Shown one piece after another: positions 1-64,000 of a stretch of DNA of 64,000 nucleotides. The notes under the pieces were generated by a model that saw nothing but the letters and a program-made list of their open reading frames with translations, was not told the DNA's origin and searched no databases. Location of the stretch: positions 1 through 64,000 of the forward strand of contig CANGCX010000001.1 in assembly GCA_947452315.1 (NCBI GenBank). The letters run 5' to 3'. This DNA comes from Opitutia bacterium. Lineage in GTDB: Bacteria; Verrucomicrobiota; Verrucomicrobiia; Opitutales; Opitutaceae. The translations under genes were made by a program, and so were the position numbers. Position 1 is the first letter of the stretch. Each line of letters opens with the position of its first letter.

Positions 1-2
1 CA

Positions 3-488
3 TTGTTGACGTTGAAGAAGGCTGAAGTGTGTGCAGCTTTGCGCAAAGTTGGAGTTGCTTGGCGAGAAGACACAAGTAACGCGGGCGAGGTTTTCTATCG
101 TAATCGAGTCAGGAAAAACGTGGTGCCACTGTGGTGTGAGGCTGCAGGCCGTGATGCTTTGGCGGGAGCCGCTTTATCGCGACAATTGCTTGAGGAGGAC
201 GATGTGGCGCTAGAGCGTTGGGTCGATCGGGTCGATGCGATCGATGCGACCGGGGACTTGAACTTGGCGCGCTTGCGTGAAGTGCCTAGGGCGGTAGCGC
301 GAAGGGCTTTGTATCGTTGGTTGGCGCGGCAAGGTGAGCGGCTCGAACTCTCGCGGCAGGCGTTTGAGCTTTTGCTGGTAGCCACTGAGCGAGGAGTAGC
401 GACGCGTCAGAGTCTGAGTATGTCCGCTTTTGCAGTGATTAAAAAAGGACGCTTAACCTTGCAAAAACGTGTCTTGGGGCCGGCTTGA
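3..488 (+). CDS. tilS: tRNA(Ile)-lysidine synthetase, C-terminal part (5' end outside window)
   Basis: TilS-like motif '[23 protein letters not shown]', immediately upstream of ftsH (common tilS-ftsH neighbourhood); truncated by the window edge. Confidence 0.8.
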
Positions 489-568
489 ATTTCCGCTCCT
501 TTTTCCAAGGCGGTTCAATTGACTTATCTCGGCGGAACATACACGTTTCTATAACAGTCCCTAACGAA

Positions 569-2593
569 ATGTCCGAATCTGATAACAACAAAAAGTCCCG
601 TCGTCCGATCAAAAACCTGCCGCCTGAGCGCTTTCAGCCTAAGGTGCTCTTCATCTGGCTCGCGATTTTTGCGGCGGTGGTGTCGTTGTTGGTCTGGTCG
701 CCCGGTATCACGACTGGCCCAGCCAAGGTTACGATCCAGGACGTTGTCGAGAAAGCAGAGGCTGGCGAAGTCACCAAAGGGGTGATTCGTCCTGATACTT
801 CCGGTGGCCGTGATGGCGTTGAAATTCGTGGCGAACTTGATAAAAAAGTTCTCAAGACCGAAGCTGGCCTTGAAACCAACACCTTCGTGGCTTCCGGGCG
901 TCTTACAGATGCTAACATGGAACGTTTGCAGAAATCTAAAAAGTTTTCTGAGCAACCGAGCCAGACGATGCTCGCCTCTATTCTAGTTCAGGTCGTCCCG
1001 TTCGTGCTGATCATTGGATTATTATATTTTCTTTTTGTCCGACAACTTAAGCAGGCTGGCCGCGGAGCTTTGAGCTTCGGAAAGAGCCGTGCTAAACTAC
1101 TCACACGCGATCGCGACAAAATCACGTTTGCTGATGTGGCCGGTTGCGATGAGGCTAAGGAAGAGGTTAGTGAAGTCGTCGAATTTTTAAAGGATCCGAA
1201 GAAATTTACTAAGATGGGCGGAAGAATTCCGCGTGGTATTTTAATGGTCGGTTCGCCCGGCACAGGTAAAACCTTGCTCGCCAAGGCGGTTGCGGGTGAA
1301 GCAGATGTGCCTTTCTTCAGTATTTCGGGTTCGGATTTTGTTGAAATGTTTGTGGGCGTTGGCGCGAGTCGCGTACGCGACATGTTTGAGCAGGGTCGCA
1401 AGAGCGCGCCGTGCCTCATCTTCATTGATGAAATTGATGCCGTGGGTCGTCAGCGCGGTGCTGGCGTCGGCGGCGGTAATGATGAGCGTGAGCAAACGTT
1501 GAATTCACTGCTCGTGGAAATGGACGGTTTCGACACCACCGAAGGCGTTATCATAATTGCAGCCACAAATCGTCCCGACGTGCTGGACAGTGCTTTGCTT
1601 CGTCCTGGTCGTTTCGACCGTCAGATTTACGTGGATTTACCAGATATGATTGGGCGTGAGCAAATTTTGCGCGTGCACGCTAAAAAAATCAATTTGTCGG
1701 ACGCAGTTGATCTCGCGGTCATCGCTCGTGGCACTCCTGGGCTCTCGGGTGCTGAATTGGCTAATTTGTTGAACGAAGCCGCCCTATTGGCTGCCCGCCG
1801 AAACAAGAAAAAAGTCGAAATGATCGATGTCGATGATGCGCGTGAAAAAGTGCAATTTGGCCGTGAACGTCGGCGCTTGATGGATGACGAAGAAAAGAAA
1901 CTTACTGCCTATCATGAGGCCGGCCACGCTTTAGTGCAGGCTGTCTTGGACGACGGTACTTTGCCAGTGCACAAAGTTACGATCATTCCACGGGGACGCA
2001 GTTTGGGCAGCACGATGTTTATTCCTAAAAAAGATCAGCTCACTCATGCGATGAAGCGTATGCTGAATCAGATTGCGATGGGCTTGGGTGGTCGGATTGC
2101 GGAAGAGTTAGTCTTGGGGGATATCTCCAGCGGTGCCGCCGGTGATATCAAACAGGTGACCAAAATAGCGCGCCATATGGTCTGCGATTGGGGCATGAGT
2201 CCTCTCGGGCCAATCGCTTTTGGCGACAACCAAGATACGGTGTTTCTCGGTCGAGAAATTACTCGTTCCGAAAATGTGTCCGAAGAGACAGCGCGTAAAA
2301 TTGACGCGGAAATCCATCGAATTATCACTGAGCAATACACTCGGGCTACACAGATCATCACGGAGCACCGTGGTGCCCTGAACAAAGTCGCTGAGGCCTT
2401 GCTCGAGCACGAGACGATAGAAGGAAAACATGTTTTGGAAATCCTTCAATTCGGCGAATTGCGCTCACCGGTAATCACGGCCGCTATAATCAAGCCAGAG
2501 GAAAAAAACTCGGATAAAAAACCTGCAGAAAAATCTGCAGCCGAGGATTTGATCACTCCTAGTGGAGCGGCGCCGTCGCCCAGTCCGGCTTAA
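569..2593 (+). CDS. ftsH: ATP-dependent zinc metalloprotease FtsH (ORF opens at 485; start MSESDNNKK at 569 preferred)
   Basis: N-terminal TM segments, Walker [12 protein letters not shown] region, zinc motif HEAGH. Confidence 0.97.
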
Positions 2594-2616
2594 GTTAAAA
2601 ACAAATTTCTTAATTA

Positions 2617-2645
2617 AAACGGCGACCACGGTCGCCGTTTTTTTA
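2617..2645 (+). terminator. Rho-independent terminator after ftsH
   Basis: CGGCGACC-AC-GGTCGCCG stem followed by a T run. Confidence 0.85.
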
Positions 2646-2675
2646 GTAATGGTATGTGTCTCGGCCTCGTAGCCC

Positions 2676-2987
2676 TTACCTTAGGTCTGCTAAAAGAGCT
2701 CGGAGTTCGCGCTCCGGTTCTTCGTGCGCCTGGTCGATTGCCAGTGTAAGTGCGGCTTCGAGTAGGGGGCGTGCTTCGCCGTTACGATGGGCGCCCAGAT
2801 GGATTTTACCAAGGAGGATGCGTGGCATCATCCAGTCATTTTTTTTAGCGACACAAAACTCGAAATGCGGAGCGGCTTCTTCAGTGCGGCCTTCGGCTAG
2901 AAGAGCCTGGGCCAAACTAAAGCGAAAAAGTTCGTTATCGGGCGCGCGCTCGACGAGTGCTGAGAAATGATGACTACGAGGCGGCAT
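2676..2987 (-). CDS. small TPR-like protein
   Basis: Helical repeat pattern 'NELFRFSLAQALLAEGRTEEAAPHFEFCVAKKNDW'. Confidence 0.6.
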   Translation of the reverse strand: MPPRSHHFSALVERAPDNELFRFSLAQALLAEGRTEEAAPHFEFCVAKKNDWMMPRILLGKIHLGAHRNGEARPLLEAALTLAIDQAHEEPERELRALLADLR

Positions 2988-3127
2988 TTTAGGGGAGTTT
3001 AAATTAACAGATGACTAAGAGGCCTTCGCCCCGGCAGTGAGGCCGTCGACATCGTTGGCATAATTATTGAACTGGGGTAAGTTGCAGAGGCCGCGGGCAT
3101 GTAGGCCTATTCTATGGAGCGTAGATT

Positions 3128-5206
3128 TTAGTTAAAAGGCCGGAATAAGTCTCCGCGAGATTCACGGGTCATTCGTGTCGCTTCAGGCTGGGGTAGCGAC
3201 TGCAAGAAGAGCCGGCCGTAGCTCTTGGCTAGGACGCGTGAATCGAGAATGGTGATCACACCGCGGTCCGATTGAGATCGTATCAGTCTGCCGGCGCCTT
3301 GGCGAAATTTGATGAGCGCATCGGGTAGAGTGAGATCGTTGAAGGGATTGCCCCCGTGATCGCGGATCCATTCGGTTTTGGCCTCCGTAATGGGGTGGGT
3401 TGGGGGATCGAAGGGCAATCGGGTAATGATTACTTGTGCAAGTGCGTCTCCGGGCACATCGACGCCGGTCCAAAAACTATCAGTGCCAAAGAGCACCGCA
3501 TTGCCGAGATTACGCATTTGTTCGGCTAGTTCTGTTCGGGAAAGATCGGCCCCTTGCATTAGAAACGGTCGGCCTGAAACACGAAATTCGTTTTCGAGGG
3601 TCGCGGCAACGGCGCGCATATCCGTGTAACTGGTGAATAAGACGAGTGAGCCGCCCTTAACGGCTTGCACGCAAAAACGTATGTAGTCGGTCAGTGCTTC
3701 AAGTGAAAGTTTAGCCTCTTGCGGTGAGGGTAGGGGTACGTCCGCGGCGATGTAGACGCGCATGTGGCGCGTATAGTCAAACGGCGAGTGCACTATTTCA
3801 GTGCGCGCTTGATTTGCTCCTAGACGATTCGCAAAAGCCGCAATGTCCCCAGCTAGAGCGAGCGTGGCGCTCGTGCAAATTACGCTCACCCCACACCCGA
3901 AAAGGTGTTCGCGCAGAGCTGGAGCGACATCAATCGGGGCGCTGCGGAGGCTTACGATGGTCTGCTTACGGCCGCCACGCTCTGCCCAATAGACGTGGCC
4001 TTCAGCGGCGAGATTAAGCCATTCGGTCAGGCCGGCTTGGAGGCCCTTTAGGCGAGTTTTTTGCTCGAGGAGTTCGTCGCGGTCGCGACCCTCGTCGAGT
4101 TTGTCGGCGAGTTTACCTATGAGTCTTTGCAAAGCGCCCAGTGGTCCGTCGAGGGTGGGTTCGGCCACTCCGGCTTCACGCACGCGGACCACGGGACGGA
4201 CCGCGAGAACAGTTGTACTCAGAAAATCAAAAAAATGCTTGGATGCATCGAGGGCGTCGCTGACGAGCTGTTGGCCTTCAGGGCCACCGAGTTTGCGCAG
4301 GAGTCCTCGCTTAGAACGCGGATTATAGAGATACTTCAACGCACGCTCGACACCGTAACTGCTGAGCGAGAGTCCAAAGTTAGCGGTGGCTACTTCCGGG
4401 ACAGTATGGGCCTCGTCCAGTACGAGAAAATCTCCGGGAAACAATACGCCGCGTGCCTCGGGCCCGGTGGCACCATGCGCCATGGCGCCACCAGCGTTAA
4501 CGAGAGCGAAGAGCAGCGCGTGGTTAACGATGATGACATGCGCTGTGCGGATTCGGCCGCGGGCGCGTTGATAAAAACATTTTTCGCAGTCGCAGTGTTT
4601 GCGCGAGCACGAGGCTGAATCGGCGTTGACGGCATCCCACACCTCAGCGCGCGGTGGCGGTCGCAGGTCGTGGCGCAGGCCGGAATCGCTGGTTTCGGCC
4701 CAACCGGCGATGCGTTGCAATTCATCGTAATCGGCATCGGCGAACAGGCTGGCGCGATCGCTTAGGGCCTGCGCTAGACGCGTCGTACAAAGGTAATTTG
4801 CTTTTCCCAGTAGGACGGCTGAACGGAAATCGGCGTATCCAGCGAGGCTTGGATTCGATTGAAATAGTCGGCGAACCAGGGGCAGATCTTTTGTTTCTAG
4901 TTGTTCCTGCAACGAGATCGTGTGGGTCGAAACGATGAGTTGGCGTTGCTGGTCGACGGCTTGGATAATACCGGGGACCAAATAGGCTAGAGATTTACCC
5001 ACACCGGTACCGGCTTCGAATAGGAGTGATTCATCGCTTTTGAGCGCGGAGGCGATGGCGCGGGCCATGGTTTCCTGTTGAGGGCGATGTTCCAGCTTTA
5101 GCCCAGCATGGAGCCAGCCGCCCTCGGTGAAAATTTTCGCGGCGAGCTCCGGCGCCCGGCTAATGGGCGGAGGAGCGGAGGCTTGGTCGTCGCGGAGTCC
5201 AATCAT
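3128..5206 (-). CDS. dinG: DinG/XPD-family ATP-dependent DNA helicase
   Basis: 'RPQQETMARAIASAL', Walker A 'EAGTGVGKS', Cys cluster 'CSRKHCDCEKC' (Fe-S), 'LDEAH', C-terminal 'QGAGRLIRS'. Confidence 0.88.
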   Translation of the reverse strand: MIGLRDDQASAPPPISRAPELAAKIFTEGGWLHAGLKLEHRPQQETMARAIASALKSDESLLFEAGTGVGKSLAYLVPGIIQAVDQQRQLIVSTHTISLQEQLETKDLPLVRRLFQSNPSLAGYADFRSAVLLGKANYLCTTRLAQALSDRASLFADADYDELQRIAGWAETSDSGLRHDLRPPPRAEVWDAVNADSASCSRKHCDCEKCFYQRARGRIRTAHVIIVNHALLFALVNAGGAMAHGATGPEARGVLFPGDFLVLDEAHTVPEVATANFGLSLSSYGVERALKYLYNPRSKRGLLRKLGGPEGQQLVSDALDASKHFFDFLSTTVLAVRPVVRVREAGVAEPTLDGPLGALQRLIGKLADKLDEGRDRDELLEQKTRLKGLQAGLTEWLNLAAEGHVYWAERGGRKQTIVSLRSAPIDVAPALREHLFGCGVSVICTSATLALAGDIAAFANRLGANQARTEIVHSPFDYTRHMRVYIAADVPLPSPQEAKLSLEALTDYIRFCVQAVKGGSLVLFTSYTDMRAVAATLENEFRVSGRPFLMQGADLSRTELAEQMRNLGNAVLFGTDSFWTGVDVPGDALAQVIITRLPFDPPTHPITEAKTEWIRDHGGNPFNDLTLPDALIKFRQGAGRLIRSQSDRGVITILDSRVLAKSYGRLFLQSLPQPEATRMTRESRGDLFRPFN

Positions 5207-5296
5207 GGGCCGTTAAACTTCGACGAACGCCTGGGCTGAGGCAAGGGCTGCGCAAATGAATTTGCCGATGTGTGAACTTGAGGTAGGATTGTAAAA

Positions 5297-7531
5297 ATGA
5301 ATGTTAATGCTCGTGCCGAAGGTAAATGGGTGCAGGAATTAGTGGCATTTTTGCGCACACAGCCTGGAGTTAGCGCCGTACGGATTGATCCCGCGGCCCA
5401 GACTGTCGAGGTGGCGACATTGGGTGAGGTAGATTTCGCCGATTTTAGTAAAAAACTTTCGTCCACGATTTCAGCGATTGAGGCTCGCTTGGCATCGCAG
5501 GCACCGATCGTGGCGCCGGCTGGATTTAAACTTACTCATGATGGAGCGCGTCTGGTGGTTGGACGCGAATCATGCTCGACGGCTGAAACGCTTTGGCAGT
5601 GGCGTGAGGTGGATTGGCCAGAAGCAGGCCAGGAAGCCACTGGTCAGCCTGAGTGGAAATTTCTAAGCTTGCTTGCGGTGATCTGTGGCGGCGCGGGCAT
5701 AGCGGGTAGTTTGATGAATCATTTTTATCCGGGTTTACCTTGGTTGGCGTGGGTTTTTTTTGCAGCGGCACTTGTGGCGGGTGCGTGGGATGCCGCCATC
5801 GATACGTGGGCTAACATAAAAAAGGGCGATGTTGATATTCATTTATTGATGCTGATCGTCGCGGCGGGTGCGGTCTCAATCGGCGCGTATAGTGAAGCGG
5901 TGTTACTGTTGTTTCTTTTTTCGGCTTCGGGGGCGATGGAGGCATTTGCTTTGGATCGTACGCAGCGGGAGGTGAGTGCGTTACTCAAATCGGCTCCGAA
6001 GTGGGCGATCGTCGTGACCGCCGAGGGAGGCGAACGTGAAATCGCCGTCGAACAACTCCAAATCGGTCAACGTGTACGCGTGAAGCCGGGCGGCGCGTTT
6101 CCGGCGGATGGCACAATCGTATCTGGCACGAGTGCGAGTGATGAATCCGCACTTACCGGTGAAGCCATGCCGGTAGAAAAGGCCAAGGGGGATCCGGTTT
6201 TCAGCGGCACGATTAATTTGTGGGGCGCAGTTGATTTCGATGTGAATCGGCTGCCAGCGGAAAGTACGTTACAAAAAATCATCCGGCTGATCCAGACCGC
6301 TCAAAAATTAAAAGCACCTAGTGAGCGTTTCACTGATCGGTTTGGCACGGGCTACACGTATGCGGTGTTGGCCGGTGCGACCTTAATGTTTTCAGTTTGG
6401 TGGTTGGGCTATGGGTTGCCTGCATTTACAAATACGGTTGAAACACGCTCGGCTTTTTACCGTGCGATGACCTTGCTCGTGGTGGCTAGCCCCTGCGCAT
6501 TGGTTTTGTCGATTCCATCGGCAATTTTAGCCGCAATTGCCTGGGGCGCGCGGCATGGCGTGTTGTTTCGAGGCGGTGCCGCAATTGAGAAATTAGCTGA
6601 TATTAACGCAGTCGCTTTGGATAAAACGGGTACGTTGACCACTGGCGAACTCGCGGTGGTAGGTTACGAAAGCTTTCCCGCTGGAAGAGAACAGGAAGTG
6701 ATGGAGTTGGCGTATGCACTCGAGGCCAAGTCGGAGCATCCGTTAGCGCGTGCCATTGTGCGAGATGCCCGGGCGCGTGGGGTGCGCGAGCTTAACGTGG
6801 ATGAATTTCGCAATATCGTGGGTGAGGGCGTAAAAGGCAGCCTCAATGGTGTGCAGGTTTTGCTCGGTCGACGAGAGTTGTTGGAGGCTGGACCCTTGGC
6901 GGTTTGGGCTAAGAAATTGCCCCCAGCACCAGCGGAATTAAGTGAGATATGGGTGATCGGTCGTGATATGGTGGGGAGGGTGTTGTTGCGCGATCAGATC
7001 CGTTCCGAATCACGCGCGGTGTTGGCGGAGCTTAAGAAGCAGGGCATTTTTACGGTTATGTTAACTGGGGATCGCCAACATGCAGCTGAGGCGGTCGCTA
7101 AGGAACTGGGTCTAGCCGAAGTTCGCGCAGGTCTGACTCCTGAGGGAAAGGTAGCTGCGATCACCGCATTGCGGAACTCAGGTAAGGTGATCGCTATGGT
7201 TGGCGACGGGGTGAATGATGCGCCCTGTTTGGCTGCGGCCGATGTCGGGGTTGCCATGGGTGCGCGTGGTAGCGATGCCGCCTTAGAGCAGGCGGAGGTG
7301 ATTTTGATGCAGGATAAGATCGAGAATTTCCTGTCGGCTCATCGTTTGAGTCGTCGCGCTCGAACTATCATACGACAAAATCTCACCATTTCTCTGGGTG
7401 TGGTTGTCGTGATGGTGATTGCGACGGTGTTGGGCTTTGTCCCTCTGGCCGTGGGTGTGGCTGCGCATGAAGGCAGCACGGTTGTGGTGTGCTTGAATTC
7501 GTTGCGTTTATTGCTGGGTCGCAATCGGTGA
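5297..7531 (+). CDS. heavy-metal translocating P1B-type ATPase with SPC membrane motif
   Basis: 'VVASPCALVLSIPSA', 'DKTGTLT', 'SEHPLA', 'MVGDGVNDAPCL'. Confidence 0.93.
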   Translation: MNVNARAEGKWVQELVAFLRTQPGVSAVRIDPAAQTVEVATLGEVDFADFSKKLSSTISAIEARLASQAPIVAPAGFKLTHDGARLVVGRESCSTAETLWQWREVDWPEAGQEATGQPEWKFLSLLAVICGGAGIAGSLMNHFYPGLPWLAWVFFAAALVAGAWDAAIDTWANIKKGDVDIHLLMLIVAAGAVSIGAYSEAVLLLFLFSASGAMEAFALDRTQREVSALLKSAPKWAIVVTAEGGEREIAVEQLQIGQRVRVKPGGAFPADGTIVSGTSASDESALTGEAMPVEKAKGDPVFSGTINLWGAVDFDVNRLPAESTLQKIIRLIQTAQKLKAPSERFTDRFGTGYTYAVLAGATLMFSVWWLGYGLPAFTNTVETRSAFYRAMTLLVVASPCALVLSIPSAILAAIAWGARHGVLFRGGAAIEKLADINAVALDKTGTLTTGELAVVGYESFPAGREQEVMELAYALEAKSEHPLARAIVRDARARGVRELNVDEFRNIVGEGVKGSLNGVQVLLGRRELLEAGPLAVWAKKLPPAPAELSEIWVIGRDMVGRVLLRDQIRSESRAVLAELKKQGIFTVMLTGDRQHAAEAVAKELGLAEVRAGLTPEGKVAAITALRNSGKVIAMVGDGVNDAPCLAAADVGVAMGARGSDAALEQAEVILMQDKIENFLSAHRLSRRARTIIRQNLTISLGVVVVMVIATVLGFVPLAVGVAAHEGSTVVVCLNSLRLLLGRNR

Positions 7532-7660
7532 GTTTCACCTAGTGCTTTTATTGAATTAAACGCCTAGATGTAATTAATTGATTAATAGTTATTAGTGATC
7601 GGTTTTGGTCATCATTTTATACGATCAAATAAGTATTTTGCCGGATGATTATAATCTGGT

Positions 7661-7680
7661 AGGGTCAGACGACCCTTTTC
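7661..7680 (+). promoter_or_regulatory. terminator-like hairpin in leuC leader (possible attenuator)
   Basis: AGGGTC-AGAC-GACCCT followed by TTTT; TATAAT at 7650-7655; leuC ATG at 7711. Confidence 0.35.
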
Positions 7681-7710
7681 AGTCCAAAAGCTATTTTTTA
7701 ATTTTCATTT

Positions 7711-9129
7711 ATGCCTAAAAATCTTTTCCAAAAAGTATGGGACGCTCACACCGTCCGGCAGCTCGCCAATGGCCAGACCCAGTTGCTCATCGGCACGCAT
7801 TTGATTCATGAAGTAACGAGTCCGCAGGCCTTCGGGATGTTGCGTGATCTCGGTCTTAAGGTCGCTTTTCCGCATCGCACCTTCGCCACGGTGGATCATA
7901 TTGTCCCGACCGATCAATTCATTGAGCCCTATGCCGACCCCTTGGCTCAGGCGATGATGGACGAGCTGAGGAAAAATTGCGCGCAATTCGGAATTACTTT
8001 TTTTGACCGAGCCACCGGCAAGCAAGGTATTGTTCACATTGTAGGCCCCGAGCAGGGTATCACGCAGCCAGGTACGACTATCGCCTGTGGCGATTCCCAT
8101 ACTTCGACGCACGGCGCGTTTGGCGCGATTGCGTTTGGCATCGGAACTAGCCAAGTCCGCGACGTACTCGCCACCCAGACTATGGCGCTGGGGGCATTAA
8201 AAGTTCGGCGCATCGAAGTGAACGGGAAGCTGCGTCCTGGCGTTTACGCTAAAGATGTGATTTTGCACATCATCCGCATGCTTGGCGTAAATGGTGGCAC
8301 AGGTTTCGCCTACGAATACGCCGGCTCCACCTTCGATGGCTTTTCCATGGAGGAACGCATGACCGTCTGTAACATGTCCATCGAGGGCGGCGCCCGCGTT
8401 GGTTACGTTAATCCTGATGAGACGACATTCGCTTACCTGAAGGGCCGCCCCTATGCGCCAAAGGCGGAGAACTGGGATGCGGCTGTTTCTCATTGGAAGT
8501 CTTTTGCTTCCGATTCCGGCGCCGCTTACGATGATGTCGTTAAAATTAACGCTGCCGATATCGCGCCGACCGTCACGTGGGGCATCAATCCCGGCCAAGG
8601 TATTTCGATCTCCGAAAACATCCCAAGCCCAGAAACGGCGACTTCAGCCGATGACAAAGCGGGTATTATTGAAGCTCTGGCCTATATGAAATTGCCCGCG
8701 GGTGCTCCAATTAAAGGCACCAAAATCAACGTCGCTTTCCTCGGCTCTTGCACGAACGGACGTCTTTCCGATTTTCAAGAAGTCGCCAAATACATCAAGG
8801 GGCGCAAGGTCGCGCCCGGCATTAAAGCGATCGCTGTACCAGGCTCCCAAATCGTCGCACTCCAATGTGAAAAACTCGGCCTCGACAAAATTCTCGCGGA
8901 AGCGGGTTTCGAGTGGCGAGCTGCTGGCTGCTCAATGTGCCTAGCGATGAATCCAGATAAACTCATCGGCGACCAACTCTGCGCATCGTCTTCAAACCGC
9001 AACTTCAAGGGGCGCCAAGGCTCGACCACGGGGCGCACAATTCTTATGAGCCCTGTTATGGTCGCCGCTGCGGCCGTCACGGGCCAAATTGCCGACGCCC
9101 GCGAAGTGTTCTCTGTCACTCAAAACTAA
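7711..9129 (+). CDS. leuC: 3-isopropylmalate dehydratase large subunit
   Basis: Full-length aconitase-family protein: 'VWDAHTV', '[13 protein letters not shown]', 'LGSCTNGR', '[13 protein letters not shown]'. Confidence 0.97.
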
Positions 9130-9142
9130 ATTTTATCCGACC

Positions 9143-9745
9143 ATGGCTCTTGCAAAAATCACTTCCGTCTCCGGCCGCGCCGTAAACGTTCCCGGAAACG
9201 ACATCGATACTGACCGCATCATACCTGCGCGATTCATGAAATGTGTCACCTTCGACGGGCTTGGTGAATTTCTGTTCTACGATGTGCGTAAGCAACTCGA
9301 CGGCACTGAAAAAACGCATCCACTGAACGAGTCTCGTTTTAAGGGCGCGACCATTTTGCTATCGGGCGCAAATTTTGGTTGCGGCTCCTCACGGGAACAC
9401 GCGCCCCAAGCGATTGCTAAATATGGGTTCAAAGCCGTAATCGCGGAAAATTTTGCAGAGATTTTTTTCGGTAATAGCACCACGTTGGGCATGCCTTGTG
9501 TGACTGCTAGTCGTGAGGATATTGCGAAGATCGCGGCCTTCACCGAAGCCAATCCACAGGGCGAAGTTGTGATAGATCTGGTAAAGCTTGAAGTGCGGTT
9601 TGGTGGGCAGACGGTAAAGATCGCACAGCGCGAAAGTGCGCGCGACGCGCTGGTTAACGGTCGCTGGGATGCCATCGGCGAATTGATCGATGGCCTGCCT
9701 GCGGTAAAAGTCACCGCCGCCAAATTACCTTATCTTGCTGCTTAA
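9143..9745 (+). CDS. leuD: 3-isopropylmalate dehydratase small subunit (ORF opens at 9089; start MALAKITSV at 9143 preferred)
   Basis: 'GNDIDTDRIIPARF', 'GANFGCGSSREHAPQAI'; follows leuC. Confidence 0.96.
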   Translation: MALAKITSVSGRAVNVPGNDIDTDRIIPARFMKCVTFDGLGEFLFYDVRKQLDGTEKTHPLNESRFKGATILLSGANFGCGSSREHAPQAIAKYGFKAVIAENFAEIFFGNSTTLGMPCVTASREDIAKIAAFTEANPQGEVVIDLVKLEVRFGGQTVKIAQRESARDALVNGRWDAIGELIDGLPAVKVTAAKLPYLAA

Positions 9746-9763
9746 TGGCTTTTCAGCACGGCC

Positions 9764-9790
9764 GCGAGCACCCGCACCTTGGGTGCTCGC
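9764..9790 (+). terminator. hairpin downstream of leuD (no clear T tract)
   Basis: GCGAGCACCC-gcacctt-GGGTGCTCGC, 10-bp perfect stem. Confidence 0.5.
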
Positions 9791-9902
9791 CACGTGGTAA
9801 ATCAACGAAAGAGCGACGTTTGACGCAGACCTGCTAATGCTCCTTAATAAATAATTCTGAACTTTTACGCCGTCTGGGCGTCTCTACTCTGCTCACACTT
9901 CT

Positions 9903-10505
9903 ATGCTTTTCGCTTCCATTGATATCGTCCGGATCGTTCGCGAAGCCGGTTTGTTGATTTATCCGCTGGGACTTTGCTCACTTGTGGCGACGTTCATTAT
10001 CGTCGAGCGATTGGTGGCTTTGCGGAAATCTGCGGTAATTCCAGAAGATTTGGCCGAAGCTGTGATCGAAGGTCGTGCACCCTCTGGTGATAAGCGCTCG
10101 GCCTTGGGTCGAATATTGAATTTTGCCTCACGTCATTCGGGCGATACCGAGGCAACCAAAGCCTATGCCCGTCTTGAGGTTATTAAAATGGAACGCGGGG
10201 TCAGCTATCTCGATACGATTTATGCGGCGGCTCCTTTGATCGGATTGATCGGAACAGTCACGGGCCTGCTCGGGGCATTCTCTGTGGTGGATCCTCAGAC
10301 GCGGATGCCGGATCCAGTTCAATTTACAGAAAGTGTTGGCTATGCGCTGTCAGCCACCGTGCTGGGTCTATGCATCGCTTTACCCGCACTCATTGGCAGT
10401 GGTCTGTTGCAACGGGTGATTGAAAAACACGCCGCACAACTCGACGTGATGCTTGAGCGCGTTCTCGCGCGACAAGCAGATGAAGCGAAAAAATCGGCCT
10501 CATGA
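9903..10505 (+). CDS. exbB: MotA/TolQ/ExbB proton-channel family protein
   Basis: 'AAPLIGLIGTVTGLLGAF' and the 'ALSATVLGLCIALPALIG' TM block. Confidence 0.9.
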   Translation: MLFASIDIVRIVREAGLLIYPLGLCSLVATFIIVERLVALRKSAVIPEDLAEAVIEGRAPSGDKRSALGRILNFASRHSGDTEATKAYARLEVIKMERGVSYLDTIYAAAPLIGLIGTVTGLLGAFSVVDPQTRMPDPVQFTESVGYALSATVLGLCIALPALIGSGLLQRVIEKHAAQLDVMLERVLARQADEAKKSAS

Positions 10506-10900
10506 GTTTGCTTAATCGGCGGGCGCGTAAACGCCCTGAATTGCCGCTTGTGCCTCTTATCGATGTGCTCGTGATGCTGGTGCTATTTGCTTACGTCACC
10601 ATGCAGGCACGCGTCGGCTCCACGCTGAATATCACGTTACCCAAAGTGGATACGGCTGGGAAAAATGATTTCAAAGGCACGGTCACTGTCGCCATTGATA
10701 AAGATGGCACGGTCTCCTTTAATGGAAAAAATGTGACCGACGAGCAGCTCATCGGCCTGCTTAAAGAAGTGCGCAATGTGGATAAAGATATCCCGGTGCT
10801 CATCAAAGCTGATGAGACGACACAGCTTAAAAAATTGGCCTTCGTTATGGATGCCTGCCGAAAGACTGGTTTGAATAAGTTTAGTCTGCAAAGTCGCTAG
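10502..10900 (+). CDS. exbD: ExbD/TolR family biopolymer transport protein
   Basis: 'LPLVPLIDVLVMLVLFAYVT', ATGA overlap with exbB. Confidence 0.9.
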   Translation: MSLLNRRARKRPELPLVPLIDVLVMLVLFAYVTMQARVGSTLNITLPKVDTAGKNDFKGTVTVAIDKDGTVSFNGKNVTDEQLIGLLKEVRNVDKDIPVLIKADETTQLKKLAFVMDACRKTGLNKFSLQSR

Positions 10901-10954
10901 TCTTTGGACTTGAGTATGATTGCCCGCTGCTAGCTAACGCTTTATTGTGGCAGT

Positions 10955-11641
10955 ATGAAGATTTTGATTACGGGTGTGACTCGTGGACTAGGTTTGGCTT
11001 TGGCCAAAAAATTTATCGCACTCGGCCACACCGTCATCGGCTGCGGTCGGAGTGGCACGGAGATTTTTGACTTACGCATGGATCACGGTACTCCTCATGA
11101 TTTCATGGTTTGTGACGTCTCGATTGATGCTAAAGTCGCTATTTGGGCGGCTAAGGTACTCGAGCATGAATCGCCGCCCGATATCTTGATCAACAATGCT
11201 GGGGTGATGAATCCGCTCGGGCCGTTGTGGGAGCAAAACGATCGCGAATTTAGTAAAATTGTAGATGTTAACGTGCGCGGCGTCGCCAATGTGATCCGTC
11301 ATTTTGTACCCGCGATGGTGGCAAAGAAACAGGGGGTGATAATCAACCTAAGCTCAGGCTGGGGCCGTAGCGTGGCTGCGGATGTAGCGCCTTATTGTGC
11401 ATCAAAGTGGGCGATTGAAGGCCTCACTAAGGCACTCGCGGAAGAGTTGCCGCCAGGAATGGCCGCGATCCCTTTGAACCCTGGCGTAATTGATACCGAT
11501 ATGCTGCGCTCTTGCTGGGCCGAGGGGGCCTCCGGATTTCCTAAGGCCGCAGCGTGGGCGGAAGTGGCAGCTCCGTTTATTCTCGGACTCAGCGCCAAAG
11601 ATAATGGTCAAAGCCTGAGCGTGAGCGGCATGGAAGGCTAA
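10955..11641 (+). CDS. short-chain dehydrogenase/reductase (SDR)
   Basis: 'TGVTRGLGLALAKKF', 'NNAG', 'YCASKWA'. Confidence 0.9.
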   Translation: MKILITGVTRGLGLALAKKFIALGHTVIGCGRSGTEIFDLRMDHGTPHDFMVCDVSIDAKVAIWAAKVLEHESPPDILINNAGVMNPLGPLWEQNDREFSKIVDVNVRGVANVIRHFVPAMVAKKQGVIINLSSGWGRSVAADVAPYCASKWAIEGLTKALAEELPPGMAAIPLNPGVIDTDMLRSCWAEGASGFPKAAAWAEVAAPFILGLSAKDNGQSLSVSGMEG

Positions 11642-11678
11642 GCGCTAGCGTTTTAGCGCTCGGCCGATGGGTCATTAC

Positions 11679-12023
11679 TTAGTTGTTTTCCGCGGGAGTT
11701 GGATGGGACACAGCCATATTAGGTCCTAACGGCGCGGCGGCATGACGAATGTGACGACCTCCGCTGGCGGTGATCTCTAAATAAATCGCGGTCGCGCCTT
11801 CTGCGGCGAGGGCATCAATTGTGGAGTTGATTTCGTTGAGTGGCTTGGCGGTGGCGTCTGTGGTGGCAGTGCCAACTTTGCAGGCGAATTCCCAGAAATC
11901 TGTGTCCGTAGGCAATGTTTTGCGACGCTCGCGCTTCACGTACTTGCGAACCTCGTGTTTAATCGCGTCGATGATGCGCTGTGAGTTGCGATCTGGGGCG
12001 CTGAGGGAAAAGGTTTTTTTCAT
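11679..12023 (-). CDS. conserved hypothetical protein (DUF6172-like)
   Basis: 'MKKTFSLSAPDRNSQRIIDAIKHEVRKYVKRERRKTLPTDTDFWEFACKVG'; family name recalled, not searched. Confidence 0.7.
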   Translation of the reverse strand: MKKTFSLSAPDRNSQRIIDAIKHEVRKYVKRERRKTLPTDTDFWEFACKVGTATTDATAKPLNEINSTIDALAAEGATAIYLEITASGGRHIRHAAAPLGPNMAVSHPTPAENN

Positions 12024-12072
12024 AGGCAGGCTTCTAACTCAATACGACGCTTGGCGACATGGAGAGACAATT

Positions 12073-13218
12073 GTGGAGGCTGTATGTGCAGTGTTTGTCG
12101 ATTGTCGCCACGCGAACAGTAGCAAGACTTGTGAGGTGCAAAATCCGGCCGTTACTTATTCACCCGCCCCGATAGCGTGCGAATCGCTCGTTAGTCTGGT
12201 TTCGCGCTGTGGAGCGAGTTGGTTGCGTGCACCGCTTTTGGGTGAGGTTGAGCTAAGTAACCCTTTAGGCGGTTACCCTCAGTTAGCCGACTACGCGGAT
12301 CCCCAAGCGCTAATGAGTAAAACGAGTGAGGCGATCGCCTTGATTAAGGGCGCCCGAGTTTATGGCGATGGAATCGTCCTAGCTCCGGATGGTACGACCC
12401 TTGTTCGGGAAGTGTCGTTGGATTATGGGCGCACCGCTGAAAGTCATTGGCTATTGCAGAAAAAGAAACTGCAAATGCCCGAACTCATCGCCGGTCAATT
12501 CGCAGTTTTGGCTACGGCTCTTGGTGGCAGTTACGCCCATTGGTTACTCGATGAACTTCCGCGTCTGATCAGTTTGATTGAGTGGGGCGATCTACCGGAT
12601 CTTATCGCGCACACGCAAGCGGAGTACTGCCGATCAGCTTTAAAAATCGCTGGTTTTAGGGGGCGCTTGATTGAGCCTGTCCGACGCAAGCACCTCCAAG
12701 TGGATGAGTTGATCGTGCCAGCGCTACCTGGCTGGGTCGGTTGTGTGAATGCCGCACACGTGCAACGTCTAGTGAATTTTGTAGCACCGATTCAAACTTC
12801 GACTGCGTTCTCACCCGAGCGAATCTATATATCGCGAGCGTTGGCTAAACGTCGTCACGTTATAAACGAATCGGCCGTGATGGCAGCGTTGCTCCCTCAA
12901 GGATTTATTTGTGTGCACCTTGAACATCTGAGTTGGGCTGAGCAAATTGCACTATTTCGTGGCGCTAAAACAGTGGTAGCACCGCACGGTGCGGGACTTG
13001 CCAATTTGATTTTCTCGCGACCGGGTGCGCGTGTTATTGAGTGTTTCAGTCATGATTATGTGAATGGCTGTTTTGCTCAACTGGCGGATGTGTGTGCACT
13101 AAATTATTCCTCGATAGTGGCGCCGGGGAAGGGGCCTTGGGGCAGGAATCCAAAATCCAATCGGCTTGATTTTACGATTGAGATCGAAGCTTTGCTAACT
13201 GTGCTAGGTTGCCAATAA
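12073..13218 (+). CDS. glycosyltransferase family 61 protein (ORF opens at 11821; GTG at 12073 is one plausible start)
   Basis: C-terminal 'SWAEQIALFRGAKTVVAPHGAGLANLIFSRPGARVIECFS', typical of GT61/DUF563. Confidence 0.8.
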   Translation: MEAVCAVFVDCRHANSSKTCEVQNPAVTYSPAPIACESLVSLVSRCGASWLRAPLLGEVELSNPLGGYPQLADYADPQALMSKTSEAIALIKGARVYGDGIVLAPDGTTLVREVSLDYGRTAESHWLLQKKKLQMPELIAGQFAVLATALGGSYAHWLLDELPRLISLIEWGDLPDLIAHTQAEYCRSALKIAGFRGRLIEPVRRKHLQVDELIVPALPGWVGCVNAAHVQRLVNFVAPIQTSTAFSPERIYISRALAKRRHVINESAVMAALLPQGFICVHLEHLSWAEQIALFRGAKTVVAPHGAGLANLIFSRPGARVIECFSHDYVNGCFAQLADVCALNYSSIVAPGKGPWGRNPKSNRLDFTIEIEALLTVLGCQ

Positions 13219-13225
13219 TCAGTAG

Positions 13226-13269
13226 CATGTCGAAGGCCGAGTCTCTGAGAGAAAGCTGCTTTTTTTGTT
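13226..13269 (+). terminator. probable intrinsic terminator after the GT61 gene
   Basis: AGTAGC...GCTGCT outer stem (one G.U) enclosing TCTCtgaGAGA, then TTTTTTT. Confidence 0.55.
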
Positions 13270-13420
13270 TTCTATAAGCATATCTTGAAATGAACCGATC
13301 GCTGGTTGCACTGCGGAGACCCTATGGGCGGATTGATTTCTCCCCGGACCTATGTTCAGGGTGATTACAGTCATGTATTTGCCGTAATCTGGTACTCAAA
13401 CCGGTCTTAAATCATAAAAT

Positions 13421-14095
13421 ATGCGTCACGTTTTTTTATTTTTAATCTGCCGCGGAGCGTTGCTTGGTCTGGCTCTTCACTTAAATTTGCTACGAGAAAT
13501 CTCTGCGGCCGAGACGCCCTTGCCGAGCTTGAGCATGGACGAAGCCATTGCGCGCGGCACGACTGATGACCTTGAGCGTTTACTTGCGGCAGATAACACT
13601 GCGATCAATCGCGTGGGCTCTGCTAAATTAACGCCATTGCAGCAGTCTATTCTCCGCCGAAAGACCGCGGCGGCTATGCTGCTCATCGCGCGCGGTGCGG
13701 ATGTTAACCTAGCCGATCCTTCAGGACGCACGCCGTTGCATCTCGCCGTAGAACGCAACGACGCCACGGTGTTAGCCGCATTGCTGGAACGGAAGGCCGA
13801 TCCGGTGCGACGCGATCGAGTAGGCTGGACGCCGCTGCATCACGCTGCGGCAAAAAACCTTCTGCCCTTAGCCAAAATTTTGCTCGATCATGGTATGCCA
13901 CCCAACGCGTTGAGTGAACTCGGTGGCACGGCCTTGCACGAAGCGGCCGCCGGGGCGGGCGCCGATATGGTGCGGTTGCTTCTTCTGCGTGGGACAGATC
14001 CCAAAGTGCGGTCAAAGCAAGGCGTGACGGCGCTAGATCTGGCACTCGAGTTTAAAAACGCTGCTGCAATCGCGATCCTTGAAGCGTTGCCCTGA
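13421..14095 (+). CDS. secreted ankyrin-repeat protein
   Basis: N-terminal signal-like segment; repeats 'GRTPLHLAVERND', 'GWTPLHHAAAKNLLPLAKILLDHG', 'GGTALHEAAAGAGADMVRLLL'. Confidence 0.88.
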   Translation: MRHVFLFLICRGALLGLALHLNLLREISAAETPLPSLSMDEAIARGTTDDLERLLAADNTAINRVGSAKLTPLQQSILRRKTAAAMLLIARGADVNLADPSGRTPLHLAVERNDATVLAALLERKADPVRRDRVGWTPLHHAAAKNLLPLAKILLDHGMPPNALSELGGTALHEAAAGAGADMVRLLLLRGTDPKVRSKQGVTALDLALEFKNAAAIAILEALP

Positions 14096-14209
14096 GGATC
14101 AAGGCTCAGAACTGTGCGTAGGAATTATTTAAGGAGCGACTCGCAAAAGCTAAAGTGAAGTTTTTTGCGCTTGGGCTAAAAATCAAGGAGGGCGTCGCTT
14201 AATCCCGGC

Positions 14210-14249
14210 CCTAGAGGACCGGGTTTTCGCGCCGTCCAATGGGATAAAT
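14210..14249 (+). repeat. intergenic repeat element, copy A
   Basis: CCTAGAGGACCGGGTTTTCGCGCCGTCCAATGGGATAAAT; 33/40 identical, ungapped, to 60983-61022. Confidence 0.7.
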
Positions 14250-14303
14250 AAAACGTAGGCGACTCATAGCAGATTGAATGAAAAGTATATGGCAACTTAC
14301 GGG

Positions 14304-14340
14304 CAAAAAAAGGGAGCCGCCGAATGGGCGACTCCCTTGA
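14304..14340 (-). terminator. intrinsic terminator for the 14362-14733 gene
   Basis: Minus strand: AAGGGAGtCGCC-CATTC-GGCGgCTCCCTTTTTTT. Confidence 0.8.
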
Positions 14341-14361
14341 TCCAAAACGTGTATCTAGAAA

Positions 14362-14733
14362 TCAGTTCGTGATATCGAACGTCGTGCTTTCTTTGCGGAT
14401 CGTTAGGTAAGTTTTATACCACTCTTTCTGCGCAGGGCTGTCGGTGTAGGCTTTGAGGGCCGCCTCGTCGGCAAACTCCATAACGATGGCGTTATTTTTC
14501 CCGCCTTGGACTTTGATAGACTTCACCCATACGCGCGTGATGCCTTTGTATTTGGCTGGCAGAGCGACCGCGCCGTCGAGGGCGGCTTTGATTTGTTCAG
14601 GAGTGGTGCCGTCTTTCCATGCGACGGTCACGACATGAATCACGGATTTCGGAGCCGTGTCGGCGGCGGAGGCGGAGGAAACACCAAAGGCCAATAGGCC
14701 AACAGTGAGAAGAGCTAGGGCGATTTTTTTCAT
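14362..14733 (-). CDS. secreted Dabb (stress-responsive A/B barrel) domain protein
   Basis: Signal peptide 'MKKIALALLTVGLLAFGVSSASA' then 'SVIHVVTVAWKDGTTPEQIKAALDGAVAL'. Confidence 0.8.
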   Translation of the reverse strand: MKKIALALLTVGLLAFGVSSASAADTAPKSVIHVVTVAWKDGTTPEQIKAALDGAVALPAKYKGITRVWVKSIKVQGGKNNAIVMEFADEAALKAYTDSPAQKEWYKTYLTIRKESTTFDITN

Positions 14734-14771
14734 GATTTATTTTGGGTTAAGGAAAGTTGCGATGCGAAGCA

Positions 14772-15089
14772 TTACGCCGTGATTGCTCCGTCGGCTGGAG
14801 GAAGAGTCAACGCCGCAGCGTCGGACTTGGAAGTACCGATGGATTTTCCAACCGGAATATGGGAGGCTTGACGCATGAGTTCCACTTTGGAAACACGGAG
14901 ACGGTGAGCGAGTTGATTTAGGCGGACAACTTCGGGCTGACTTAAGGTTGTGACGCGGTCTGTACCATCGCGGTCCACCCAGGCCACGTGGTGGTGTTTT
15001 TGGCGGGAGAGTTTTACGAGATCGCGCAGGAAGGTGAGGTCATCGGCTGGAAGTTCCATGGGCTTTGAGTTGGCCGGCTCGCGTGGCAT
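14772..15089 (-). CDS. hypothetical protein
   Basis: Intact 105-codon ORF in a minus-strand run with ppk2; no family recognised. Confidence 0.5.
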   Translation of the reverse strand: MPREPANSKPMELPADDLTFLRDLVKLSRQKHHHVAWVDRDGTDRVTTLSQPEVVRLNQLAHRLRVSKVELMRQASHIPVGKSIGTSKSDAAALTLPPADGAITA

Positions 15090-15121
15090 GGGTCAAGCGA
15101 CGCGAGCTAGCATCCGACAAA

Positions 15122-16135
15122 TCAATAAACTTGCGGAATGTGAATTTCCTCAGGAACAGGTGCGCGCATATAATCCGGATGATATTCCCGTTGCGGCAGC
15201 ACGATCGGTGGATGCTTGATTTCTTTGTATGGCACTTGGGTGAGCAAGTGGTGGATGCAGTTGAGTCGGGCTTTCTTTTTGTCGACCCCAGGGACCACCC
15301 ACCAGGGAGCTTCCGGTATGTGCGTACGCTGAAGCATTACCTCTTTGGCTTTCGTATAAAGTTCCCAGCGTTTGCGAGACTCCAGATCCATCGGGCTTAA
15401 TTTCCATTGCTTTAGAGGATCGTTTATACGGCAGCGGAAACGAAACTCCTGTTCTTCGTCCGAGATAGAAAACCAGTACTTGATTAGCTGGACACCCGAT
15501 CGTGCGAGCATCTTCTCAAATTCTGGTACGGTGCGGAAAAATTCTTCATATTCGCTGTCTGAGCAGAAACCCATCACGCGCTCTACGCCGGCGCGATTGT
15601 ACCAACTGCGGTCGAAGAGCACCATTTCGCCGGCCGCGGGTAGATGAGCGATATAGCGCTGGAAATACCATTGCGTCTTTTCGCGGTCTGTCGGGGCTGG
15701 GAGAGCAGCGACTCGACAAACGCGAGGGTTAAGGCGTTGAGCGATGCGTTTGATGACTCCGCCTTTACCAGCCGCGTCACGGCCCTCAAAGACGATGACT
15801 AGGCGGTGGCCGTTTTCGACGACCCAATCGTGTAATTTTACGAGTTCGCCCTGTAAGCGGTAAAGTTCGGTGAAATATTGGCGCCGGTCTTTGGCGTCGG
15901 CATCGCTGGAAATGGGTTTGGCTGCTCCGCCGGATTCAGTGATTTCCCAGTCTTCACGCTCCATCTCGAGCTCTTCGTCAAAGTCATCAATCAATTCACG
16001 GTGAATCCGACGGAACAGCTCATTTGGGTCGGGTTGAGCGACCTTTTTTTTGCGCTTCGCACGAGGTTGCGTTTTAGACGTACGCTTTGGCGTGGTCTTG
16101 GACTGTGCTTTTCGGCGCGATTTTATTTTACGCAT
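15122..16135 (-). CDS. ppk2: polyphosphate kinase 2 family protein
   Basis: 'VFEGRDAAGKGGVIKRI', 'FDRSWYNRAGVERVMGFC', 'SPMDLESRKRWELYTKAKE'; basic N-terminal extension. Confidence 0.95.
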   Translation of the reverse strand: MRKIKSRRKAQSKTTPKRTSKTQPRAKRKKKVAQPDPNELFRRIHRELIDDFDEELEMEREDWEITESGGAAKPISSDADAKDRRQYFTELYRLQGELVKLHDWVVENGHRLVIVFEGRDAAGKGGVIKRIAQRLNPRVCRVAALPAPTDREKTQWYFQRYIAHLPAAGEMVLFDRSWYNRAGVERVMGFCSDSEYEEFFRTVPEFEKMLARSGVQLIKYWFSISDEEQEFRFRCRINDPLKQWKLSPMDLESRKRWELYTKAKEVMLQRTHIPEAPWWVVPGVDKKKARLNCIHHLLTQVPYKEIKHPPIVLPQREYHPDYMRAPVPEEIHIPQVY

Positions 16136-16279
16136 GGAGAGTGATGTTTGAGTGATAACGAGAGTCGGCTTAGGCGCAAGATGTGCTGGTGCGTGATCTC
16201 ATTTGTAACGTGTTTGGCACATCACCGCTGATGCCTTCGATTGGTTTGACTGTACGAATGCACTACACACGGTGCGAGA

Positions 16280-16828
16280 ATGACCTTCCGCCTTTTTTTC
16301 GGTTCCTTGATTTGTCTCGCGATGCTGACGGGTGCTAACGCGAAGTCGATTTTCGAAGTTTCTGTTACCGACATTGACGGGCAAACGACCACATTGGCGC
16401 CCTATCGCGGACGGGTCTTGCTGATCGTCAACGTCGCTTCCGCTTGCGGTTACACGGGACAATATGAGGGTTTGCAGGCCCTCTATGTAAAATACCAAAA
16501 ACGTGGGCTCACGGTGTTGGGCTTTCCCTGCAATCAATTCGGCGGACAGGAGTCAGGCAGCAATGCCGAGATCAAAGAATTTTGCTCCGCAAACTTCCAC
16601 GTGACGTTTCCGTTGTTTTCCAAAATTGCCGTAAACGGTGCGCAGCGTCATCCACTTTATGCGGCGCTGGCCGGATCGGGCGCGGCCTTCCCCGGCGACG
16701 TTTCTTGGAATTTTAATAAGTTCCTCGTTGGACGCGATGGGCTAGTCGTCGCGCGTTTTGATTCAGGCGCGGAGCCCGATTCAGCCGTGTTGCTAAAAGC
16801 TATCGAGGCAGCGTTGGCCTCGAATTGA
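16280..16828 (+). CDS. glutathione peroxidase (Cys type) with signal peptide
   Basis: 'NVASACGYTGQYEGLQALY', 'GFPCNQFGGQE', 'WNFNKFLVGRDG'. Confidence 0.93.
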   Translation: MTFRLFFGSLICLAMLTGANAKSIFEVSVTDIDGQTTTLAPYRGRVLLIVNVASACGYTGQYEGLQALYVKYQKRGLTVLGFPCNQFGGQESGSNAEIKEFCSANFHVTFPLFSKIAVNGAQRHPLYAALAGSGAAFPGDVSWNFNKFLVGRDGLVVARFDSGAEPDSAVLLKAIEAALASN

Positions 16829-16906
16829 ATCCTTTCGGTCTAAGCGAACAAGTTTTCTCGCCGGCCACTTAGATCAAACTTTGCTTTCATCCACCTGATT
16901 TACGGA

Positions 16907-17965
16907 TCAGCGCTTTTGCAATTTTGTCTGAGGTAGGCCCTGTCCGCAATCGGGATTGGGTGGAACTGCGTCACCGACCACATCGACGGGATGCGTGAAG
17001 AGATAGCGCCAGACGTCTTCGTGGAGGTATTGCCCCGTGGAGTTTTTACCCGCCGCGCTGCCCGGCGTTACGGAACTATGCGCGCGCTTGGCATCACCCT
17101 TGACATCGAAGTGTGTGGTGAGTCGCCGCGTGTTACTGTAGGGTGGGGCACTTGTATCAACGTCGATTATCGGGCCGTAGCTATGTAGGCCAAGCATCTG
17201 CCAAGAGCGGCAATAATGGTCGTTTTTCCAGCCATCGTCTAAAACGTGGCTGAAGCCAAAGATGCGGCTCGGCGGGGTCGCTGAGGGGAACCCTTGCCAA
17301 CTTTCGAGCTGGTCGCGCGGGCCACAGAAGGCGACGACGCGGTCCACGCGTTGATGGACGGCAAAGCGAGTCGCGGTGGTCGCGCCGTGGGATGCGCCTG
17401 ACATGATCACTTTGTCCCAACGCAGCCCCGTGCCTGTATCGTTGATGAACTGTTCCCATTTGCCCTGCGGGTTATGTTGTGCGAGCCAACGGACAAATTG
17501 AAAGGCTCGCTCCATCATGCCGTCAGGTTGCGGAATCGTGGCCAAGGGGCTGAAGTCTTCGCCTGTAGCGGCTTCTAGACGGAGTTGACCTAGGCTGGTG
17601 CCATCGTCGCGAGCGGAGGTCGGAATAAGACCGAACCATTTGTTGGCGTAGTGAACTTGGATCGCGTGTAGCCCGTAATCGGAGAGCCGATCAAAGAGCG
17701 GCGCTTTGTAATCCATCAGCCAAATCACGAGTCGCCCACGCGGAGCGACTCGGGTATCGACGACGGCGTTTTCTATGTCCTGCGGTTTTCCAGCTTTGTC
17801 GGTAAAGACAAAATCGATTTCAGGATGGGCTCGAGCGCGCGGATCGATCTCACTGGCTCGTGCAGTAAGGTGGTATTTCTGCGGAGTGGCGTCAGCGCCG
17901 ATCGGCAGAAGCTCGGCGGCGCCGGCTGAACTGAGGAGCATTAAGAGGCCGCCGAGGAAACGCAT
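16907..17965 (-). CDS. secreted alpha/beta-hydrolase-like protein (BPSS1187-like)
   Basis: Signal peptide; nucleophile-elbow-like 'VIMSGASHGATTATRFA'; family name recalled, not searched. Confidence 0.6.
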   Translation of the reverse strand: MRFLGGLLMLLSSAGAAELLPIGADATPQKYHLTARASEIDPRARAHPEIDFVFTDKAGKPQDIENAVVDTRVAPRGRLVIWLMDYKAPLFDRLSDYGLHAIQVHYANKWFGLIPTSARDDGTSLGQLRLEAATGEDFSPLATIPQPDGMMERAFQFVRWLAQHNPQGKWEQFINDTGTGLRWDKVIMSGASHGATTATRFAVHQRVDRVVAFCGPRDQLESWQGFPSATPPSRIFGFSHVLDDGWKNDHYCRSWQMLGLHSYGPIIDVDTSAPPYSNTRRLTTHFDVKGDAKRAHSSVTPGSAAGKNSTGQYLHEDVWRYLFTHPVDVVGDAVPPNPDCGQGLPQTKLQKR

Positions 17966-17982
17966 GAGGCAATTTTTTGGAT

Positions 17983-20748
17983 TTAGAACTTCACCGTAGC
18001 GCTGAACGTGGATGTGAGAGGCTCTGTATACCGGTAAACGTAATACGGCTTTCCGGTAGCGGTGTTGAGACTGGAGCCGCCAGTTTTGTAGTATTTGCTG
18101 TCGCCTTGCACGAGATCGTAGAGACGATTTACGCCTAAACGGAAGTTGGTGCGTTGACCGAATACTTTGCAGTCGTAGATGGCGTAGGCGTTAAGGGGGA
18201 ATTGTGCACCTTCGCGATAGGTGACCGCGTTGAGGATCGCGACGTTGAATTTTGGCGTCCAGACCCCGCTCAGGCCGAGGCGGAGACCGGCGGGTTTGTT
18301 GAGCGCGTAATCAAGCACGAAGCTGCCCGTATAGGGTGCGCTGCGACGACCAGTGACGACGGTGATATTAGTGTTGGAGACGAGGATGTCTTTGGCGTTA
18401 GTGATGTAGGTCGCGTTTTCGGCTTGGGTGAGATCACCGCCTGGCGCGTTAGCGGCGGTGGTGCGGGCGATGGCCGCGTCGAGCAAGGCCTTGAATTGCG
18501 AGAAGTCGCGGGTGGCTTCGACTTGGGTCTTGGAGAAGGTTGCGCGAGCTTGCAGGCCATAGATGCGTGCGGCGGTGAGGGTGAAATCGAAGCCCTTGGA
18601 TTTCTCCTTGGAGTTTACCGTGCGTGGTTCGCTGTTGAGGCCGGTGGCCACGCGGAAGAATTTAGGATCCGACGGCAACATGTTGTTGGGATTGAAGAGA
18701 TCTTCGAGTTGCGTCGAAGAAAGCGTGTTGGGGGTCCACGCATAGGCCGCGTTTTCGCGTTCAATTTCAAACGCGGCGAGGGTGTAAGAAATTTTTGAGC
18801 GAAATACATCTCCTTTTAAGCCCACTTCGTTTGTGCGGCCGGTGATGGGGCCGAGATTTGTGCCGTAAAACGTGAGCTGCGACTGCCAATTGAAAGATTG
18901 GGAGTAGATGCCATAGAGATTGGCGGAGAAGTTATCCTTTTTAATTAGGGTATAGGTCAGCGCATAGAGCCAGCTGGTCGCCGATAGAGAAAAGCCTGGA
19001 TCGTATTCAAACGATTGGGGCGATTTTTCGGGCGTGCTATAGAATGTGATGAAACCACGTGCGTCGGTCGCGTAGGTGGAGGCGATCGGGATTTTGCGGG
19101 CGATGCGGTTGTTGCTCACCCCGATGAGGGAGTTGAGGCGACCGCCGAAGTATTCGCCCGATAGGGAAGCTGTGAGGTTGCGCGTGTAGCGCACGTCGAT
19201 GAACGGGCCGGTGTTCACGTAGCTTTCAACCATCGTGGGTTCGAACGTGGCAGTACGGGGTAGCCGATCGACATTGAAGCGGTTCCAACCACCGGCGCTA
19301 AGAGCGTCGGGGTTGTCAAGGTAGGCGCGGAATTGGACACCGTTGTTGACGGCGAGTCCGGGCGCCGCGGTGTTGGCTAGACCGAAGCGCCGCCCGATTG
19401 CGTAATCTTTGCTGCGGGTGGCGGTGACGACGAGGTCCTGCTTCATCCATTTTCCGAATTGGAAGGGATAAGAGGCAGAGATACGGCCGGCCTTGAAGGT
19501 ATCACCGAAAATTTTGTAGGTGGTGAGACTGCCCGACATATCAAGGTAGGGCCGGCCGGTGCCATCGACGTCGATCACAGGGGGCGACGCGCTGCCGCCG
19601 AACGAGTTGTCGTTACGATCCTGATGTTGAAATTGCTGATTGTAGGACGCTTGGATTGAGAGTTTTCCGATAGACTGCTCAAGCATCGCGGTGACGACGT
19701 TGTAAGGACGATCAAGGTAATCGCCGAAACCAAGAATGTTAAAAGAACGGCTGAATCCTTGGAATAATTTCTGGGTGCCGTTGGGTAGACGTACCCCTAC
19801 AGTTTGGCCTTCGAGCAGGGAAATGATGTTGCCGCTAGTGCCAGAACGATCGACGGCGTCGGGCGTCGTGCTCGTGCGCTGGATGATTTCGCCGTCGGAA
19901 GTGTAATACCAACGGTTGTTGGTTGAGAACGAGCGGCCAGCGGCGGCGACGTCGCGGATGGCCGCAGTGTTGTCGGCGCGGCGGCGTTGATACTGGCCGC
20001 GTTCGGCGTCGATACTTAAAGTGGTGTTTTTAAACGGACGATACGTCACGGCCAAGTCGATAGCTCGAAAACGCTGGTAGCTGCCGTCGACGTAACTGTT
20101 GTCCAAGCGATTGACGCCGTTGATGCGGAGGGCGAGTTGACGCGTGATGCGTCGGTTGATGTCGAGCTGAAATCGGTAGGAGCCTTGGTTGTCGTAGAAA
20201 GCGAGGGCTTCGTTGGCGTTGATGAATCGGGCGCGCTTAGTCGTAGTGGTGATCTGACCGCCAGGCGTAGAGTCTCCGAACATCAGAGAGTTCGAGCCTT
20301 TGCCGATGTCGAAGCGCTCGACGTTATACGTGTCGGAAGGGACCTGCCATTGGAAGAAGTTGCGCGAAGTGTTTGCGCTGCCGCTAAGACCGCGAAATGT
20401 GATGCGTCCGTTGTCGTTTTTGGACTCGAGCCGCGGGGTGACCGTTAGTCCGGCTACGAAAGCCGAGGCGTCTTCCATGTTAAACACGCCGATGTCGCTC
20501 ATGAAATCTTTCGTGAGGACGTCTACGGTAACAGGAACTTTAACTAATTCTTGATTGGTGCGATTGCCGAGAAGCGTGTTGCTCGCGCTCCATTTGTCTT
20601 CAGAGCCTTCCTTGATCTCAAACGGCGAAAGCTCGATGACTTCGCTGGATTTTTCTACGACAGCGTTGTTGCTATTCAGCGTTTGTGCGCGAAGTGGGTA
20701 AAGCGCCGCAGTGGCGACGAGCAGGGTGATGCAAAGGGTGCGATTCAT
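17983..20748 (-). CDS. TonB-dependent receptor (ORF opens at 21135; start MNRTLCITLLVATAALYPLRAQ at 20748 preferred)
   Basis: Plug 'VDVLTKDFMSDIGVFNMEDASAFVAGLTV', 'ERFDIGKGSNSLMFGDSTPGGQI', C-terminal beta-strand ending in Phe. Confidence 0.92.
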   Translation of the reverse strand: MNRTLCITLLVATAALYPLRAQTLNSNNAVVEKSSEVIELSPFEIKEGSEDKWSASNTLLGNRTNQELVKVPVTVDVLTKDFMSDIGVFNMEDASAFVAGLTVTPRLESKNDNGRITFRGLSGSANTSRNFFQWQVPSDTYNVERFDIGKGSNSLMFGDSTPGGQITTTTKRARFINANEALAFYDNQGSYRFQLDINRRITRQLALRINGVNRLDNSYVDGSYQRFRAIDLAVTYRPFKNTTLSIDAERGQYQRRRADNTAAIRDVAAAGRSFSTNNRWYYTSDGEIIQRTSTTPDAVDRSGTSGNIISLLEGQTVGVRLPNGTQKLFQGFSRSFNILGFGDYLDRPYNVVTAMLEQSIGKLSIQASYNQQFQHQDRNDNSFGGSASPPVIDVDGTGRPYLDMSGSLTTYKIFGDTFKAGRISASYPFQFGKWMKQDLVVTATRSKDYAIGRRFGLANTAAPGLAVNNGVQFRAYLDNPDALSAGGWNRFNVDRLPRTATFEPTMVESYVNTGPFIDVRYTRNLTASLSGEYFGGRLNSLIGVSNNRIARKIPIASTYATDARGFITFYSTPEKSPQSFEYDPGFSLSATSWLYALTYTLIKKDNFSANLYGIYSQSFNWQSQLTFYGTNLGPITGRTNEVGLKGDVFRSKISYTLAAFEIERENAAYAWTPNTLSSTQLEDLFNPNNMLPSDPKFFRVATGLNSEPRTVNSKEKSKGFDFTLTAARIYGLQARATFSKTQVEATRDFSQFKALLDAAIARTTAANAPGGDLTQAENATYITNAKDILVSNTNITVVTGRRSAPYTGSFVLDYALNKPAGLRLGLSGVWTPKFNVAILNAVTYREGAQFPLNAYAIYDCKVFGQRTNFRLGVNRLYDLVQGDSKYYKTGGSSLNTATGKPYYVYRYTEPLTSTFSATVKF

Positions 20749-20799
20749 TGAGTCAGACGAATGCAAGGGTATAGTCATTTGAGTGGGGTGAGTTGAAGA

Positions 20800-20827
20800 C
20801 AGCCTAGGTCGGGCTGAAATAAACGTC
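20800..20827 (-). promoter_or_regulatory. motif upstream of TonB-receptor gene, related to the repeat at 61005-61025
   Basis: CAGCCTA-ggtcggg-CTGAAATAAACGTC versus CAGCCTA-CTGAGATAAATGTC. Confidence 0.4.
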
Positions 20828-20902
20828 TCTAGCGGAGGTCGGCCAGACGCGGGAAGCAAGCGCCATATTGTGCAACAGGTCGCATGGTTTTGAGAGGCTG
20901 AT

Positions 20903-22303
20903 TTAGGCGAGCAGTCCTGTGATCGCCTCGCGGAGTTGGTCTGCGGTCTCAGGCGCGCAAAAGGCGAAATCGATTTCGTAACCGCCGGCCGGAAATTCAT
21001 CTTTTGTGGGAATATACCAAGGGCCGCCATCACCGTATCCAGCCACCGCGACGTGGCGACCGGGGCTAAGAGATTGCGCGAAAAATTGAAAATCAACAAA
21101 CGGTTCCGCTGGTAGATGCAGCAGAGCGATGTCATTGAGATGCAGCGCGCTTAGAATAAATGGCACGCGTCGATTGCAACGTTCGATTAAGGCAAGCTTG
21201 AAGGCGGGGCGCATCCGCAATGCCAGCGAATCTGTGCGCTTGTCCATCAACTCACGCAAGGCATCAAGCCCAAGTGAAGGATTCGGCTTCGCAAAAAATT
21301 CTGCGCTGCGCCAGATCACGCTTTTGAGTGTCACAGGCCGTAGCGCGGCTTCGGCGGCGACCATTCCCGCGTGAATTCGATGGGTCAGTTGCACCCGAGC
21401 GGCCGGCGTTCCATCATTGTATTTGCCGGCGGCGATGTTGCCCGCGCAACCGGTAAAATAAAGCTGAGTGCAAGCGGGCTCCTCGCGTTGACGACGCTTG
21501 CGGGCGAGTCCGCAAAAATCGCTGCTCACCCGACCGTCGCCGTAGTAACTCATCGGGTGCGTCGCATAGTAATGGCAGGCAGCGATCTTCGTTTCACCGT
21601 CATAAAAAGCTACGGTGCGCAGAAGTGGATCAATTGGCCCTTCAGGCAACGCGATCAACGTTGGATCCACGCACTTGCTGCCACGCATCGTTCCGATGCG
21701 ACCATCCGCTTTGCGGTCCATGCGACGATTGGAGGCGACGCGATCCACGCGAGCGTACGCCGCCGCCACGTGCGTGACACGTCTCGCCTGCGGGAGTGCT
21801 GCTGTCACCGCGTCCTGCGCAGCTTGCAGGCAACGTTGAAAAAAAACTGGATCATAAATCCGCGGTAAGTCGGGTTGACCGGCGACGAGCGCATCGGCCG
21901 CAGGACACACCATCGGCGCATTGTGTTGATGCACGCAATGCAGTGCTACGCGATCGGGCGTCGTTCCGGCTGCGGTCGCGAGGGCGCTGCGCCAGGCGAG
22001 GTGTGCTTCATTGAGCAAGCCCGTCCAATCCACGGTACATATCACAATCGGCGCGCCCGCCCCAAGCAACACCAAGCCGATCGCTTCCAGCGCATCATCC
22101 ACGTGCTCGACGGGCTTAATCCAACCACCGCACAACGAGTGTCCAACCGGCGGCGTCACATCGAATCTAAAAGTCGCCAACCGCAGATTTTCCCCCGTAG
22201 TATTGGGTGCCGTTTCACTCCGTAAAATCGCCGGCGACAGCGTCGCTAGAGCTGTGGCTGTAAGCGTATTATTAAGAAAACGACGCCGAGAAATATTGGG
22301 CAT
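20903..22303 (-). CDS. neutral/alkaline non-lysosomal ceramidase N-terminal-domain-like protein, Tat signal
   Basis: Tat motif 'SRRRFLNN'; 'ATFRFDVTPPVGHSLCGG', 'DWTGLLNEAHLAWRSALA', 'HCVHQHNAP', 'YYATHPMSYYGDG'. Confidence 0.8.
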   Translation of the reverse strand: MPNISRRRFLNNTLTATALATLSPAILRSETAPNTTGENLRLATFRFDVTPPVGHSLCGGWIKPVEHVDDALEAIGLVLLGAGAPIVICTVDWTGLLNEAHLAWRSALATAAGTTPDRVALHCVHQHNAPMVCPAADALVAGQPDLPRIYDPVFFQRCLQAAQDAVTAALPQARRVTHVAAAYARVDRVASNRRMDRKADGRIGTMRGSKCVDPTLIALPEGPIDPLLRTVAFYDGETKIAACHYYATHPMSYYGDGRVSSDFCGLARKRRQREEPACTQLYFTGCAGNIAAGKYNDGTPAARVQLTHRIHAGMVAAEAALRPVTLKSVIWRSAEFFAKPNPSLGLDALRELMDKRTDSLALRMRPAFKLALIERCNRRVPFILSALHLNDIALLHLPAEPFVDFQFFAQSLSPGRHVAVAGYGDGGPWYIPTKDEFPAGGYEIDFAFCAPETADQLREAITGLLA

Positions 22304-22438
22304 AATCTTATTAGGGGTGACTCACCCTGATGCGATCGCGACTGCCTGTCCAAGCAGGAACTCGCCGAATCTCGCTTGTCGCAAAGCTGCGCCGCCTTTT
22401 ACTCCTACGAGCTCTTCTTTACAGCAATCATTACCCCA

Positions 22439-23416
22439 ATGGAAAAACCCTCAATCTGCTTAATCTTTAGTTCGTGGTGCGTCGCGCTTCTTATTTTTAC
22501 GGCTCCTGCTGGACTTTTCGCTCAGCAAAAACAGGGCAAAGACAAAGATTCTTCGCCTCATCTCCGCCAAGCCGCTGACTTCATGCGCGACGGTAAACGC
22601 GCCGAAGCGCTCGCCGCCGTGCAACGCGAGCTCACTACCAATCCTAACTCCCTCGCTTCTGCTAATTTACTCGATACGCTCGGCGAGCACAAGGCCGCCC
22701 GCGTTATTTTCCAGAAGCGCATCGACGCTGCCTCCGATGCCGCCGCCAAGGCCTCTGCCCAGCGCTCCCTAGCCATGTCTTATGCCTTCACAGGCGAAAG
22801 CAAAGTCACTGTCGCGCTCGAAAAAGATGTTATCGCCTACTGGGTGACGCGCGAGTCTGTCGAACCGCAGCTGGCATATTATCAACAAGGAGAAATGGCC
22901 AATGAAGCCGCGCGTGTTTGCATCGATTCAGGTGATCTCGATGCTGCCGAGTATTGGTACCGCAAGGGCACCGAGCTCGGTCTTAAAGAACCTGCACCTA
23001 AGACGCACCCGCAAAGCCTCTGGGATTATCGCCTAGCCCACGCGCTCGGCCGCATCGCCGCACGTCGAGGTGTCAAAGCCGAAGCCCAACGCCACATCGT
23101 GGCCGCTCGCGCCCTTCTCGACAGCGATCCCAAGATGGCGGAACAACAAGAACGTTATTTCCCTTACCTTGTTGGTTACGTCGCGCTGTACACTGGCGAC
23201 TTGAAACTCGCCCAGGCCGAACTCACCAAGGCATTGAACAGCCCTGGCTCGCAGAGCGATCCGTTCTTGCCGTGCTTGTTGGGTCAGACCTGTGAACAAC
23301 TCGGTCAGACTGACCGTGCCCTCGATTATTATCGCCAAGCCTACGCGCTTGCCACCGCACACAATCCGCCCGCGGCTCACGTCCGCCCGCTCGCGCGCAA
23401 GAAACTCGGCTTGTAA
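22439..23416 (+). CDS. secreted tetratricopeptide-repeat protein (ORF opens at 22376)
   Basis: Signal peptide 'MEKPSICLIFSSWCVALLIFTAPAGLFAQ', TPR-like helices. Confidence 0.8.
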   Translation: MEKPSICLIFSSWCVALLIFTAPAGLFAQQKQGKDKDSSPHLRQAADFMRDGKRAEALAAVQRELTTNPNSLASANLLDTLGEHKAARVIFQKRIDAASDAAAKASAQRSLAMSYAFTGESKVTVALEKDVIAYWVTRESVEPQLAYYQQGEMANEAARVCIDSGDLDAAEYWYRKGTELGLKEPAPKTHPQSLWDYRLAHALGRIAARRGVKAEAQRHIVAARALLDSDPKMAEQQERYFPYLVGYVALYTGDLKLAQAELTKALNSPGSQSDPFLPCLLGQTCEQLGQTDRALDYYRQAYALATAHNPPAAHVRPLARKKLGL

Positions 23417-23466
23417 ATACATCACCCGCTTTTCCTCAGTGGGGCGCGTCAAAGCCTTTTTCAGCT

Positions 23467-24177
23467 TCAGCTGATTAATAATAGTCGAGGCGGATCGCCT
23501 GGCCGCGTCGAGGGCGCGCGGTGCACGCAAGGGGGTACCATACAGCCCGGATAATCCGTCGCTATTCGCCATAGATTCCCGAGGCCAAACCCGTACGGCT
23601 GAGCGCCCGGCTTGGGCAAATAGTGCAGATCGTAACAGTTTGCTTGGAGAAACTCGCGAAACTCTTCTCCGTCAGTTCCGCCAAACTCTTTTAACAACGC
23701 GGCCCGCGTCTCCGCTTGATCCACGCGGCGCTCGGACTCGCCTGGACTCAAGCCCTCACTCGCCGGTCCGTAATACGTGCACAACCATGTGTCCGCGGCA
23801 AAGGGTGCACTATCGGCGTGAAACGAAAAAACGTCCGTCGCGATCAATCCAGCTGCTTCATCACGTGGATAACCGTTGATGCAATTGAGCGCGGGCTCGA
23901 GGCCTTGCTCGCGCAGGAGCTGGAGATCTGCGAGGAGTTGCTGGACAGCTATGCGCCCAGCGGGGCCGACCTCGAGCGCGATTAGTCTCGCCTCATCGAG
24001 CGTGTCGATGGGCTCACCGCCGGCCAGACCTGCGGCCACGGCAGCATAATCACCAGGTAAGACGCGCGGCCAACACAGCGCATTCACGCCAGCAGCTAAG
24101 GGAGTCTCTAGTAACTCGGTAAAACCGCCGACGTACTTGACTCCCGAACGTTCAGGTAACGGGGCGTAGCAATTCAT
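23467..24177 (-). CDS. DUF1826-like protein with possible HxD...H metal-binding pattern
   Basis: 'SFHADSAPFAADTWLCTYYGPASEGL' and C-terminal 'CVHRAPSTRPGDPPRLLLIS'. Confidence 0.6.
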   Translation of the reverse strand: MNCYAPLPERSGVKYVGGFTELLETPLAAGVNALCWPRVLPGDYAAVAAGLAGGEPIDTLDEARLIALEVGPAGRIAVQQLLADLQLLREQGLEPALNCINGYPRDEAAGLIATDVFSFHADSAPFAADTWLCTYYGPASEGLSPGESERRVDQAETRAALLKEFGGTDGEEFREFLQANCYDLHYLPKPGAQPYGFGLGNLWRIATDYPGCMVPPCVHRAPSTRPGDPPRLLLIS

Positions 24178-24358
24178 GGAGTTTGGAAATTTAAATCACG
24201 AAACCCTGTTTAGCATGAACTAAAAAAATAATGTGTGGATACATTAACCAATGGCAGGGAGCGTCACACTATTTTTTAACCATCAAAGAAGACGCTTCTT
24301 ACCAAAAGACCTGACCAGTGGGCCGAAGCTAAGGATAAGGGAACGCAAGGCGAGTGCT

Positions 24359-25726
24359 TCAGGGGGTGGGTGGTGTGCTGATCCGGATGCGGCGATATTC
24401 AAGTTGGCCTCTATCGCCTTCTAGACCTATAGGACCGTTCGCGGGTAGCTTAAGCGCGGTTTCGAGGACTTCGCCGTTGCAGGTGCAATGGGCGACGCTG
24501 TCGGTCACGGTGATGATAAGCTCGTTCCAATCAAGTGGTCGGAAGTGCGAGAGCTTCAAATAAGGACCGGCTATGAGGTAGTCACGGGCTTGCAGTTGTG
24601 GACCGCGCAGATAAACCCCACCGTCAGCATTGGGCGTAGCACGGAACTCGAGTTTAAGCGTGAAATTTTGGGGGAATTCACGGGTCGTCCACAATTGTTG
24701 TATACACCGGCCCCCGGGAGGTGTGGTCGCGGTGAGGCGACCAGCTTGTGCGAGCCATCGACCATCAGGACTGCGCGTAAGTCCATTGTAGATCGCCGGC
24801 TTTGTTACGACCGGCCAATGCGGAGCAGTAAGGTCGGCGGCCTGCATTCGAATGGTAGTGGCGATTTCTTTCTCCGTGGTGGGCCGCGTGCCCCAGCCAG
24901 TCAGGTCGTGGCCGTTGAATAGACTGACAAAGCCGGACTCGGGCTTAAAAGTGTCGGTAGCCCGTTCGCTGAGGCCGAGCGTTGCAAAAAGCGGTCGCAG
25001 GGCGGCGGCAAACTTGGCGTAACCGGCGGAGTTGGGGTGGAGGAGATCGGGGAACTCGGCTAAGGGAGCGTCGTTTTGGGGGTCGGCGAAGAGTTTCCAC
25101 GTGTCGAGGACGGTAACTTGGGGTTGGTCGACGGTGGCTTCGAGGATTAGTTGGTTGATGCGACGGATGAGAAAGGCAGGACGCTTCTTGGTGGGCGAGC
25201 TAGGCATTACGGCGCAGACGATCACGGGCAGTGCAGGATTATGATCGCGTAGCGCAGACAGGATAAGGCGGAGATTGGTGGCGACGGTCCAAGGCGCGGC
25301 ATTTTCCTCGAGGTCGTTGGTACCAATGAGAAGGACGACTGCAGTGGGATGAAGGGCGATGACGTCCTCCTGGAGGCGGATGAGGACGCCGCGTGTGGTG
25401 TCTCCGCTGATGCCACGGTTGGCGACTTTTAGATCAGGGAAAAATGTGCTGAGGGAAGCTCCCCAACCTTGGGTGATCGAATCGCCTAGAAAGACTATGG
25501 CCTGTTGGTCGCGCTCAACCTGTCCAGACCAAGCAGTACGGCGTTCGGTCCAGAGTTTTTGAAACCACGGGTAGCGGCGGATCGGCCCGGAGCCAGGCAG
25601 GCCGTCATCAGACGCGGGTATAGAAAAACGCGAGGCAGGGTTGACGGTGGAGGGACTGGAAGTCGTGGGCGCAGCGCCGGCGGAGAGTACGAGAAGGCCA
25701 AAAGCTAGGATGGATATGGAACGCAT
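24359..25726 (-). CDS. secreted SGNH/GDSL hydrolase fused to a DUF1080 (3-keto-disaccharide hydrolase / LamG-like) domain
   Basis: 'FLGDSITQGWG', 'IGTNDLEE', 'FPDLLHPNSAGY'; then 'FVSLFNGHDLTGWG ... NGPIGLEGDRGQLEYRRIRI'. Confidence 0.85.
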   Translation of the reverse strand: MRSISILAFGLLVLSAGAAPTTSSPSTVNPASRFSIPASDDGLPGSGPIRRYPWFQKLWTERRTAWSGQVERDQQAIVFLGDSITQGWGASLSTFFPDLKVANRGISGDTTRGVLIRLQEDVIALHPTAVVLLIGTNDLEENAAPWTVATNLRLILSALRDHNPALPVIVCAVMPSSPTKKRPAFLIRRINQLILEATVDQPQVTVLDTWKLFADPQNDAPLAEFPDLLHPNSAGYAKFAAALRPLFATLGLSERATDTFKPESGFVSLFNGHDLTGWGTRPTTEKEIATTIRMQAADLTAPHWPVVTKPAIYNGLTRSPDGRWLAQAGRLTATTPPGGRCIQQLWTTREFPQNFTLKLEFRATPNADGGVYLRGPQLQARDYLIAGPYLKLSHFRPLDWNELIITVTDSVAHCTCNGEVLETALKLPANGPIGLEGDRGQLEYRRIRISTPPTP

Positions 25727-25854
25727 TGGGGTAAGAGGAAAAAGAGCTGGGTAGCAGGAAGCGAAAGCATCGACGGGAGGCGAATGTTTTCCCGAGTGGC
25801 AATGATAGGGGAGCGAATTAGATCCAAGTCCCTTCCAAGTCTCAGTGATAGAGT

Positions 25855-25886
25855 AAAAGAAAGCCCGAGCGTTTTAGGCTCGGGCT
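25855..25886 (-). terminator. intrinsic terminator downstream of the sugar-acid operon
   Basis: AGCCCGAGC-loop-GCTCGGGCT followed on the minus strand by TTCTTTTA. Confidence 0.7.
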
Positions 25887-25930
25887 GAGGGATTCGCCAG
25901 ACGGGGGTGCCCCTGTACTATAATGGAAGA

Positions 25931-27025
25931 TTAGCGAACAACTCGTGCGCCGCCGCCGGAGATCTGCTTCTCTACTTCTTTGCGAGTGGCCATCGAGGTG
26001 TCACCCGGGGTCGTCGAAGCGAGGGCGCCGTGCGCGGCGCCGTATTCGACCGCTTTTTGGGCGTCGTTGAACTCCATGAAACCGAATTGTACGCCCGAGG
26101 CAAAGCTGTCGCCGCCGCCGACGCGGTCGAGAATTTCGAGTCCAGGGTATTGGCGGCTCTCGAAAAACTTGCCATCGTGCCAGAGGATCGCGCTCCAGTC
26201 GTTTTTGGTGGCGGTGATAACGTGGCGGAGGGTGGTGGCAGCGACCTTAAAGTTCGGGAATTCTTTCACTGCGGTCTCAATCATGGCCTTGAAGGCGTCG
26301 GTCTCGATATGGCCGAGAGTTTCGGCGCCCTCGACGGCAAATCCAAGTGAGGCGGTGAAGTCCTCTTCATTGCCGATCATGACATCGACGTATTTGGCGA
26401 TTTCGCGGTTCACCTCTTGAGCTTTCTTGAGTCCGCCAATGGTCTTCCAGAGCGATGGGCGGTAGTTCAAATCGTAAGATACGATGGTGCCGTATTTCTT
26501 TGCGGCTTTTACGGCCTCAACGGTGAGCTCGGCTGTAGAAGTGGAGAGAGCAGCGAAGATACCGCCGGTGTGGAACCAGCGCACGCCCAGTTTACCAAAA
26601 ATATGATCCCAATCGATATCGCCGGGCTTGAGTTGTGAAGCGGCGGTGTTGCCGCGGTCCGGGTTGCCGACTGCGCCGCGCACACCGAAGCCGCGCTCCG
26701 TGAAGTTTAGCCCGTTGCGAACCGTACGGCCAATGCCATCATCATCGCGCCACTTAATGAAATCGGTTGCGACGCCGCCTTGCATGATGAAGTCCTCGAC
26801 GAGGTGACCGACTTCGTTGTCGACGAAGGCAGTGACGACGGCCGTTTTGTATCCGAAGCATTTGCGGAGACCTCGGGATGTATTGTACTCGCCGCCACCT
26901 TCCCAGACTTTGAACTCCCGTGCTGTGCGGATGCGGCCCTCGCCGGGATCGAGACGAAGCATGACTTCGCCGAGGGAAATTTGGTCAAAGGCGCAGGTAT
27001 TGGCGGGTTTGATTTGGAGGCTCAT
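25931..27025 (-). CDS. PfkB-family sugar kinase, probable 2-keto-3-deoxygluconate kinase
   Basis: 'LGEVMLRLDPGEGRIRTAREFKVWEGGGEYNTSRGL', 'YDLNYRPSLW', 'DRVGGGDSFASGV'. Confidence 0.85.
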   Translation of the reverse strand: MSLQIKPANTCAFDQISLGEVMLRLDPGEGRIRTAREFKVWEGGGEYNTSRGLRKCFGYKTAVVTAFVDNEVGHLVEDFIMQGGVATDFIKWRDDDGIGRTVRNGLNFTERGFGVRGAVGNPDRGNTAASQLKPGDIDWDHIFGKLGVRWFHTGGIFAALSTSTAELTVEAVKAAKKYGTIVSYDLNYRPSLWKTIGGLKKAQEVNREIAKYVDVMIGNEEDFTASLGFAVEGAETLGHIETDAFKAMIETAVKEFPNFKVAATTLRHVITATKNDWSAILWHDGKFFESRQYPGLEILDRVGGGDSFASGVQFGFMEFNDAQKAVEYGAAHGALASTTPGDTSMATRKEVEKQISGGGARVVR

Positions 27026-27079
27026 GGAATTTGAAGAGGTGGATTATAAGGCTTGGGAGAGAAAGCTTGGAGAGATGGA

Positions 27080-28177
27080 TTAGATCGTGACGGACTTCAG
27101 CGTGGCGACGTCCCAAAGTGCTTGATGAGCTTCGGTGGCGAGCTCGTTGAAAGCATCAACTTCGGCTTTGGAGAAGAGCAGGCCGCCGGCAGCGTCAGTG
27201 TGTTTTGCCCAGCCAGCTTCCAGTTGGCCGGGTAACATGGATTTCTCGTTACCATGGCCGAGGACGTCGGCGATGACGGCTTTGACGTTTTGCGATTGGT
27301 TGCGGCCCTTGGCAAACGCACCGCCGTTAATTGCGTCTGGGTGGATGACTTGGAAGAAGAATACGCAAGTTCCCTTGTCACCTTGTGCTTGATCCCAGCG
27401 GTTACGAATCGTTGGGAGCGAGCCGCCGATGAAGCCGCCAACAATTTCATTGATGAGGGAAAGCCCGTAACCCTTGTGCGCTCCGAAGGGCAGCAGGGAG
27501 ACGGCTTGGTTTGGATCGGTGGTGGGGTTGCCATCCTTATCGACGGCAGCGAGGGGAGGAAGTGGTTTACCTTCGCGTTTGAGTTGTTGGACGCGGCCCA
27601 TGGCGACGACGGAGGTGGCCCAGTCGATCACGATCGGATATCCCACAGCATCGGTCGTAGGGAAACCCCAGGAGTGGGGATTAGTGCCTAGAGTTGGGAA
27701 CTTGCCTCCGAATGGCACGACCTCGGCGAGAGCGGCGGTGCAATTAGTGTAGGCTATGTAGCCCTTCTTTGCGGCCTCCATAACATAGCCACCGCCCCAG
27801 AGGTAGTGGAAGGCATTGTCGACGGAGACAGTGCCCACTCCGTATTTATCGGCGAGACGCATGGCTTCATCCATGGCGCGGTAGGCGGTGGATTGGCCGA
27901 GTTTTTTGTTGGCGTTCCAAATCTTGGCGGCCTCGAAACGCGAAGGTTTGACTTCAATCTGAGCGCCAGGGACGCAGCCCTTAGAGCCCGAGCCGAAGAG
28001 ATGGTCGAGGTGAAGAGCTTTGATGCCATTGTGCGTGCGGATACCGTGGCGCGAAGCCGATGCGCAAAAGCGGGCGCCTTCGGCGGATTCATCGGCGTGG
28101 AAACCGCGGTGTTGGTAGGCGGCGGCGACCAGATCGTTATGCTGTTTTTCCGGGACGACGTAGAAGAGTTCGGGCAT
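27080..28177 (-). CDS. Ldh-family (malate/L-lactate dehydrogenase-like) oxidoreductase
   Basis: 'HGIRTHNGIKALHLDHL', 'SVDNAFHYLWGGGYVMEAA', 'FGAHKGYGLSLINEIVGG'. Confidence 0.88.
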   Translation of the reverse strand: MPELFYVVPEKQHNDLVAAAYQHRGFHADESAEGARFCASASRHGIRTHNGIKALHLDHLFGSGSKGCVPGAQIEVKPSRFEAAKIWNANKKLGQSTAYRAMDEAMRLADKYGVGTVSVDNAFHYLWGGGYVMEAAKKGYIAYTNCTAALAEVVPFGGKFPTLGTNPHSWGFPTTDAVGYPIVIDWATSVVAMGRVQQLKREGKPLPPLAAVDKDGNPTTDPNQAVSLLPFGAHKGYGLSLINEIVGGFIGGSLPTIRNRWDQAQGDKGTCVFFFQVIHPDAINGGAFAKGRNQSQNVKAVIADVLGHGNEKSMLPGQLEAGWAKHTDAAGGLLFSKAEVDAFNELATEAHQALWDVATLKSVTI

Positions 28178-28242
28178 AGTAGTTAACGGTTAAGAAGGGT
28201 AAAAATAGATATGAGCCGATGTTAAGCGCAGGAAAGATCAGA

Positions 28243-29202
28243 TTAAACTTCGTTGGCTTGGGCGATGGGTTTTTTACCTGCGAGAAAACGGGTAAGGTTT
28301 TCGACGGCGCAGGAGGCTTGGCGTTGGACACTCTCGTGCGTGCGCGAACCGATATGAGGAGTGATAATGACGTTGGGTAGACCTAGGAGAGGATGGTCGG
28401 CAGGTGGGGGCTCCTGGTCGAGGACATCGGCGGCGTAGGCGAGTAGGTGCTTCGACTTCAGTGCAGCGACAAGTGCAGTCAGATCGACAAGTTCTCCGCG
28501 ACCGGTGTTAATGATAACCGCGCCTTTTTTAATAAGGGGAAAATTGGTTGCGTTGATCAGTCCCTTGGTGGCGGGAGTGAGCTTGGTGTGAAGTGAGATT
28601 ATGTCGGCCTGGCGAAGCACGTCGTCGAAATTTTCTACGCGTGTAATGTCATGCCAACGGGCGAAATCTTCATCCCAGTAATTGCCGTAACCAATGACTT
28701 TTAGGCCGAAAGCTTTGGCGCGGATGGCTACCTCTTTGCCGATGCGGCCGAAGCCGACGATGGCGAGGGTCTTGCCGCAGACCTCGTTGCCGGTGATGCG
28801 CGTCCATCGACCAGCCGCGGTGTGGTTAGCCTCGATGACGAGGTTGCGCACGGCGGCTAGCATGAGGCAAAACGTGTGCTCAGCAACGGTCGTGTGATTC
28901 ACGCCGGGCGTAAAAAGGACCGGGACTTTTAGGTCGGTGGCAGCTTTAACATCAATTTTGTCTAGGCCGATACCGTACTTAGAGATGACTTTTAGGCGAG
29001 GGAGGGATTTCTGGATGACGGCGCGGGTGAGTGCGTCGTCGCCGCAGAGATAGGCGTCGAATTGGCCGGCGAGCTCCAACATGCGCGCTTCAGAGAGCGG
29101 ACCGCGTTCGCGGACGATCTCAAAATTTGCGGCGGCTAGCATCTCGTGATGGATGCCGGGCGTGTCTTGAAACGAAGTGGTCGTGAGTAGGACGCGAGTC
29201 AT
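28243..29202 (-). CDS. D-2-hydroxyacid dehydrogenase (phosphoglycerate dehydrogenase-like)
   Basis: 'LKVISKYGIGLDKIDV', 'LAIVGFGRIGKEVA', 'INTGRGELVDLTAL', 'ITPHIGSRTHES'. Confidence 0.92.
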   Translation of the reverse strand: MTRVLLTTTSFQDTPGIHHEMLAAANFEIVRERGPLSEARMLELAGQFDAYLCGDDALTRAVIQKSLPRLKVISKYGIGLDKIDVKAATDLKVPVLFTPGVNHTTVAEHTFCLMLAAVRNLVIEANHTAAGRWTRITGNEVCGKTLAIVGFGRIGKEVAIRAKAFGLKVIGYGNYWDEDFARWHDITRVENFDDVLRQADIISLHTKLTPATKGLINATNFPLIKKGAVIINTGRGELVDLTALVAALKSKHLLAYAADVLDQEPPPADHPLLGLPNVIITPHIGSRTHESVQRQASCAVENLTRFLAGKKPIAQANEV

Positions 29203-29409
29203 GTGGATTAAAGGATGAAGACTCGCACACGAGTCCGCGGAAAGTGAAGCGAAACTTTAGTCATGCCGTTAAGCGTGAGGTGACTTGGTTGCATCTAAAT
29301 GCCGACGCACTACTAAGCGTAATTGCGCTGTGGACCGGTAAGATTCAACACAAAGTGCGCAGGAAATCGCATTGCCCGTGCGCGGGAGGTGCTTTGGCTG
29401 AGGTTGAAA

Positions 29410-30846
29410 ATGAAGACCTTTGCGAAAGCCACGATGGAATTGCAGCGAAAACTTGGCCGAAAGACGGTGCGCACGGACGACGCTGCGTGTCAGGCTGCAT
29501 CTTATGATAGTAGCAAACTGCCGTTTCTGCCCGAAGCGGTGATCTACCCGCGCCGCGATTCAGACATCGGCAAAGCTCTCGCGCTAGCGAATCGACATGG
29601 CATACCCGTGACCGTACGTGGTCGTGGGACAACATTGACCGGTGCCGCGGCGCCTCGCCGTGGTGGCTGGGTTGTTGATATGCTAGGCCTCAACAAAATC
29701 ACAGTCGATGCCGAAGCCGGTATGGCCCATGTGCAAACCGGAGCGAAAGTGGCCGATATCCAACGTGCGACGGAAGCCGTGGGTTGGTTCTATCCGCCCG
29801 ATCCATCCTCGCGCGAATATTGCACCATCGGGGGCAATATCGCTTGTAATGCTGGCGGTATGCACGGCGGTAAATATGGGGTGACGCGAGATTTCATCTT
29901 AGCGCTCGAAGGGTTTTTGCCGACGGGTGAATTTGTTAAATGGGGCACGCCAACAAAGAAATTTTCATCGGGTTTTAACCTGCGTGACCTTTGGATCGGC
30001 AGCGAAGGTATGCTTGGAGTTGTGACAGCGGCGACCTTGAAGTTGATCCCGACGCCCGCCGCTCGTTGGACCTTGCTTGCCGCTTTCGATACGGAGATTG
30101 AAGCCTTTCAAGCTGTGCGGGCGTTGTTTCGTGCAAGGGTGCAACCAGCGATTTGCGAATTTCTCGATCGCTACTCGGTTATGTGCGCAGAGCGCGCGAC
30201 TGGCGCGACTGTTTTTGAGGGGCAGCCTGGCAAACCGGTATTATTAATCGAGCTAGCCGGTACAGCGAGTGAAGTACGCGAAGTAAAAAAAACTGTCTTG
30301 GCTTGGGCTGTCGAGTTCGCGCTGGCTCATCGGGCGGCGAAGAATCGTGGCGAGGCTGAAGCTCTGTGGGCTGTACGCCGAAAATGTTCGGGAGCGATGT
30401 TCGAACTCGGCGATGCCAAGCTTAATGAGGACATCGTTGTGCCGATGCGAAATTATGAGACTTTCGCTGTATTTTTGGATAAATTGCGGAAGGAGTCGAA
30501 GCTCTCGATCCCAACCTTCGGGCATCTAGGCGACGGCAATCTTCACGTGAATATCATGTATCACAAAGCCCTGACGACCGAGGTGCGGGCGGCAGAAAAA
30601 GCGGTGCAAAAACTCATGAAGACCGTCGTTGCGCTGGGCGGCGCGATCTCTGGTGAGCACGGGATTGGTTTGGCGAAGTCGCCGTTTTTGCGTCTGCAGC
30701 ATTCGCCCGCACAGGTTCGGGCGATGCAGGCCGTGAAGCAGGCGCTCGACCCCAAAGGAATTTTGAATCCGGGAAAAATGTTCGATGTGTTTGAGGTTTG
30801 GAAACACCGCCGCATCGACGTAAAATTCCCCTGGGATCATAAATAA
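29410..30846 (+). CDS. FAD-linked oxidase, glycolate oxidase GlcD-like (ORF opens at 29323)
   Basis: 'VIYPRRDSDIGKALALANRHGIPVTVRGRGTTLTGAA', 'GGNIACNAGGMHGGKYG', 'FGHLGDGNLHVNIM', 'SGEHGIGLAK'. Confidence 0.92.
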   Translation: MKTFAKATMELQRKLGRKTVRTDDAACQAASYDSSKLPFLPEAVIYPRRDSDIGKALALANRHGIPVTVRGRGTTLTGAAAPRRGGWVVDMLGLNKITVDAEAGMAHVQTGAKVADIQRATEAVGWFYPPDPSSREYCTIGGNIACNAGGMHGGKYGVTRDFILALEGFLPTGEFVKWGTPTKKFSSGFNLRDLWIGSEGMLGVVTAATLKLIPTPAARWTLLAAFDTEIEAFQAVRALFRARVQPAICEFLDRYSVMCAERATGATVFEGQPGKPVLLIELAGTASEVREVKKTVLAWAVEFALAHRAAKNRGEAEALWAVRRKCSGAMFELGDAKLNEDIVVPMRNYETFAVFLDKLRKESKLSIPTFGHLGDGNLHVNIMYHKALTTEVRAAEKAVQKLMKTVVALGGAISGEHGIGLAKSPFLRLQHSPAQVRAMQAVKQALDPKGILNPGKMFDVFEVWKHRRIDVKFPWDHK

Positions 30847-30942
30847 TTAGGTGGCTTTAACCTTGCGACGGCGCGCGTGCTCACAATATCGCCCGAGGAT
30901 GAGATTAGATTTATTTTTCTGCATTCGCGCTGAAAGGTGTTG

Positions 30943-32484
30943 ATGCGCGCACCCACGACTTCTTTGCGGAGATGGCTCGGGCCGGTTCTACTTGTGCTTG
31001 TGGCCTTCGTTTTTCGCTCAGCGTATTACACGGAAAACTACGGACATCCGGACGAGGCTATTACTTTTGAAGTCGTTCGCTACATGCGCGCCTCGGGGGA
31101 CTGGGACAGCAATTGGGCAAAGGCGAAACTCGAACCCGCATTTCACTATGAGCAATATAACTTCGCTTCTTATCTACACGCCACGTTCGGCTTTTACCGT
31201 TTCGTAAAAGGGATTTCAACTTTGGATGAGTGGCGTGCACGAGATGGAGGATTTTGGGTGTATCGTTTTTTCTCCGTCTTGCTAGCGACGCTGGCGGTTA
31301 TGCAAACTTGGTGGTTGGCTCGAACGATAGGTGGAGTGCGTGTCGGGCTCGCGGCGGGATTATTGGCCGCGGTGCTACCGGGTTTAGTGCAAGACGCCCA
31401 CTATGCACGGCCGGAGGCGTTCCTAACCGTGCTTACGTTGACGGCTGTGCTGTTGAGTTTGCCGCGGGGTATGTTTTCCGCGTGGCGCGTGTTCGGGGCG
31501 GCTGCGGTGGTTGGCCTCTCTGTGGCTTGCAAGATTTCCATGCTGGCTTTGGCTTGGCTGCCGCTTGTGGCGTTGATGCCAATCGAACGTGGCGTGACGG
31601 TGGGGCTAGGTCGTTGGTCTTGGGCCGTAGGACTAACTTTGACAGGTTTGATTGTGGGCTTTGCGGCCGGGGCGCCTGACGCAATGCTGCATATGCAAAC
31701 GTATGGGCATGGCGTGTTGTATTTGTCGCAGCAATATGCGGGGCTCCATCCGCCGCACAGTCCGCTCATAGATAAAACAGCTACGGGGCTTTTGACGGGC
31801 TACTATCTTAGCACTTTGGGCGGACTTGGCTTGGTCGCAGCTTTAGGTGGGAGCGTGGCCTTATGGCGGCAGCCACGCAAGAGAGAGTGCATGATTTTGA
31901 TGGGACCGCTGGTTTTATTTGCCGGGTATTTTTGCACGCGAAGTGTTTTTTTTGAGCGTAATTTGAGCCATGTTTTGCCTCTGGGGTGTGTTTTGACAGC
32001 ATTGGGTCTTGTTGCCGGCGCGAAATGGATCGAACGGCGCGCGGGTGTTTGTGCTGCGTGGGGCTTAGCGGCCTTGCTGGCTTTGGCGTTGGCGAGACCG
32101 ACTGATCTTTCGATGCGTTTGATTAAAGAATTTTCGCGTGAGCCGGCAAAGAAACGGGCTGTACAGATTGCAGAATTGCGTCAGGCGCATCCCGGCTTGG
32201 TTTGGCGCGAGATCGATTTACTGAGCAGTTCACCCTTGGAGGATCTAAGACAGCATTTTAAGGACGCGGGTGGGGCGTTGCTTGTGCGGGTGCTAGATTA
32301 TCACGACGAGTGGAGCTCATATCATGGCGCCTTACTGCAGACGCAATTTGAAGCTAAGTTAATTGCTACTGTACCCAGTGTATTTGCCGATGTCGGTAGT
32401 TGCACATTGCACACTTACTCAAGCTGGACGGATCGTTTTTACCTCGTCACTGGTGTGCTAAAGGGCGCTGGGGCAGGGAAATAA
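30943..32484 (+). CDS. GT39-like integral membrane glycosyltransferase
   Basis: N-terminal TM then 'YYTENYGHPDEAITFEVVRYM' (acidic DE motif in the first loop), multiple TM segments. Confidence 0.7.
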   Translation: MRAPTTSLRRWLGPVLLVLVAFVFRSAYYTENYGHPDEAITFEVVRYMRASGDWDSNWAKAKLEPAFHYEQYNFASYLHATFGFYRFVKGISTLDEWRARDGGFWVYRFFSVLLATLAVMQTWWLARTIGGVRVGLAAGLLAAVLPGLVQDAHYARPEAFLTVLTLTAVLLSLPRGMFSAWRVFGAAAVVGLSVACKISMLALAWLPLVALMPIERGVTVGLGRWSWAVGLTLTGLIVGFAAGAPDAMLHMQTYGHGVLYLSQQYAGLHPPHSPLIDKTATGLLTGYYLSTLGGLGLVAALGGSVALWRQPRKRECMILMGPLVLFAGYFCTRSVFFERNLSHVLPLGCVLTALGLVAGAKWIERRAGVCAAWGLAALLALALARPTDLSMRLIKEFSREPAKKRAVQIAELRQAHPGLVWREIDLLSSSPLEDLRQHFKDAGGALLVRVLDYHDEWSSYHGALLQTQFEAKLIATVPSVFADVGSCTLHTYSSWTDRFYLVTGVLKGAGAGK

Positions 32485-32533
32485 TTTTTCCGTTTGCCCG
32501 CGCTGGTAACGGACGCTCACACTCATTCCTTTC

Positions 32534-35500
32534 ATGTATCTCAAGGCGCTAAAACTGCACGGCTTTAAGTCCTTCGCGGACCCCACGACTCTCCGTTTCG
32601 AACCCGGCGTGACTGCTGTGGTGGGTCCCAATGGCTGCGGCAAATCCAACATCGCAGACTCCATCCGCTGGGTGCTTGGCGAACAGAGCGCGAAAGCCCT
32701 GCGCGGCGGAAAGATGCAGGACGTCATCTTTGAAGGTGCCGATACCCGCAAGCCCGCCCAGCTTTGCGAGGTCTCTTTACTTCTGACTGACTGCGAAAAA
32801 CAGCTCGGCAGCGAGTTTCACGAAATTGAAATCACACGCCGCGTTTACCGAGACGGTCAGAGCGAATATGCTTTTAACGGCCAACCCTGTCGGCTGAAGG
32901 ACATTCAGAAACTTTTCATGGATACCGGCATTGGCCGGACCAGCTACTCGATCATGGCTCAAGGCCAGATTGACCAGATTCTCTCCTCGAAGCCTGAGGA
33001 GCGGCGGGCGGTTTTCGAAGAAGCTGCCGGCATCACCAAGTACAAGAGTCAGCGTCGCGAAGCGATGAGCAAGCTGGCGTTGACTGATCAAAATCTAGCC
33101 CGCGTTGCTGATGTAGTTGGGGAAGTTGGGCGCCAGATCGGTAGTCTGCGCCGTCAAGCGGCCAAGGCTATGCGCTATAAGCGCCTCAATCATCGCCTGC
33201 GCCACTTCAGCCTCGCTTGGAGTGGCTTTCACCACTCCCAACTCACCGCCACACTGGGTGCGCTTGAAGCCGATGTAGCCACCTTGCGCGCCGAGGCCGA
33301 TAGCCGGCGCACCAGTCGCGAAGAACAAGAAATCGCCCTCGAAGAAAAAAAGAGCCTACGTAGTCGCCTTAATCAGCGCGTACAAGATGCGCAGCAGGGA
33401 GTTTATGACGTGCGCTCACAAAAAGAAGCTGCCGAAAACGCAGCCAATCTCGCACACATCCGTCGAGCCGGTCTCGAAGACCGCCTCGGCTCTTCCCGAG
33501 CCAATCTCGGTGAACTTGAGATGCAACTGCGTGAAGTCACCGCCCAAGGCGACACCGCAGCCCAAGATAAACAACACGAACTAGGCCTTCTCGGCAGCAG
33601 CGACGCCGTTTTCCAACAACGCAATCGTGAACTCGCTATCGTTGAAGGTGAGCTTACCAAGCTCGAGCAAGACCTCCAGCAAGCAAAATTCCAGCTCCTG
33701 CAATTTGAGAGTACCGTCGCGCGATTGCGCACCGATTGTTCGGGCTACGAGGTGGATCAAAAGACCAGCGCGCACCGGCACGATTCGCTCGCGCAGGAAA
33801 TCGAATCGATTCGCCAACAACAGGCCGCCGCAGCCCAGCAAGTCGCTGAGCTCGACGCCCGCACCGAAGAAGCCTTGGGCGAAAAATCCCGGGCTCACAG
33901 CGAATCGGTCAGCGCCCAGCAAGCAATCACGACCCTGACCAGCGAATTCCGTGAAGCTCAGCGCAAACTTTCCGAAATCGACCGCCAACTCGCGCAGCGT
34001 ACCGCACGGCTTAAGTTGCTTCAACAGCTGCAAGAACGCTGGGAAGGCTTCGGCGAAGGCGCCAAAGCTGTTCTGCAAGGTCGTCTTGAAACCGCGCTAA
34101 ATGGTGCAAAAGCCTCACCGATTTCTCAAGGACTCGACGTCAAGCCCGAGTTCGGTAAAGCCGTTGAAGCCATTCTTGGCTCCGCCGCCGAAGCGATCAG
34201 TGTCAGCGATCTCAGCACCGCCCAGCGCATCCTTGCGCAACTTGAAAACGAGCAGATCGGCTCCGCCATTCTTCGTATCACCGAGTGCGGCGTGCGCCAG
34301 GAAGCCACTTACGAATTACCCGCAGGACTGATCTCCGCTACGACCGCTGTCAGTTCGGAAATCGAAGGACACCCAGCTCTCGCGCTTTTCGGAAGCTGCT
34401 ACATCGCCGATGACCTCCCGGCTTTCTTGGAATTTTGGCGCGCCAATCCCGGCTTCGCATTCCTAGCAGTTGCGACCCGCAAAGGGGATTTGGTCGACCG
34501 TCGTGGGCTCGTTTATGGCGGATATCACGGCTCCAAAAAATCCTCAAATAGCATTGTTCAACGCGAAATCGACCTGCGCGAAACCGCCAAGGCCCTCGCC
34601 GACGAACAACGTCTCCACGACGGTCAGAAACTCGCGATCGACGCCTTAAATGCTCGTCTCGCCGAGGCTGAGCAATTGCTCGAGCAACGACGCGCTGAAA
34701 TACTAGCCATTACGCAAACCGTCGCGGCCGTTCAAGCCGAGCAACGCAACGCCCAGCGCAACTCAGAAGAAATTGTCGCTAAGCTGCGGCGTATGGAAAA
34801 TGAGCTCACGGGGCTCGAACAAGCGCGCAATGAAGCTCACGCTCGATGGGAAAAAGCTCAACTCGGACTCTCCACCGCTGAAGCTGACGGCGTCACGCAA
34901 CGTGAACGCATTGCTCATGACGAGAAACGTATCGTCGAGCTGCGCACTGATCGCGACGTCAAACGGGACTCTCTCGCTCAAGCTCGTCTTGAACTCGCCG
35001 AGCGCCGCCAAAAGGTCGAAGTCCTCGATCGTGGTTTAGGAGAAATGGCCCGTCGCAGCCAACAACTCGGTGAACTTCTTGTTCAACGCCAGCAGGAGAT
35101 TGAAAGCTGGACCGACCAAGTGAGTGAACTTGCCAGCGAATCTGATGGTCAACGTGCGCGCTCGGTCCAACTCGGTGAGACCCTTGTTATCGCTCAGGAG
35201 CAAGTGGAGAAAATCCGCGTCGAGCTCGTCGACGTTGAGCGCGAGATCACTGGTCTAGAATCCGCACAGCATTCGCTGCGTAGCGACGCTGAGGCTGCCC
35301 AATCCGCACTCGCAAAACACGACATTAAACTCGCCGGCGACCGCCAACGCGCTCAATTCATCGCAGAAGAAGTCACTCGCGAATTTCAGGCGAATATCGC
35401 CCAACTCGATTGGCGCCATTTTTACTGGCACGCCGACGGTGAACCCGAAGGCATGAAGCTACTCGACCTTGACGAAGAGGATGAAGGGGAAGACGTCGCT

Positions 35501-36373
35501 CCTCTCACACCTCCGGCAGAAGCTACCATCGCCGCCGCAGGTGAAGTCGCCGAACCCACCAAACGCCGTCGTAAGCCAAAGGGCCCAAAGCCGGATCCTA
35601 CGCCCGAAGACCTGGCGGGGCTTGAAAATATCAATTGGGACGAGACCAAATCGGAAATCGATATGCTTCGCACGAGGCTTAACGGCCTAGGCGCAGTCAA
35701 TCTCGTGGCCATCGAGGAGTATGCAGAGCTTAAACAGCGCCACGACTTCCTGCGCACACAGACCGACGATCTAACCAACGCGAAAGCCGAACTTATCAAG
35801 GCGATCGACGAGATCAATCTGACTTCACAGCAGCAATTCGCACTCACCTTTGAGCAGATCAAAAAGAATTTCGAGTACACCTTCCATACGCTATTTGGCG
35901 GTGGTCGCGCGGCTCTCGAGTTGATCGCAACTGACGACGTGCTCGAAAGTGGTATCGAAATTGTTGCGCAACCTCCGGGCACCAAGCTCAAGAGCATCAC
36001 GTTGCTATCGGGCGGTCAAAAAACACTCACGGCTGTGGCGCTGCTCTTCGCGCTCTACATGGTGAAACCCTCGCCCTTCTGTTTGCTCGACGAGTTGGAC
36101 GCCCCGCTCGACGAATCTAACATTGGTCGTTTCACGGATTTGTTGAAAAAATTCGTCGGTGAATCGCAGTTTATCATTATCACGCACAACAAGCGCACTG
36201 TCTCAGCAGCGAGTGCGATTTACGGCGTGACAATGGAGGAACGTGGTGTGTCCAAGACTGTTTCGATGCACTTCAATAACGAACATTCCATCGCTGAAAA
36301 ACCGACGGCCAACATTGCCGAGGCTGTAAGCGGCGCACGGGCTGGAGCCACAGCAGGCTTGCCATCCGCCTAG
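32534..36373 (+). CDS. smc: chromosome segregation protein SMC
   Basis: 'MYLKALKLHGFKSFADPT', 'VVGPNGCGKSNIADSIRWVLGEQSAKALRG', long coiled coil with hinge, 'LLSGGQKTLTAVALLFALYMVKPSPFCLLDELDAPLDESN'. Confidence 0.97.
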   Translation: MYLKALKLHGFKSFADPTTLRFEPGVTAVVGPNGCGKSNIADSIRWVLGEQSAKALRGGKMQDVIFEGADTRKPAQLCEVSLLLTDCEKQLGSEFHEIEITRRVYRDGQSEYAFNGQPCRLKDIQKLFMDTGIGRTSYSIMAQGQIDQILSSKPEERRAVFEEAAGITKYKSQRREAMSKLALTDQNLARVADVVGEVGRQIGSLRRQAAKAMRYKRLNHRLRHFSLAWSGFHHSQLTATLGALEADVATLRAEADSRRTSREEQEIALEEKKSLRSRLNQRVQDAQQGVYDVRSQKEAAENAANLAHIRRAGLEDRLGSSRANLGELEMQLREVTAQGDTAAQDKQHELGLLGSSDAVFQQRNRELAIVEGELTKLEQDLQQAKFQLLQFESTVARLRTDCSGYEVDQKTSAHRHDSLAQEIESIRQQQAAAAQQVAELDARTEEALGEKSRAHSESVSAQQAITTLTSEFREAQRKLSEIDRQLAQRTARLKLLQQLQERWEGFGEGAKAVLQGRLETALNGAKASPISQGLDVKPEFGKAVEAILGSAAEAISVSDLSTAQRILAQLENEQIGSAILRITECGVRQEATYELPAGLISATTAVSSEIEGHPALALFGSCYIADDLPAFLEFWRANPGFAFLAVATRKGDLVDRRGLVYGGYHGSKKSSNSIVQREIDLRETAKALADEQRLHDGQKLAIDALNARLAEAEQLLEQRRAEILAITQTVAAVQAEQRNAQRNSEEIVAKLRRMENELTGLEQARNEAHARWEKAQLGLSTAEADGVTQRERIAHDEKRIVELRTDRDVKRDSLAQARLELAERRQKVEVLDRGLGEMARRSQQLGELLVQRQQEIESWTDQVSELASESDGQRARSVQLGETLVIAQEQVEKIRVELVDVEREITGLESAQHSLRSDAEAAQSALAKHDIKLAGDRQRAQFIAEEVTREFQANIAQLDWRHFYWHADGEPEGMKLLDLDEEDEGEDVAPLTPPAEATIAAAGEVAEPTKRRRKPKGPKPDPTPEDLAGLENINWDETKSEIDMLRTRLNGLGAVNLVAIEEYAELKQRHDFLRTQTDDLTNAKAELIKAIDEINLTSQQQFALTFEQIKKNFEYTFHTLFGGGRAALELIATDDVLESGIEIVAQPPGTKLKSITLLSGGQKTLTAVALLFALYMVKPSPFCLLDELDAPLDESNIGRFTDLLKKFVGESQFIIITHNKRTVSAASAIYGVTMEERGVSKTVSMHFNNEHSIAEKPTANIAEAVSGARAGATAGLPSA

Positions 36374-36650
36374 CCTGATCCCGGTTGAAATCTTGGCTGA
36401 ACTTCAGCTTGGGTGACAGCCGGGCTCTTGATCGGATGTAGCCGGTAAGTTTAAGTCCGTGGCTTTCTTGGCTTTCGCTATGGTCATGTAGGCTGTGGAG
36501 GCAAAAATTGAAGCAATGAGATTAGAGCGATGTGTTGCGGTAGCCCCCCTGACCTTAACACTGACTGAGCATCTCAATGCATACCTGTTGCTGCCGTAAA
36601 AAAATAACGCGGGTTTGCCAGCGGCCTGCGCGCCTGCTCAGATACGATCC

Positions 36651-37532
36651 ATGGCTAAATGGCTTCTCGTAGATGGTTTCAATCTCGCTTATCGGTGCTT
36701 CTTCGCGATTCCGGAATTATCGCGCGCCGATGGGTTTCCGACCAACGCACTTCACGGTTGGGTAAAATCAATTTGGAAGCTCGCTGATCAGGAAAAGCCT
36801 GAAGGCACATTAGTTTTTTTCGATTTGGGCGGGGCGCAAGATCGCTTGGCCATTCATCCTGAGTACAAAGCTCAACGTGAGGAGATGCCGGAAGCCCTGG
36901 CCAAACAATTGCCGTACGTGCGTAGTTTGACGCGCGCTCTTGGCTGTGTTGGCATCGAATTGGAAGGAGTGGAGAGCGATGATCTGCTCGCGGCTGAAGC
37001 GGTCGCGTTGGCTCAGGCAGGTCACGAAGTTCTGATCGTAAGTTCGGATAAAGATTTTGCGCAGATTGTGGATGAGCGCATAAAAATTCTGCTCCCGCCA
37101 CCCACGGCAAATCCAAAGTTGGGTTGGCAGGTGCGTGATGCGGCTGGTGTCAGGGAAAAATTTGGTGTGCCGCCATCACAGATCGCAGACTACCTAGCAC
37201 TCGTAGGAGACACCTCTGACAATATTCCCGGCATCAATGGCGTAGGCCCTAAAACAGCCTCCAAGTGGCTGGCTGAGTGGGGGAGTCTGGAGGGTGTAAT
37301 TGCGCACGCGGCCGAACTGCAGCCGGAGCGTTTCCGCGCTGCTGTGGCCAGCGAAGCCGATAAATTGCGGCGTAACTTGAAGCTGACCACGCTAAATGTG
37401 GCTTTGCCGAGCCTAGTCCTGAGCAAGCCCACGCCTGCACCTGAGGAGTTGTATCGTCTATTGACGGAGTTGGAGATGCGCTCGGCTTTGCTAGAAGCGC
37501 GGCAGCGTTACGGCCAGCCAGAGTTATTTTAG
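36651..37532 (+). CDS. stand-alone 5'-3' exonuclease (PolI N-terminal domain family)
   Basis: 'MAKWLLVDGFNLAYRCFFAIPEL', 'ESDDLLA', 'VSSDKDFAQIV', 'YLALVGDTSDNIPGINGVGPKTASKWL'. Confidence 0.93.
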   Translation: MAKWLLVDGFNLAYRCFFAIPELSRADGFPTNALHGWVKSIWKLADQEKPEGTLVFFDLGGAQDRLAIHPEYKAQREEMPEALAKQLPYVRSLTRALGCVGIELEGVESDDLLAAEAVALAQAGHEVLIVSSDKDFAQIVDERIKILLPPPTANPKLGWQVRDAAGVREKFGVPPSQIADYLALVGDTSDNIPGINGVGPKTASKWLAEWGSLEGVIAHAAELQPERFRAAVASEADKLRRNLKLTTLNVALPSLVLSKPTPAPEELYRLLTELEMRSALLEARQRYGQPELF

Positions 37533-37631
37533 GAGAAAACGCTTTTGGGCTGTGCTCGCAAAGGATCCTGACTTCGGCCCAGCTTCTGAAATTTGCTTGA
37601 AGGTGCGCGTTGGCCCGTCTCCCTTGGCCGC

Positions 37632-38513
37632 GTGTCCGCCAATCCGCTCCTCATGCTCGGCCTGCCGAAAGGCAGCCTCGAAGAATCCACCAAGAACCTG
37701 TTTGCCAAGGCAGGCTGGAAAATAACTACCAGTTCGCGCTCTTACAAACCCTCCATCGACGACCCTGAGCTAGATGGGCGCTTCGTGCGCGCGCAGGAAG
37801 TAAGCCGCTATGTCGAACACGGCTTCTTCGACTGCGGACTGACGGGCTTTGATTGGATTCAAGAAAACGGCTCCGATGTTGTTGAGGTCATGGACTTGGT
37901 GTACAGCCGCGCATCGGTGCTCAAGTCTCGTTGGGTTTTATGCGTGCCTGAATCCTCTTCAGTAAAAACCATTGCTGATCTTGCAGGTAAACGCGTAGCC
38001 ACGGAATTGCTCAACACCACGAAGCGCTTTTTTGAAGCTAAAGGAGTGAAGGCAGAGATCGAATTTTCCTGGGGGGCCACCGAGGTTAAGGTTCCCGACC
38101 TCGTCGATGCCATCGTGGACATCACTGAGACGGGCAGCTCGTTGCGGGCAAATAAACTTCGCATTGTGGATACATTGTTGGAAACCAACACGAAATTCAT
38201 CGCCAATAAGGCGAGTTGGGCGAACCCGGCGAAACGTAAGAAAATTGAAACCATCGCTCTCTTATTACGCGGAGCGCTCGAGGCTGGCTCCAAGGTGGGC
38301 CTTAAGTTGAATGCGCCAAAAAAGGCCCTCGATAAAATCGTCAACTGCGTGCCTTCGCTGCGTAATCCTACGATTTCTCCGTTAAGCAATCCGGATTGGG
38401 TAGCGCTCGAGACGATCATAGACGAGAGTGTGGTGCGCGAAATCATCCCATTGCTCAAAGAACTCGGCGCTGAAGGCATCGTTGAATATCCGCTCAACAA
38501 AGTGGTTTACTGA
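37632..38513 (+). CDS. hisG: ATP phosphoribosyltransferase, HisG long form (GTG 37632 or ATG 37653)
   Basis: '[21 protein letters not shown]', '[35 protein letters not shown]', C-terminal regulatory domain present. Confidence 0.93.
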
Positions 38514-38558
38514 ACTGGCTCCATCGCAACGCTGACGCACTTAACCTGTTTTAACGTC

Positions 38559-39437
38559 ATGTCCAAAGTCACTCTCGGTTTATTGCAACATGGCTGTTCC
38601 GGCGACCCGGCGGCTAATCTTAAAAAAACGCTCGCATTGGCTGAACGCGCCGCGAAGCAAGGGGCCAACATTATATGCACCCAGGAATTGTTTCGCTCCC
38701 AATATTTTTGCCAAAACGAGGATCACGAAAATTTCAAATTGGCTGAGCCCATAGGTGGGCCCAGCACCAAAGCGTTTCAAAAAATAGCCAAAAAACACGG
38801 TGTAGTCATTGTTGCCTCTCTTTTTGAAAAACGCGCCTCAGGTCTTTATCATAACACGGCTGTTATCATCGATGCCGACGGTAGCCTGCTTGGGATTTAC
38901 CGGAAAATGCACATACCGGATGATCCGCTCTATTACGAAAAATTTTATTTTACGCCGGGCGATACCGGCTTCCGCGCTTGGGATACGAAATTTGGCAAGA
39001 TCGGCGTGCTGATTTGTTGGGATCAATGGTATCCCGAGGGTGCTCGTCTGACCGCGATGCAGGGTGCTGAGATATTATTTTATCCGACGGCCATTGGTTG
39101 GCACCCCAACGAGAAAGCCGAATATGGCGTTAATCAACACGGCGCGTGGGAAACCATACAACGCAGTCACGCTGTTGCGAATGGTTGCTACGTTGCTGCT
39201 ATCAATCGCATCGGTAAAGAAACCCCCATCGGCGGACCTGGTATCGAATTTTGGGGCCAAAGTTTCGTCGCCGGCACAAGCGGTCAGATTTTGGCCAAAG
39301 CCAGCGTAGATCGCGAGGAAGTCATGTTGGTGCCAATCGAACTCGACAAAGTGGATGTCACACGGACGCATTGGCCGTTTTTACGCGACCGTCGAATCGA
39401 TGCTTACGGTGACCTCACGAAACGATTTAGCGACTGA
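38559..39437 (+). CDS. aguB: N-carbamoylputrescine amidase (carbon-nitrogen hydrolase)
   Basis: 'CTQELFRSQYFCQNEDHENF', 'YRKMHIPDDPLYYEKFYFTPGD', 'IGVLICWDQWYPEGAR'. Confidence 0.95.
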   Translation: MSKVTLGLLQHGCSGDPAANLKKTLALAERAAKQGANIICTQELFRSQYFCQNEDHENFKLAEPIGGPSTKAFQKIAKKHGVVIVASLFEKRASGLYHNTAVIIDADGSLLGIYRKMHIPDDPLYYEKFYFTPGDTGFRAWDTKFGKIGVLICWDQWYPEGARLTAMQGAEILFYPTAIGWHPNEKAEYGVNQHGAWETIQRSHAVANGCYVAAINRIGKETPIGGPGIEFWGQSFVAGTSGQILAKASVDREEVMLVPIELDKVDVTRTHWPFLRDRRIDAYGDLTKRFSD

Positions 39438-39440
39438 GCC

Positions 39441-40487
39441 ATGGCCGTTGCAAAAAAGACCCCCGCCGCGCTCGGTTTTAGAATGCCTGCGGAGTGGGAA
39501 CCGCAGGAAGCCGTTTGGTTTTCTTGGCCTCATAATCTGAAAACGTGGCCTGGTCACTTCAGGCCTATTCCGGCGAAATTTGCCGAAATTGTAGCGTGCA
39601 TCAGCCGTTTTGAAGAAGTGCGCATCAACGCTGCTCATGCATTGCACAAACGGGCCTGGTCTTTGATCAAAAAAGCAGGGGCTGATCTGACTAAAGTTAC
39701 CCTATTTGATCATCCGACGAATGATGCGTGGTGTCGTGATCATGGCCCGATTTTTGTTAAGAATGACAAGACGGGCGAAGTCGCTGTCACAGACTGGGAT
39801 CATAACGCCTGGGGGGGCAAATACCCGCCCTTTGATTTGGATAACACGATACCTCCTAAAATTGCGGCTGTGCTCGGGTTGCGACGTTTCGAAAAAAAGA
39901 TGATCATGGAGGGTGGTTCACTCGATGTGAACGGTTCGGGTTTGTTGCTCACGACCGAGTCCTGTTTGCTTAATCGGAACCGCAATCCTTCGATGTCCAA
40001 ATCCGAGATCGAGCAGGCACTTCACGATTTTCTCGGAGTGCACACAGTTCACTGGCTCGGAGATGGGATCATCGGCGATGACACCGATGGGCATATTGAC
40101 GATATGACGCGATTTTTCTCAGATGATGGAATCGTCACCGTCTTGGAAACTAACAAGCGGGATAAGAACTATCCTATTTTGCGCGAAAATTTAGAGCGCC
40201 TACACGCACTTCGGACACCTAAGGGTAAAAAATTCAAGGTCGTTGCTTTGCCTATGCCTAAGCCTTGTTGGTGCGATGGCCAGCAGATGCCGGCCAGCTA
40301 CGCTAATTTTTTGATAATTAATGGAGCGGTATTAATGCCCGCATTTCGCCAACCCAAGCGCGACGCCGAGGCCGCTGAGGTGCTCGCGGCTTGTTTCCCT
40401 GGGCGTGAAATCATTCCGATTGATTGTCTCGAATTGGTCTGGGGCTTGGGGACGTTGCATTGCATCTCGCAACAACAACCAAAATGA
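39441..40487 (+). CDS. aguA: agmatine deiminase
   Basis: 'RMPAEWEPQEAVWFSWPHN', 'DAWCRDHGPIFV', 'GDDTDGHIDDMTRF', C-terminal 'GTLHCISQQQP'. Confidence 0.95.
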   Translation: MAVAKKTPAALGFRMPAEWEPQEAVWFSWPHNLKTWPGHFRPIPAKFAEIVACISRFEEVRINAAHALHKRAWSLIKKAGADLTKVTLFDHPTNDAWCRDHGPIFVKNDKTGEVAVTDWDHNAWGGKYPPFDLDNTIPPKIAAVLGLRRFEKKMIMEGGSLDVNGSGLLLTTESCLLNRNRNPSMSKSEIEQALHDFLGVHTVHWLGDGIIGDDTDGHIDDMTRFFSDDGIVTVLETNKRDKNYPILRENLERLHALRTPKGKKFKVVALPMPKPCWCDGQQMPASYANFLIINGAVLMPAFRQPKRDAEAAEVLAACFPGREIIPIDCLELVWGLGTLHCISQQQPK

Positions 40488-40930
40488 AAACGTTCTGGCT
40501 CGGTTTCTCACTGACGATGTGTGTCCTGTGTTTTACGGGCTGCGAATCGATTTCAGCCCGCATGGCTGAGCGCTTTGATACAGTACCGCCCAAGACTCGC
40601 GAGTATTCGACGGACCAAAAAGCTATTTTTCTAGCGGTCCAAAAAGCGCTAAAGCGAATGGATTTCGTAGTCACGCGCAGCGCGTTGGCGCAGGGAATAG
40701 TGGATGCCAAAAGCAGCATTCGCGACACAGCGAATTTTGGGTCCGGCCGTCAGTTTATTTTTGAAATTAGGCTGCATGGTGCCGACGCGCTAAGCACCCA
40801 TGTCGACGTGCGCCTGACTGAGTTATTGGAAGGCGATTTCAAGGCAGGCGCTACCGGTAAGACTTTGCGGGTGCACGGGCTCTATGATTCGTTTTTCGCT
40901 CAACTCGATCAGGCTTTACGTGAAATTTGA
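40484..40930 (+). CDS. small putative lipoprotein
   Basis: Lipobox-like 'MKTFWLGFSLTMCVLCFTGCES'; ATGA overlap with aguA stop. Confidence 0.65.
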   Translation: MKTFWLGFSLTMCVLCFTGCESISARMAERFDTVPPKTREYSTDQKAIFLAVQKALKRMDFVVTRSALAQGIVDAKSSIRDTANFGSGRQFIFEIRLHGADALSTHVDVRLTELLEGDFKAGATGKTLRVHGLYDSFFAQLDQALREI

Positions 40931-41172
40931 GCAGTATCTGGCATTGTTGATTAATTGCGTTTAGAATTGAATTAGGGCTTGCGACTAAGCCGCTTAGCGG
41001 GGGATTCTGATCATTCGCGGTTCAGGTTAGGTTCATGTTGGCGTCCCCGCGATGCTCCCGCCAACATTCAACGTCAGTACAACCATCAACCCACGACCCT
41101 GCTTTACGGCGGGGTCATTGCCGGTCGAAGAGAAAGCTAGGAGCAGGTGACTCTTTTGCCGGTTTTACGCAT

Positions 41173-42843
<1,671 letters not shown>

Positions 42844-42889
42844 CTCGTCCAGCGAGTATCACTTCGCGAGCCATCGTCGCGCATCACTC

Positions 42890-42921
42890 AAGCCGCCCGA
42901 ATATTATCGGGCGGCTTTTTA
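42890..42921 (+). terminator. intrinsic terminator after rpsA
   Basis: AGCCGCCCGA-loop-TCGGGCGGCT + TTTT. Confidence 0.9.
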
Positions 42922-42961
42922 ATGTCCTATTTGATGGCAATCGACGTGATCAATATGTTGC

Positions 42962-42992
42962 AACAAAGGCCGGTGCTTAGCCGGCCTTTGTT
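42962..42992 (-). terminator. terminator-like hairpin downstream of the sigma-factor gene
   Basis: AACAAAGGCCGG-tgcttag-CCGGCCTTTGTT. Confidence 0.7.
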
Positions 42993-43030
42993 CATCTTGA
43001 GCTTTAAGGTATATCGTTGCGCGGGAGTGC

Positions 43031-44101
43031 TTAGTTTAACGCGCGGTTGCGTGACTTGCTCTCGATAAATTCGCGAATCACGTCCATGCGCTGACGAGAG
43101 CGTTCCTCTTCTTCGATTTCCTCAACAGAGCGAATCGCTTCATGTTGAGTCATCGCCCGGCGCATCTTGGAAAGAGCGAGGTACTCGAGCTGACGGATGC
43201 GTTCTCGGGTAACATTAAAACGGCGACCCACTTCCTCGAGAGTAAGTTCGTCGCGCCCATCCAGTCCGAAACGAAGTTTGATGATTTCTGCTTCCCGCTT
43301 ATCGAGAGAATTCACCATGGCATTGAGATCACTGGTTTGATTGCGATCCCGTAGACCTTCGTAGGGGCTTACAGCATTTTCGTCGCCTACGATTTCGCCA
43401 AAAGTACCAGAATCCCCGTCTTCTCCCACAGGTGCATCGAGTGACGCTGGACGAACACTAACGGACTTAAGATGTGCGACTTTGGAGGTGGGAATTTGTA
43501 GTTCGACGGCTAGCTCTTCGTCCGAAGGATCCCGCCCGAGTTGTTCAGATAAACGCATAGCGGTCTTACGCATTTTAGAAATCTTATCAACTAGGTGGAC
43601 AGGTAGGCGGATGGTCTTCGATTGGTTTGCCAGTGCACGTTTGATGGATTGTTTGATCCACCATGCGGCATACGTGGAGAGTTTACCGCCTTTACGCGGA
43701 TCAAAACGCTCGACTGCTTTGATGAGACCGATGTTGCCCTCACTGATGAGGTCAAGAAGCGGCAGACCAAAGTCTTTATAATCCATCGCGATTTTAACAA
43801 CGAGTCGTAGATTGGCGGAAATCATGTGATCGCGGGCTGCCTTGTTGCCCTTGCGGATGCGGCGCGCCAAAGAGATTTCCTCCTCGATAGTTAGGAGCGC
43901 CGTTTTCCCAATTTCTTGAAGATAAAGCTGGAGATTGCTCCTCTCGCCATGAGCGATGGGCGCCTCGGAATTAGGTTCCGATTTTTCTAAGAAGGAGGGT
44001 GGGGCATCGACGACGGTGGTCAGAGTTGAGGTGGATACAGTTTCCACGGAATCCGATTCTGAACGAGACGTAGAGCGACGCGTTTTTGCTTGGGTGGGCA
44101 T
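43031..44101 (-). CDS. RNA polymerase sigma-70 family factor, group 2 (RpoD/RpoS-like; ORF opens at 44224)
   Basis: 'LQLYLQEIGKTALLTIEEEISLARRI', 'DLISEGNIGLIKAVERFDPRKGGKLSTYAAWWIKQSIKRAL', 'LTLEEVGRRFNVTRERIRQLEYLALSKMR'. Confidence 0.95.
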   Translation of the reverse strand: MPTQAKTRRSTSRSESDSVETVSTSTLTTVVDAPPSFLEKSEPNSEAPIAHGERSNLQLYLQEIGKTALLTIEEEISLARRIRKGNKAARDHMISANLRLVVKIAMDYKDFGLPLLDLISEGNIGLIKAVERFDPRKGGKLSTYAAWWIKQSIKRALANQSKTIRLPVHLVDKISKMRKTAMRLSEQLGRDPSDEELAVELQIPTSKVAHLKSVSVRPASLDAPVGEDGDSGTFGEIVGDENAVSPYEGLRDRNQTSDLNAMVNSLDKREAEIIKLRFGLDGRDELTLEEVGRRFNVTRERIRQLEYLALSKMRRAMTQHEAIRSVEEIEEEERSRQRMDVIREFIESKSRNRALN

Positions 44102-44290
44102 GGAAGAATTATGGCTTAAGGTTGATCGGAGTGTGTTTGATCCCATTGGAGCGGGAATCGTTCCAAACATAGCTACGAGCGAGCCACGCGTTTGGTTGCG
44201 CCAGCCCATACAAAATGCGCGCAATTATGGCGCAGCTAAGCTCGCGCAAGGGCGCACTTCGTCCCAGTCGCCCAGGAGTAGCCGTTAAGA

Positions 44291-45778
44291 CTACGCTTTT
44301 AAACCCGAGGCGATCTCAGCAGCTTTTAATAACGCAGAGGCCTTGCTCACGGTCTCCTGATATTCCGATGCAGGTACCGAGTCAGCGACCACGCCCGCGC
44401 CAGCTTGGATGTGCAATTTCCCGTCTTTCAAAAGAGCGGTGCGCAACATGATGCAAGAGTCCAAATTACCGTCGTAGCCGAAGTATCCGAGTGCACCTGC
44501 GTAGAATCCGCGTTGCGAAGGCTCGCTTTGGGCAATTATTTGCATGGCTCGGATTTTAGGAGCCCCGCTTACAGTGCCCGCCGGGAAAGTAGCCCTCATT
44601 AGATCGTAGGCAGTATGCCCCGGGGCGATCGTGCCTTCGACTTGAGACACGATATGCATGACGTGAGAATAACGCTCCACCACCATCATCTCGGGAACCG
44701 TAATTGAGCCGTAAGTGCAAACACGGCCAATGTCGTTGCGGGCAAGATCGACGAGCATGAGGTGTTCGGCGCGTTCTTTCTCGTCGGCTAAAAGTTCAGT
44801 TTCTAAGGCCGCATCCTCAGCAGGCGTGGCGCCGCGCTTGCGGGTGCCGGCTATAGGACGTATTTCCACACGCCCGTCAGTCAATCGCACGTGAACCTCT
44901 GGTGAGGCGCCGACGATCGCAAAATCTCCCGTATCTAAAATAAACATGTAAGGGGACGGATTTACCGTCCGTAATGCACGATACAGGTCGAGTGGCGTGC
45001 CGGCGAAGGGCCGCGTGAATCGCTGCGAGGGCACAAACTGAATGATATCGCCCGAACGAATAAATTCTTTGCCGGCTTCGACGGCGTGCTCAAAACGTGC
45101 TTGCGTGAAGTTGCCAGGCGGCACGGTAACCTTGGCCGGCTCAATTAATAGCGCCGGCGCTAGTTCTCGAGGCTTACGGAGCAATTCAAAGAGCGTTTTT
45201 AACTCGGCCACGGCTGCGTCATAGGCGCCAGCGGGGTCTTCTTTGACATGAGCGTTAACGCACAGTCGGAGTGTCTGTTTCGCCCGGTCAAAAATGAGCA
45301 GCGAATCCGAGAACATGAAATAGAGCAGGGGCATCTTCAGCTCATCGGTAGAGGCAGCCGGCACGCTCGGCTCGATTCGAGTAACGTACTCGTAACCGAT
45401 AAATCCGACCGCTCCACCGGTGAAACGTGGCAATCCTGGCAGGGTGACAGGGCGATAACCGGCCATTTCAGCCTCAACTAAAGTGAGTGGGTCTTGCGGG
45501 GTGGGGACGGTTTTGATGGAAGCACCGGTCGTGCGGATTTCGGTGGTGACGGGGCCACAGGCGAGAACCTTCCGCGGGCGGCAGCCTATAAAACTATAGC
45601 GAGAAAGGCGCTCACCGCCCTCGATGGATTCTAGTAAATAGGAAGGGCCTGCATCTTTTAATTTCGCGTAAGCGGAGACGGGAGTCTCGAAATCAGCCAT
45701 CAAATCCGTGTAAACGGGAATGACGTTTCCTTGGGTGGCGAGATGCGCGAAGGCTTCCTTGCTCGGGTGGATGTTCAT
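44291..45778 (-). CDS. trpE: anthranilate synthase component I
   Basis: 'SYLLESIEGGERLSRYSFIG', 'PIAGTRKRGATPAEDAALETELLADEKERAEHLMLVDLARNDIGRV', 'FPAGTVSGAPKIRAMQII'. Confidence 0.95.
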   Translation of the reverse strand: MNIHPSKEAFAHLATQGNVIPVYTDLMADFETPVSAYAKLKDAGPSYLLESIEGGERLSRYSFIGCRPRKVLACGPVTTEIRTTGASIKTVPTPQDPLTLVEAEMAGYRPVTLPGLPRFTGGAVGFIGYEYVTRIEPSVPAASTDELKMPLLYFMFSDSLLIFDRAKQTLRLCVNAHVKEDPAGAYDAAVAELKTLFELLRKPRELAPALLIEPAKVTVPPGNFTQARFEHAVEAGKEFIRSGDIIQFVPSQRFTRPFAGTPLDLYRALRTVNPSPYMFILDTGDFAIVGASPEVHVRLTDGRVEIRPIAGTRKRGATPAEDAALETELLADEKERAEHLMLVDLARNDIGRVCTYGSITVPEMMVVERYSHVMHIVSQVEGTIAPGHTAYDLMRATFPAGTVSGAPKIRAMQIIAQSEPSQRGFYAGALGYFGYDGNLDSCIMLRTALLKDGKLHIQAGAGVVADSVPASEYQETVSKASALLKAAEIASGLKA

Positions 45779-45959
45779 CGGCTAAGACTTGGGATATGCG
45801 AGGCTGTTCAACGACCGGCAAGGCCGTTTCTCCGCGCATAAGCATGTTTTGATACAGTAATTAGCTCCGACTGTTTTGCTGCGGTCTTGTTCACCTTCAT
45901 CTATTTTTAAATTGGTTTACCTGTACTTTTGGGGGATAAATCCTGCACAGTTTTAACTT

Positions 45960-47252
45960 ATGACCGAACGACGTAAACAAACTCTGGCAGTGGTCATGGG
46001 CGGTGGTCGCGGAACGCGACTTTCACCCCTTACGCTGGAGCGCTGCAAACCGGCCGTGCCTCTTGCGGGCAAGTATCGTCTGGTCGATATCCCGATCTCT
46101 AATTGTATCAATTCAGAGATTAACCGCATATTTTTGCTCACGCAGTTTCAGACTGCTTCGCTGCACCGGCACGTACAGGGCACTTATCATTTCGATCCCT
46201 TTGGCGGTGGTTTTGTTGATATCATGTCAGCCGAACAAACGGAGAAGAGCGTGGATTGGTATCAAGGGACTGCCGATGCGGTACGCCGCAATCTCGTCCA
46301 TTTCCGCTCATTCGAACATGACTTGGTTTTGATTCTTTCGGGCGATCAACTTTACCGCATGGATTTTCGCGAAATCATCGCGCAACATATAGCGACTAAG
46401 GCCGATGTAACAATCGCTGCGATACCGTTTCCGGTTTCGAAAATTGAGGGATTGGGTCTCATGCAGGTTAATGACGACCTGACGATTGCCCGTTTCGTCG
46501 AAAAACCGAAGGACCCTGCGATCATCGCTGGCCTCACTTTGAGCCGTGCGCTCGAAGCTAAGCTAAAAACTCCATCCGTTGAGCCGCGCTGCCTAGCCTC
46601 GATGGGCATTTATGTTTTCAACCGAGCGGCCCTTGCCGAAGCCCTCGACAACACAATGACCGATTTTGGTAAAGAGGTCATCCCTAGTTTGCTTGGTAAG
46701 AAAAAACTGTGTGCGCATATTTTTGAAGGCTATTGGGAAGACATCGGTACGGTGCGTGCTTTTTTTGAAGCCAATCTCGCGCTGGCTCAGCCGCTCCCAC
46801 CGTTTAATTTCTTTGATCCAGCGGCACCGATTTACACGCACGATCGCTATCTGCCTGCCTCTAAACTCAATAATTGCCACATCAATCATGCGGTAATCGG
46901 CGACGGATCAATCTTGGCTGATTCTAGCATTAAGCGCTGCGTTTTTGGCATCCGCTCTTTTGTCGCCGAAGGCTGTACCTTGGAGGATAGCATCGTGATG
47001 GGTTCGGATTATTATGAAACCGAGGCGCAATTGGCCACGAACACTGAGCGAGGTCGACCACCGCTGGGTGTGGGGAGAAATTGCCGGATTAAAGGCGCGA
47101 TTATCGATAAAAATGCCCGTATCGGCGACGGATGCACTCTTGATGCGACTGGTAAGGCTGACGGTAAATATGCCAATGGCGTGGTGATCATCCGTGACGG
47201 CGTACTCGTCGTGTCCAAGGGAGGTATATTACCGCCTGGAACGGTTGTCTGA
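45960..47252 (+). CDS. glgC: glucose-1-phosphate adenylyltransferase
   Basis: 'GGGRGTRLSPLTLERCKPAVPLAGKYRLVDIPISNCINS', 'GTADAVRRNL', 'YWEDIGTVRAFFEANLAL'. Confidence 0.96.
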   Translation: MTERRKQTLAVVMGGGRGTRLSPLTLERCKPAVPLAGKYRLVDIPISNCINSEINRIFLLTQFQTASLHRHVQGTYHFDPFGGGFVDIMSAEQTEKSVDWYQGTADAVRRNLVHFRSFEHDLVLILSGDQLYRMDFREIIAQHIATKADVTIAAIPFPVSKIEGLGLMQVNDDLTIARFVEKPKDPAIIAGLTLSRALEAKLKTPSVEPRCLASMGIYVFNRAALAEALDNTMTDFGKEVIPSLLGKKKLCAHIFEGYWEDIGTVRAFFEANLALAQPLPPFNFFDPAAPIYTHDRYLPASKLNNCHINHAVIGDGSILADSSIKRCVFGIRSFVAEGCTLEDSIVMGSDYYETEAQLATNTERGRPPLGVGRNCRIKGAIIDKNARIGDGCTLDATGKADGKYANGVVIIRDGVLVVSKGGILPPGTVV

Positions 47253-47320
47253 CCCGCTTGGGTAGTATGCGCCGTTACCTAACGCGCCAAACGCCCTATT
47301 GCCGCGCTCCTGAGCGCGAG

Positions 47321-48148
47321 CTAGATGCTGCTATCATCACTGCGGCGAGAATATTTGATGAAAATTAGTCCACCTACGACTAGGAATAACGAATAAAAAG
47401 TGCCACGACTCAGGCCCATAATTAAACCTGCGTCAGGTTCTCGAAAAATTTCGCCGATCATGCGCATGGCCGCGTACGCCAGCCAAAATTCGCCGGTCAA
47501 CCTTCCTGGTTGGGTACGAATCACAGGGCTACGCCAAAAACGCCATTGGATAAACACCAGCAGCAATGCACCCTCCAAAGCCGCTTGATATAACTGCGAG
47601 GGGTGCCTCGGCAAAATTTGATAAAGTGGTGTATCGGGCGCCGCACTGTGCCGGAAGATAATACCCCAAGGCACATCGGTGATTTTCCCCCAAAGCTCAC
47701 CGTTAATGAAATTGGCTATCCGGCCAAACATGAGCCCAGCTGCCGCACATGATGCGATGAGATCGCACACGTGTAAAAATGGGAGCTTTTGCGTTCGCGC
47801 GAATCCCCAGATTGCCACGCCCACCCCGATGAACCCGCCGTGACTGGCCATGCCCCCTTCCCATAATTTTAATAGCGCTAGCGGATCTGAAAAAAAAGTC
47901 TGAGGTTGATATAAAATAAAATAACCTAGGCGGCCACCCAGCAGCACTCCAAACACTAGCCAGACGATGAGATCGGGGATTTTTTCCACGCGTAATGCTG
48001 AACGACCAGCAAGAGCATAGCTTCGTAGCAACCAGCCGGCTGTGAGAAATCCCAACATGTAGGAAAGCCCGTAGTAACGGATGCCGATTGTGTCGGTGAA
48101 CCGAATTAAAAATGGGCTAAGATCGTGCACCCAATAGGCGATGAACAT
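47321..48148 (-). CDS. lgt: prolipoprotein diacylglyceryl transferase
   Basis: 'IRYYGLSYMLGFLTAGWLL', 'GRLGYFILYQP', 'GGMASHGGFIGV', 'GRIANFINGELWGKITDVPWGIIF', 'RHPSQLYQAALEG'. Confidence 0.97.
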   Translation of the reverse strand: MFIAYWVHDLSPFLIRFTDTIGIRYYGLSYMLGFLTAGWLLRSYALAGRSALRVEKIPDLIVWLVFGVLLGGRLGYFILYQPQTFFSDPLALLKLWEGGMASHGGFIGVGVAIWGFARTQKLPFLHVCDLIASCAAAGLMFGRIANFINGELWGKITDVPWGIIFRHSAAPDTPLYQILPRHPSQLYQAALEGALLLVFIQWRFWRSPVIRTQPGRLTGEFWLAYAAMRMIGEIFREPDAGLIMGLSRGTFYSLFLVVGGLIFIKYSRRSDDSSI

Positions 48149-48162
48149 GGGTTTGATAGAAA

Positions 48163-49209
48163 TTAGATTTTAGGCTTACTCGACGACTTCGTCGATCGCT
48201 GTTGTTGAGACCGAGCGAGTTCGCGCATATCGACGGCGACGTCGTCATTTTCGAAGATTTCGCGGCCTAAGATATGTTCAATAATGTCTTCCATCGTAAG
48301 CACTCCAGCGGTCGCCCCAAATTCATCGACGACTATGAGCATTTTAGTGTGAACCTTTAGGCAGAGATGTAGGGCTTGAGCGACGGCTATCGTCTCGGGG
48401 ATGAAATGGGCTTCCGTCATGAGTTGGGCGACGGTCAAAGTGTCCTGATCATTAGCTTTGGCTTTTAGTAGATCACGTCGTCGCACCAGACCGACGATGT
48501 CATCAATATTTCGACCGTACACGGGCATCCGGCCGAAAGGCACGCTGGGTATTTCGCGAAAAACCTCGGTGATCGTCGCATCGCGGCGTAAAGAGGTGAT
48601 CACGGTGCGGGGCGTCATCAAGGTGCTCACGCGTACGTTGTCTAACGATAAAGCATTTGTTATGATACTCGATTCGCTCTTGGTTAGAGTTCCTTGTTGG
48701 GCCCCGCGCTCAGCGAGGAGAAGGATTTCCTCCTCCGAGTGCTGTATCTCAGGTACATCGCGAATGAATAACCTTACCACCACGTTGCATAAATACGTGA
48801 TCGGCACTAGTGCTCGGCGCAGCCACCAAATCGGATACACCACATGCGGCTGCAGTGTTTTACGGTAAGCCACCCCGAGGCTTTTGGGCAGGACTTCGGA
48901 AAAAACCAGCACAGCCAAGGTTAGTAAACCAGAGAGGATACCGACCACCAGTTCATTGAACAACGTAGCGGCGAGGCTGCCAATTAGCATCGAACCGAGC
49001 GTGTTGGCGATGGTGTTGAGAGTTAAAATCGCCGAGATTGTCGCGTCGAGCTCGTGTTTGATGATTTCTAAGCGCAGCCCGCGCCGCGGTCGGCTCTTTT
49101 TAAGACGCTCGATTTCTGTGACCGAAGTACTGAGCACAATTGCCTCCAGCATCGAACACATGAAAGAAAGGCCGAGCGTGAGTAGGATTGTGAGGATCAG
49201 CCATTGCAT
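48163..49209 (-). CDS. CNNM-domain / CorC-HlyC-like CBS-pair membrane protein
   Basis: N-terminal DUF21 TM domain, 'VSTLMTPRTVITSLRRDAT', CBS pair ending 'VVDEFGATAGVLTMEDIIEHILG'. Confidence 0.9.
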   Translation of the reverse strand: MQWLILTILLTLGLSFMCSMLEAIVLSTSVTEIERLKKSRPRRGLRLEIIKHELDATISAILTLNTIANTLGSMLIGSLAATLFNELVVGILSGLLTLAVLVFSEVLPKSLGVAYRKTLQPHVVYPIWWLRRALVPITYLCNVVVRLFIRDVPEIQHSEEEILLLAERGAQQGTLTKSESSIITNALSLDNVRVSTLMTPRTVITSLRRDATITEVFREIPSVPFGRMPVYGRNIDDIVGLVRRRDLLKAKANDQDTLTVAQLMTEAHFIPETIAVAQALHLCLKVHTKMLIVVDEFGATAGVLTMEDIIEHILGREIFENDDVAVDMRELARSQQQRSTKSSSKPKI

Positions 49210-49315
49210 GACGCTAGTTTATGCACCTACCGCGCTTGGCGAATACAAACTGCGAATCGAAATCAACGGGCAAAACAGCCTTGCCGCATTCAACCCTAGC
49301 GACCGTAGTTAGAGG

Positions 49316-50419
49316 ATGAGCGAACTACAACGCACTCCGTTGCGCGACTTCCATGCCGCCCATGGTGCCCGGCTCGTCGATTTTGCGGGATGGGAAATGC
49401 CCGTGCAGTACCGAAGTATTTTGGAGGAGCACAAGGTAGTGCGCCGGGCCGCCGGAATGTTCGATGTCAGCCACATGGGCGAAGTTGATGTGCGTGGTCC
49501 TGAGGCAGCTAAGTTTTTGAATTACCTCGTCACAAACGACATCGATAAACTCTTTCCTGGTCGCGTGCTTTATTCGCCGATGTGTTATCCTAACGGCGGA
49601 GTTGTGGACGATCTGCTTGTTTACATGCGAGGCGCGGAAGATTATTTTTTGTGCATCAACGCAGGTAACATCGTTAAGGATCTCGCGTGGATCCGTGAGC
49701 AGGCCAAAGCGTTTTCTGTTACGATCACGGATCGCTGTTCTGATTACGCCTTACTGGCCATTCAAGGGCCCAAGGCTTTTGAGATCGTGCAGTCCTTGAC
49801 TGGTGCGAAACTTGGTCTCGTTAAATATTATCACTTCACCGAGGGTACTGTTGCTGGCGTGCACTGCTTGATCAGTCGCACGGGTTACACCGGAGAAGAC
49901 GGTTTCGAGCTATACCATGCGGCCGGCGATGCCGTCGCCTTGGCGGATGCCATTTTGACGGCTGGGGCTCCTCATGGGCTCGAACTCGCGGGTCTAGGTG
50001 CTCGCGACAGCCTCCGACTGGAAGCCGGCTATCCCTTGTATGGCCACGAAATCACGCAAGAAATCTCACCGCTCACCGCCGGCCTGGGTTGGACAGTCAA
50101 ATTGAATAAAGGCTCTGATTTCATTGGCCGATCTGCACTTTTGGCGGAGAAGCATAATGGGGCTTCGCAACAAGTCGTTTTTTTTAAAACAGGCGATCGC
50201 CGTATCGTACGCGCTGATACGACAGTCTTGGACGCTGCCGGTTTAATTGTGGGGCGAGTTTTATCTGGTACGCTTTCGCCCATCCTTAACGAATCTATCG
50301 GCTCTGCGCTGGTTGCGACCTCGGCTGCCAATCAGGCTTTAGCAGTAGATATTCGTGGCGCGAAATTAAATTTGCACCTCGTAAAACCACCCTTCGTCGC
50401 ATTGAAAAAATCATCATGA
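49316..50419 (+). CDS. gcvT: glycine cleavage system aminomethyltransferase T
   Basis: 'TPLRDFHAAHGARLVDFAGWEMPVQY', 'MFDVSHMGEVDVRGP', 'ISRTGYTGEDGFELY'. Confidence 0.97.
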   Translation: MSELQRTPLRDFHAAHGARLVDFAGWEMPVQYRSILEEHKVVRRAAGMFDVSHMGEVDVRGPEAAKFLNYLVTNDIDKLFPGRVLYSPMCYPNGGVVDDLLVYMRGAEDYFLCINAGNIVKDLAWIREQAKAFSVTITDRCSDYALLAIQGPKAFEIVQSLTGAKLGLVKYYHFTEGTVAGVHCLISRTGYTGEDGFELYHAAGDAVALADAILTAGAPHGLELAGLGARDSLRLEAGYPLYGHEITQEISPLTAGLGWTVKLNKGSDFIGRSALLAEKHNGASQQVVFFKTGDRRIVRADTTVLDAAGLIVGRVLSGTLSPILNESIGSALVATSAANQALAVDIRGAKLNLHLVKPPFVALKKSS

Positions 50420-50799
50420 GCAACGTCCCTAGCCAACTCCGCTACGCTAAATCACACGAATGGCTTCATCTCGAAGCCGACGGAACCGCTACCATCGGTA
50501 TCACTGATTACGCTCAGGCTGCACTAGGTGATATCACCTATGTGCAATTACCTAAGATAGGAGCTGCGCTAAAGGCGGGTGACACCTTTGGTGTCGTTGA
50601 ATCAGTCAAAGCTGCCTCGGATCTATACCTGCCAGTTGCCGGAACGATTCTTGCCGTTAACTCAACGCTTGATAGCGCGCCCGAAACGGTAAACACCGCA
50701 CCCTACGAAGGGGGATGGATGTTAAAGCTAAAGCTATCTGATCCGTCGGCGGCTGCTTCGCTTATGGACGCTGTTGCGTATCAGAATTCACTCAACTGA
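50416..50799 (+). CDS. gcvH: glycine cleavage system protein H
   Basis: 'LRYAKSHEWLHLEADGTATIGITDYAQAALGDITYVQLP', lipoyl site 'GVVESVKAASDLYLP'. Confidence 0.97.
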   Translation: MSNVPSQLRYAKSHEWLHLEADGTATIGITDYAQAALGDITYVQLPKIGAALKAGDTFGVVESVKAASDLYLPVAGTILAVNSTLDSAPETVNTAPYEGGWMLKLKLSDPSAAASLMDAVAYQNSLN

Positions 50800-50883
50800 A
50801 GGGTTATTCAATAACCTCTGCTGGCGTGGAGGTGATTTTTGCAAAGCCTCTTCAGCCTCTTCACACCGTCTATTCTCATCCCA

Positions 50884-52008
50884 ATGCATCAATCACATCT
50901 TCGCGTTTTACGTCCTTTTTTTTTGATTTTGATGGGCCTGCTCTCGTTAGCTGGATGCAAGGACAAGCGTAGTGAGGTGCGCAAAGCTGCGGCTAATGCC
51001 GTGGTGCAACCGGTAGAAGTGATTCCTGTCGTGCGCCAGGATGTCACGGAGACACTGAGCTTGGTTGGTTCGGTCGCTCCAAATGAATCGGCTAGGATGC
51101 GCGCAGAAGTTGCAGGGTTAGTGCGTTCAATACATTTCGAGGAAGGCCAAAAGGTCGCCAAGGGCCAAATCCTTTTCACAATCGATGACACCGAACTGGT
51201 CGCTCAGACTACGCAAGCGCAGGAGGCATTCAAACTAGCCGAAATAAACCTGCAGCGAAGCCTCACTTTGTTAGGTGCTCAAAACACAACTCAGGCCGCC
51301 CACGATCGAACAATATCAGAATATAATACTGCGAAGGCCCAGCTGACGATGCTGCGTAATCGACTCGAAAAAACTCAAATTCGGGCGCCCTTCGACGGTT
51401 TCATCGGAGCGCGAACCATTTCGCCAGGAGATTACGTCACTAACCAGTCCGCGCTTACGACTATCGATGATCTCAGTCGTTTAAAACTCGATTTTCAGGT
51501 GCCTGAACGCTTCCTGCGCCGCGTCAAAATTGGGACTTCTTTCCTCGTACGCTCGCGCTCTATGGATTCAGAAAAAGCAGTAGCGGGTGAAGTTTATTTC
51601 GTTAGTTCTGTAATCAATGCAGATACTCGTTCGAGCGAAGCGAAGGGGTATCTGACCAACCCTCCACCTGATTTGAAGCCCGGAATGTTTGCCAATGTAG
51701 AATTGGTTCTTGCTGTTCATAAGGCGGTTTTGACTGTGCCAGAAGGCTCGATTTTCAATTCCAGCAAAGGGCCGCAGGTCGTGGTGGTTCGCACGAGCGG
51801 TAGCAGCGAACCAACTGCAGATTTTGTCCCCGTTACTCTTGGTTTGCGGAGTAAAGGCCTCGTCGAGATTGAACCAGTTAAAAAGGAAACCGTGCTCGAG
51901 AAAGAATCCGTTGTCTCTTCGGGGGTAGGAGCCCTGATTTTATTTCAAGGAGCCAAGCTAGCGCCACGTCCATTACGCAAAGAGTTTCGCGTCGATGGCG
52001 CGAATTGA
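50884..52008 (+). CDS. RND efflux periplasmic adaptor (lipoprotein; ORF opens at 50839)
   Basis: Lipobox 'LLSLAGCKD', 'VEVIPVVRQDVTETLSLVGSVAPNESARMRAEVAGLVRSIHFEEGQKVAKGQ', 'IRAPFDGFIGAR'. Confidence 0.93.
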   Translation: MHQSHLRVLRPFFLILMGLLSLAGCKDKRSEVRKAAANAVVQPVEVIPVVRQDVTETLSLVGSVAPNESARMRAEVAGLVRSIHFEEGQKVAKGQILFTIDDTELVAQTTQAQEAFKLAEINLQRSLTLLGAQNTTQAAHDRTISEYNTAKAQLTMLRNRLEKTQIRAPFDGFIGARTISPGDYVTNQSALTTIDDLSRLKLDFQVPERFLRRVKIGTSFLVRSRSMDSEKAVAGEVYFVSSVINADTRSSEAKGYLTNPPPDLKPGMFANVELVLAVHKAVLTVPEGSIFNSSKGPQVVVVRTSGSSEPTADFVPVTLGLRSKGLVEIEPVKKETVLEKESVVSSGVGALILFQGAKLAPRPLRKEFRVDGAN

Positions 52009-52017
52009 TCGAAGACC

Positions 52018-55000
52018 ATGATTCTTTCTGATCTATCCATCCGCCGCCCGGTCATTTGCTTGGTGGCCTCCATCATCATCATATTGGTAGGACTGCTGCG
52101 CTTTGGCGAAATGCCGGTGCGCGAATACCCCAATATCGATTCGCCGACGGTATCTATTATCGCCAATTACCCTGGGGCTTCCGCGCAAGTCGTGGAATCA
52201 AAATTGACTGAGCCATTAGAGAAGGAGGTCGCTGCTATCGAGGGTATCCGGCTCATTCGGTCTAATTCCGCCGAGCAACGCTCAACCATCACGATTGAAT
52301 TCAATCTGGGTCGTAACATTGATGAAGCGGCCAATGATATCCGTGACCGCGTGAGTCGGGTGAAACTTCCGCCCGAAATTGATGCTCCACGCGTATCAAA
52401 AGCTGATCCAGATTCTACGCCAATTTTGTCGTTATCGTTCAATTCTACGCGATTCACGCGATTGGAAATCGTTGAAATGCTCGACCGCATAGTCGTGCCG
52501 CGAGTGCAAACAGTTCCCGGCGTGGGCTCGATTATTGTAGACGGCCCACGTTACGCCATGCGGCTGTGGATCGATAGTGACCGACTTGCCGCATACAGTC
52601 TTACAGTGAGCGACGTGGAGAGCGCCCTGCGTCGGCAAAACGTCGAAGTTCCTAGCGGACGCATAGAATCCATCACGCGCGAATTCCCCATACGCTTCAT
52701 TGCCAACTTGAATGAGGTTTCAGAATTCGAGAACCTCATTTTGGCTACTCGAGGCACCTATCAGGTCAAATTTAGTGACGTTGGTCGCGTCGAACTCGGT
52801 GCCGAAGAGTACCGCACGGACACCTTGTTTAAAGGTCGACCCACCGTGGGTGTTCAAATCTTGCGACAATCACAGTCCAATTTGCTCGAGACCATCGAAG
52901 GTGTAAAAAAACTAATCCCGCTTTTTAAAACGCAGATGCCTGAGGGGATTAATATCGAAGTAAGTCGTGACGACTCGGCTTATATCTCACGCTCGGTTCA
53001 GGAAGTTTATAAAACACTTTACGAGGCTGCGATACTCGTAGTTTTGATGATTTTTTTGTTTTTGCGCAATTGGCGCGCAACTCTAATCCCCCTCGTTGCT
53101 ATCCCTGTCTCGATAATCGGATCTTTCGCCATTATCGCGGCGTTGGGATTTTCGATCAATATTCTTACCCTCCTCGCTTTTGTGCTAGGCATCGGTCTTG
53201 TGGTAGACGACGCGATTGTGATGCTGGAAAATATCTACCGGCGAATTGAGCTCGGAGAAGAAGTAATCTCGGCCTCCATTTTTGGCGCTCGCCAAGTCGC
53301 CTTTGCCGTCATTGCAACCACACTCACACTGGCGGCGGTTTTTGTACCGGTAGCTTTTCAATCTGGCCAGACAGGGCGTCTATTTTACGAGTTTGGCATC
53401 ACACTCGCGGTCTCGGTACTTGTTTCGGCCTTTGTCGCTTTGACGCTTACGCCGATGTTGTGTTCGCGCCTACTTCGGCGCCACGAATCTAATGGAGAGT
53501 CTCACGGTTGGTTTTACAATAAAACCGAACCTTTTTTTGTTGGGATGACCGCTGTTTTCGCCCGATGTCTGCAAGTTTCGCTGCGTTTCAAATATTCAGT
53601 TTTGTTTTTCGGTCTTTGTTTTGCGGTAGGTGGCGGATGGCTCTACACGCAACTTCAACGCGAACTCGTTCCGATGGAAGACCGCGGTATTTTTACGATT
53701 AATATGGTTCCGCCAGTCGGCTCCACGCCGGAATACCTCAAGCTTTACTCGGCCGAAGCTGAACAGATGGCGCTTACGATACCAGAAATCGACCGCACGT
53801 TCATGCGCATGACCGAGACTAGTTCCTACATCAACGCTACGCTTAAGCTCTGGGAAGACCGCAAACGCAAATCGCAGGAGATCACCGTTGATATGCGTAA
53901 AATGCTTCAAGCTAAAATGACAGGCGTCCAAGCCTCCGTTGCCGCAGGTCGGCCATTCGGTGGTGGCGGTGTCAAAGGCGCAGGAGCAGTTCAACTGGTT
54001 TTACAAGGACCGGAGTTCGATCAACTTCAAACTTCAGGACAGGAAATTCTGCGTCAGATGCGTGAGAGCGGTATTTTTGCTCAGCCTCGATTGGACCCTT
54101 CGCCGACGAAACCTCAACTGGATGTACGCGTTGATCGGGCTAAAGCCGCAGACTTACGCGTCGCCGTAAGCGATGTGGCCTCAACGTTAGAAACGATGCT
54201 AGGCAGTCGGCGTGTGACTCAATTCCAGCGTGGTAGTCAGCAATACTACGTCATGCTCCAAATCGAGGATGCCGAGCGGGTCACGCCTAACGATCTAGGC
54301 CGTCTTTATGTCAAATCCGGCACTGGGCATCTCGTGCAATTGAGTAATTTAGTTACTTGGTCTGAGAATACCGTACCGGAGAATTACCCTCACTTTAATC
54401 GTCTACGCTCAGTCACGGTTTCTTCTCAATTAGCTGACGGAGTTACTATTGGTGATGCAGTCGAATTTTTACAACGTCAGGTTAGGGACGTGTTACCCGT
54501 AGGTTATTCGTATTCCTGGGACGGGGAATCACGTCAATATGTCGAAGGAGCCAGTGACACCTCGAAGCTCTTTGGACTGGCTCTTTTGTTCACGTTTTTG
54601 ATTTTGGCTGCGCAATTTGAATCCTGGATTCATCCTCTCACTATTCTGACCGGAGTAGTCTTCGCTGTCGCTGGGGGAATTGCTGTCCTTTACTGTTCCA
54701 GATATTGGGGGGTGGCTATGACTGATAATATTTTCTCTAGATTTGGACTCATTCTCCTCATCGGACTAGTGGCCAAAAACGGTATTCTAATCGTTGAATT
54801 CGCCAATCAGCTTCAAGTGGAAAAAGGAGTCGATGCCGCGCACGCCGTGTTTGAAGCAGCGACACTACGTTTCCGACCGATTCTGATGACATCGGTTGCC
54901 ACCATTCTTGGCGCCGTTCCCATTGCCTTTGCGCACGGCGCTGGCGCCGAGACGCGGAATCCCCTCGGTTTGGTTGTTGTCGGTGGATTAAGTATCGCGA

Positions 55001-55161
55001 CCGCGCTCACTCTATTCGTCATCCCAATCGTGTACACGTTGATGGACAGAGCGTGCTTGAGGTTCACGGGTAAAACCAGCGCCGATGGTCTTAAACAAGC
55101 ACACCGTATCGAGCAGGAGACAATGGCACCTTTTCAATCGAACCCGACCGAATCTCGCTGA
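52018..55161 (+). CDS. RND efflux permease (AcrB/HAE1-like)
   Basis: 'LSIRRPVICLVASIIIILVGL', 'REYPNIDSPTVSIIANYPGASAQVVESKLTEPLE', 'GIGLVVDDAIVMLENIYRR'. Confidence 0.95.
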   Translation: MILSDLSIRRPVICLVASIIIILVGLLRFGEMPVREYPNIDSPTVSIIANYPGASAQVVESKLTEPLEKEVAAIEGIRLIRSNSAEQRSTITIEFNLGRNIDEAANDIRDRVSRVKLPPEIDAPRVSKADPDSTPILSLSFNSTRFTRLEIVEMLDRIVVPRVQTVPGVGSIIVDGPRYAMRLWIDSDRLAAYSLTVSDVESALRRQNVEVPSGRIESITREFPIRFIANLNEVSEFENLILATRGTYQVKFSDVGRVELGAEEYRTDTLFKGRPTVGVQILRQSQSNLLETIEGVKKLIPLFKTQMPEGINIEVSRDDSAYISRSVQEVYKTLYEAAILVVLMIFLFLRNWRATLIPLVAIPVSIIGSFAIIAALGFSINILTLLAFVLGIGLVVDDAIVMLENIYRRIELGEEVISASIFGARQVAFAVIATTLTLAAVFVPVAFQSGQTGRLFYEFGITLAVSVLVSAFVALTLTPMLCSRLLRRHESNGESHGWFYNKTEPFFVGMTAVFARCLQVSLRFKYSVLFFGLCFAVGGGWLYTQLQRELVPMEDRGIFTINMVPPVGSTPEYLKLYSAEAEQMALTIPEIDRTFMRMTETSSYINATLKLWEDRKRKSQEITVDMRKMLQAKMTGVQASVAAGRPFGGGGVKGAGAVQLVLQGPEFDQLQTSGQEILRQMRESGIFAQPRLDPSPTKPQLDVRVDRAKAADLRVAVSDVASTLETMLGSRRVTQFQRGSQQYYVMLQIEDAERVTPNDLGRLYVKSGTGHLVQLSNLVTWSENTVPENYPHFNRLRSVTVSSQLADGVTIGDAVEFLQRQVRDVLPVGYSYSWDGESRQYVEGASDTSKLFGLALLFTFLILAAQFESWIHPLTILTGVVFAVAGGIAVLYCSRYWGVAMTDNIFSRFGLILLIGLVAKNGILIVEFANQLQVEKGVDAAHAVFEAATLRFRPILMTSVATILGAVPIAFAHGAGAETRNPLGLVVVGGLSIATALTLFVIPIVYTLMDRACLRFTGKTSADGLKQAHRIEQETMAPFQSNPTESR

Positions 55162-55183
55162 TCGCTAACCAGAGCTTAGTTGT

Positions 55184-56473
55184 TTATTTAATCGAATTTG
55201 ACTCCGTAGGTTCGAGATTTTTTGGGAACGAAACTCCCTCCCAGCGCGCAATCACAGCTGGAGCCGTGCAATGCCCTAAGACATTTACGCTCGTGCGTAT
55301 GGGATCAATCAATGCGTCGATACCTAGTAGCAGTCCGAGTCCTTCCATCGGTAAACCGAAACTTTGAAACAACGCAGTGAGCACAACAAAATTAGCCCGC
55401 GGAATACCGGCGACGCCCTTACTCGTAAGTTTTAACGTGAGCAAAATCAGTAATTGTTGATCAAACGAGAGCGGGACGTGGGCTGCCTGAGCGACAAACA
55501 ACGTAGCAAGTCCAAGGAAAAGTGTACTCCCGCACAAATTTAGACTAAGGCTCAATGGAGCAACGACACCAAGAATGCGGCTCGGAACACCAAAGCGCTC
55601 CATGTTTTCAAGCGTCTGAGGCAGAGCAGCCGCGCTGGAGGTCGTTCCAAAAGCGATCAGGAACGGTTCCCTTACAAAGTGAATAAATCGGCGGAGAGGG
55701 ACTCCAAATAGAGCGATTGAGCCACCGAGAAATAATATCAGAAACAAAAGTTCTGCTCCCCAAGCGGCGATAAAAAGGCGAAACAAGCCGAATAAGACGT
55801 CCAAGCCACCGGAAGCGACGGTGCCCGAAATCGCCGCGAATACCGCGAGTGGAGCCAGATACATAATCAAGTGGGTGAATCGAAACGCTACACCGACCAC
55901 TGCATCCGCAAGAGCTAGGACCGGTTTGGCGCGCTCACCCGCGGACAAACACGCCACGCCGAATAAAAAGCTGAAAACAACGATCTGAAGCACATCGCCC
56001 CTAGCCATCGCATCAATGATGCTGGTTGGGAATGCATTCACAAACACGTCGAGAAATGAAAGTTTTTGCGCGGCCGGAATCGCTTGCGCAGCTAAAGTTA
56101 CATGCGCACCTGGTTGGAAAATAACTGCTGCGAACCAACCAAGAAGTAGGGCTACGGTAGTCGCGACTTCGAAATATAAAAACGATTTCCAGCCCAAGCG
56201 ACCTAGGTCACGCATGCCGCCGATTCCGCCAACCGCGCGGACTAAGACGCCAAATAAGACCGGCGCTATGATGGCGCGAATTAAACGCAGGAAAATATCA
56301 CTGATGAATTTAAGATGTCCTGCCGACTGAGGGGCGAGGAAACCAAAGGCGATACCACCGAGAGCAGCCAGTAGCATCCACTGCGCTAGAGAAATCTGGG
56401 TGATGAACGCGAACGCAGACTTGCGCGGCGTTAATTGGTTTGGAGCAACAGGGCTAGATTGTGTAAGAGACAT
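55184..56473 (-). CDS. dicarboxylate/amino acid:cation symporter (DAACS/SDF family)
   Basis: 'FLRLIRAIIAPVLFGVLVRAV', 'FGTTSSAAALPQTLENM', 'KGVAGIPRANFVVL'. Confidence 0.9.
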   Translation of the reverse strand: MSLTQSSPVAPNQLTPRKSAFAFITQISLAQWMLLAALGGIAFGFLAPQSAGHLKFISDIFLRLIRAIIAPVLFGVLVRAVGGIGGMRDLGRLGWKSFLYFEVATTVALLLGWFAAVIFQPGAHVTLAAQAIPAAQKLSFLDVFVNAFPTSIIDAMARGDVLQIVVFSFLFGVACLSAGERAKPVLALADAVVGVAFRFTHLIMYLAPLAVFAAISGTVASGGLDVLFGLFRLFIAAWGAELLFLILFLGGSIALFGVPLRRFIHFVREPFLIAFGTTSSAAALPQTLENMERFGVPSRILGVVAPLSLSLNLCGSTLFLGLATLFVAQAAHVPLSFDQQLLILLTLKLTSKGVAGIPRANFVVLTALFQSFGLPMEGLGLLLGIDALIDPIRTSVNVLGHCTAPAVIARWEGVSFPKNLEPTESNSIK

Positions 56474-56490
56474 GGGGTCAGGTTTTAATT

Positions 56491-56961
56491 TTAGGGTTTA
56501 ATTAAAGAGGAAGAAATAGAGTTAGTTCGGCGCTGCAGCCAGACTGCAGCCCAAAGCATAAGACAGGCCCGTATAAGGGCTATAAAGGGCAAATTAATCC
56601 AAAGACCACGAGCGGATCCAAAGCAGCCGCAGTTCAAGTCCAAACCTCGAATCATTGCTTGAGTCAGCATCAGTACAAAAATCGAGGACATGGCCACGGC
56701 GAGTAAACTCACGCTCTGGCGCCAAAAACCAGTGATCAAGCCGACACCACAGATCAACTCAAGGCAGGGGAAGGCGACTGCGATAAGCCTACTGAGGAGA
56801 TCGGGCATCGGTAGCTCGTAGGCTAGCAGATCGGCATGAAAACCGATGGGGTCAGAAATTTTTAGAAAACCCGCTAGGCAAAACACCGCGCCTAGCGCCC
56901 AACGTACCCCTAGTAGGGACTTGGGTGATATCCGCTGCAGAAATTTCCGGATAGATTTCAA
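56491..56961 (-). CDS. MauE/DoxX-like membrane protein (TTG start)
   Basis: 'WALGAVFCLAGFLKISDPIGFHADLLAYELPMPDLLSRLIAVAFPCLELICGVGLITGFWR ... DLNCGCFG'. Confidence 0.8.
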   Translation of the reverse strand: MKSIRKFLQRISPKSLLGVRWALGAVFCLAGFLKISDPIGFHADLLAYELPMPDLLSRLIAVAFPCLELICGVGLITGFWRQSVSLLAVAMSSIFVLMLTQAMIRGLDLNCGCFGSARGLWINLPFIALIRACLMLWAAVWLQRRTNSISSSLIKP

Positions 56962-57137
56962 GAAGCTAACGGAATGACTTTAAAAACCGGAAGCGGGCGG
57001 GGGAATACGAGGCGTTGTTTAGGCCGAAACCAATCAAGTGCCAGACCTAGAGCAAGCGAGAGCACACCCAGAATCACTAGTCGAAAGGCCTGTCTTGTTC
57101 TCAGCGGGTGCCTCAGCGCGTTGAATATGGGGTGCAT
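56958..57137 (-). CDS. small single-TM ORF (59 aa), not in the supplied ORF list
   Basis: Hand translation MHPIFNALRHPLRTRQAFRLVILGVLSLALGLALDWFRPKQRLVFPRPLPVFKVIPLAS*; stop overlaps the MauE-like TTG start (TTGA), start adjoins the stop of the DsbA-like gene. Confidence 0.6.
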   Translation of the reverse strand: MHPIFNALRHPLRTRQAFRLVILGVLSLALGLALDWFRPKQRLVFPRPLPVFKVIPLAS

Positions 57138-57139
57138 AG

Positions 57140-57817
57140 TTAAGGCGTTTTGAGCAACTCATCAAAGACCCGCTGAAACTGATCGAGCGTTTGGGCGCCA
57201 GCGATCGATGTTTCTGTGATCTGACCATTTGGTCCCATTTTCCAAATTAGAAAAGTCGGCGTGCCTTTGAGTTTAAGCCGAGTGTAGAGGGCGAAATCAG
57301 CCACGACGGCATTGCGGGTTGGGCGTTCGCGCAGACACATATCGAGTTCTTCGCGATTTATATGCGCGCTCTTGGCAACCAGTGACTCGAGCATACTGGG
57401 AGCGCGATGGGCGACTTGGAAGAGGCTGTCGAGCATGTCCCAGTATTTGCCTTGTTGGTGGGCGCAATGGGCTATGTCGAAAATTTTACTGAATTGATCA
57501 GAAGGATCGTCAGACGCGTTAAGCACGACCCACTGCACGTGGCCGGGCTTGATGTACTTCTCACTCAATCGAGGGAAAACCACCTCGTGGAATTTGCGGC
57601 AATGCGTGCATTTGAAGCTAGAGACTTCAACGACCACTATAGGGGCCTCGGCTGAACCTATGCTTGGTCGATTAGCCAAGACAATGGGAAGCCGCTGGCG
57701 AAATTCTGTCGCTGCAGAGCGGCGGATAGAAGACACAACTTCTTCCGCGTCGAGCGGATGGACTAAAATGCAACTAAACCCCAGAGCTACTAACAACAAT
57801 CTACCGCAGAAAATCAT
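57140..57817 (-). CDS. DsbA-like thioredoxin-fold protein, secreted (ORF opens at 57895)
   Basis: Signal 'MIFCGRLLLVALGFSCILVHPLDA', 'EAPIVVVEVSSFKCTHCRKFHEVVFPRL', 'LKLKGTPTFLIW'. Confidence 0.85.
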   Translation of the reverse strand: MIFCGRLLLVALGFSCILVHPLDAEEVVSSIRRSAATEFRQRLPIVLANRPSIGSAEAPIVVVEVSSFKCTHCRKFHEVVFPRLSEKYIKPGHVQWVVLNASDDPSDQFSKIFDIAHCAHQQGKYWDMLDSLFQVAHRAPSMLESLVAKSAHINREELDMCLRERPTRNAVVADFALYTRLKLKGTPTFLIWKMGPNGQITETSIAGAQTLDQFQRVFDELLKTP

Positions 57818-57886
57818 TTTTAGTCTACCTTTGTTGGTATGCAGCGATGGACCATCAGAGAGCAAGTTGGTTGTTCTAAGAACAAA

Positions 57887-57944
57887 ACGTAACAAAAATT
57901 CGGCGCCGGCAACGCTAACTCGCAGGCGAAGCCGGCGCCGAATT
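57887..57944 (-). terminator. intrinsic terminator of the 57952-60786 TonB-receptor gene
   Basis: AATTCGGCGCCGGC-20 nt-GCCGGCGCCGAATT, 14-bp perfect stem, followed on minus strand by a T-rich stretch. Confidence 0.85.
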
Positions 57945-57951
57945 AAGGTGC

Positions 57952-60786
57952 TTAGAACTGGGTTTTGAGTCCAACCCGGAACATGCGGCCGACTTGGTCA
58001 TAGAGACCGACATCGGTTGGGAGCGGGGTGGCGCCGCCGGATTTGGGCGCGTAAACTAGGCCTTTATCTAGGACGTTTTGCACATTGAGATAAATTTCTA
58101 GGTCTTTGCGACCAAGGCGTAATTTGTAACCGACTTGAGCATCGACGTAGTTGGCGGATGTTACGTCGTTAAAATCGGTGGTTACACCGAGGATGCGGGT
58201 CTTGTCCCAAGTCATTGCACCGATGTAGCGATTTTGCACAAATGCAGTGTAACGGTCGCGAGAGTAATTAACTGATAAAGTGCCGCGCACGCGAGGAAGT
58301 GCGGTGGTACCGGAGGTGGCGTTGGCAGTAGCATTGCCCGCTTGGTTCAACATAGTGACGAGCGGGGAAATTTGGGTGTATTCGTCGACATAGCCGCCCA
58401 ATGCACGGACAGTGAGATTGCCTGGCCTAGACCCGCGGAACCAAGACGAAAGCGGAATGCGGTAGCTAGCTTCGACATCAGTGCCGCGGTAAAACTCTGA
58501 GTTCAAGTTAACCGGGGAGGTCTGCGTGCGGATTACCGCGCGAGGGTCGGCATTTGTGGATCCACGCGTGACGAAGGCACATAGCGGAGACGCGGGATTT
58601 AAATCGCATTCGCGTACCGCGTTGGCACCACCGGCGTTGAAGATAGCGTCGTCGATTTTAATAGTATAAAAATCAACCGCGAGGTTGAAGCCTGTAAGCC
58701 AGGATGGTTGGTAGACAAAACCCACTACGGTAGAATTTGCGGTCTCGGGTTTCAGATCGCGGTTGCCCATGGCGATATTGGGCACGCCAGAGTAGGTCTT
58801 GCCCGTGCCGCCAGGAAAGTTGTCGTTAATTACGCCGTTAGTCTGGACGCCAGCCGAGAATAATTCGTTGAGGTTGGGGGCGCGGATGTCGTGAGAGCGG
58901 GAGCCACGGAAGCGAAAATCAGAGGAAATTTGCCATACTAGACCGGCTTTCCAAGTGTTGGCATCGCCACTGGTCGAGTAGTGCGTGCTGCGGCCAGCTA
59001 GGGTCGCTGTTACGCGTTTGGCTAGGAAGAGATCTTTGACGATTGGAATTTGAGTCTCGACGAATTTTTCCAAGATTTTGTAGCCGCCACTGAATGGCTG
59101 AGTGTTGGCAAGGCGGTAGGCGCCAGCGGCTGACATAGCGTTGGGCGTGGTGGTAGATGTTAGGTCGCGCCATTGCAGACCCGTAGCCACGGATACGGCG
59201 CCGGCAGGGAGCTTGAAAAGGTCGCCGGTAAGGTTGGTGTCGGCGACATTTTGAACCGTGTAGTTGTCGTATTCGGAGCGACCCATCACGAAATCAAGCG
59301 CGGCTTTGGAGGGAGCGCCTGTGCCGAAAGGATTGAAGGGGGCGCATGCGGGGTTCGTCGAGGCGCTAGCGCATATGATCTGACCGTTGACCAAAATGGC
59401 GTCAGCGGCGGCGGTCATGTTGGCGGTGATGAGATTATTGGTGACTGGAATGCGTAGATCGTTGCTACCCCACTGATAGGAGGTTTCCCATGACCAATCG
59501 CCGATTTTGGCGATAATGCCTGCGAGGCCGCGGAGATTTTGGTCGTTGATGTGTGACTCGGTTAGCCCGCGCTCAAGGGTGAGCCGGTTCATGGTGAGTG
59601 ACGTCACTCCCAATGTGTTCATCTGCGCGAGGAGTGTCGGAGCGAACTGCGCGAGATAGGCGTTGTTGTTTTTGATAGTAAGGGTGTGCGTGGTGGGACT
59701 GTTTTGCACGTCCATCTGCGATTCACCGTAGGATCCTTCAAGAAAGAAGGTTACTTTATCAGTTAACTTGTAATCCGAGCGGGCAAACATGGCTTTGCGG
59801 GTGAGCGGACGTACAATTTCTTGCGACGTACCGACGCGGAAACCGTCGCCGCCATTTTGGAATCCCCCGGTGGTCCCTATGGTTGTGGAAATCGTGCCAT
59901 AGTTATAGGGCTGTTGAACGCCGCCGGGGCCGAACATGATGCCGCGGATCAAAGCGTTGTTAGCGGTTGTGCCGCCCACACCTGTGACAATAAGCCCGCC
60001 CGGGGTATAGGGGGTGCGAATGTCATTCGCGCGGACTACTTTTGAAGTGTTGGTGGGGTCGGGAATTTGGTTAGGCTCGCTAGTGCGGGTGGATCGGCCA
60101 TCACCGTTAACACCTTCATTGACGAGATACTCGGCGCCGAAAATGAAGTGACCGCGCGAGCCCAGATAATCGGTGCCGTAGCTTAATAAGGTTTTGTATT
60201 CCTTATTATCTCCGGCTTCGGCGACCCCGTAGACAAAGTCGGCTTTTACGCCGGTAAATTCTTTGTTAAGCACAAAATTAATTACACCGCCGACTGCATC
60301 GGAACCGTAGGCGGCTGAGGCGCCGCCATTGACGATATCCACATGGTCTACCAAGCCTTGCGGTATCAGGTTGGCGTCGACTTGTCCCGTCGGGCCGCTA
60401 GGCGTGTAGCGACGACCATCGAGCAACGTGAGGGTACGAGTAACACCAAGTCCGCGCAAATTGAGGAAGTTGGCACTGTTATTGCCGGTACCACCGCCGA
60501 CCGTTTGCCCACCACCCGGGGCGATTGCAGGCAATTGTTTGAGACCGTCAGCCATATTTGCAGGCGCTGCGGCGATAAGATTGATGCTATCCAAAACCAA
60601 GACAGGAGCGGGTGCCGTGAACGTACTCGCACTGGCGATGTGCGTACCTGAGACGCTAAAACTCTCAAGTTTCACGATCTCATTTGATGTGTCGCTTGGG
60701 CGATTTGTCGTGGGTGCGGTTTGAGCCCGCGCGTTAAGTATAGTGAGCAGTGCACTAAGCACCACCATGGGAGTTTTTCGCGTCAT
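57952..60786 (-). CDS. TonB-dependent receptor (ORF opens at 60963; start MTRKTPMVVLSALLTILNARAQ at 60786 preferred)
   Basis: Plug 'NFLNLRGLGVTRTLTLLDGRRYTPSGPTGQVDANLIPQGLVDHVDIVNGGASAAYGSDAVGGVINFVL', C-terminal 'RMFRVGLKTQF'. Confidence 0.94.
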   Translation of the reverse strand: MTRKTPMVVLSALLTILNARAQTAPTTNRPSDTSNEIVKLESFSVSGTHIASASTFTAPAPVLVLDSINLIAAAPANMADGLKQLPAIAPGGGQTVGGGTGNNSANFLNLRGLGVTRTLTLLDGRRYTPSGPTGQVDANLIPQGLVDHVDIVNGGASAAYGSDAVGGVINFVLNKEFTGVKADFVYGVAEAGDNKEYKTLLSYGTDYLGSRGHFIFGAEYLVNEGVNGDGRSTRTSEPNQIPDPTNTSKVVRANDIRTPYTPGGLIVTGVGGTTANNALIRGIMFGPGGVQQPYNYGTISTTIGTTGGFQNGGDGFRVGTSQEIVRPLTRKAMFARSDYKLTDKVTFFLEGSYGESQMDVQNSPTTHTLTIKNNNAYLAQFAPTLLAQMNTLGVTSLTMNRLTLERGLTESHINDQNLRGLAGIIAKIGDWSWETSYQWGSNDLRIPVTNNLITANMTAAADAILVNGQIICASASTNPACAPFNPFGTGAPSKAALDFVMGRSEYDNYTVQNVADTNLTGDLFKLPAGAVSVATGLQWRDLTSTTTPNAMSAAGAYRLANTQPFSGGYKILEKFVETQIPIVKDLFLAKRVTATLAGRSTHYSTSGDANTWKAGLVWQISSDFRFRGSRSHDIRAPNLNELFSAGVQTNGVINDNFPGGTGKTYSGVPNIAMGNRDLKPETANSTVVGFVYQPSWLTGFNLAVDFYTIKIDDAIFNAGGANAVRECDLNPASPLCAFVTRGSTNADPRAVIRTQTSPVNLNSEFYRGTDVEASYRIPLSSWFRGSRPGNLTVRALGGYVDEYTQISPLVTMLNQAGNATANATSGTTALPRVRGTLSVNYSRDRYTAFVQNRYIGAMTWDKTRILGVTTDFNDVTSANYVDAQVGYKLRLGRKDLEIYLNVQNVLDKGLVYAPKSGGATPLPTDVGLYDQVGRMFRVGLKTQF

Positions 60787-60982
60787 AGTTTTGGTGAATC
60801 GGATCGTTGAAATGACCCTCGAGGGTATGTCTATAATTCCACTTAAGTCGTGGGGTAGTTTACTGGCGGCATAATACATATCGATCATGTCAACTGGAGG
60901 CTCCTTATCGAGGATTAATCTGGTGTTAGTTCGAATTTGCGAGAGGACCACGAAGATAGACAATAGTTGACCCTCTACCGTG

Positions 60983-61022
60983 CCTAAAGGACCGGGTTTT
61001 CGTGCAGCCTACTGAGATAAAT
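60983..61022 (+). repeat. intergenic repeat element, copy B
   Basis: CCTAAAGGACCGGGTTTTCGTGCAGCCTACTGAGATAAAT; 33/40 identical to copy A at 14210-14249. Confidence 0.7.
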
Positions 61023-61043
61023 GTCGAGTGACACTTATCCCAG
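61012..61043 (-). repeat. inverted repeat overlapping repeat copy B
   Basis: CTGAGATAAATGTC-GAGT-GACACTTATCCCAG; 14-bp arms, fully paired as minus-strand RNA with two G.U pairs. Confidence 0.65.
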
Positions 61044-61066
61044 GTATACGTCATTAATTTTATTTG

Positions 61067-61108
61067 ATACAAAAAACCCGCGGTGCATTCGATTGCATCC
61101 GCGGGTTG
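61067..61108 (-). terminator. intrinsic terminator of typA
   Basis: AACCCGCGG...CCGCGGGTT stem, minus strand followed by TTTTTT. Confidence 0.88.
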
Positions 61109-61131
61109 AGGGATTTAGTTTTTGGCTAAAA

Positions 61132-62946
61132 TTACTTGCCAGATTTGGCGGCTTTCTGACGGGCGCCGTTATTTAGAATGCGCTTACGTAGGCGCAGGCT
61201 CTTCGGGGTGACCTCGAGGAGTTCGTCGGCGGCGATGTATTCAATTGCACGCTCCAAGCTGAATTTGGCAGCTGGAATAAGGCCCGTGGCGACACCAGAA
61301 CCCTGCGAACGAAAGTTCGTGAGGGCCTTTTCGCGGACGGCGTTACAGGCAATATCTTCGTTGCGAGGATTCTCGCCCAGGATCATGCCTTCGTAAACTT
61401 GTTCGCCAGGACCGACGAAGAGTTTGCCGCGTTCCTGCACCATGAGCAGTGCGTAGGTGGTGGTTTCGCCCGCTTCGGTCGCGATTAGCGTACCGGTGAG
61501 TCGCGTGAGCACTTCGCCTGCGTAGGGGCCGTATTCTTTAAACAAATGGCTTGTTATGCCACGCCCACTGGTGGCGTTGATCACGTCGATTTCCATGCCG
61601 ATGAGACCACGCGTGGTGATGGTCGCCTCGATCATGGTAGAGTGCGAAAGCTTCTCCATGTTCGTGAGCTGGCCTTTGCGGTTGGCTAGATTTTGCATCA
61701 CGGAACCGACGCACTCATCTGGCACCTCAACCCACACCGTCTCGTAGGGTTCGTGGCGAACACCGTCTACGATCTTCTCGATCACGGTCGGGCGAGACAC
61801 GACAAGCTCAAAGCCTTCGCGGCGCATCGTTTCGACGAGTACGGCTACCTGCATGGCGCCGCGGGCTTTGACGTTAAATACGCCGGCCTTGTCGGAATCT
61901 TCGATGTAGATAGAAACATTGGTCTTCAACTCGCGCATGAGGCGTTCGCGGAGCTGACGTGAGGTGACGAGTTTGCCTTCTTGGCCGACGAGCGGTCCGT
62001 CGTTAACGGAGAACTGCATCTCCAGCGTCGGAGGATCAATTTGGGTGAAGGGCAGGGCGTGCGCATCTTCGGCGACCGCTAGGGTGTCACCAATATCGAC
62101 GTCTTCAAAGCCAGCAAGGCCGATGATGTTGCCCGCGTAGGCCGACTCGACTTCGCGCTGACCAAGACCAGTGAATTCAAAGATCTTGGTGATTTTAGAA
62201 CGGATACGTTTACCGTCAGTGTTACGGACAACGAACACAGGGTCGCCGACTTTAACGACACCGCCTAGGATCTTGCCGACGGCGATACGCCCGACGTAAT
62301 CAGACCAATCGATGTTGGAGACGAGCATGTGGAACGGCTCGTCGGGCTTTGCGAATGGCGGTGGGACGTGGTCGATGATTGTCTGGAAGAGGGGGGTCAT
62401 GTCCTTTTTCTCTTCGCCTAACTTGTACATCATGTAGCCATCGCGGCCGGATCCGTAAACGACAGGTGCATCAAATTGTTCTTCGGTGGCTTCGAGTTCC
62501 ATCAGGAGCTCAAGGACCTTGTCGTACATCTTGGCTGGGTCAGCGTTATCACGATCGATCTTGTTAATGACGATTACTACCTTCAGGCCGTGCGCGAGGG
62601 CTTTACGAAGCACAAAGCGCGTCTGCGCTTGAGGACCGTCATAAGCGTCGATGACCAAGAGCACGCCATCGACCATGCGGAGGGCACGTTCAACTTCGCC
62701 GCCGAAGTCGGCGTGGCCAGGGGTGTCGAGAATGTTAACGATCTTACCCTGCCAGTGAACCGAGGTGTTCTTGGCTTTGATCGTGATGCCCTTCTCCTTC
62801 TCAAGGTCCATGGAGTCCATGGCACGCTCCGTGACTTGTTGGTTGGCGCGATAAACGCCACCTTCTTTGAGGAGCTTGTCGACGAGCGTGGTTTTGCCGT
62901 GGTCGACGTGAGCAATGATAGCGATGTTACGGATGTTCTGATTCAT
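61132..62946 (-). CDS. typA: ribosome-associated translational GTPase TypA/BipA
   Basis: 'NIRNIAIIAHVDHGKTTLVDKLL', 'ERAMDSMDLEKEKGITI', 'DTPGHADFGGEVERAL', C-terminal TypA domain. Confidence 0.97.
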   Translation of the reverse strand: MNQNIRNIAIIAHVDHGKTTLVDKLLKEGGVYRANQQVTERAMDSMDLEKEKGITIKAKNTSVHWQGKIVNILDTPGHADFGGEVERALRMVDGVLLVIDAYDGPQAQTRFVLRKALAHGLKVVIVINKIDRDNADPAKMYDKVLELLMELEATEEQFDAPVVYGSGRDGYMMYKLGEEKKDMTPLFQTIIDHVPPPFAKPDEPFHMLVSNIDWSDYVGRIAVGKILGGVVKVGDPVFVVRNTDGKRIRSKITKIFEFTGLGQREVESAYAGNIIGLAGFEDVDIGDTLAVAEDAHALPFTQIDPPTLEMQFSVNDGPLVGQEGKLVTSRQLRERLMRELKTNVSIYIEDSDKAGVFNVKARGAMQVAVLVETMRREGFELVVSRPTVIEKIVDGVRHEPYETVWVEVPDECVGSVMQNLANRKGQLTNMEKLSHSTMIEATITTRGLIGMEIDVINATSGRGITSHLFKEYGPYAGEVLTRLTGTLIATEAGETTTYALLMVQERGKLFVGPGEQVYEGMILGENPRNEDIACNAVREKALTNFRSQGSGVATGLIPAAKFSLERAIEYIAADELLEVTPKSLRLRKRILNNGARQKAAKSGK

Positions 62947-63066
62947 AGCGCGGAGACGTTCTGTTCTTTGGAAAAGAGAAGAACGTGCTCTCCACCTCCG
63001 CCGAAGGCAAGGCCGAAGGCGGTTTGAAGCCGAAAAGACACTTATAGCCCTGTGGGGCTGTAAATA

Positions 63067-63954
63067 TCAGAGCAGAAACTTGCGTTCGCGTAGCCAGTAA
63101 AGACATTGTTCAGCCCAAGGTGGAGCCGGCTTACCGGGGCGACCGAGGCCGAGACCGTGAGCGCCTTTTTCATAAATATGCAGAGAATACGGCACATGCG
63201 CAACCCGTAGCGCTGACGCGAAGAGATGGGCATTTTCCACGGGAACTGTTTTGTCTTCCATCGTATGCCAGATAAACGTGGGGGTAGTTTGCGCCGTGAC
63301 CTGCAACTCGCTGGAGAGATAGCGAACCAGCTCAGGATCAGGATTTTCGCCGAGTAGATTTTTTCGCGAACCCACGTGACCGAATTCTAATAAACTGATC
63401 ACAGGATAGCACAAAATAGCGACATCTGGACGAGAACTCTCGCGCTCAACCAAATCGGCATCGTCTGGTTTTCCTGCATCGAAGTGCGTCGCCAAGCTCG
63501 AGGCTAAATGCCCGCCGGCTGAAGAACCGATCACGCCAATCCGTGCCGGATCGAGTCCATCGCGCTTGGCCCATGTGCGCAACAATCGTAAAGCGCGCGC
63601 CGCATCGTTCAGCATCGCTGGATGCCGATACCCCGCCGAACCCAAACGGTATTTAAGGACGTAGCAGGTGACGCCTTGCGCAGCAAACCACTCAGCGTAA
63701 CCCGCGCCTTCGTGGTCGGCTAGATGGGCATAACCGCCACCGGGCAAGACAAGCAACGAAGCGCCGTTAGCCTTACCCGCGGCTGGGGCAAATAAGGTGA
63801 GCGTGGGAATATCTTGAGGTTTTTCTCCTAGTGCTCCCGGAGCTGCCTTACTCCAAAGAGGTACCGCTGGGGCCAAAGGAGCGGCGAATAACGAGGTGGA
63901 AAAAATAATCGCGATAAAGCCAAACCAGACGCCGGGATTTTTTGATAACTTCAT
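63067..63954 (-). CDS. secreted alpha/beta hydrolase (acetylxylan-esterase/lipase-like)
   Basis: Signal peptide, 'LLVLPGGGYAHLADHEG', 'IGVIGSSAGGHLASSLATH', 'FIWHTMEDKTVPVENA', 'HIYEKGAHGLGLG'. Confidence 0.88.
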   Translation of the reverse strand: MKLSKNPGVWFGFIAIIFSTSLFAAPLAPAVPLWSKAAPGALGEKPQDIPTLTLFAPAAGKANGASLLVLPGGGYAHLADHEGAGYAEWFAAQGVTCYVLKYRLGSAGYRHPAMLNDAARALRLLRTWAKRDGLDPARIGVIGSSAGGHLASSLATHFDAGKPDDADLVERESSRPDVAILCYPVISLLEFGHVGSRKNLLGENPDPELVRYLSSELQVTAQTTPTFIWHTMEDKTVPVENAHLFASALRVAHVPYSLHIYEKGAHGLGLGRPGKPAPPWAEQCLYWLRERKFLL

Positions 63955-64000
63955 AAAGTAAGGGGTCCACGAAGTATGTTATTATTACTTCCATTGGCAA

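Follow-up and report, generated by a model that had tools for sequence, protein, structure and literature searches.

A hairpin-bearing intergenic repeat in an Opitutaceae genome is almost certainly the left end of a tnpB-carrying IS200/IS605-type element

A 64,000-nucleotide stretch of an Opitutia bacterium contig (family Opitutaceae; CANGCX010000001.1, positions 1 to 64,000; hereafter the window) carries an intergenic hairpin at 14188-14263 with a diverged second copy 46 kb away. A sequence-only reading took the pair for either a dispersed REP- or MITE-like repeat or a small structured RNA family. What are these two copies, and what placed them where they lie? We conclude that the first (copy A) is almost certainly a stub of an IS200/IS605-type element that carried tnpB, namely its left end (LE), and the second (copy B) a decayed, ends-only derivative. 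This explanation draws on observed homology, linkage to tnpB and tnpA, the target, guide-target covariation, empty sites and ends-only copies.

All strings reported for the two copies are exact at their positions, and 14210-14249 matches 60983-61022 at 33 of 40 positions without gaps, including the exact run AGGACCGGGTTTTCG. We searched the 2.77-Mb genome by blastn with 14180-14280 and recovered copy B (E = 6.8e-5) together with further copies on contigs C91 (1e-20), C53 and C36 (both 7e-18), C46 (1.5e-16), C103 (9e-10) and C168 (2e-5). These E-values across the genome show that A and B are no chance pair. The search for further copies, which the sequence-only reading had proposed as a check, thus yielded five more in the same genome at 1e-20 to 1e-9, and same-genus genomes hold many others, with homology reaching ~130 nt. 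In copy A this homology continues to at least 14119 (~130 nt, 84-89% identity), an extent that the first reading missed. The copies share one sharp edge, GATAAA on the plus strand, beyond which their flanks are unrelated, and on the opposite side they run into a gene. Weak matches in the same genome (L009-L011, L013, L015; E > 0.8) were discarded as chance, and two other loci (L012, L014) are right ends. One ~1.86-kb segment with an LE copy (L002/L029; G000:C91 in this genome, G143:C56 in a relative) is 98.8% identical between the two genomes, against 80-88% at other shared loci, possibly through recent transfer or cross-binning.

The gene into which the repeat runs identifies it. In same-genus genomes the repeat is found immediately 5' of the start codon (ATG) of a TnpB ORF; on G143:C54, for example, the gene starts ~137 nt from the repeat edge and encodes MATILKAFRFALEPTQAQ..., a TnpB N-terminus (HTH_OrfB_IS605, E = 1.8e-13). 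At the ends of other contigs we found C-terminal halves of TnpB, which bear the OrfB_IS605 and Cas12f1-like TNB domains, with ...GGGAATCCCGGCCCTTCAGGGCCGGGAGGAGGTCAA coming after them. The same LE is also found directly 3' of a divergent Y1 tnpA (G018:C36, G143:C88, G000:C168, G024:C45 and a palsa Opitutaceae MAG); the adjoining genes match PF01797 in G018, G143, G024 and the palsa MAG, and a partial one does so at G000:C168, which holds only part of tnpA. A contig of the palsa MAG carries the complete layout of LE, tnpA (147 aa), tnpB (414 aa) and right end (RE), the last terminating GGAAT-CCCGGCCCTTTAGGGCCGGG-AGGATG-TCAA. Both this genome and sister genomes contain RE copies together with TnpB C-termini, and the matching right ends have the guide GAAT, a hairpin almost identical to that of the LE and a terminal TCAA. 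From the adjacency to tnpB and tnpA and the palsa layout, we identify the repeat as an IS200/IS605 LE on the minus strand. Copy A itself has no linked Y1 HUH transposase, and its tnpB is deleted. In the assembly of its genome (84% complete) contigs break inside the repeats, and we found neither an intact A-type tnpB nor an intact tnpA with an A-type LE. Two apparently complete, divergent tnpA/tnpB elements are present in the genome (G000:C4:61634-63430 and G000:C48:5750-7540; L070, L071); both belong to a cousin type with TTGAT as target, and G143 has a close relative of the C4 element at another position.

This linkage also bears on the REP reading, in which palindromes are moved by a domesticated TnpA-REP of a REP/RAYT system. 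The repeat is intergenic, dispersed and hairpin-bearing, an HUH enzyme is involved, and the 50-nt single-hairpin copies described below are REP-like in size. However, no GTAG or CGTC tag stands by the palindrome, whose conserved 5' foot is CGAAAA, and the sequence runs into tnpB and abuts an IS200-type tnpA. Moreover, the LE differs from the RE, the element carries TnpB and copies are few. With IS200-type Y1_Tnp and TnpB as the cognate genes, we regard a REP origin as very unlikely. The proposal of a dispersed, MITE-like repeat was right in spirit, since these are IS200/IS605 ends and their ends-only derivatives, but its REP part fails.

Copy A can be followed with certainty from 14243 down to 14119 and probably to about 14093, giving an LE at 14093..14243 on the minus strand with 84-89% identity over ~130 nt to LEs 5' of tnpB in G143 and G018. 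Near 14093, TGAGGATC matches the first tnpB codons and lies at the deletion junction, at the stop of the ankyrin gene. Written in element orientation, with a slash at the insertion point, the sequence is TTTAT/CCCATT-GGACGGCGC-G-AAAA-CCCGGTCC-TCTA-GGGCCGGG-ATTAA-GCGACGCCC.... The subterminal hairpin CCCGGTCC-TCTA-GGGCCGGG (14204..14223, minus strand) is the stem-loop first reported as CCCGGCCC-TAGA-GGACCGGG, and it is real: 95% of cells are paired over 15 LEs, and its DNA fold has z -2.3. The two enclosing pairs proposed around it did not hold. GTCGC/GCGAC is spurious, because GCGAC at 14259-14263 belongs to codons of a disrupted host gene, beyond the element; the letters of ATCCC/GGGAT are present, but they join the hairpin foot to the element tip and target and form no structure. 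An enclosing helix does exist, formed by GGACGGCGC (5' arm, 14229..14237, minus strand) and GCGACGCCC (3' arm, 14190..14198, minus strand), and 5 of its 8 pairs have changed on both sides. Across the 15 aligned LEs the two-tier stem is kept (94.1% of cells paired), with 6 pairs changed on both sides, where shuffles gave 1.9 and slid controls 0-1.

Covariation of this kind is what a structured non-coding RNA family or a cis-regulatory RNA would show; copy A does lie 3' of the ankyrin gene, and IS605 stem-loops can persist as RNA elements at gene 3' ends in Borrelia (PMC2775950). A hairpin that works as single-stranded DNA predicts the covariation equally well, however. Rfam gave no match in the whole window at the gathering cut-off and, when relaxed, only weak, chance-level ones. 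Both strands of A and B, folded as RNA, gave z -0.7 to -1.2 (about -1 for A), except for the minus strand of B (-2.6), where the value is due to a flank palindrome mostly outside the element, and a promoter and terminator pattern scan did not call the A hairpin. The copies also stand in unrelated contexts beside TTAT, with empty sites in relatives. We therefore consider an RNA very improbable; the linkage, target-site and empty-site evidence argues instead for the single-stranded DNA substrate of a transposase.

Immediately 5' of the hairpin in copy A is a putative left guide, AAAA (14224..14227, minus strand), in the position of the IS608 left guide G_L (PMC5934647). Over ~27 ends, the target TTAT occurs with the guide AAAA (about 22 loci) and TTAC with AAAG (5 loci: L043, L053, L058, L007 and L026), with a single AGAA guide variant in G131. 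This pairing shows that guide and target change together. In IS608 the left guide AAAG goes with the target TTAC, and at the right end GAAT is the guide and TCAA the cleavage site (PMC5934647); the right end of the Opitutaceae element has exactly this GAAT and TCAA.

The insertion site of copy A can be read from relatives. In G018 and G088 an MBL-fold hydrolase gene fills the interval between the ankyrin gene and a Dabb gene. In G018 it is intact in the same place (298 aa; Lactamase_B_2, E = 5.9e-35; start ATGAGTCGCCTGCGCTTCATTTAT/AATATG), and the empty site in relatives reads ATG...ATT TAT/AAT. The window instead reads ATGAGTCGCCTACGTTTTATTTAT/CCCATTGGACGG...: the first 8 codons of this gene (ATG AGT CGC CTA CGT TTT ATT TAT; 14244..14267, minus strand) are followed exactly by the LE. 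Comparison of the two junctions shows that the element entered exactly 3' of TTTAT (14244-14248, minus strand), in MBL codons 7-8. The 4-5-nt target is kept at the LE and not duplicated, as seen at the TTTAT junction and at empty sites. In G088 the corresponding site is TTTTT, not TTTAT, which we counted against this assignment. In the window tnpB, the right end and the remaining MBL gene are all missing, and a search of the whole window for the RE motif found none beyond chance. Copy A thus lacks a nearby right end and is immobile by itself, and with its right end gone it cannot alone show both ends. The deletion may have used the TGAGGATC microhomology.

The MBL-fold gene beside the ankyrin gene (window 14095-14362; L136-L140) carries different transposons in different genomes. 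In G143 it holds a TTGAT-type tnpA/tnpB element with a partial deletion; we considered this locus as the parent of copy A and rejected it, because it is a different IS in the same gene. In G155 the gene is present and interrupted elsewhere, apparently by a third element; the contigs break there, with a possible 7-bp duplication, CCGTGCC, on either side of the breaks.

Copy B (TTTATCTCAGTAGGCTGCACGAAAACCCGGTCCTTTAGGCACGGTAGAGGGTCAA; 60967..61016, minus strand) has another format, in which 50 nt of LE, hairpin and RE ending GTCAA adjoin the target TTTAT at the left edge (61017..61021, minus strand), making a 55-nt unit. Its ends are fused around a near-terminal palindrome, and it has neither a transposase gene nor inverted repeats. 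Five copies of the same format, at G000:C103, G018:C72, G018:C6, G143:C7 and G143:C49, have equal length and ends and match copy B at 41-46 of 55 positions (target included); reversed-pattern controls gave none, and additional ends-only copies bring the number in sister genomes to about a dozen. Copy B is the best match to the 55-nt unit in the window (47/55), followed by copy A (46/55). The sequence-only reading would have given up its proposal had conservation been no better than in shuffled sequence; the maximum in 100 dinucleotide shuffles was 37, compared with the 47 columns of copy B. The right-end 20-mer of copy B alone has a random probability of 6e-5. Its hairpin has decayed in the 3' arm (DNA fold z +1.35). 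A and B are therefore homologous, as first proposed, but they differ in kind, A being a truncated LE and B a fusion of LE and RE.

Point changes apart, the ends-only copies have an LE-type loop and then an RE tail, as expected if a deletion ran between the two copies of AGGGCCGGGA that the hairpins share as a direct repeat. Orthologous sites are empty, not full-length, for the minis at G143:C49 (four relatives), G000:C103 (one) and G018:C1 (two), and the interval flanking copy B is rearranged. Copy B could have arisen either by deletion of the core between the direct repeats formed by the near-identical LE and RE hairpins or by mobilisation of the 50-nt unit itself. More tentatively, copy B, the mini at G000:C103 and the dozen or so in sister genomes, each 50 nt with a single hairpin, might be more than deletion scars: they might be self-contained IS200/IS605-type units of the smallest size, still moved in trans, in which one hairpin and guide serve cleavage both on the left (TTAT) and on the right (TCAA); we see this as a possibility rather than an expectation. 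A classical MITE, with terminal inverted repeats and target duplication, would likewise be small, dispersed and non-coding, and internally deleted derivatives are known here (L005, L031). The ends, however, have no inverted repeats, the LE and RE hairpins being direct repeats, and the empty sites of G143:C49 show no target duplication. This reading has next to no probability, and it was dropped with the REP reading after the junction and tag tests.

The surroundings of these small copies vary. G018 and G143 (L141, L143) have, by eye, an apparent FecI-like sigma factor and FecR-like gene between typA and a TonB-dependent receptor gene; both are missing in the window (60786-61131) and in G151, and it is in this shortened stretch that copy B lies. 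In G018 the same interval contains a separate ends-only copy in opposite orientation. A long palindrome at 61008-61040, CTGGGATAAGTGTC/GACATTTATCTCAG, joins the left flank of copy B to the element tip; the minus strand folds there with z -2.57, and the palindrome may be an older tip in inverted orientation or simply chance. Around the C103 mini (L006/L159-L162; G000:C103 about 5640-5990), length and content differ between genomes: one relative shares the region throughout and two lack a roughly 330-bp block, which suggests a further indel beside it.

For the IS200/IS605 stub and its derivative, we infer the transposase chemistry, the supply in trans, the order of deletions and the present state as follows. 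The element would have inserted on the minus strand 3' of TTTAT in codons 7-8 of the MBL-fold hydrolase gene, between the ankyrin-repeat and Dabb-domain genes. As in IS608 and ISDra2, TnpA supplied in trans would bind the LE and RE hairpins folded from single-stranded DNA; the guide AAAA would pair with the TTAT target, and the single-stranded circle would insert 3' of it with no duplication. TnpB would guard the donor site, using a guide RNA derived from the right end. A later deletion would have removed tnpB, the RE and all that followed of the MBL gene, so that of the element only an LE stub remained, immobile by itself. Both copies are most likely inert today, since A lacks an RE and B has lost the 3' arm of its hairpin.

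These features are of kinds already described. As in IS608 and ISDra2, insertion occurs 3' of a short target retained at the LE (TTAC and TTGAT, respectively), a 4-nt guide lies 5' of each subterminal hairpin, and tnpA and tnpB are carried (PMC5934647, PMC8612924). In contrast to these, the target here is TTTAT with left guide AAAA, tnpA and tnpB are divergent or tnpB stands alone, a perfect inner stem is joined by an outer helix, and copy A retains the LE only. Solo-tnpB elements of the archaeon Sulfolobus islandicus likewise have tnpB without tnpA and 5'-TTTAT at the left end (PMC10640517), a likeness drawn from description, not from alignment of the ends. In Haloquadratum, the 1500-bp tnpB element ISHwa23 is reduced to a 52-bp terminal-only PATE (PMC3119063), nearly identical to the minis in size and layout, with both ends fused over one shared palindrome; here the host is a bacterium of the Opitutaceae, and at no orthologous site did we see a mini at full length. 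A PATE-like, ends-only IS605 derivative of Halanaerobium is alike in kind, but has 271 nt with the tnpB 3' end and a full RE (PMC7290912). Free-standing IS605 stem-loops on Borrelia plasmids also persist as end hairpins without transposase, some at gene 3' ends, and are proposed to be conserved as RNA (PMC2775950), a role that seems improbable for copy A. All features thus fit IS200/IS605 ends, tnpB-only TTTAT elements and ends-only PATEs. New here are the member itself, the variant of target and guide that it uses and where it occurs within this Opitutaceae genus; our literature search found no paper on TnpB elements of Opitutaceae.

Our analysis turns an unexplained intergenic candidate for a structured RNA into an identified transposon end. 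Solo LE stubs and ends-only hairpins are easy false positives in searches for RNA motifs and REPs. The analysis names TTTAT as the target for an Opitutaceae TnpB lineage, by inference the likely TAM of the A-type TnpB, and gives a natural example of a guide and its target that change in step.
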